DNA of 34,492 bases. Source: Microcaldota archaeon. Lineage in GTDB: Archaea > Micrarchaeota > Micrarchaeia > Norongarragalinales > Norongarragalinaceae. The stretch is taken from positions 1-34,492 of the forward strand of contig JACRGH010000064.1 of assembly GCA_016212375.1 (NCBI GenBank), read 5' to 3'. The position numbers and the translations under genes were made by a program. Under the pieces are notes generated by a model, which was given only the letters and a program-made list of their open reading frames with translations, searched no databases and was not told the DNA's origin. Shown piece by piece: positions 1 through 34,492 of the stretch. The number at the start of each line of letters is the position of its first letter. Position 1 is the stretch's first letter.

Positions 1-199
1 CGCCGAGTGCCAAAGCGGCTTTTTTCGCGGTTATGCGTCCGTAAGTCACGTTTCGTACAGCCCAACTGACTTGGGCGTTGGTTAATTTGGTCATAGCCAA
101 ATTAGCCGCCCAGGTGTGAAATAATTTCAGGGCTCTACAGATTTTGTTTTTTGTTTTGACTTTTACTGAGGTATTGTTGAATCCGTTATGTGGTCGAAT

Positions 200-1384
200 T
201 TAGTCGTCCTGGATGATGCCTAGGATTTCCGTTGCAAGATATATTCGGTATTTTTTCATTCCGCTGACTTCCTTTACGATTCCCGCCGGTTCCAAATCGC
301 GTTCGATGTGACGTTGGACGGTCTGGAACCCGTGGCCTAATTTCTTTGAAATTTCGGGAATCGTACAGATGATATTTTGAAAGAACTCATCCAAGATTCT
401 CTCCGAGGTTGCCGATGCTTTGGATTTACGCAACTGGGTGATGTATTGTTGCCTCAACTCGAGCAGTTTTTTTGTTTTTGTCAGTGAGTATTCCGATTGG
501 GCCTCTACTGCCGTCAAGAAAAACTCCAGCCATGGTCGGAAGTCTCCGGTTTGCCTGACGCCCATCATCCGGTTTTCATATTCGGTCTTGAATTTTTTGA
601 GGTAAGGGCTCACGTATAGTAGGGGTTGGCTTAACACGTCGTTTTTGACTAAAAACAATGGGATGAGCGCACGTCCGATTCTTCCGTTTCCATCGGTGAA
701 TGGGTGGATTGTTTCGAATTGGTAATGGATGAGTGCGGCTTGGACTAGTAAGGGCATATTCTGGTCCCTGTTGGCATATTGTTCGAATTCCTGCATTAAT
801 TGGTCCACTAACTCCGGAGCGGCGAAGATGAAATCGGCGTCTTCAATGCGGTGCGTGGGGCCGTGGAAATTCTGGACCATTTTGAACGCCCCGCGATCGG
901 GTGTGGGAATGTCTGTTCCGTCCAGGAGTATTTTGTGCATTTCCTGGATGAGGTGGGTTGTGAGGCCTTCTTTTTTCACGATTTCAAGCCCATAAATCAA
1001 TGCTTTGAAGTGGTTGTCCACTTCTTGGGCGTCTGCCCGGTTTTTGGGTTCACGTCCGGATTGGAATTTACGGACGTCGCTGATGTCGGATTGGGTGCCT
1101 TCGATTTTCGAACTATCGGTCGCTTCCTTAATCATGTATGGGTTGATGAGCAATTTTGGATTTGGTAGGAGCATGGCCGCGCCTGAAAGTTCCGACACTT
1201 TTCGGGTGGCCCGATCGAGAATGACGATGAGGTCTTGGTCGAACTCCAATTTCTTTGGCAAGGGCTTGGGGTAAAACGTAGGCTGGTTCTTTGAATTTAG
1301 TTTGGTCGTTCCTGCGGGATTGTCATACTGGCCCGGTTTGAACGCGTAGTTACTTGTCGGCATTCTATTATTAGGAATTGTCAA
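200..1384 (-). CDS. Fic family protein with C-terminal winged-helix-like region
   Basis: Fic motif HPFTDGNGRIGR; N-terminal inhibitory-helix type motif SSKIEG ((S/T)xxxE(G/N)); C-terminal HTH-like segment (TIPEISKKLGHGFQTVQRHIERDL). Confidence 0.93.
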   Translation of the reverse strand: MTIPNNRMPTSNYAFKPGQYDNPAGTTKLNSKNQPTFYPKPLPKKLEFDQDLIVILDRATRKVSELSGAAMLLPNPKLLINPYMIKEATDSSKIEGTQSDISDVRKFQSGREPKNRADAQEVDNHFKALIYGLEIVKKEGLTTHLIQEMHKILLDGTDIPTPDRGAFKMVQNFHGPTHRIEDADFIFAAPELVDQLMQEFEQYANRDQNMPLLVQAALIHYQFETIHPFTDGNGRIGRALIPLFLVKNDVLSQPLLYVSPYLKKFKTEYENRMMGVRQTGDFRPWLEFFLTAVEAQSEYSLTKTKKLLELRQQYITQLRKSKASATSERILDEFFQNIICTIPEISKKLGHGFQTVQRHIERDLEPAGIVKEVSGMKKYRIYLATEILGIIQDD

Positions 1385-1400
1385 TTATTTATTTGTTTTC

Positions 1401-1463
1401 TTTTGTTAGTTGTTCTTTTTACAATTAACAAAATTGGCTTATTTAGTGCTACAATTAACAAAA
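1401..1463. promoter_or_regulatory. Three copies of 13-mer ACAATTAACAAAA (two direct, one inverted with one mismatch) upstream of fic
   Basis: acaattaacaaaa at 1421-1433 and 1451-1463; ttttgttagttgt at 1401-1413. Confidence 0.55.
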
Positions 1464-1482
1464 AATTGGTTTTTGATACTAT

Positions 1483-1908
1483 TTAGCCGAATCTCTCGGT
1501 TTCCGTAATCTTCAACGTGGCCGGGCTAAACGTGCCTCCATAGCCCGTTATGAGCCCTTCGGCCTGCATCCCGTTCCCTAGGGCGATCTTGATCTTCTGT
1601 CCCGTCTTGCCATCTTCCAATGCCGTGGCAAATACGACGTCCATGACGGATTGCCGCTGGCCGCCTTGGACTTGTTCGCGCCGCAAGAATGCCACCATTT
1701 GGTCGCCTTGTTTGACTCCCCGGAGGTGGGGGTACGCCGCGGCCACGATGATGGAAATGCCCAAACTCAAGGCCACGAGTTTCCAGACGTCCGTCAGAAG
1801 GCCGAATGCGGTGATGCCGTGTGCGGCCAAGAAGCCGGACAGGCCGAACGCCACCAATGAGATGCTCAAAGTCAGCATCAGGGATTTGGAAAATACGCCG
1901 AGGTTCAT
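1483..1908 (-). CDS. Uncharacterised membrane protein (two predicted N-terminal TM segments plus soluble domain)
   Basis: Hydrophobic segments MLTLSISLVAFGLSGFLAA and LVALSLGISIIVAAAYP; clean ORF. Confidence 0.7.
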   Translation of the reverse strand: MNLGVFSKSLMLTLSISLVAFGLSGFLAAHGITAFGLLTDVWKLVALSLGISIIVAAAYPHLRGVKQGDQMVAFLRREQVQGGQRQSVMDVVFATALEDGKTGQKIKIALGNGMQAEGLITGYGGTFSPATLKITETERFG

Positions 1909-2079
1909 AACAATCTATTGCTCTGTTTGGTTTTTATTGAAAACGATTTGGCGCCAATTTGGCGATTTGGAGGCCGGTTTGGTCTTTCTTAATCGACTTT
2001 TTGGCCGACGTCGTATTTTTTTACCGTTTTCGTTTTGGAAAAAATTGAAAAAAGAAAAAAATTCAGTTGGCTTGCAACT

Positions 2080-4206
2080 TTACGCGTACTGCAAGTCCTT
2101 CTCACGCTGGCGCTTCTTCGTCAGAATGGGTGATAGGGTGACTAAGGCTTTTTCAAAGTGCACCGGTTCGACCGTCTTTGCCGCTTGGTTCTCACGTAGC
2201 GCAATCATGGCCGCTTCACGGCACAGGCCTTCCAAGTCCGCGCCTGAAAAGCCTTCGGTCTGGGCCGCAAGCTTCTGTAGGTCCACTTTGGGTCCGATGG
2301 GCATTGGCGCGGTGTGCACCTTGAGGATGGCGATGCGCGTTTGCTCGTCCGGTGCCTTGATTTCAATCAATTTGTCAAACCGTCCGGGACGCAACAAGGC
2401 CGGGTCGATGATGTCGATGCGGTTGGTCGCTCCGATGACCACCACGTCTTTGGCGTTTTTCATGCCATCCATTTCGGTCAGAAGAGAGTCCACGACTCGC
2501 GCTCCAACGCCGGAACCTTCGTCCGAACCGCGGATTTGGGCGATGGAGTCCAATTCGTCGATGAAAATCACGGTGGGTGCGGCCTGGCGTGCTTTGCGGA
2601 AGATTTCCCGCACGGATTTTTCGGCCTCGCCGACCCACTTGCTCAAAATTTCAGGGCCTTTGATGGAGATGAAGTTGGCCTCACTTTCGGTCGCCACGGC
2701 TTTGGCTAAAAGAGTCTTGCCGGTGCCAGGCGGACCATACAATAGAATCCCTCTGACGGGTCGGATGCCCATGCGTTTGAACACTTCCGGCTTTTTGAGG
2801 GGTAATTCGACGGCTTCGCGGATTTCGCGCTTGACCTCGTCCAATCCGCCGATTTCGTTCCAATGCACGTTGGGTACCTCGATGTACACTTCCCGCAATG
2901 CCGATGGCTGGATTTCGCGCAAGGCATTTTGTACGTCTTCGCGCGTCACTTTCAATTCTTCCAAAATTTTGGCCGGGATTTGTTCGTCTTCCAAATTCAT
3001 TTTCGGAAGCATACGGCGTAAGGCTTTCATGGCGCCTTCTTTGACCAGCGCATGCAAGTCCGCGCCGACAAAACCATGCGTCTGTGCGGCGATTTCGTCA
3101 AGCGACACGTCCTTGTTCAAGGGCATGCCGCGGGTGTGAATTTGTAACACTTCCTTGCGGCCTTTTTTGTCGGGAACTCCGATTTCGATTTCCCGGTCAA
3201 AGCGTCCCGGTCTTCGGAGAGCGGGGTCGATGCTGTTTTGGCGGTTGGTCGCGCCAATGACCACCACTTGGCCGCGGCTCTTGAGGCCGTCCATCAATGT
3301 CAGCATCTGGCTCACGATGCGCTTTTCGACCTCACCGGTAACCTCTTCGCGCTTGGGGGTGATGGCGTCGATTTCGTCGATGAAAATGATAGTGGGTGCA
3401 TTCTCTTCCGCTTCCTGGAAAATACCGCGCAGGCGCTCTTCGGCCTCGCCCACGAATTTGCTGACAATTTCCGGGCCGTTAATCGTAATGAAGTGCGCAT
3501 CGGATTCGGACGCCACGGCTCGTGCCAACAAGGTCTTGCCTGTTCCAGGCGGGCCGTAAATCAGAACGCCTTTGGGCGGCTCGATGCCCAAGCGTTCAAA
3601 CAATTCGGGGTGGCGCATGGGAAGCTCCACCATTTCGCGGATTTTCTGCACCGTGTCTTTCAGGCCGCCGATATCCTCATACGAAATGGTGTTGACTTTG
3701 CCCATTTCCTTGACCGGTTCTTCCTTGAGGATGACGTCCGTGTCAGGCGCTACGAGGAGCAAGCCGTTGGGAACGGTCTGGGCCACCACGAACGGGAAGG
3801 ATGTGCCGAAGATGTTGACCGAGAGGATGTCCCCTTTGGACAAAGGCTTGCCGATTAGGTTTTTCTTGACGTATTGGTCGAATCCGGGTGCGTAGCGGCT
3901 GTTCTGGTTCGGCGCGAGCACGATTTTCTTGGCGTTCTTGATTTCCGCCTTTTTGACCTTGACCCGGTCGCCGAGGGCCACGTTGGTATTCTGGCGTAAG
4001 ATGCCATCCATCCGGATGATGTTCAGTCCTTCATCCTGGGGATGGGCGGGCAGAACCAGTGCAGCGGTGGTTTTTTTCGCGGCAATCTGGATGACGTCGC
4101 CCGTGGTCAGATTCAGAAGCCGGCGGGCGTTGGAGTCCAGCCGTACCACCCGTTTGCCATAGTCAATCTGCATGGCTTCGGCTACTTTGAGTTCCAGTTC
4201 ATCCAT
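2080..4206 (-). CDS. CDC48/VCP-like AAA ATPase
   Basis: Double-psi-barrel-like N-domain and two AAA domains, each with GPPGTGKT and [16 protein letters not shown]. Confidence 0.97.
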
Positions 4207-4431
4207 AGAAAAGCGCCACCACGGTTTTGGCTCCGTTATCCACGTTACCTTTTAACCACGTTATTGTATATCCAAGCATCTTATTAATTTTGATTTTTTG
4301 TGCCGGTTGGATTCCCCCACGACGCCGGCGTATAAAAATGAACCGGTTTTCTCAATCTTGGGTGGCCGTTTGGTTCTTGCTTTACCGCTGGCACGTTCGG
4401 TTTTCCGTTTTCTGGCAATGATATGTCGGCT

Positions 4432-4923
4432 TCAATGGACTTTTGAGAAAAATCCGCCTTCCAGGTTCTTTTTGACGTTTCCCGCGGCAAAGCATTGCCC
4501 GTTCATGGCTACATAGACGCCCGTCGGAAGCGTTTGGACAAAGGCCAATGCGCAACCCAAATTGAACAAACCGTCGGATGAGCCGAAGGTGTAGGGGATC
4601 ATGGCGCCGGTAATCACGATGGTTTTGTCCGGCACGCGTGACGCGAGGTATTCGGCCGTCTTGTCCATGGTGTCGGTGCCATGGGTGATGACAATCTTGG
4701 TTTCGGTTGCCGCTTTGCAATAGTTGGCGACGATTTCGCGGTCAGCGTCATTCAATTCACGGCTGTCTTTGAGCATCAACGTGACGACTTCCACGTCCAA
4801 CCGGTTTCTGCCCTGTTTGAGCACGCGTGGAAGCTGGGTTTCCCCAAACATGAGGACTTGTTTGTTTTCGTCGTACACTTTATCAAAGGTGCCGCCGGTG
4901 ATGAGGATTTTGATTTTGGGCAT
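4432..4923 (-). CDS. Short asparaginase-domain protein (N-terminal domain only)
   Basis: KILITGGTFDKVYDE and VITHGTDTMDKTAEYLA motifs of L-asparaginase; only 163 aa. Confidence 0.88.
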   Translation of the reverse strand: MPKIKILITGGTFDKVYDENKQVLMFGETQLPRVLKQGRNRLDVEVVTLMLKDSRELNDADREIVANYCKAATETKIVITHGTDTMDKTAEYLASRVPDKTIVITGAMIPYTFGSSDGLFNLGCALAFVQTLPTGVYVAMNGQCFAAGNVKKNLEGGFFSKVH

Positions 4924-5001
4924 TGTGGTTTTTCAGCTCGGTTACGGCTCGGTTTTGAGCACAATTGCCATTCCGTGTTATTGGTTTTGTTTTCGGACTT
5001 T

Positions 5002-5979
5002 TTACGCCTTCTTCTGTCCCGCCAGGACCAATTGCGCCAACAGCGCTTCCAGTTGGATGCGCTCATCGGCCCCTTCGGACAGGCGGAAGGAATATTCGCC
5101 CACGCGGTCGACCAGGTGCACTTTGATGCTGTCCGGCACGTCCATCGCAATCACTTCGCGATAAATCTGTTTGATGACGTCCTCGCCCGACAAGCCGTAG
5201 GTGATCATCAATTGGTCCAATTTTGTGCGGCTTTCCGAGAACTTGCCACTCCATGCCAGCATGACCATTTCCTGCACTTCCTTGGGTCGTGCCTGCGAGG
5301 AGACTTTCAAAATGTCGTCTTCCGTTACGCTTTTTCCCATGGCGCCTGCGGCTTGCAACACGTTGAGAACCCGACGAGCATCGCCTTGGGCAACCGAGGC
5401 AATCGCGGCCGCGGCGCCTTTCTGAAGCGTGAGGCCTTCAGTTTTTGCGACTTTTTCCGCCAATCCCAGGCTTTCCTCTTGTGTCAGCGGCATGAAGCGG
5501 AACACGGCGCAACGGCTTTGGATGGGCTCGATAATCCGGGAGGAATAATTGGCATTTAGGATAAAGCGGCACGTTTTGGAGAATTGTTCCATTGTTCTTC
5601 GAAGCGCTTGTTGGGCGTCTTGCGTCAGGGCGTCGGCTTCATCGAGGAAGATTATTTTGAATGGGACGTCTTGAAGAGCCATCGTCCGTGCGAAATCCTT
5701 GACTTTGCCGCGGATGACGTCAATGCCCCGTTCGTCGCTACCGTTTAATTCCAAGAAACTTCCTCGAAAATCATCGCCAAATAGTTCGCGGGCCAATGCC
5801 AACGCCGTGCTCGTTTTTCCGCAACCGGGGGGGCCCGCATATAACATGTGCGGCACGTTTTTGGCCTTGACGTACGCCTGCAACCGCGAGACGGCTAAGG
5901 TCTGCCCGACGACGTCGGACAATTTCTGGGGCCGGTATTTTTCGACCCACGGGATGTAATCGGTTGGCGTTTCGGTCAT
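5002..5979 (-). CDS. Replication factor C small subunit (clamp loader)
   Basis: PWVEKYRPQKLSDVVGQ, GPPGCGKTSTALALARELFG, FLDEADALTQDAQQALRRTME, NYSSRIIEPIQSRC. Confidence 0.97.
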   Translation of the reverse strand: MTETPTDYIPWVEKYRPQKLSDVVGQTLAVSRLQAYVKAKNVPHMLYAGPPGCGKTSTALALARELFGDDFRGSFLELNGSDERGIDVIRGKVKDFARTMALQDVPFKIIFLDEADALTQDAQQALRRTMEQFSKTCRFILNANYSSRIIEPIQSRCAVFRFMPLTQEESLGLAEKVAKTEGLTLQKGAAAAIASVAQGDARRVLNVLQAAGAMGKSVTEDDILKVSSQARPKEVQEMVMLAWSGKFSESRTKLDQLMITYGLSGEDVIKQIYREVIAMDVPDSIKVHLVDRVGEYSFRLSEGADERIQLEALLAQLVLAGQKKA

Positions 5980-6056
5980 GCTTTTTTCGCTCTTCGCTTT
6001 CGCGGGAATTTCATTGCCGGCGGCAACTTAAAAAGCCATCTTTGTGTAAGCGCATC

Positions 6057-6377
6057 ATGATGATTGTGACGAGCGAAAACGTGCCCGGCCAAAAAATCGA
6101 CGGCTATTGCGGCATCGTCTGGGCCACTACTGTGCGCTCGCGCCACTTGGGCCATGATGTGTTGGCCATGCTCAAAAGCTTAAAAGGCGGCGACATCCGC
6201 TCTTACGAACAGATGACGGACACGGCCCGTGCCGACGTCTTGAAGAAGCTGGAACATAATGCCAAGGAAATGGGGGCCAATGCCGTGGTGGGCATGCGGT
6301 TTGGCACGACGGCCGTGATGCCGGGCACCATTGAAGTCTACGCGTATGGAACCGCGGTAAAAGTCAAGAAAGGATAA
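6057..6377 (+). CDS. YbjQ/UPF0145-like heavy-metal-binding-domain family protein
   Basis: IVTSENVPGQKIDGYCGIVWATTVRSRHLGHDVLAMLKSLKGGDIRSYEQMT...ANAVVGMRFGTT; start taken at the internal ATG rather than the ORF-track start. Confidence 0.88.
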   Translation: MMIVTSENVPGQKIDGYCGIVWATTVRSRHLGHDVLAMLKSLKGGDIRSYEQMTDTARADVLKKLEHNAKEMGANAVVGMRFGTTAVMPGTIEVYAYGTAVKVKKG

Positions 6378-6429
6378 TTGTGTTTTCTTATCTTGCTATT
6401 TTTTCTTTTATTTTCTTTTCCCATTTGCT

Positions 6430-7548
6430 TTATTTTTCGTTGAGTTTTTTCCACGCGTCTTGTGCGTCGAAAAAGCGTTGGACGTACTTTTCCAAATCCG
6501 GCACGATTGCGTCTTTTAGGCCCATGTGGACGAACCGGTCGTATTGCAGTTGCAATTCCGGCTCTTTCAATGCGGCCATGGCCTCATCCAGCGGTTTTTG
6601 TTGTTCCCGGCGCAAGGCGGTCTTTTCCGGGTTGAACTGCTCGTGCAAGTCTTTCGGTGCCGTCTTGCACGCCGTTTTGATTTGGTCCGGACCGGGGTGG
6701 TCGCCGTATTTTTCCAAAGCGTATTGGACGCTTTTGCCGATGCAGGCGCCTTGAAGCGCGTTGAGGTAATAATCGACCAACGTGGTGACCGGACCTGCGT
6801 GCGGTTTGTGCACGCCAACTGGCGCTTCCGGTAAAAAAGGCATGAACGCATTTTCTTGGACAAAATGCTTCGCTAAAATGCAGTACATGCCGTCTTCCAT
6901 GCGGAAACGGCTGGGATAAAAGCAATACTTTTTGGCCGCATCCAAGGCAACGCCCAGGCAGCCGCCGCTGTACCCCTCCACGGACGGCGACCACTCGTCC
7001 GACAATCCGCAGAAGCCCTCGCGGGCTTTTGCAACGGCTTGCATCCGGCCCAGTTTTCCCTCGGCAAAATCGCTCAGCGCGCGGTGGACCTTGTCCATCA
7101 AAAAAACGGCGCCGGTGCGCTTGCCGGCGTAGGCGCCGACCACGATTTTGTGGCTTTGAAAATGAGTCCGGAACCTGGAGAAAAGCGTATCCGTTGGAAT
7201 CACGTCATCGTCCAAAAATACCGCGTGTTTTCTTTGGTGCACGGCGTGTTGCAGGATGGTGTTCCGCGGTCCGCCGAACGGGCCGTCAAACAGGAACCTA
7301 AATTCCGATTTTTGCGCGGCTTGGTGCGTTTTTTCATCCAACACGGTCACGTTGGTATCAAATTTTTCGGACGCGTGGGTGGCAAAGGCTTGGTTTTGTT
7401 CGGCCTGGCCGCTGCCGTCCACGACGAGGATGTCCGCCGCGATATTTTCCTCTTCCAAGGCGTTCAGGACGTTCAGAAGGCAGGTGCGTAGCCGGTGGGT
7501 GCGGTTGGAGGGGATGCCGACCAAGATGCCGGTTGGTTTTTTTTCCAT
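6430..7548 (-). CDS. Glycosyltransferase family 2-like protein
   Basis: VGIPSNRTHRLRTCLLNVLNAL, VFLDDDVIPTDTLFSRF (DxD-like). Confidence 0.65.
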   Translation of the reverse strand: MEKKPTGILVGIPSNRTHRLRTCLLNVLNALEEENIAADILVVDGSGQAEQNQAFATHASEKFDTNVTVLDEKTHQAAQKSEFRFLFDGPFGGPRNTILQHAVHQRKHAVFLDDDVIPTDTLFSRFRTHFQSHKIVVGAYAGKRTGAVFLMDKVHRALSDFAEGKLGRMQAVAKAREGFCGLSDEWSPSVEGYSGGCLGVALDAAKKYCFYPSRFRMEDGMYCILAKHFVQENAFMPFLPEAPVGVHKPHAGPVTTLVDYYLNALQGACIGKSVQYALEKYGDHPGPDQIKTACKTAPKDLHEQFNPEKTALRREQQKPLDEAMAALKEPELQLQYDRFVHMGLKDAIVPDLEKYVQRFFDAQDAWKKLNEK

Positions 7549-7589
7549 GGTTCAATTGCGCTCCTTGGCGTTTTTGGATGTTGCGATTC

Positions 7590-8216
7590 TTAGCGTTTTT
7601 CTTCGATGGGTCCGTGCCCCGGCGCCAACAGCTTGAAATCCAAGCCGTCTATTTTTTCCAGGCTTTTTTCCAACTCCTCGGCGTTCCCGCCCCAAAAATC
7701 GGTCCTTCCGACCCCGCCGTCCGCGAACTTGCAGTCGCCCGAAAACAGGATGCCCCGCTTTTCGTCAAAAAACGAGACGGAACCGGGGGTGTGGCCGGGA
7801 GTTCGGATGATTTGGAGTTTGAACTCGTGCCAGTGGATGGCCTCGAAGGCAACGTCGCTTTTGCCGATTTTTTGGCCGGCGTCAAACGGTTTGAAAAAAT
7901 CGGGTTTCTGGATGTTGACCCATTCGGCGTTCAGCTCGTGGATGACGTCCAAATCATCCTTGGCCATCTGGCCGCCCCATTTCGCCTTGATTGCCGCTTG
8001 GACGTGGTCGAAATGGCCGTGCGTGAAAAAAACGGTTTCAATCGGTTTGCCCAGATGCGCGACGGCTTCACGGACGCGGTTGGCATCGACGCCGGAGTCA
8101 ATCAGCGCCAACGAATCTTTGCCTTCCAGGACGTAGACGTTGGAGCAGACTTTGGGGTGGGTGTCGCCGGAAAGCAACCAACCGCCTTCTGCAATGCGTT
8201 GAAGGCGGTCGTTCAT
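7590..8216 (-). CDS. MBL-fold metallo-hydrolase
   Basis: FTHGHFDHV, TPGHTPGSVSFFDEKRGILFSGD, APGHGP; start placed at MNDRLQRI, since upstream codons overlap another gene. Confidence 0.92.
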   Translation of the reverse strand: MNDRLQRIAEGGWLLSGDTHPKVCSNVYVLEGKDSLALIDSGVDANRVREAVAHLGKPIETVFFTHGHFDHVQAAIKAKWGGQMAKDDLDVIHELNAEWVNIQKPDFFKPFDAGQKIGKSDVAFEAIHWHEFKLQIIRTPGHTPGSVSFFDEKRGILFSGDCKFADGGVGRTDFWGGNAEELEKSLEKIDGLDFKLLAPGHGPIEEKR

Positions 8217-8274
8217 CGGGTTTTCACTGCCGTAGTAAAAATAAAGGGCCCGGTTTTCGGGCTTTTTAATTGGC

Positions 8275-8499
8275 TTAGATGCGCACCGGCGCCACGGCCG
8301 GCTTTTGAAATTTCTTTTGGGTGCGCTTGTTGGTCCAGCAGTCCTTGCAAATGACGCGGCGTTCCGTCTTGGTCGCGGTGGCCGAGGATTTGATGCAGTA
8401 TTTGCAGACTTTTTTCTTGCAGTAGGTGCAGATTTCAAAGTAGTAATCTTCTTTTCCGCAACGGTCGCACTTGTTGGACGGCGCTTTTTTCAAACTCAC
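8275..8499 (-). CDS. Small zinc-binding protein with four CxxC motifs
   Basis: CDRC, CTYC, CKYC, CKDC in about 50 residues; start (GTG/TTG) uncertain. Confidence 0.7.
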   Translation of the reverse strand: MSLKKAPSNKCDRCGKEDYYFEICTYCKKKVCKYCIKSSATATKTERRVICKDCWTNKRTQKKFQKPAVAPVRI

Positions 8500-8732
8500 A
8501 CACCTCAGGATAATGGCAAAATAAATGAACAATCGGCCGTTCAGGTAAGACCTGGCGGCTTAGCATATATTTGCGGAATTTCTTCTGGAAAGGCGGCCTT
8601 AAAAAGGTTTCAAGGCGGTCAAAATGCGCCCGGGTTGGTTTGGCAGTGGGTCGGAATGGTTGCGTTTTTGCCTTGGCTCCTTGTTCCCACGCATCGAAGC
8701 CGTTTAAAACCCGTTTGCCCCAAAAAAGCCAT

Positions 8733-9491
8733 ATGCCTGCAACGCACGCCGACAACGTCCTATCCCATACGGCATCCGCCTACGGCAAAAACGGCAAACT
8801 CATCCTGTTTTTCTCCGTCCCATTCTTGGTCGCGGTTCCGTTATTGTCCCTTTTACCGACGTTTTCCACCCTCGGCGGCATTTTCCTGCGATTCGGCAGC
8901 ATCTCGGGCAACTTGACCCTTCCGGAATTCGCCTTCATCGCCGCCGTTTTCCTGGTTTCTTTGCTTTTGTCCAGTTTCGCCATCGCCGCCATCAACATCG
9001 TCATCCGCTCGCAACGAACGCTGAACCTCATGACCCGGAGCGAAGCGTCCCGCGTGGAGCACGCCACCTTCCGGCTGTTCTTCGTGTTATTGGCGGCAAC
9101 CGTAGTAATCTTGGCCGCCAACTTGCTTTTGCTGGATTTGCACGTGACGGTTTCCGGCAAAGTAGTGCCCATCCAGCCGCTTTTGGGCAGTTTTGTTTCC
9201 CTCATCGTCAGTGCTGCTATTTTGTTCGTGCCGCAAGCCATCGCGGTGGACGATGCCACGGTTCCGCAAGCAATCAACCGTAGCATCTCGTTTGCCACGC
9301 ACAAGCCCAAATACTTCGTGCTGTTCTTGTTAGGCGGCGCTTTGTTGTTGGTCCTCAATGACGCCTTGTTTTTGACCGTTATGCCAAACCAGGCGCGTTT
9401 GGCATCCTTGCTTGTGACGGCCTTTCTGATTGTGCCGTTTTTGGAAGTCGTCAAGACGCAGATTTACTTGAGCAAGTATACGCTGATTTGA
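8733..9491 (+). CDS. Multi-spanning membrane protein, uncharacterised
   Basis: Several hydrophobic segments (LILFFSVPFLVAVPLLSLLP, FAFIAAVFLVSLLLSSFAIAAINIVI etc.); start at ATG 8733. Confidence 0.75.
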   Translation: MPATHADNVLSHTASAYGKNGKLILFFSVPFLVAVPLLSLLPTFSTLGGIFLRFGSISGNLTLPEFAFIAAVFLVSLLLSSFAIAAINIVIRSQRTLNLMTRSEASRVEHATFRLFFVLLAATVVILAANLLLLDLHVTVSGKVVPIQPLLGSFVSLIVSAAILFVPQAIAVDDATVPQAINRSISFATHKPKYFVLFLLGGALLLVLNDALFLTVMPNQARLASLLVTAFLIVPFLEVVKTQIYLSKYTLI

Positions 9492-9492
9492 G

Positions 9493-9753
9493 ATGCCCGT
9501 CGAAATCATCCGCGAAAATCTTCTTCCTTACGCCAATATCACCCAAGTGCGTCCGGATGGTCCGGACATCATCATCCATTACGCAAACAAGAGAAACAAA
9601 AAATTCAATCCGGCATCCATTCTGGTTTCCCTTGAGAAACGGGGCTGGATTGGCCATCATACGTCCAATGCCCATAACCTTGGTGGGATTATCCGGATTT
9701 CAATGAAACCGTCTCAAAAAATTCTCGATTCTCTTCTATCCTTTGTGGAATGA
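9493..9753 (+). CDS. Small uncharacterised protein
   Basis: 86-aa ORF starting one nt after the stop of the preceding gene, no competing ORF of better quality. Confidence 0.6.
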   Translation: MPVEIIRENLLPYANITQVRPDGPDIIIHYANKRNKKFNPASILVSLEKRGWIGHHTSNAHNLGGIIRISMKPSQKILDSLLSFVE

Positions 9754-9816
9754 GCCGTCTTGGCCCAATCCGACCTCCCGTTTTAAACGGTTTGGTCTTC
9801 TACATTCTACTCTTCC

Positions 9817-12159
9817 ATGTCCATCCTGGTCATCAGCGAAAAGCCCTCGGCCGCGCGCAAGATTGCCGATGCGCTCAGCGGAGGCAAGGCCAGGACAATG
9901 GGCAAAGGCAAAGTCAAGTACCTGGAGTTTGTCTTGGAAGGACAACCGGTGCGGGTGGCCGCCGCTGTCGGGCATATCTACGGCCTGAAACAGAAGGTAC
10001 CTGGTGGCGCGTATCCGGTTTTTGACATCGAGTGGGCGCCGTCCCATGAAATCCAAAAGGGTTCGGATTACACCAAGGACTACCTTTCGGTTTTGAAAAC
10101 TTTGTGCAAGGAATCGGACGAAGTGGTCAATGCGTGCGACTTGGATACGGAAGGGAGCCTCATCGGGTTCAAAGTCATCCAGTTCAACGCACCTTCCAAA
10201 AAATCCAGCCGCATGAAGTTTTCCACCCTCACCTCCGCCGAATTGAAAAAAGCGTTTGACGCGCGCGGCCCACTGGATGTGTCCATGGCGCAAGCCGGTG
10301 AAGCAAGACACGAATTGGACTGGCTCTGGGGCATCAACGCGTCGCGTGCCTTGATGGCGGCCATCAAGAAAGCCGGCATCTTCCGCATCTTAAGTATTGG
10401 CCGCGTCCAAGGCCCAGCCTTGCATGTGTTGGCCACGCGGGAAAAAGAAATCGCCGCCTTCAAGCCCGAACCGTATTGGCAACTCTTTGCCCGTTTGGGC
10501 GAGGCGGAATTCGAGCACATCCACGGCAAATTCTTCGTACAAGGCGAGGCGGATGCCGCCTTCGGACGGTCATCCAAGGACGGAACCGTGCAAAAAGTCG
10601 AAGCCACTAAGGTGAAGCAAAAACCGCCGTTCCCCTTTGACCTCACGACGTTGCAAATGGAGGCGTACCGATGCTTCAGTTTCTCTCCGACTCAAACGCT
10701 GCAATTCGCGCAGGACCTTTATTCGGAGGCGTGGATCAGTTATCCGCGCACCTCGTCGCAACAGCTACCGGCCCAATTGGGTTTGGACCGCATTGTCATG
10801 CAGATGGCCCAACAGCCCCAATATGCGGCTCTTGCAAACCAATTGGTTGCGGAAAAACGCTTTTTGCCCAATAATGGTCCGAAAGACGACCCGGCCCACC
10901 CCGCCATCCACCCCACCGGTGAGAAACCCGGCCGCATCGGTGTGCCGCAGGCCAAACTGTACGACCTGATTGTCAAGCGGTTTTTGGCAACCTTAGCGCC
11001 GGAAGCAAAACGCATCAAGATGAATGTGGTGCTGCATTTGGGTCAGGAAGACTATGCCGCCCAGGGAGCACGGACGGTGGAGCCGGGCTGGCATGCGTTC
11101 TACGCGCCGTACACCAAAGTCGAGGAAGTTACGCTTCCGGCGCTGACCGAAGGCAATCCGGTAACCGTGGACAACTTGGAAAAAGTCCAAAAGGAAACCC
11201 AACCGCCGAAGCGCTTCACCGCCGCGTCCATCATCAAGGCGCTTGAGGCCAAAAATTTAGGCACCAAAGCCACGCGCGCCTCCATTGTCCAAACCTTGTT
11301 TGACCGCGCCTATCTGACCGGCAAAAGCATCCAGGTCACTCCCCTGGGCTTGCAAGTGGAAACGGCATTGGAAAAAAATGTGCCGGAAATCCTTTCCGAG
11401 GGTATGACGCGCCAGTTCGAGGAAGAAATGGAAGCGATTGAAGGCCAAACGATTACCAAGGAAAAAGTGGTCCAGGATGGCCGCCAAGAGCTTGAAAAGA
11501 TTTTGCTGCAGTTCAAGGACAAGGAAGGCCCCATCGGCCAAGAACTGGTGTCCGCACTAAAACAGACGCAATCGTCTGCCAACGTCTTGGGCCCTTGTAA
11601 AGCCTGCGGCAAATCCTTGGCAATCCGCAAGTCCCAATACGGCTTTTTCGTGGGTTGTACGGGTTATCCGGCGTGCAAGATGTTGTACCCGCTTCCCAAA
11701 GAGGCCCTCATCAAGCCGTTGGGTAAAATCTGCGAGTCCTGCGGAACCCCCCAAGTCTCGGTCCACCGAAAAGGAAAACGCAGTTTCACCATGTGCTTGG
11801 ACCCCAAATGCAAGACGAAAGAGAACTGGGGTCCGAAGCCTGCGGCAATTGGAAGCGGTCCGAGCGAGACCGGCGGCGCCGTTTCGCCGGGGGTACGACC
11901 TTCGGTTGCCTCCACTTCATCAGCTCCGTCCGCTTCGGCATCTGCTTTGGTTTCCACTACGTCCCCATTTACGGCAAAGCGTCCGGTTTCCATTAACGAT
12001 GTGCCGTCGGCGCCTTCCGTTCGGCCACCGACCATGGCGCCTGCTTCGGGTTTGCTCAAACCGGTTTTGAAATCCGCACCTGTAACGAAGCCCAAACGCA
12101 AGCCGCCTGCGAAAAAGCCGACCGATTCGAGCCAGGCGCGCATTGATTACGGCGACTGA
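9817..12159 (+). CDS. topA: DNA topoisomerase I (type IA) with C-terminal zinc fingers and low-complexity tail
   Basis: N-terminal Toprim LVISEKPSAARKIADAL, active-site region EAWISYPRTSSQQLP, Zn motifs CKACGKSLAIRKSQYGFFVGCTGYPAC and CESCG...CLDPKC. Confidence 0.96.
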   Translation: MSILVISEKPSAARKIADALSGGKARTMGKGKVKYLEFVLEGQPVRVAAAVGHIYGLKQKVPGGAYPVFDIEWAPSHEIQKGSDYTKDYLSVLKTLCKESDEVVNACDLDTEGSLIGFKVIQFNAPSKKSSRMKFSTLTSAELKKAFDARGPLDVSMAQAGEARHELDWLWGINASRALMAAIKKAGIFRILSIGRVQGPALHVLATREKEIAAFKPEPYWQLFARLGEAEFEHIHGKFFVQGEADAAFGRSSKDGTVQKVEATKVKQKPPFPFDLTTLQMEAYRCFSFSPTQTLQFAQDLYSEAWISYPRTSSQQLPAQLGLDRIVMQMAQQPQYAALANQLVAEKRFLPNNGPKDDPAHPAIHPTGEKPGRIGVPQAKLYDLIVKRFLATLAPEAKRIKMNVVLHLGQEDYAAQGARTVEPGWHAFYAPYTKVEEVTLPALTEGNPVTVDNLEKVQKETQPPKRFTAASIIKALEAKNLGTKATRASIVQTLFDRAYLTGKSIQVTPLGLQVETALEKNVPEILSEGMTRQFEEEMEAIEGQTITKEKVVQDGRQELEKILLQFKDKEGPIGQELVSALKQTQSSANVLGPCKACGKSLAIRKSQYGFFVGCTGYPACKMLYPLPKEALIKPLGKICESCGTPQVSVHRKGKRSFTMCLDPKCKTKENWGPKPAAIGSGPSETGGAVSPGVRPSVASTSSAPSASASALVSTTSPFTAKRPVSINDVPSAPSVRPPTMAPASGLLKPVLKSAPVTKPKRKPPAKKPTDSSQARIDYGD

Positions 12160-12184
12160 CCACCATTTTTGTTGATTCCTTACT

Positions 12185-12949
12185 ATGAAAATCATCATCG
12201 ATCTCAAAAAGACCGTCCACGAAAACGCCGCCGCGTATTACGACGAGGCGAAAAAGTGGAAGAAAAAAGCGGACGGCGCCAAAATCGCCATTGCCCAAAT
12301 GCAAGGCCGTAGTTTGGCCCGGCGGCAGTTGCAGGTGCCCGTCAAAGCGGCGACCAAAGCACGCAAAACCAAAACCGGATGGTTCGGCGAATACCACCAC
12401 GGCACGACCAAGAACGGCTTCATGGTCGTTTCCGGAAAAAACGCCAAAGACAACGACCAACTGGTCAGCCGGCATTTGAAGGAAGGCGATTTGTTTTTCC
12501 ATGCCGACATCGTCGGCGCCTCGACCACCATTCTCAAAGGTTCGGGCAAAAAGCCGGCCAAAGAGGACTTGGAGCAAGCGGCGCAGATGGCCGCTTGTTA
12601 TTCCCGTGCTTGGAAGCAAAGCTACCACGTCGTCGACGTCTACGCCGTAACGCCCAACCAATTGTCCAAATACAGCCAAGGCGAATACGTGGGCCAAGGC
12701 GCTTTCATCATCCTAGGCGAGCGTCAGTGGTTCAAGAACACGGAATTGAAGCTTTACTTAAAACCTGACCCCGTAGCCAAAACCGTCGCCATCGTTCCGT
12801 TCATCCACTCCGGAAAGCGCGACGACGCCACCTTGGTTCAGCCCGGTTCGGTTCCAAAAGAAACCGCCGTGAAGGCCTTTGCCAAGAAGTGGCACGTACG
12901 CGAGGAAGCGGTGTCCAGCGTGTTGCCGGGCGACGTGGAAACGGTTTGA
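12185..12949 (+). CDS. Stand-alone NFACT-R (DUF814) domain protein, RqcH/NEMF-related
   Basis: ENAAAYYDEAKKWKKKADG, GFMVVSGKNAKDNDQLVSRHLKEGDLFFHADIVGAS, YSRAWKQSYHVVDVYAVTPNQLSKYSQGEYVGQGAFIILGERQW. Confidence 0.88.
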   Translation: MKIIIDLKKTVHENAAAYYDEAKKWKKKADGAKIAIAQMQGRSLARRQLQVPVKAATKARKTKTGWFGEYHHGTTKNGFMVVSGKNAKDNDQLVSRHLKEGDLFFHADIVGASTTILKGSGKKPAKEDLEQAAQMAACYSRAWKQSYHVVDVYAVTPNQLSKYSQGEYVGQGAFIILGERQWFKNTELKLYLKPDPVAKTVAIVPFIHSGKRDDATLVQPGSVPKETAVKAFAKKWHVREEAVSSVLPGDVETV

Positions 12950-13042
12950 ATTACCCGGCTTTGTCTTTTCTGACCTTTTGTTTCGTCTTTTTTTCCATCC
13001 AATGGGCGTATCGGTTGATTTCATGTGGATGGAAATACTTTT

Positions 13043-13066
13043 ATATGTTAAATTTTACTAACATAT
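13043..13066. promoter_or_regulatory. Operator-like perfect inverted repeat overlapping the TATA-like element and ending just before the ATG
   Basis: ATATGTTA-aattttac-TAACATAT; ATG at 13068. Confidence 0.65.
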
Positions 13067-13067
13067 C

Positions 13068-13685
13068 ATGAAATTTCACGACGTACTCCCGGACTTGTTG
13101 GGCACCAAGGCCAAGGCATGCCTTCTCCAGGCGCTTCTGGTTTTTCCCTCCGCTCAAAAGACCGGCCGCGAGTGGGCTGAAGTGGCCGGGGTCTCGCCCC
13201 CCCAGGCCCAGATGGCCCTCCGTACATTCGAGAACTACCGCATGGTCTCCTGGCGTCCGGCCGGGAAAAGCCGCGTGTGGACCCTCAATGCCAATCACGT
13301 CTTCGTTTTGGCACTTTCGGAATTGCTGGATGTTCGTTTGGACTTTCAAACGGCCTTCACTGACGGATTGCGGAGCAAGCTTGACGCCAAGACGTTTTCC
13401 AAAATCCAGGAAATCACCCTTTACGGTTCCGTGGCACGAAATCAGGATGGACACGGCAGTGATATCGACGTTTTTTTGGCCGTTTCCGACCCGGATGTGG
13501 CCGAAACCGTCCGCCAGGCCTGTTTGGGCGTGTCGGTCGACTTCCTGGATCGGTTCGGCAAAGTCGTCATGCCGTTGGTTTGGTCCAAAAAGGATTTCAC
13601 CGATACGAACCCCGGTTTATTGAAGAACATCCGCCACGACGGCATCACGTTCTACGGAGGCGCCCTGCATGCAACAAACCGTTGA
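13068..13685 (+). CDS. HTH-fused minimal nucleotidyltransferase (putative antitoxin)
   Basis: LYGSVARNQDGHGSDIDVFLAV (GSx10DxD); N-terminal winged HTH-like segment SAQKTGREWAEVAGVSPPQAQMALRTFENYRMV. Confidence 0.88.
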   Translation: MKFHDVLPDLLGTKAKACLLQALLVFPSAQKTGREWAEVAGVSPPQAQMALRTFENYRMVSWRPAGKSRVWTLNANHVFVLALSELLDVRLDFQTAFTDGLRSKLDAKTFSKIQEITLYGSVARNQDGHGSDIDVFLAVSDPDVAETVRQACLGVSVDFLDRFGKVVMPLVWSKKDFTDTNPGLLKNIRHDGITFYGGALHATNR

Positions 13686-14073
13686 AATCGAAAAACGCCA
13701 TTATGCGGACTATCTCAAAAAAGCCGAGGAGTTCTTCCAAGGCCTCAAGGAAGCCGTCCAGGCCGGCCGCTGGAACGCCGTGGGCCTCAATGCCATCCAT
13801 TGCGTGATTTCAGCGTCTGATGCAATGACGACCTATCACTTACAACAACGATCCGCGTCGGACCGTCATCAGGACGCCGCCTATTTGTTAAAAAAACTCC
13901 CCCTTCCGGGTGCTATGGAAAAAACTAAGCAGTTCCTGGACGTGTTGAATTTGAAGAACAAAATCGAGTACCAATACACACTGGTTTCTGAAAAAGAAGC
14001 CCTTCAGTTGGCCAAACAAGCCGAACGATTCTATTCATGGGCCAAGGAAAACCTCCCGCGGTCAAAGGATTGA
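13669..14073 (+). CDS. HEPN domain protein, SAV_6107-like (putative toxin)
   Basis: AIHCVISASDAMTTYHLQQRSASDRHQDAAYLLKKL (R-x5-H) and NKIEYQYTLVSEKEALQLAKQAERFYSWAKE; overlaps the NTase gene by 17 nt. Confidence 0.75.
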   Translation: MQQTVEIEKRHYADYLKKAEEFFQGLKEAVQAGRWNAVGLNAIHCVISASDAMTTYHLQQRSASDRHQDAAYLLKKLPLPGAMEKTKQFLDVLNLKNKIEYQYTLVSEKEALQLAKQAERFYSWAKENLPRSKD

Positions 14074-14110
14074 ATACCCAATTGCATGGACTTGAATTTT
14101 TGGCGTTCAC

Positions 14111-14413
14111 ATGGATTTTTCAACGCAGTTCCGCCGGGCCGCTTTGTACCTGGTAGCCGGCACGCGCGGCGGGCCCATGCGTTTGCGGGTCATGCGGCTG
14201 ATCCTGCACCGGCCTTCCAACGCCCATCAGGTATCCATCGCGTTGGGCGTGGACTACACGACCGCGGTGCATCATCTGGAAAAACTGCTCAAGGCCCGTT
14301 GGATCAGCCGCGATGCCAAGCGGTACGGCGAGTTGTATTTCTCGGCCCTTTCGCCGGAGCAAGTGCGCGTCTTGGACGAATTCGTCCCCCCTAACCCGTT
14401 GAATCCGGGATGA
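14111..14413 (+). CDS. Winged helix-turn-helix transcriptional regulator (ArsR-like)
   Basis: LRVMRLILHRPSNAHQVSIALGVDYTTAVHHLEKLLKARWISRDAKRYGELYFSAL. Confidence 0.82.
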   Translation: MDFSTQFRRAALYLVAGTRGGPMRLRVMRLILHRPSNAHQVSIALGVDYTTAVHHLEKLLKARWISRDAKRYGELYFSALSPEQVRVLDEFVPPNPLNPG

Positions 14414-14456
14414 ATTTGGGAAAAACCTTTAAAACCCAAAACGTCCGACCAACCGC

Positions 14457-14732
14457 ATGGAACTTGCTATTCTTCTGGAAGCGGTCAATTTGGTCTTATT
14501 GTCGGTCCTTTTGTATGTCTATGTCGGCAACTACCGCACCATCCGGACGGGCTTTGGCTTGGGTCTGGTCGTTTTCGCCGCAATGCTTGCCGTCCAGAAT
14601 GCACTGGCATTGTATTTTCATGTCATGATGGTGGACTACTACTCGGCGGCCGTCATGGGACACGCCTTATGGCTGGATGCCGCGCAATCGGCAGCCCTGT
14701 TGGTTTTGGCTTGGAAGACGTGGACGGAATAA
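14457..14732 (+). CDS. Small three-TM membrane protein
   Basis: Three hydrophobic segments in 91 aa. Confidence 0.7.
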   Translation: MELAILLEAVNLVLLSVLLYVYVGNYRTIRTGFGLGLVVFAAMLAVQNALALYFHVMMVDYYSAAVMGHALWLDAAQSAALLVLAWKTWTE

Positions 14733-14778
14733 AAAAAACGGATGAAGCGATTTGAAATTTATGCAAAGGTGGTTTTGA

Positions 14779-15342
14779 ATGATGAAGCATTTGGTTTTCG
14801 TTGCATTGGCCGCCGTTTTGTTGTTGGGCTGCACGCAGGTCCAGACGCAGCCGGGAGCCGGGAGTGTCCCCACTCAAAAAAATGCAGTTGCGGCCCCATC
14901 GGATGCCATGAAAAAGGATGCATCCGCTCCTGTCGCAAGCCCGGTTGCCACGGATGGTCTGACCGGAACGCCGTCAAGTCCTGCCATGGGCCAAAAAGCG
15001 GTTTACGTACCTTTCACCCAAGCCTCCTACGACGCGGCGCGAACGGCTGGCAAGTTGATTTTCCTGGAGTTCTACGCCAATTGGTGTCCCACGTGCAAGC
15101 AACAGGAGCCCCAAATCGAAGCCGCTTTCCAAAAAGGAATTCCGGCCAACGTGGCCGGGTACCGGGTCAATTACAATGACGATGAAACGGACGAAAACGA
15201 GAAGAATTTGGCACGTCAATTCGGCGTGTCGTACCAGCACACCCATGTGATCTTGGACGGAGCCGGTTCGGTGAAAACCAAATCCTTGGAGTTTTGGTCG
15301 TCCGACATGGTTGCGCAAGAAATCCAAAAGGTGGCCGGCTGA
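14779..15342 (+). CDS. Thioredoxin-like lipoprotein
   Basis: Signal peptide with lipobox AAVLLLGC; FLEFYANWCPTCKQQEPQIEAAF. Confidence 0.88.
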   Translation: MMKHLVFVALAAVLLLGCTQVQTQPGAGSVPTQKNAVAAPSDAMKKDASAPVASPVATDGLTGTPSSPAMGQKAVYVPFTQASYDAARTAGKLIFLEFYANWCPTCKQQEPQIEAAFQKGIPANVAGYRVNYNDDETDENEKNLARQFGVSYQHTHVILDGAGSVKTKSLEFWSSDMVAQEIQKVAG

Positions 15343-15387
15343 CATGGCGGAAGATGCGTTTTTAGGACTTGCACGGGTGGCCGGTTG

Positions 15388-16104
15388 ATGGCCGAGATCA
15401 CCCTTTGGTTGGCATTGGCTGCCGGCCTGTTTTCCTTTTTGAGCCCCTGCGTGCTACCGCTGATTCCAGCTTTTTTGACGTATTTGGCCGGCACGTCGGG
15501 CACCGAGGCGCATCATGATCCAACGAAGGCCCGTGCCGCCATATTTCTTTCCAGCGTCTTTTTCGTCCTAGGCTTTTCCGTGGTCTTTTCCATCTTGGGC
15601 GTTTTATTGCAGGGCGTCCTGTCCAACATCGCGTACGACCTGCGCACCTATTTGGGATACGTGGGCGGTCTTTTCATCATCTTTTTCGGCCTGCTTCTGA
15701 CGGGTATCATCAAAGTCGATTTTCTCCAAAAGGAGCATAAATTCGGCGTCAAAAAAACCAAGTACCAGTATCTGACGTCCTTTTTGTTCGGTGCCGCCTT
15801 TGCCGTGGGATGGACCCCCTGTGTCGGTGCCGTGTTGGGCGGCGTTTTGACCTTGGCCGTGACCCAACCCACATCGGCCTTGCCGTTGATGTTGGCCTAT
15901 TCTTTGGGTCTGGGCATTCCGTTTTTACTTGCAGGCCTTTTCCTCAGCCGCCTGACCGGTCTGATCCAACGGATTTCGCCCTGGCTCCAAACCCTCAACA
16001 TCGTCTTCGGCATCCTGTTGATTATTTTGGGTATTTTGGTGTTCACCAACACGTTGAGCGCGGTGGCGAACTTTTTCCCGGTGGGCAATCTGATTGGTGG
16101 CTGA
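15388..16104 (+). CDS. CcdA/DsbD-family thiol:disulfide transmembrane protein
   Basis: AAGLFSFLSPCVLPLIPAFLTYLAG and AVGWTPCVGAVLGGVLTLA; six or more TM segments. Confidence 0.93.
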   Translation: MAEITLWLALAAGLFSFLSPCVLPLIPAFLTYLAGTSGTEAHHDPTKARAAIFLSSVFFVLGFSVVFSILGVLLQGVLSNIAYDLRTYLGYVGGLFIIFFGLLLTGIIKVDFLQKEHKFGVKKTKYQYLTSFLFGAAFAVGWTPCVGAVLGGVLTLAVTQPTSALPLMLAYSLGLGIPFLLAGLFLSRLTGLIQRISPWLQTLNIVFGILLIILGILVFTNTLSAVANFFPVGNLIGG

Positions 16105-16137
16105 AAGGCATAAGTTGATGTTGAGGTTTGAGCTTTC

Positions 16138-17283
16138 ATGATTGCATTTCCCAAACCAATTGCTTTGCTTGTCGCCGTAGTGCTTATCGTGTCGGCCGTT
16201 TTTATCATTGAAAGCGGCAAAGTCCATTCCGGAAGCGGGGCTGCCTTGAACGCCAATCCAACCGTGACGTCAAGCACGCCATTATTTTCGCCTTCGGTTT
16301 CTTCTTCGAGCCCTTCCAAAGCCGGCCTCAAAAAAGCGCCTGAATTGGCGGGTATCACCGGCTACCTCAACGCGCCGGACGGATTCAAATTGGCCGACGC
16401 CAAAGGCAAGGTCATTTTGGTGGACTTCTGGACGTACACCTGCATCAATTGCATCCGGACCTTGCCGTATTTGACGGATTGGTATTCGAAGTACGCCGCT
16501 CAAGGATTCGAAATCATCGGGGTGCACACGCCGGAATTCGAGTTTGAAAAAGACATCAACAACGTCCGCGCGGCAGTTGAAAAGTACGGTATCAAATACC
16601 CTGTGGTGTTGGACAGCATCTACGGCACGTGGAACGCCTACCAGAACCAATACTGGCCGCACCACTTCCTCATCGATGCCGATGGTTACATCCGCTTTGA
16701 CCACATCGGCGAAGGCGGATACGATGAAACGGAGGCACAGATTGTCCAACTGTTGAAGGAAAGAAACGCATCCATAACCATGAATACCACAGCGCCCGCA
16801 GTTACGCCAACTGACTTTTCCAAAATCGGTACGCCGGAAATCTATTTTGGCGCGAAGTTCATCCGCCAGCCCTTGGGCAATGATCAGACGCTTGCCGCGG
16901 ACGTGCCCATCAATTTCACCTTCCCGAAAACGGCCTTTACGCCCAATCTGGCTTATTTGGACGGCACCTGGGCACTGCGGGCCGGCTCGGCTGAGCTTCT
17001 GTCCGAAACGGGCCGTGTTGCCTTGGTCTTTACGGCGAATAAGGCAAACATCGTGGCTGGAACAAATGTGAACCAAACCGTTTGGTTGAATGCGTCGGTG
17101 GATGGTAAGGCGCTGTCCGAAGAAACGGCGGGAAGCGATGCGGTTTTGGCAGGATCCGGGTTTACCGTTCCCGTAATGGACCAGCGGTTGTACAATATCG
17201 TTTCCACCAAAGGGTATAGGCAAAAAGAATTGATGTTCAACGTGACGAAGGGTTTTGAGTTGTATACGTTTACGTTCGGGTAA
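16138..17283 (+). CDS. TlpA/DipZ-like membrane-anchored thioredoxin-fold protein
   Basis: LVDFWTYTCINCIRTLPYLTDWYSKYAAQGFEIIGVHTPEFEFEKD; N-terminal TM anchor; extra C-terminal domain. Confidence 0.9.
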   Translation: MIAFPKPIALLVAVVLIVSAVFIIESGKVHSGSGAALNANPTVTSSTPLFSPSVSSSSPSKAGLKKAPELAGITGYLNAPDGFKLADAKGKVILVDFWTYTCINCIRTLPYLTDWYSKYAAQGFEIIGVHTPEFEFEKDINNVRAAVEKYGIKYPVVLDSIYGTWNAYQNQYWPHHFLIDADGYIRFDHIGEGGYDETEAQIVQLLKERNASITMNTTAPAVTPTDFSKIGTPEIYFGAKFIRQPLGNDQTLAADVPINFTFPKTAFTPNLAYLDGTWALRAGSAELLSETGRVALVFTANKANIVAGTNVNQTVWLNASVDGKALSEETAGSDAVLAGSGFTVPVMDQRLYNIVSTKGYRQKELMFNVTKGFELYTFTFG

Positions 17284-17314
17284 GATTTTTATTCCCGCTA
17301 CGGGCAATGTAGCC

Positions 17315-18400
17315 ATGGCTGCACGACTCCGAGAAACTCTCTTGCGTTCCAGAAAACCCTCCGTGATGCGCTCGATTGGTTTTTTTAACAAGCTGGAACT
17401 GCGTGACTTCGTCAAGGCGCGTCCGCTTCACACGCGTGTAGGTGGTAGTCGTTATTCCCTGGTCAGTCCCGACCATGCCGCATTTGATGGGCGATTCCAG
17501 GGCATACCGGAAAATCTGCGAGCCGTTTTGGACAACGGCGGCCGTCTGGTCGTCAAGCATGCCTACCCAATGTCCACCTACGGCAAATTCACCTATTTTC
17601 TGTCCAAACAAGACGGCCAACTCCATCTTCACCTTCCCTCGACAGGAGAGCGTTGGCGCGGTCTTAAGGCCGCTGTTGAGTTGAGGCGCCTGACGGATAG
17701 ACGCCCGTCCGATGCGTATGCGCCGCATGCGGAAGAACCGTACCGCCGCCAGTGGATGGTAGAAGAAGCCTACCAACCCGCACGGCTGGACGGCCGCATC
17801 GTGGAAACCCGCCATTTTTTCACCCCCTTCTTTGGAAAACAAAATTGGCTCTTGGGCGGAATCGGTTACCTCGGCCACAGCGACACGCGCTCCGTGGATA
17901 CGGCACTGGCCGGTAACCACCGGGTCGTTGATATTATGAAACAGCTTTACATGCAGTCTGAATATGGAGGTCATTCCGAGAAAAAAGCCCAAGAATTGGC
18001 TCGACATTGGGACCAGGCTGCATCCGGCATGTTGCTGACGTTGAGCAAGCGGCTGCATCGCAATGTTTCCCGCCAATCGAGGGTCCCCTTTGCATCCGAA
18101 GGCTTCAAGTATGCCCAATTGGAGAAAAGCCCGTTGTGGGAAGGCAAAACGAAAGAAGGTAAGGACTTGATAACGCTGGGTCATGGCTTTGCTGGTGACT
18201 CATCTCCCGTTTGGAACCCCCGAACCCGCCGCTTCGACGTGGCGTTGGCCGAAGTTCAGTATTGGCCGGAAATCAAGGACTTTTTCGAGGTTCATCCCGA
18301 GAAGCGGCAAGAACTTCAAACGCGCTTTGATGCGCTGAGCGCGAAAAGAAAAGCGATTTTATCCACCCCCCGCCGTTCGACGGAATACGTGCCGGACTGA
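17315..18400 (+). CDS. Uncharacterised protein, possibly ATP-grasp-like
   Basis: 361-aa ORF; GGRLVVKHAYPMSTYGKF, RRQWMVEEAYQPARLDGRIVETRHFF, FDVALAEVQYWPEI suggest a very divergent ATP-grasp fold (weak). Confidence 0.7.
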   Translation: MAARLRETLLRSRKPSVMRSIGFFNKLELRDFVKARPLHTRVGGSRYSLVSPDHAAFDGRFQGIPENLRAVLDNGGRLVVKHAYPMSTYGKFTYFLSKQDGQLHLHLPSTGERWRGLKAAVELRRLTDRRPSDAYAPHAEEPYRRQWMVEEAYQPARLDGRIVETRHFFTPFFGKQNWLLGGIGYLGHSDTRSVDTALAGNHRVVDIMKQLYMQSEYGGHSEKKAQELARHWDQAASGMLLTLSKRLHRNVSRQSRVPFASEGFKYAQLEKSPLWEGKTKEGKDLITLGHGFAGDSSPVWNPRTRRFDVALAEVQYWPEIKDFFEVHPEKRQELQTRFDALSAKRKAILSTPRRSTEYVPD

Positions 18401-18571
18401 TTAATAGCGCATCTCAAAAATAACGGAACATCGGCCTAAAGGGAAAACAGGGCTAAAAAGTTCCAATATTTCCGCAATCAGCTATAATTCCCTTCAGCGC
18501 CCGCTTGACCCGTGTGGTTTTAATGTCTTTAAACAATTAACTTAAACCGGTGGTTTTTGGTGCCCAAACTC

Positions 18572-20002
18572 ATGGAACGACCTGTTCACGAATCGGTTAA
18601 AAGTTGGAAACGTAGAGCTCCAAAGGGTCTTGCAACAGATCGAAACGGGAATGTTATTCTGCGCAATGATGGAAAGCCGATTGAACTTTGGGAACGCCGT
18701 TCTCCCAGCGCATCTTTTTTCAAACCCCGGTTCCAAGGCGGCCGGCCTAACGCGCTTATTTCATTGGACAATCCATTTGCTCAAACCCGCACTGAGCAAC
18801 AAATGGTCGACGGCAAGATGCAGGATGTGCATTATACGACGATTACAAAAGTTCCCGGTTTGATGAAAGGCGACGCCGAAGGAAACCGTTTTCCCGGAAT
18901 GCGTGATGCGTTGAAGACGGAATTGGGTGAAGAAGGGAGCCAACAACGCAAGCATTCCCTGGAAGTGCTCAACCTATTCAATCAATCCAAAAAAATTTGG
19001 CTCGATTTTTTTCCTAAAGTTGAGCGCCAGCCGCTTTCGATGTTCCGCAAAGGCTTCGACGCCACTCCGGAAAGCAAGGGCGTCGGTTATCATGTCATCG
19101 TCGCGCACACCGATGAAGGTAAGATTTTGGGATTTTCGTCCTTGAGCCATGCTGTTGAGCGCGACGCAAAATCAGGTAAGCTCCGAAGTTCCGGCGGTTT
19201 GGGTGAGTACATTGTCGTGAACCCTAAGGCCCAAGGTTCCGGCGTGTTTGGCAAGCTTCTGGAATATCGGAAGAAGGCCGTTGCGGATGAGAATGGTCAC
19301 CATTTGTTTGTTGAATCCGAACCATTTGCCATTGAAGAGGCCCGCCGGCACGTCGAGCTGTCAGCTAAATATTCCCAGTTCATGGAATCGCGTGACTTTG
19401 CGGATGAGAAAAAATTATCTGAACACTTGCAGGCCCTTCATGGTAAATCGAGCCTATCTGAGGGTGAGCGTCAAGAACTTTCCGAGCTTGAAGAGCTCAA
19501 AAACAGCCATGACCGACTCAAACGGTTCCAGATTTTTGCCAAAAAAGGGGTCTTAGTCGACCCTGATGTCATCCATCGACATGTGCTATCCGAATCGGCC
19601 GATCCAGTTAAGTTTTCAAACGCTCTCAGGGCATATGCTCGGCGTATGATTCCCGATTTAGAAAAACGCCAAAGCATTGAGCGGGTTATGGATGCCTTGC
19701 ACGCAAAAGGCCATTTGGAAGGTTTTGTGAACCGTCCGGCCATCCAGGAACACTTGGGCATTCCCCTTTGGTTGATGCATTACAACGTCGGAAAAGAGGC
19801 GGTTCCGCTGAAGATGGAGCATGTGAATGACTTTCAAGAGTCCATTTTGAAACGGGATATTTATGCGCGTCCGGAATTTGCGCCCATCATCACCACGCTG
19901 AACCGGCTTTTCGGCCCCAAACGGCTGAATTTGGCAAGTCCATTTGATTTGGCTCAAAACGCATTGTCCCAGGCGCGTGCTGAGATGCGTAGGGCAGCTT
20001 AG
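18572..20002 (+). CDS. Uncharacterised protein with central GNAT-like acetyltransferase segment
   Basis: GYHVIVAHTDEGKILGFSSLSHA...GGLGEYIVVNPKAQGSGVFGKLLEYRKKAVADENGHHLFVESEP; start at ATG 18572. Confidence 0.7.
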   Translation: MERPVHESVKSWKRRAPKGLATDRNGNVILRNDGKPIELWERRSPSASFFKPRFQGGRPNALISLDNPFAQTRTEQQMVDGKMQDVHYTTITKVPGLMKGDAEGNRFPGMRDALKTELGEEGSQQRKHSLEVLNLFNQSKKIWLDFFPKVERQPLSMFRKGFDATPESKGVGYHVIVAHTDEGKILGFSSLSHAVERDAKSGKLRSSGGLGEYIVVNPKAQGSGVFGKLLEYRKKAVADENGHHLFVESEPFAIEEARRHVELSAKYSQFMESRDFADEKKLSEHLQALHGKSSLSEGERQELSELEELKNSHDRLKRFQIFAKKGVLVDPDVIHRHVLSESADPVKFSNALRAYARRMIPDLEKRQSIERVMDALHAKGHLEGFVNRPAIQEHLGIPLWLMHYNVGKEAVPLKMEHVNDFQESILKRDIYARPEFAPIITTLNRLFGPKRLNLASPFDLAQNALSQARAEMRRAA

Positions 20003-20008
20003 GACTGT

Positions 20009-20323
20009 TTAGATCCGGACGTTGGTCTGCTTCCACGCCACCATTCCCCCCGCCAGGCTCTTGCAGTCTTAGCCTTTTGTGGACAAAAAGCGTTGCACCA
20101 CCAAGCTTCGGTGGCCGGAGTGGCAAACAATCACTAATGGCTTGTCTTTGGGCACCTCGTTGAGGCGGGCCATCCGTTGGCTCATGGGAATCAGGATGGC
20201 GGCGGGCATTTTGGAATCGTCGTGAAGCTCTTCGGGTTGGCGGATGTCCAGGACGAACGGTGGCGAGTCGGATTCCAGACTTTCCATGAGTTGACGTTTG
20301 GAGATTTCCAATTTCAGATGCAT
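20009..20323 (-). pseudogene. Rhodanese-domain protein interrupted by in-frame TAA at 20069-20071
   Basis: PPFVLDIRQPEEL...KPLVIVCHSGHRSLVVQRFLSTKG-stop-DCKSLAGGMVAWKQTNVRI; the rhodanese C-terminus continues in the same frame after the stop; start ATG overlaps upstream stop (TAATG). Confidence 0.8.
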
Positions 20324-21222
20324 TACCCTGTCTTTGTTTTCATTTGTTGCCATACCTTTTGCAAGCGTTCATGTTCTCCAAGACGGGCTTCCCTTTCTTT
20401 ATTTGCTAGAGCGTGATCCGCATCGATTTGTTCTCGCCATCTTTGCAAATGCTTTGTGAAGTTTTCCGCTTGAGCCAATTCATTGAAAAAATCCGAGGCG
20501 TTCAGTCCGTCTTTTGCATGTCGGGTTAAATTCTCGTCTTTCCGGTGTTCGTGGTAGTACGTGAGGCCTTTTTTCCACGCGTCGACCACTTTTTGGTGAT
20601 CCTCTTCTTGAACAACTCTTCGGAGGAATAATCGGGGGTCCAATTCGTTGCCTGCTAATTTACTGCTGAGTGCTTCACGCGTTTTGGTAGTGAGCTCGAA
20701 CACTTCCGGATTTTTAAAACCCGCATTGATGGCTAATTTTCCATGTTCTTGAATCGTGCGAGCGGCATCTTCTCCATGTATTCTCATCAAACCCATCGCA
20801 CTAGGGTCGTGTTCCACCGCCAGTGCCATCATAGTCGGAGTTGCCGATGGAAGGAACTTTAGGGCATGTGCCCCGTACTTGCGGACGAGATTTAATGCGT
20901 TCCTCAATATTTCTTGTCGTTGTGGGCGATACTCACTTCCCAGGTATGCGCGTGAGATTTGCGCAAGCTTGATCGCAGCGCCTTGGCCATGCATTAGAAT
21001 CGGCGGTATCGCACGTTCTCCATAAGCTTGAATGGCATGGGCGGCATCCGGACCACCCTCATGGATGGCGTGGAAAATCAGTGTTTGTTTCCTTTCACTT
21101 AGCCCCCTGCCTAAGTATTGTCCTGCTTGTTGTGCGTCCGCCTCTAATTCGGGCCGCGGACGATTTGCGAATTCTCTTAGCATCGTTAATTCTTGGGGCA
21201 TATTCCGCATGGGAAACCTCAT
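20323..21222 (-). CDS. Uncharacterised alpha-helical repeat-like protein
   Basis: 299-aa ORF; recurrent GxxAAxxIQxYGxxAI-type units. Confidence 0.72.
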   Translation of the reverse strand: MRFPMRNMPQELTMLREFANRPRPELEADAQQAGQYLGRGLSERKQTLIFHAIHEGGPDAAHAIQAYGERAIPPILMHGQGAAIKLAQISRAYLGSEYRPQRQEILRNALNLVRKYGAHALKFLPSATPTMMALAVEHDPSAMGLMRIHGEDAARTIQEHGKLAINAGFKNPEVFELTTKTREALSSKLAGNELDPRLFLRRVVQEEDHQKVVDAWKKGLTYYHEHRKDENLTRHAKDGLNASDFFNELAQAENFTKHLQRWREQIDADHALANKEREARLGEHERLQKVWQQMKTKTG

Positions 21223-21315
21223 TAACCATTTAATTCCTGCAATATATACTGTTGATATCCCCTCATTTTTTCTTCAATACGTTTCAATTACTTTTCGTTT
21301 TATCTGGTTTGCGAT

Positions 21316-21729
21316 TTACTCAACCTTCTCGTTGAGCTTCTGGCCCAAATACGCGTACACCGCCGCCTTGATGGCTTTCAATGAGAGTAAGGCGCACTTC
21401 ACCCGTGCCGGAGAGATGGGCACGCCCAGCATCTTGAAGACGTCGTCGCGCGTGAGGGCCTTGATTTGGTCCAGCGTGAGACCTTTGATTTCATCGGTGA
21501 GCATTGAGGCGGACGCGGTGGAGATGGCGCATCCTTGGCCTTTGAATTTCACGTCGGCGATAATGGCTTTGCCTTTGGCGTCTTTTCCAATCTTGAGGAA
21601 GACCTCGATCTCGTCCCCGCACAGGGGGTTGTTGTCCGAAAAGCGGGCGTCCGGTTTGTCGAGGTGGCCCTGGTTGTGGGGGTGTTTGTAGTGGTCCAGG
21701 ATTTGGTCCCGGTACATGGCGTCGGACAT
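21316..21729 (-). CDS. sufU: SufU/IscU-type Fe-S scaffold protein
   Basis: ILDHYKHPHNQGHLDKPDARFSDNNPLCGDEIEVFL, GQGCAISTASASMLTDEIKG, RVKCALLSLKAIKAAV. Confidence 0.93.
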   Translation of the reverse strand: MSDAMYRDQILDHYKHPHNQGHLDKPDARFSDNNPLCGDEIEVFLKIGKDAKGKAIIADVKFKGQGCAISTASASMLTDEIKGLTLDQIKALTRDDVFKMLGVPISPARVKCALLSLKAIKAAVYAYLGQKLNEKVE

Positions 21730-21770
21730 GGGGATATCTCGTTTTTTTGTCGAGGTGTTTCCCTCGGTTT

Positions 21771-22091
21771 TCAGGCTTTGTGAAGGTTGCTTAGATGCTT
21801 CAATTCCGCATAGTCAAGAAGCACAGGTATTCCATTTTTGAGGGTGCACAGGGAATTTGTTTTTAGGGCGTCGGAGTGTTCGACTTGTCTGGTGCCGAAT
21901 TTTTTTTCGGCTTCGGTTAGGATTTCATCCCGTCTTTCTGTGTGCTTCCCTTTTTCACGTAGATAAATTTTTCCAAGAATTCCTGCCATTTCTGCTGCGT
22001 GTGCCGGACTAAGCCGCACGAGGTGATGAATTCGGTTTGAACTCATGCCGACGCGGGATGTTTTTTTCAAGAAAAAAACGGTCAGTTTCAT
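21771..22091 (-). CDS. Uncharacterised protein encoded inside the suf operon
   Basis: 106-aa ORF between sufS and sufU on the same strand with about 10 nt to sufS. Confidence 0.6.
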   Translation of the reverse strand: MKLTVFFLKKTSRVGMSSNRIHHLVRLSPAHAAEMAGILGKIYLREKGKHTERRDEILTEAEKKFGTRQVEHSDALKTNSLCTLKNGIPVLLDYAELKHLSNLHKA

Positions 22092-22101
22092 ATATATCGC
22101 C

Positions 22102-23424
22102 TTAGCTGAATATTTTCTTTACCCTCTTTACCCCTTGCACCAATCGGTCCACTTCCTCTTGCGTGTTGTACAGATAAAAACTCGCCCGTGCGGTGGCGGC
22201 CACATTCAGGCGTTCCATCAAGGCCTGCGCGCAATGGTGGCCCGAACGAATGGCAATGGCATCTTGGTCTAGGATTGAGCCCAAATCATGTGCATGGACC
22301 CCGTCCAGATTGAACGCGACAATGCCGACGCGGTTTTGTGCCTTTTCGACGTTTGGCTTTTTTGCGACGTGGTCTTTGCCGTTTTTGCCTGTTGCGTAAG
22401 ACGCGTTTCCGTTTGGCCCGTACAACGTGACACCATTTATTTTGGCCAATTCTTCGCAGGCGTAATCAGCCAATTTGATTTCATGGTCATGGATTTTTTT
22501 CAACCCGATTTTGTTAAGGTAATTGATGGCCGCGGCAAGTCCGACGGCATCGGCCGCATTGGGCGTGCCGGCTTCGAATTTGGCCGGTAGGTCAGCCCAC
22601 GTGGTTTTTTCTTTTTCGACTTTTGAAATCATGCTGCCGCCAAAGAGGAACGGAGGCATTTCTTGGAGGATTTCTTTTTTGCCCCACAGGACGCCGGAGC
22701 CCATCGGGCCGCACATCTTGTGCCCCGAAAATGCGTAAAAGTCGGCACCGCTTGCCGGAAGGTCCAGCTGAAAATGGGGTGCACCGGCCGCGCCGTCGAC
22801 CACCACGGTCGTCCCGGGGGCTTCGAACTTGGCCTTTTGGCTCCAGCCTTTGATGTCGTTGACGGTTCCAAGAACGTTCGAGACGTGAGGAAACGCAAAC
22901 AGTTTGGTATTTTCCGGAAATTCAAAGTCTGCGTCCAGTTGGCCGTTTTGTTCGCCGGCATCTTCCACCGGGATGTAGTGCAATTCCGCTTTTTTCAGCA
23001 ACGCCAACTGCTGCCAGGGCACCAAGTTGCTGTGGTGGTCCATTTCCGTGATGACGATGGCGTCGCCGGCTTTCACGTTGGCGTTTCCCCAAGCGTAGGC
23101 AACCAGATTGATGGATTCGGACGTGTTGCGCGTGAAAACGATTTCTTCGGTTTGGGCGCCAACGTGTTGGGCCACTGTTTCCCGGGCCGATTCAAAGGCA
23201 TCGGTGGCCTCCATCGCCAACGTGGACACCGAGCGGTGGACGTTGGAATAGTGGTTGGCGTAAAAATCGGCCAGGGCGTCGATGACGGCTTGCGGTTTTT
23301 GGGCGCTTGCGGCGTTGTCCAGGTACGCCAATTTGTTCTTGCCGAAGCGGCGCTTGAGGATGGGAAAGTCGGCGCGGATTTTCTCGACGTTGAAGGATGC
23401 GTTTGAAGGTTTTTGTTTTGCCAT
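22102..23424 (-). CDS. sufS: Cysteine desulfurase SufS
   Basis: YLDNAASAQKPQAVIDAL, FTRNTSESINLVAYAWG, FSGHKMCGPMGSGVLWGK, IRSGHHCAQALME; start placed at MAKQKPSN. Confidence 0.95.
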   Translation of the reverse strand: MAKQKPSNASFNVEKIRADFPILKRRFGKNKLAYLDNAASAQKPQAVIDALADFYANHYSNVHRSVSTLAMEATDAFESARETVAQHVGAQTEEIVFTRNTSESINLVAYAWGNANVKAGDAIVITEMDHHSNLVPWQQLALLKKAELHYIPVEDAGEQNGQLDADFEFPENTKLFAFPHVSNVLGTVNDIKGWSQKAKFEAPGTTVVVDGAAGAPHFQLDLPASGADFYAFSGHKMCGPMGSGVLWGKKEILQEMPPFLFGGSMISKVEKEKTTWADLPAKFEAGTPNAADAVGLAAAINYLNKIGLKKIHDHEIKLADYACEELAKINGVTLYGPNGNASYATGKNGKDHVAKKPNVEKAQNRVGIVAFNLDGVHAHDLGSILDQDAIAIRSGHHCAQALMERLNVAATARASFYLYNTQEEVDRLVQGVKRVKKIFS

Positions 23425-23432
23425 GCGGGGTT

Positions 23433-24641
23433 TCACTTTTTGCAATTGATTTTTCCTTTGCCTAATGTGCGGGCCTTTTCTTTCGATTTCAGGGCCGCGT
23501 TTTCAATTGCCTTTATTTCGCCTTGACCTTGATTGATTTTGGCCTGCACGTCTTCTTCGATTTTCTTTCGAAGTCTTTCATGGGGCAGCTTCCGGATGAC
23601 GTCTTGGAGGAAACCTTGGACGACCAGCTGTTCGGCGTGCGTTCTGGATAAGCCACGCGAGCGGAGGTAAAAAAGCGATTCGTCGTTCAATTTGCTCACC
23701 GTGGCACCGTGGGAGGCTTTCACGTCGTTGTTGTCGATGAACAAGGAGGGGACGCTGTTGGACTTGACGCCTTTGCTTAGATGGAGCACGCGGTCCTGGA
23801 GGTAGGAGTCGGTCTGTCGTGCCTCTTTGTCAATGCGGATGACGCCCCGGTACACGGCGGATGCTTTATCCTTGAGCGCGCCTTTGACCAAAATGTTGCT
23901 CTTGGTGGCCGTTCCGTGGTGCAGTGCCTGGGTGGTGAGGTCGAAGTGCTGGTGGTTGGAGCCGAAAAAGACCGCGCTGTGCTCTGGAGCTTCGGTGTGT
24001 TTACCGTCAAAGTGGTGCGCGATGGTGGTGCGGCTCAAGAGGCCCCCCATGTCGGCGTGGAAGCACGTCAGTTTGGATTTGTCCGCCAAATGGAATTCCT
24101 TTTCCGTGAAGCTGATTGTTTTTTGGCCGAAGCGTTGGACTGAATAATAGTTCAACTGGGAGTTGTCTGCGATGTGGAAAATGGTTTTTTGTCCGAAAAG
24201 CAATGATACATCCTTCGATGTGTAATGCTCGAAAAAATCCAATTTGGCACCTGCGCCCACACGGACCGTTTGCAACACGGCGCCACTTTTTTCCAATGAA
24301 ATGGTGGACTCCAATCGGGTATGGGCTCCGGCCGGCACGTCGATTTCCACGGCGTTGCCAACCGCGCGCGTCCAGGCGGACATCTTGTCCAAGATTTGGC
24401 CGTAGTTTTCGTCGTCCGGGGCTTGGATTTGGACGTTGTGGCCCTTGAAATGTGGTTTGACGTCGTCCACGGCTTGCAGAGTGGCAAAGTTCAATCCGAA
24501 CAAATCGGTGTATCGCCACGCTTCGTCTTTGGATGTTGGGATTGGCAGGGTTTGGAACTGTTTGAACGCCGTCACTCGCCATGCCGGCGGTTTTTTGAAG
24601 CGCTTTTGGAACTGCGTTTGGGTGAAGATGTTTTCCAACAT
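23433..24641 (-). CDS. sufD: SufD Fe-S assembly protein
   Basis: SufBD core: DNNDVKASHGATVSKLNDESLFYLRSRGLSRTHAEQLVVQGFLQDVIRKLP. Confidence 0.92.
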   Translation of the reverse strand: MLENIFTQTQFQKRFKKPPAWRVTAFKQFQTLPIPTSKDEAWRYTDLFGLNFATLQAVDDVKPHFKGHNVQIQAPDDENYGQILDKMSAWTRAVGNAVEIDVPAGAHTRLESTISLEKSGAVLQTVRVGAGAKLDFFEHYTSKDVSLLFGQKTIFHIADNSQLNYYSVQRFGQKTISFTEKEFHLADKSKLTCFHADMGGLLSRTTIAHHFDGKHTEAPEHSAVFFGSNHQHFDLTTQALHHGTATKSNILVKGALKDKASAVYRGVIRIDKEARQTDSYLQDRVLHLSKGVKSNSVPSLFIDNNDVKASHGATVSKLNDESLFYLRSRGLSRTHAEQLVVQGFLQDVIRKLPHERLRKKIEEDVQAKINQGQGEIKAIENAALKSKEKARTLGKGKINCKK

Positions 24642-24799
24642 GGTGGCTCACGATTTGGGCTGCGTGATTGTGCTGCGTTTGGCGCAAAAAATGGAAATTT
24701 GATGTGTGACGTCGGTTTCGTTTTTCTTTTTTTTCCTTGCGTTTTTCGGTAGTGATTTTTTTCAGGCTTTCTTTGGGCTCATTATTGGCGTGGTTCGAG

Positions 24800-26215
24800 T
24801 TATCCGACCGATCCTTCCATTTCCATGTCCACGAGGCGGTTCAGCTCAACCGCGTATTCCATGGGCAGTTGCTTGACGAACGGCTCGATGAAACCCTGGA
24901 CCAGCATTGCTTTGGCTTTTTGCTCGGACAGGCCGCGGCTTTGGAGGTAGAATAGTTTTTCGGAATCCAGCTTGCTGACTGAGGCTTCATGGGAGATGGA
25001 CACGTCGTCGTTTTGGATTTCCATGTACGGCACGGTATCGGATGCGCTTTGTTCGTCCAAAATCAGCGCGTCGCATTCCACGTTGCATTTGACGTTAAAC
25101 GCGTAGGGTGCGACGTAGACTTTGCCCCGGTAGGTGGTGCGGCCGCCGTCCTTACTAATGGATTTGGAGGTGATGAGGGATGAGGTGTTTGGGGCAAGGT
25201 GGAAAATCTTAGCTCCGGCATCTTGGTGTTGGCCTTTTCCGGCAATGGCAACGGACACGACTTCGCCCCGCGCGCCGGGTTCCATCAACAACACGGCCGG
25301 ATACTTCATGGTCACACGGCTTCCGATGTTGCCGTCCAGCCAGAACATGGTGGCATCCTTATAGGCCTTGGCGCGCTTGGTGACCAAATTGTACACATCG
25401 TTGGACCAGTTCTGGATGGTGGTGTATTGCACGCGGCTACCTTCCAGCGCGATGATTTCGACCACGGCGGAATGCAAGGCGTCGGTGGTGTAGACTGGGG
25501 CGGAGCATCCTTCCTGGTAGTGGACGGATGAGCCGGGTTCCGCGATGATCAGCGTGCGCTCAAATTGGCCCATGTTCTTGGTGTTGATGCGGAAATACGC
25601 CTGCAGGGGCACTTCGACATGCACGCCTTTGGGCACGTACAAAAAGCTGCCTCCGCTCCAGACGGCCGTATTGAGGGCGGCGAATTTATTGTCGCCGCTG
25701 GGGATGACGGAGCCGAAGTATTTTCGGACGATGTCCTCGTGTTCCCGCAATCCGGAATCCATGTCCAAAAAGACCACGCCTTGCTTTTCCAAGTCTTCAC
25801 GGAGCTTGTGGTAGATGACTTCGGAATCGTATTGGGAGCCGACGCCTGCTAGGAACTTGCGCTCCGCTTCGGGGATGCCCAATTTTTCAAAGGTGTCTTT
25901 CAGCTTTTGCGGCACGTCGTCCCAGTTACCGTACTGTTTTTTCGTCGCACTGGCGTAGTAGATGATGTCGTCAAAGTCGATGTGGCCCAAGTCCGCGCCC
26001 CATTTGGGCATCGGTTTTGAATAGAAAATGTTGAGCGCTTCGAGGCGTTTTTGGAGCATCCATTCGGGCTCCTTCTTGATTTTTGAGATTTGTCGGACGA
26101 CTTTTTCATTGAGGCCTTTTTTGAATTCGAAGACGTTGTCGATGTCGTCATGGAATCCGAATTGGTACTCGCCGGATAATTTTTGTTTCAGTTGGACGTT
26201 TTCCATTACAGACAT
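24800..26215 (-). CDS. sufB: SufB Fe-S assembly protein
   Basis: PAWMxx-type SufB architecture; [68 protein letters not shown]. Confidence 0.97.
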
Positions 26216-27048
26216 GCCTCGCGGTGAGGGGGGGTTGGGGTGGTGTTGGGTTTGGCTTTGGTGCTCATGGCTTTTGCGCCGGTTTTTTCCAAGCTTCCAT
26301 ATCCCGTTTTTTCCACCTGTTCGGCCAAATCCATGCCGCCGGATTGGACGATTTTGCCGTCGACGAACAGATGGACGTGGTCGGGTTTGAGGTAGTGCAA
26401 GATGCGCGGGTAATGCGTTACGAGCAGGACGCCCAACCTGCTTTTTTTAACCAGTTGGGCACATCCGTCGGCTACGATTCGAAGCGCATCCACATCGAGG
26501 CCGGAATCGGTCTCATCCATCAATGCGATTTTCGGACTCAGGATAGCCATCTGCAAAATTTCACCGCGCTTCTTCTCGCCGCCGGAAAATCCGTCGTTCA
26601 AATAGCGCTCTGCCATGGCGGGTGGCATGTGCAGGGTTTTCATTTCTTGTTCTAAGAGTGCGTTGAACTTCATGACGGACAATTGGCGCTCTTTGGGCCG
26701 CGATTCGTTGTATGCGGTGCGCAAAAAGTTGGCTACGGACACGCCCGGTACCTCGACGGGATATTGGAAGGCCAAGAACAGGCCCGCTTTGGCTCTTTGT
26801 TCCGGCGTCCATTGGAGGATGCTGTCGCCGTTGAACAAAATGTCGCCCGATTCGATGGTGTAACTGGGGTGGCCTAGGATGACGGCTGACAACGTGCTTT
26901 TCCCGGAGCCATTGGGACCCATCAAGGCGTGAACCTCGCCGGATTTGATGGTCAGGTTGACGCCTTTGAGCACCGCTTTGCCTTGGACGCTGGCGTACAG
27001 GTCTTTGACTTGCATGGTGTGGGTTTCTTGGGTCAGTTTAATGGCCAT
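26206..27048 (-). CDS. sufC: SufC ATPase
   Basis: [60 protein letters not shown]; start at MAIKL or MQVKDL uncertain. Confidence 0.96.
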
Positions 27049-27166
27049 GGTTTTCGTTTCCACGTCGATTCGTTTTCTATTTTGGGGCATCTGGCTCTAG
27101 GGCTTAGTTGGCCTTTTTTTTGGACACGTTGAGCGTTCTTTTTTTGTGTCTTTGACGGTTTTCGGA

Positions 27167-27574
27167 TTAACCGGTCTTTTCCATGCAGCTATCGCAATCC
27201 AAGGGTACGCCTTCAAGGCTATGGTGCAAGTCGCACAGTTGTTTGGATTCCTTGAAATCGCGCACCAGATATTGGACGGCGTCGTATGCGGTTTGTTTGC
27301 CCAACGACACGCCGGAGCAGGCGGCCTTGATTTTGGCTTTGAACGCATCAGAGAACTCGACGTTCTGGGCGCGTTTGGAATGGACGTACTGCGATACCGC
27401 GGCCTCGGTGATGCCCAATGTTCTGGCGGTCTGTTTTTGGCTTAATCCTTGTTCCAGAAAACTTTTAGCCATCTGGCAGCGCAATGCGGGTAGGACATAC
27501 CAGACTTCGATTTCCTGCGGCAGCATCGTCATCTGAATTTGTTGGGAGTCGGTTTTTAGTGGAATTTTCATATC
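27167..27574 (-). CDS. HTH transcriptional regulator with C-terminal cysteines, putative Fe-S/metal-sensing suf regulator
   Basis: FLEQGLSQKQTARTLGITEAAVSQYVHSKRA (HTH); AACSGVSLG ... LCDLHHSLEGVPLDCDSC; immediately upstream of sufCBDSU. Confidence 0.82.
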   Translation of the reverse strand, partial: DMKIPLKTDSQQIQMTMLPQEIEVWYVLPALRCQMAKSFLEQGLSQKQTARTLGITEAAVSQYVHSKRAQNVEFSDAFKAKIKAACSGVSLGKQTAYDAVQYLVRDFKESKQLCDLHHSLEGVPLDCDSCMEKTG

Positions 27575-27618
27575 GGAGGCCTCGTTGGTTTGAGTCGGCT
27601 GGACGTCTGACCGTTTAC

Positions 27619-27632
27619 TTAACAATGGTTAA
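27619..27632. promoter_or_regulatory. Inverted repeat TTAAC-aatg-GTTAA upstream of the HTH regulator, next to a TATA-like CTTAAAAG (27641-27649 region, minus strand)
   Basis: Perfect 5-bp arms, 4-nt spacer, positioned between the TATA-like box and the coding start. Confidence 0.4.
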
Positions 27633-27768
27633 CTCGGAGGCTTTTAAGGGTGTTGAAGACGGGTTCGTGTGTTCCGCCGGTCGAAGAAAAAAGGGTCAAA
27701 AATTGTGGGGTTAGCCGGTGGTGGGTGGGACCTTCGTCGGCTTTTTTTGGGTGGCATGGGTTTGGTTT

Positions 27769-28185
27769 TTAGAGCCTGCGGCACAAAATGCCATTTTTAA
27801 TCCACAAATCGCCTTTTTTCATCAATTTAAGTGATTCGCGGCTCTTCATCGCCATGAGGCAGACCATGCCCGAGTTCAGGCCGACGGCCAGGAAAAAAGC
27901 GTAAACTTCATTGGTCGTGCCGGAATCCGAGTGTAAAAGGAACGTGCCGACTTTGACCACGCCCAAAATCAGGCCGGAAAGAACGATGGAAAGCAGGAAC
28001 CAAGAAATCACGGCGGTGGTTTTGTATCCGTACCGTTTCCACAGCCATTTGGCAACCGGACTTTTGGTCAGCTTTTCCGCGTCGTTTTTTCCGAACTTTT
28101 GGGCCGCGTAGTTCACGAGCCGGAAGCTTGAGTGGACCGTTTCCAATAACAAAACGGGCGTGACGAGCCAGAGGAATTCAAACAT
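27769..28185 (-). CDS. Membrane protein, uncharacterised
   Basis: 138-aa ORF with several TM segments. Confidence 0.65.
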   Translation of the reverse strand: MFEFLWLVTPVLLLETVHSSFRLVNYAAQKFGKNDAEKLTKSPVAKWLWKRYGYKTTAVISWFLLSIVLSGLILGVVKVGTFLLHSDSGTTNEVYAFFLAVGLNSGMVCLMAMKSRESLKLMKKGDLWIKNGILCRRL

Positions 28186-28216
28186 CTTACGGGGTTGGAA
28201 CGGATTTTTGGAGTTT

Positions 28217-28783
28217 TTAGTCTTCGCTTTCAGGTTTTCCTTGCGCCCGTTTCTTGATTTTTTCCGCGATTTCCGAACGCCTTCGGAGATGCTCCTGCAA
28301 TTTTTGCTTTTCGTCTTCCTTCATGGTCTTCGTCATGATGTACTGCACGTAATCCTGCGTGCTTTGCGAGGCGTCCAAAAGCAAGCTTTGCGCCTCTTCC
28401 ATGGATAAGCGGATTTCATGTGGAAGCTCGATTTCGGCCGCCAGGGGTCCGTATTTGAGGCACAAGTTGAGCAGCGTCGAAAAGTCTTCGGTCAGAATGC
28501 GCACGCGGGTGCTGCAGGAATACATCAGGTGCTTGGCCAAGCCATCCGCGGTGGGCTCTTCCGTTTCCAATGCCGGGTCGATTTCGCCTTTGCAATACAG
28601 CACGCCGCGCTCCTTGGTCAGCCGTCCGACGAAGTCAATCAACGAGTTTTCAATGCCTTCACGGGACGGTCCGTGGGCGTCGAAGTACAGCGTGGCCAAA
28701 ATGGCGCCATGCCGTGCCGATTCTTCGAATAGGTCTTCCAATTCTTCCTCGGAGACTTCGCCGGTGAACTGCGCTCTAGACAT
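28217..28783 (-). CDS. Uncharacterised soluble protein
   Basis: 188-aa ORF, charged C-terminal helix, no competing ORF. Confidence 0.7.
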   Translation of the reverse strand: MSRAQFTGEVSEEELEDLFEESARHGAILATLYFDAHGPSREGIENSLIDFVGRLTKERGVLYCKGEIDPALETEEPTADGLAKHLMYSCSTRVRILTEDFSTLLNLCLKYGPLAAEIELPHEIRLSMEEAQSLLLDASQSTQDYVQYIMTKTMKEDEKQKLQEHLRRRSEIAEKIKKRAQGKPESED

Positions 28784-28936
28784 AAGGTTACAGTTGTGCG
28801 GAATCCGGTTTTTAAACGGTGGTTATCCGCTCAATCTGCGGGTTGAATGCAGAGGTTAAACGGGTTGGAAAACGCTTTGGGCCGCCGGTTGCCCGGGGTG
28901 CCAAAATGAGGAAAATGTAAAGAAACGATTCGGCGA

Positions 28937-29122
28937 TTACGTCCGCCAGGTGTTCGTGTTCAAATCCGGCGTCTTCATGTAGCCGTCCTTGATGACGTAT
29001 TTATGGGACGCATTGTGGGCGCACACGTAGATGCCGCTTGATTGCTTGTTCAGTTTCATACCGAAACCGTCCTGAAAACAGGCTCGGCAGTTCATGATGA
29101 TATCGTCACCAACAACGGTCAT
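28937..29122 (-). CDS. Small zinc-ribbon-like protein
   Basis: CRAC ... YVCAHNASH pattern in 61 aa. Confidence 0.55.
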   Translation of the reverse strand: MTVVGDDIIMNCRACFQDGFGMKLNKQSSGIYVCAHNASHKYVIKDGYMKTPDLNTNTWRT

Positions 29123-29309
29123 ATGCGGGGCACCTCTGTGATTCTTGGGGGTTTTCTTGCAGGGCCGGCAAACGTGTGTTTTTGGGTATTGTCGGTTCTG
29201 GGATTAGCGGTAACGAAAAGGCGGTTTAAATAGGTTAACTCGCGGATGGTGGGTAAAAAATACAACCGTTTGTCTTTCCCTTTTTTCCAGGCTTAGGCGA
29301 CGTTGGTTT

Positions 29310-30197
29310 TCAGGTCTGCGCCTTCACGTTCTGCCCCGAAAGTCCCCGCGAGAAGCCCTGGGCCATGGAAAAACCGATGTTGGAAAAGATGTCCGACAAT
29401 GCCGGGATTTGCGGCGTGATGTCGCACTCCATCGGCGTGGTTCCGCCGTCGGTCTGCAAGCCGGAAAGAGCGGCCGCTTTAATCAATGCGTCTTTGCGGC
29501 TACCGATTTGGTCCACGAGGCCGGCGTTCAGCGCGGTCTTTGCCGAGATGATGCGGGCGTCCAAAAGCGGCTCAAACGCCTCCGTCAATTTGCCCGACCG
29601 TCCGGCGCGCACATCCGTGACGAACCGCCCAGCCGTTTCGGTAATGAGCTCCTGGAGCAAGGCTTTCTCCGCAAGCGTCATATTGCGGTATCCTGCCCCG
29701 ATGTCCTTGAGCGCACCGGATTTTATGGCGTATTGTTGCACGCCGATTTTGTTCAACAATTCTTCATAATTGGTCACGTCCGTGACCGCGCCGATAGAGC
29801 CGGTGATGGTGTTCGGATTCGCCACGATGTACTGCGTGCCGGCGGCGGAGTAATAGCCCCCGGATGCGGCCACTTCGCTTAAATAGCCAACTGTGGTCTT
29901 GCCGGATTCGTTCAGCGCCCGCAACGCGTCGTATATTTCAGTTGATGCGACGGCCGAGCCGCCGGGTGAATTGATTTCAACCAACAGGGCTTTGGATGAG
30001 CCGCTTTGGAAGCTTTCCAGCGCCTGCACGATATCCCGTGCGGATGCCTGTCCCGATGCTGGGTATAAGCCGATGGGTCCGTCGATGTGCAGGACGCTGA
30101 CGCAGGATGATTCGGATGCGGTTTGGAACGCCCAGGCGCCCGCGGTCGTGAATGCCAATATCGCGATGAGGATGGCGATGATTTTCAAAAAATCCAT
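29310..30197 (-). CDS. Signal peptide peptidase SppA-like serine protease (S49)
   Basis: N-terminal TM; LLVEINSPGGSAVASTEIYDALRAL; YLSEVAASGGYYSAAGTQYIVANPNTITGSIGAV. Confidence 0.92.
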   Translation of the reverse strand: MDFLKIIAILIAILAFTTAGAWAFQTASESSCVSVLHIDGPIGLYPASGQASARDIVQALESFQSGSSKALLVEINSPGGSAVASTEIYDALRALNESGKTTVGYLSEVAASGGYYSAAGTQYIVANPNTITGSIGAVTDVTNYEELLNKIGVQQYAIKSGALKDIGAGYRNMTLAEKALLQELITETAGRFVTDVRAGRSGKLTEAFEPLLDARIISAKTALNAGLVDQIGSRKDALIKAAALSGLQTDGGTTPMECDITPQIPALSDIFSNIGFSMAQGFSRGLSGQNVKAQT

Positions 30198-30405
30198 GGT
30201 GACTCTCAAACGGTTCGGTCCCATTTATTGCTTTGGTTGTGCGGCGTGCCGTCGGCATGGTGTGCAAGCCGCCTGGGCATTTTTTTTGTGGGGGAGGGTC
30301 CGCTTGTTTTTTTTGGATTGCCTAGGTTTGTTTTTTTACCCGGTTTTTCCGTTTGCCGCCTTCAAGTGCGATGGTTTTAATGGTGGTCCGACCCAAAACG
30401 GACTC

Positions 30406-30933
30406 ATGATGGACTGGTTGCAATTGTTGGCCTTCATCCTGCCGGCGTACGTGTCCAATGGGATTCCGGTCCTGTTTCCCGGCCGGACGCCGATTGATTT
30501 GGGCCAAAAACACGACGATGGCAACCGCTTCTTCGGACCGGGCAAGACCATCCGTGGCTTCATTGCCGGCGTTTTGGTCGGCACGCTGTCCGGCGTTTTG
30601 TTGGCATGGATTTGGCCCGCTTTCCTTCCGGTTTTAAGTTTCAATGAAAAAGCCGAACTGTCTTTTCTATTGGCCTTCGGCGCCATGGCCGGCGATTTGC
30701 TGGGCAGCTTCCTGAAACGCCGCCTCCATGTACCGCCCGGTGCCAAAATCCGGTTTTTGGACCAAATCCCCTTCGTGGTCATCGCGTTGCAGTTGGCCCT
30801 GTTGGCATTTCCCCAATTGGCTAGCGCAATCGGTTTATGGGGCTTTGCCTTCCTGATTGTCTTTACGGTCATCATCCACCGCGTGGTGAACTTCATCGCG
30901 TTCAAGGCGGGTCTGAAGCGCGTGCCGTGGTAG
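30406..30933 (+). CDS. carS: CDP-archaeol synthase CarS
   Basis: AYVSNGIPVLFPGRTPIDLGQKHDDGNRFFGPGKTIRGFIAG, GDLLGSFLKRRLHVPPGAKIRFLDQIPF. Confidence 0.93.
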   Translation: MMDWLQLLAFILPAYVSNGIPVLFPGRTPIDLGQKHDDGNRFFGPGKTIRGFIAGVLVGTLSGVLLAWIWPAFLPVLSFNEKAELSFLLAFGAMAGDLLGSFLKRRLHVPPGAKIRFLDQIPFVVIALQLALLAFPQLASAIGLWGFAFLIVFTVIIHRVVNFIAFKAGLKRVPW

Positions 30934-31020
30934 GCGTTTTTCTTTCGGTATTGTTGGCGTTGCCATTTTGGACCAAAGACAGAATAAGCGCCCTTTCGTT
31001 TGTTTTTCGGTATCGCATTA

Positions 31021-31638
31021 ATGGCTTCTTCAAAAAAGCGCAGGGAAAAAGTCAAAGGCCGGGGCTCCGTCCGGAACAAAAAAGCCGCATTGAAAAAAGC
31101 GTCGCAGGACCTTAGCTCCTTTTTCTTGCCGCCCAAGTCTTCCTTTTTCAGTTTTTCCCTTCCTCCCAAGTCGTCTTTTGCCGGCTTCGCTTTGCGTTTC
31201 GCTTTTTTCTTCGGCATCCCTTACGCGTTGTTGCACGTCTTGCCTCTTGGCGGTTTTTTGGACGTCATTGCATTCATTGAGTCCGTGGGCTTGCACGCGC
31301 TGGGCGTCGCATCCGTGGTGTTCGGCTCTTTTCTTTCCGCCAATTCGGCTTGGTTCCAAATCGTGTCCGATTGCAGCGGCTTGGTCATGGTGTCTCTTTT
31401 GTTCGGCCTGCTGTGGTCCACGCCGGTTGCAAAAACTGTCCGCGAGCGCTTTTTCTTGCGGTGGGCGCCGTTGTTGTTGGTTTACAATCTGGTCCGCCTG
31501 CTGGTGGTGTTGTACGTGGGCGGCACTCTAGGCATGCGAGCGATGGATGCGGTGCATCTGGGGTTGTGGCTGGTGGATGCGGCATTAGTGTTAGGGATTT
31601 GGTGGAAGGCGTTTTCGGAAGGTTCCGACACCAAGTGA
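31021..31638 (+). CDS. Archaeosortase/exosortase family protein
   Basis: DCSGLVMVSLLFGLL (Cys), YNLVRLLVVLYVG (Arg), DAVHLGLWLVDAALVLGIWW (His) in TM segments. Confidence 0.82.
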   Translation: MASSKKRREKVKGRGSVRNKKAALKKASQDLSSFFLPPKSSFFSFSLPPKSSFAGFALRFAFFFGIPYALLHVLPLGGFLDVIAFIESVGLHALGVASVVFGSFLSANSAWFQIVSDCSGLVMVSLLFGLLWSTPVAKTVRERFFLRWAPLLLVYNLVRLLVVLYVGGTLGMRAMDAVHLGLWLVDAALVLGIWWKAFSEGSDTK

Positions 31639-31664
31639 TTTTTCATATTTCCCATTGCAACCAG

Positions 31665-31723
31665 TTCAGTTTGAACTGAAGTTTGTCTGCACCGAAAACT
31701 ATTTAAGTGTATGTGTGTATACA
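31665..31723. promoter_or_regulatory. vapBC promoter region with two palindromes flanking a TATA-like ATTTAAG
   Basis: TTCAGTT-TG-AACTGAA (31665-31680); TATA-like ATTTAAG near 31701-31707; TGTATACA (31716-31723); ATG at 31729. Confidence 0.5.
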
Positions 31724-31728
31724 TTATT

Positions 31729-31956
31729 ATGGCATTTAAGACGATTACGTTGTCTGTTGAGGCATATGAATTGCTGAAGGCTTCAAAAAAAACCGGAGAA
31801 AGTTTCTCAGACGAAGTCATCCGGACGTTCCGGCACCAAAAGTTCCAAAAATTGTCCGATTTGGCCGGAATCCTTACGGATGAGGAAGCGGATGAATTGG
31901 ACCGGAACGTTGAACAAATCCGGAAAAGCGCCCAGGTACGTCCATGGTCTTTTTAG
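31729..31956 (+). CDS. VapB-type antitoxin
   Basis: FKTITLSVEAYELLKASKKTGESFSDEVIRTF (archaeal VapB/DUF217-like); overlaps vapC. Confidence 0.85.
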   Translation: MAFKTITLSVEAYELLKASKKTGESFSDEVIRTFRHQKFQKLSDLAGILTDEEADELDRNVEQIRKSAQVRPWSF

Positions 31957-32324
31957 ATACTTCGTTCATTATCGATTTTGGCCGTAACAAGACGCTTGCG
32001 GTTGAAAAAATGCAATCCTTTGAAGCATCGGGTACGCCGTTACGCGTTTGTACCCCCGTGATTTTTGAGTTGAGCAGCGGTTGGCCACCCGGCATCGATG
32101 ACAAACGCAAGGCCCTTTTGCAACGCATGCAAGTCGTCCCGTTTGACGCAACCCACGCCGAAAAAGCAGGCGCTCTGAACCGGCACCTAATCCAACAAGG
32201 CCAAGGAATCGGCGCATTGGATGCCATGATTGCCGCCGTAGCATTGGTCGAAGGCGAGGCGCTGGTCACGCGAAACAAGAAGCATTACGAACGCGTGGCC
32301 GGACTCGAGGTTTTGGACTATTGA
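31944..32324 (+). CDS. VapC-type PIN domain toxin
   Basis: FLDTSFIIDFGRN, IFELSSG, GIGALDAMIAAVALVEGEALVTRNKKHYERV. Confidence 0.93.
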   Translation: MVFLDTSFIIDFGRNKTLAVEKMQSFEASGTPLRVCTPVIFELSSGWPPGIDDKRKALLQRMQVVPFDATHAEKAGALNRHLIQQGQGIGALDAMIAAVALVEGEALVTRNKKHYERVAGLEVLDY

Positions 32325-32341
32325 TTTCATAGTCTTCCGGC

Positions 32342-32893
32342 CTAGTCGCGTTGTTTTTTCCTTGTCGGAAGCGCGTTACGCGGAGCCGGAGGGGAGGTGT
32401 CCCAGTGTTCGCCGGATATTTCCTCTCCGTTCAGGGCGCGTCCGAGGTGCCCGATGGCGGTTTTCCACCGGTCTCGTTCTGTTGTAGTGGCCTTCCGATT
32501 CAGGTCACTTTGGCTTATTATGCTGCGCAGGTATTCTGTGACTTGGGCATGCTGCCGATCGCCAGGGTAGCTGTTCGCAGTCAGACGGTTCGGGGCGTCC
32601 TGGCCCTGTCCGACCCGGACTGAATTTTCGCTGGTTGAAAATGCGATGTGCAAGTGCGGGTTGGTTTGCGGGTCTTTGCCTTTTTCCACCATTTGCATCT
32701 GCAATTCGTGGGGGCGGTGGCCTTTGACGTATTGGAGTCGGTGGATTGCGATTACGACGTCGTGAGTCGGCATGTTTGGAAGGTGGCCGCGGTATTCGAA
32801 CCGGTCGAATATGTTCGACGCATCGGGGATGCTTTTAAACGTCAGCTTTTCGTCCCCTCCGTGTTTGGAAAGTGGCATGATTTCAAAGCTCAT
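32342..32893 (-). CDS. Uncharacterised protein
   Basis: ORF with ATG at 32893 and TATA-like CGATATATTGG just upstream (minus strand). Confidence 0.6.
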   Translation of the reverse strand: MSFEIMPLSKHGGDEKLTFKSIPDASNIFDRFEYRGHLPNMPTHDVVIAIHRLQYVKGHRPHELQMQMVEKGKDPQTNPHLHIAFSTSENSVRVGQGQDAPNRLTANSYPGDRQHAQVTEYLRSIISQSDLNRKATTTERDRWKTAIGHLGRALNGEEISGEHWDTSPPAPRNALPTRKKQRD

Positions 32894-32981
32894 GTTGGCC
32901 TTTCGGTTTGAACCAATATATCGTTTTTGGCCCTTTTGCAAAACGCCTTAAAAGCACGTCGCCATAGGTTTTCTTCAAGAT

Positions 32982-33090
32982 AGCCCCGTCGTCTAGTGGT
33001 CAAGGATAGCAGCCTTTGGAGCTGTGGACAGCGGTTCGAATTGTTCGAGCGTCAGACGTAGCTTCGGACACGAAAATCCGCTCGGGGCTA
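32982..33090 (+). tRNA. tRNA-Gln (anticodon TTG) with a 36-nt intron in the T-loop
   Basis: Acceptor AGCCCCG/CGGGGCT, D-arm GTCT/GGAT, anticodon arm GCAGC-CTTTGGA-GCTGT, T-stem AGCGG/CCGCT; spliced product 73 nt; TTAAAAG box about 30 nt upstream; T-run after. Confidence 0.93.
33041..33076 (+). other. tRNA intron at position 59/60, canonical bulge-helix-bulge
   Basis: Helix AGCGG/CCGCT, 4-bp helix TTCG/CGAA, inner helix TGTTCGA/TTCGGACA region, 3-nt bulges AAT (33039-33041) and AAT (33075-33077). Confidence 0.88.
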
Positions 33091-33297
33091 TTTTTTCTTT
33101 TTCATCCAGTTTTTTTCACTTTTCCGCGAAGGTTTGGTTTTTCTCATTTTCTTTTTTTTCTGCGCTTTCCGGTATTGATTGCCATTCCTGGCCCGGGTCT
33201 TTCCTCGTTTTGGCGTCCGGTTCTGTCATCTTTTTACGCTTCGTCCATTGTCGCTCGCGTCTTGGTTTTTAAGCCGCTGCGCCATTTTTACAACGCC

Positions 33298-33993
33298 ATG
33301 ATTCGCCTCGTCGTGTTTGACTTGTGGAACACCCTCATCCGGAACACATGCACACTGGGCGGGATTCCCACCACGGTCCGGCACGAACTGGGCTTGCATG
33401 AAATGGATTGGCGCACCTTCATTGAAGCTTACGACCAGGCGTTTTGTTTGAAGCCCGTCGTTTCTCTTGAGTCGGCCATGGAGGAACTTTGCAAACGGTG
33501 CGGGGCTGACGTAACGGCTGAACGGAAAGCCGCGGCGTGCCACAAAATCGAGCACCTCAAGGACTGCGTTGAGCCGTTTGCGGAAACGTTTGCCGCCCTA
33601 AAGGCGCTAAAAAAAGACGGCTACCAATTGGTGGTGCTGACCAACACGAACAACCCCGCGTTGAAGTTTGCTTTCCAAAAAGCGCCCGTGGACCACTATG
33701 TCGACGCCGTCATTGCGTCCTGCGAAGAGGGCCTTATCAAACCAGATGTGCGGCTGTACGCCCGGATGTTGCAACGGCTGCGCGTCGGACCGGACGAGGC
33801 GTTGATGGTGGGTGACAACGTGCATAACGACGTGTTAGCGGCGAAAGCCGTGGGGATGCATGCGGTATTGCTGGACCGGCGCGATGTGCACAACTATCCG
33901 GATAAAATCCGGACCTTGGATGAGTTGCCCGATTATTTGGACCGCCTTAACCGGGCCCAGGTGGCGCCGACGGTTTCAAAAATGGAGAAATGA
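33298..33993 (+). CDS. HAD-superfamily hydrolase
   Basis: LVVFDLWNTLI, VVLTNTNNPAL, KPDVRLYARMLQRLRVGPDEALMVGDNVHNDVLAAKAVGMHAVLLDR. Confidence 0.94.
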   Translation: MIRLVVFDLWNTLIRNTCTLGGIPTTVRHELGLHEMDWRTFIEAYDQAFCLKPVVSLESAMEELCKRCGADVTAERKAAACHKIEHLKDCVEPFAETFAALKALKKDGYQLVVLTNTNNPALKFAFQKAPVDHYVDAVIASCEEGLIKPDVRLYARMLQRLRVGPDEALMVGDNVHNDVLAAKAVGMHAVLLDRRDVHNYPDKIRTLDELPDYLDRLNRAQVAPTVSKMEK

Positions 33994-34000
33994 TTTGTGC

Positions 34001-34366
34001 ATGGCCAATCGCGACTCATCGGCTGACGGTGTGCCTTTATCCGCTGTTTCGCTTCCGTCCAAAATCGGGACTTCCATTTCACCTGAGCCGACCATCAACT
34101 CTTCGATGGACGAGCACCGCGTTTTTCCGGCCTCCGTGGCGTTTTCCAAATCGGCGCACGTCAAAAGCCGCTCCGAATACGACGCGATTTATAAAAAATC
34201 CATCGAGGCACCGGAGGCGTTCTGGTCCGAGCAGGCGCGCACCCGCCTTGATTGGTCCAAACCGTTTGACTCGGTTCTTGAATGGGTTCCGCCGTTTGCC
34301 AAGTGGTTCCAAGGCGGGCAATTGAACGCCGCGTACAATTGTTTGGACCGCCACCTAGTACTATGA
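34001..34366 (+). pseudogene. acs: Acetyl-CoA synthetase N-terminal fragment, truncated
   Basis: SRSEYDAIYKKSIEAPEAFWSEQARTRLDWSKPFDSVLEWVPPFAKWFQGGQLNAAYNCLDRHL, then VL-stop and an abrupt AT-rich sequence. Confidence 0.87.
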
Positions 34367-34492
34367 CAAGTTAGTTTTTTAGTAAAGTTTTTATTCTCCG
34401 GACGCCTAACCTTCAACAGGGCAAAACAAACGAGGAGGGCGTCCAATGAGAAAATTAAAACTCAAACCAAAAGAAGTCACTCGCCTTAAGGA
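34356..34492 (+). mobile_element. Probable insertion sequence left end; partial transposase ORF from 34446
   Basis: Interrupts acs at CTAG (34355-34358); AT-rich leader, inverted pair GGACGCC/GGCGTCC (34399-34444 region), SD-like GAGGAG then ATG AGA AAA TTA AAA (MRKLKLKPKEVTRLK...). Confidence 0.6.

Follow-up and report, generated by a model that had tools for sequence, protein, structure and literature searches.

The tRNA-Gln(TTG) gene near the 3' end of the window, by which we mean the whole stretch of 34,492 nucleotides that was analysed, very probably harbours a functional bulge-helix-bulge (BHB) intron between T-loop positions 59 and 60 that was recently gained by copying from the sister gene tRNA-Gln(CTG). 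This reading draws on the geometry of the exon-intron junctions, the empty site in close relatives, the type of the tRNA splicing endonuclease (EndA) and the intron of the sister gene. The T-arm region of the precursor would fold into a canonical BHB, a homodimeric epsilon-2 EndA would cut both bulges, and a tRNA ligase would join the exons into a normal tRNA-Gln(UUG). The intron itself would have been acquired in the species lineage of the host genome after its split from the sequenced congeners, with the intron in the T loop of the paralogue tRNA-Gln(CTG) as its source, via gene conversion or intron transposition. The host is a groundwater archaeon with a Micrarchaeota genome (G000; 1.34 Mb, 82% complete; the window is its contig 50) with 25 tRNA genes by Rfam, 14 with introns according to ARAGORN; its congeners are G001 and G002.

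Table. Features of the tRNA-Gln(TTG) gene in the window, and tail-duplication loci of the three congeners
Feature	Position	Strand	Basis
tRNA-Gln(TTG) gene, interrupted	32982..33090	+	sequence and fold; spliced form equals the intronless G002 orthologue
5' exon, tRNA positions 1-59, from acceptor AGCCCCG to T loop TTCGAA	32982..33040	+	
Anticodon TTG	33016..33018	+	ARAGORN on the spliced sequence, anticodon at base 35
Central-helix 5' strand (4 bp, bulge-helix-bulge), TTCG	33035..33038	+	sequence and fold
5' bulge AAT, expected cut after 33040	33039..33041	+	sequence and fold; BHB cut rule
T-loop intron (59/60), 36 nt, TTGTTCGAGCGTCAGACGTAGCTTCGGACACGAAAA	33041..33076	+	missing from the syntenic G001 and G002 orthologues
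Central-helix 3' strand, CGAA	33071..33074	+	sequence and fold
3' bulge AAT, expected cut after 33076	33075..33077	+	sequence and fold
3' exon: T60, T-stem 3' strand, acceptor 3' strand, discriminator A73	33077..33090	+	
T-rich run 3' of the gene, probable archaeal terminator	33091..33103	+	read from the sequence
Tail-duplication loci, G000: L016, L022, L023, L014, L003			
Tail-duplication loci, G001: L216, L219, L256, L257, L265			
Tail-duplication loci, G002: L218, L236, L242, L268, L270, L274, L277, L279			

The exon-intron junctions form a 3-4-3 BHB, in which two 3-nt bulges flank a 4-bp helix, with AGCGG/CCGCT as the outer helix and an inner helix that starts with TGTTCG at 33042. The minimum-free-energy fold of the 109-nt precursor (-41.7 kcal/mol, z = -2.06 against shuffles) includes exactly this predicted structure, and so bears out the canonical BHB with AAT bulges and a TTCG/CGAA helix that the first-pass annotation had described. 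Its exons and 36-nt intron agree with the sequence at every coordinate. It is well established that a BHB is cleaved between the second and third bases of its bulges; cuts there coincide with the intron ends, as had been claimed, and give a 73-nt tRNA. Once 33041-33076 is excised, ARAGORN calls the product tRNA-Gln(TTG), in line with the perfect tRNA that had been proposed. This predicted product is letter for letter the orthologous gene of G002 and differs by one base from that of G001; because the match to G002 is exact, chance is excluded independently. Judged from sequence and fold, a tRNA-Gln(TTG) with a T-loop BHB intron at 59/60 is real, and its splicing is predicted. A group I or group II intron was ruled out, the insertion being too short and matching nothing in Rfam. 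ARAGORN does not report the gene in the window with or without its intron options, and the Rfam tRNA score there, 24.3 bits, falls below the 29-bit gathering cut-off, so that the gene goes unreported by this route as well. As the common tools used here overlook such genes, Micrarchaeota tRNA sets will appear incomplete.

The single tRNA intron endonuclease gene found in G000 encodes a protein of 412 aa, two stretches of which match the endonuclease family. A crystal structure exists for a close homologue. The protein aligns with the ARMAN-2 EndA (4fz2) over residues 11-289 and 324-412 of one polypeptide (E = 2.7e-126), and this alignment places its catalytic Y234, H249 and K280 at ARMAN-2 Y236, H251 and K282; the specificity-loop residues Y159 and K160 correspond to Y160 and K161. 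The roles of the catalytic Tyr/His/Lys and of the ARMAN-specific loop Tyr/Lys have been described for the ARMAN-2 enzyme (PMC12397907). By its sequence the G000 EndA is of the epsilon-2, three-unit, broad-specificity type, which settles the enzyme class that the first-pass annotation had flagged for checking. Epsilon-2 EndA cuts introns at various positions (PMC4033280), and introns in the T arm have been described in archaea (PMC12397907). The earlier statement that a T-loop BHB usually needs a broad-specificity enzyme holds in that such an enzyme is present, but a canonical 3-4-3 BHB does not by itself require relaxed specificity. The best named relatives of this EndA come from Micrarchaeota MAGs recovered from groundwater, and a relative is found in 56 of 60 related genomes, among them every one of the 31 that are more complete.

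Relatives of the enzyme also occur in records labelled Aenigmatarchaeota (L163-L165, L167-L171, L174, L175, L177-L179), most of them spanning approximately residues 19-412 at 41-45% identity; the three-unit EndA may extend beyond Micrarchaeota, unless these labels are wrong. An EndA 61% identical to that of G000 lies on a contig filed as Kaiserbacteria bacterium (L139, MFMA01000035.1), which is probably a mis-binned Micrarchaeota contig. Three genomes of the f9 family (G030:C21, G035:C35, G040:C14) have a second, shorter EndA-like frame of 174-179 aa beside the three-unit enzyme.

The 59/60-intron pattern with this helix matched 26 sites, spread over 16 of the 98 relatives, and its reversed control matched one; the pattern covers one helix geometry, so that T-loop introns of other geometry were possibly missed. 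Nearly all of these sites lie within tRNA genes, of several isotypes, the sequence at one or more of them (L110) not being tRNA-like. It is because of this distribution that T-loop introns can be called ordinary for the group, and those with this motif, as identified by the pattern, are of a known kind that is common in the Micrarchaeota lineage. The first-pass annotation had associated archaeal T-loop introns mostly with thermophilic Crenarchaeota; the T-loop intron itself stands, but its host belongs to the Micrarchaeota, where such introns are common.

The genes upstream of the window tRNA match G002:C21 and G001:C6, and the HAD-type gene downstream matches G001:C6 and G002:C2. At this syntenic locus tRNA-Gln(TTG) is intronless in both congeners, and the intron is likewise absent from the family relatives G003, G005, G006, G009 and G010, in which the TTG gene was read; the TTG gene of G008 has a T-loop intron unrelated to that of the window. 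In all three congeners the sister gene, tRNA-Gln(CTG), lies in conserved surroundings and is interrupted in its T loop by an intron (31, 30 and 46 nt). The core of the window intron resembles the CTG intron cores of G000 (shuffle p = 0.0004) and G002 (p = 0.0002), not significantly that of G001 (p = 0.19) and none of five unrelated T-loop introns (shuffle p 0.29-0.92), in comparisons of cores only 23-29 nt long, where some likeness is promoted by the inner stem that a BHB requires. The two G000 introns are significantly alike without being identical, and the likeness concerns two isoacceptors of one isotype only. One base of the 5' exon is changed in the CTG gene of G000 but not in the TTG gene, so that the copied tract, if any, would comprise the 3' part only. 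Because the TTG orthologues are empty, the CTG intron is shared and the cores are similar, gain by copying from the CTG gene is favoured; the preference for gain over loss reflects parsimony across few genomes.

The tRNA-Gln gene that adjoins a putative ribosomal protein S17e gene (recognised by its initial residues alone) has the anticodon CTG in this genus (L058-L062) and TTG in several other genera (L063, L072, L073, L078, L096), which suggests an anticodon change or an exchange between the two tRNA-Gln genes at this locus.

A disrupted pseudogene that is left unspliced would fit with a gene missed by standard tRNA finders, but the exons and the BHB are perfect, the mature product equals the intact gene of a congener, and the genome encodes a matching splicing endonuclease. 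The gene is also the sole TTG gene found: a second intact tRNA-Gln(TTG), which the first-pass annotation had named, coupled with a lack of splicing of this copy, as a refuting observation, was not seen in the 82%-complete genome, where only the CTG paralogue was found. Taken together, these observations leave the pseudogene extremely improbable. A more serious contender is that the TTG intron was ancestral in the genus and was precisely lost from each congener, for instance when the gene recombined with a copy derived from the mature tRNA. Since the CTG intron occurs in G000, G001 and G002 alike, an intron may once have been present in both genes, and precise loss would yield exactly the intronless genes that are observed. 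However, two independent losses would be required if G002 is the closer relative of G000 (EndA identity 84%, as against 73% for G001), and the five other family members in which the TTG gene was read have no intron there. We consider such a history unlikely, and recent gain from the CTG gene remains the preferred explanation.

Behind a number of tRNA genes in the genus lies another copy of the gene's own 3' tail. Defined as the last 17 nt of the tRNA with at most 2 mismatches and within 500 nt, such copies lie downstream of 5/25 tRNA genes in G000, 5/30 in G001 and 8/28 in G002 (17-29% per genome; 18/83 in the genus), whereas control matches to non-cognate tails number 7/554, 4/810 and 2/708, respectively; no upstream copies were found in these three genomes. 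The count in G016 is 2 of 17, reduced from 3 by leaving out locus L292 as a contig-edge artefact, and by the same criterion G018, G103 and G104 have none. The spacing from tRNA to copy in the genus is about 75-240 nt and contains recurring motifs, the copy often being preceded by one like CCGGTTCC or GCGACCGTTC; no Rfam family fits these downstream elements. Empty sites are seen for tRNA-Pro (L278 against L023, by alignment) and for tRNA-Ile (L258 against L242, from a reading of the two flanks). The tRNA-Gln(TTG) locus of G002 is split over two contigs, G002:C21:1-230 and G002:C2:1-216 (L129, L347). One of these has the intact tRNA; the other begins with the end of an ORF, a hairpin and a tail-duplication element, and on it a second tRNA-Gln tail precedes the HAD-type gene. 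There seems to be a gene-carrying insertion between tRNA-Gln tails at this locus.

Some tail-duplication elements in G000 and G001 have at their left end a hairpin that, starting from its first bases, aligns with T-loop introns in G008 and genus g13; 0 of 300 shuffles aligned as well. This similarity suggests a mobile hairpin element that is found both at the 3' ends of tRNAs and in their T loops, with some of its insertions now persisting as introns. The element (approximately CCTTTTCTTTT..AAAAGAAAAGG..AAAAGAAAA) is dispersed across many Micrarchaeota genomes, where it is seen both within tRNA genes, as introns of the T loop or D loop, and directly next to complete tRNA genes (L202, L066 in G008, L087/L089/L090 in G028 and G015, L212, L208, L189). 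A retained old copy of the tRNA tail within T-loop introns was looked for and rejected, cognate tails being no more similar than non-cognate ones in 24 introns (p = 0.62).

Whether the T-loop introns of the lineage descend from mobile hairpins at tRNA 3' ends, with the window intron an eroded descendant via CTG, concerns the deeper origin of the intron and is compatible with copying from the CTG gene. Such descent is supported by the hairpin element found behind complete tRNAs in G000 and G001, which aligns with introns of G008 and g13, by the frequency of tail-duplication elements in the genus together with their congener empty sites, and by the 3' end CACGAAnn/TCC shared by the CTG introns of G008 and genus g1. 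Against it, the window intron resembles none of the elements significantly (best result 7/300, uncorrected for 14 tests), T-loop introns show no cognate old tail, and insertions into T loops may equally be direct; on balance this descent is doubtful. Because the window intron lacks similarity to the element, a mobile origin is a lead on the intron class and no proven history of this intron. We tentatively put forward a related scheme, with somewhat more confidence though still short of an even chance, in which members of a Micrarchaeota hairpin family insert at the 3' ends of tRNAs, often with a duplication of the tail that runs from the T loop through the final base. Some of these insertions would have become 59/60 BHB introns, and the intron of the window would have arisen later by shortening and renewed copying. 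If true, the hairpin family would be a concrete source of archaeal tRNA introns.

The kind of intron described here was already known, and the distinctive point is the unusually clear recent gain that the compared genomes indicate. One genus offers a recent presence/absence difference, a likely donor gene and exact empty sites, and its relatives add a dispersed element at tRNA 3' ends and T loops; donor, empty sites and element together make intron origin testable by comparison. The splicing endonuclease of Thermoproteales is of the heterotetrameric type. Large-scale intron transposition has been reported in that order (Pyrobaculum, Thermofilum), according to the portions of PMC4090602 and PMC4033280 that cite Fujishima et al. 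2010, and the noncanonical BHB introns, as presented there, are likewise short, lie outside 37/38, occur in several isotypes and are similar across different tRNA genes. The present case belongs to another lineage, and comparison with congeners reveals both the likely donor gene and the orthologous sites that are empty. How archaeal tRNA introns transpose is, according to a review (PMC4090602), still unknown. ARMAN-1/2 belong to the same broad lineage, the Micrarchaeota, and share the epsilon-2 type of EndA (4fz2, 9w2k; PMC4033280, PMC12397907); in the ARMAN-1/2 literature other than Fujishima 2011, no description of the tRNA-Gln 59/60 T-loop position and its distribution was found. The same T-loop junction, 59/60, is that of the permuted tRNAs of Thermofilum and Cyanidioschyzon (PMC3218864), but the window gene has its parts in the normal order, and what separates them is an intron. 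Gain of a tRNA-Thr intron in Caldiarchaeum populations, for which an integrated mobile element was proposed as carrier (PMC3293823), offers a parallel in the presence or absence of an intron among close relatives, whereas in the genus studied here the likely donor is a paralogous tRNA gene.
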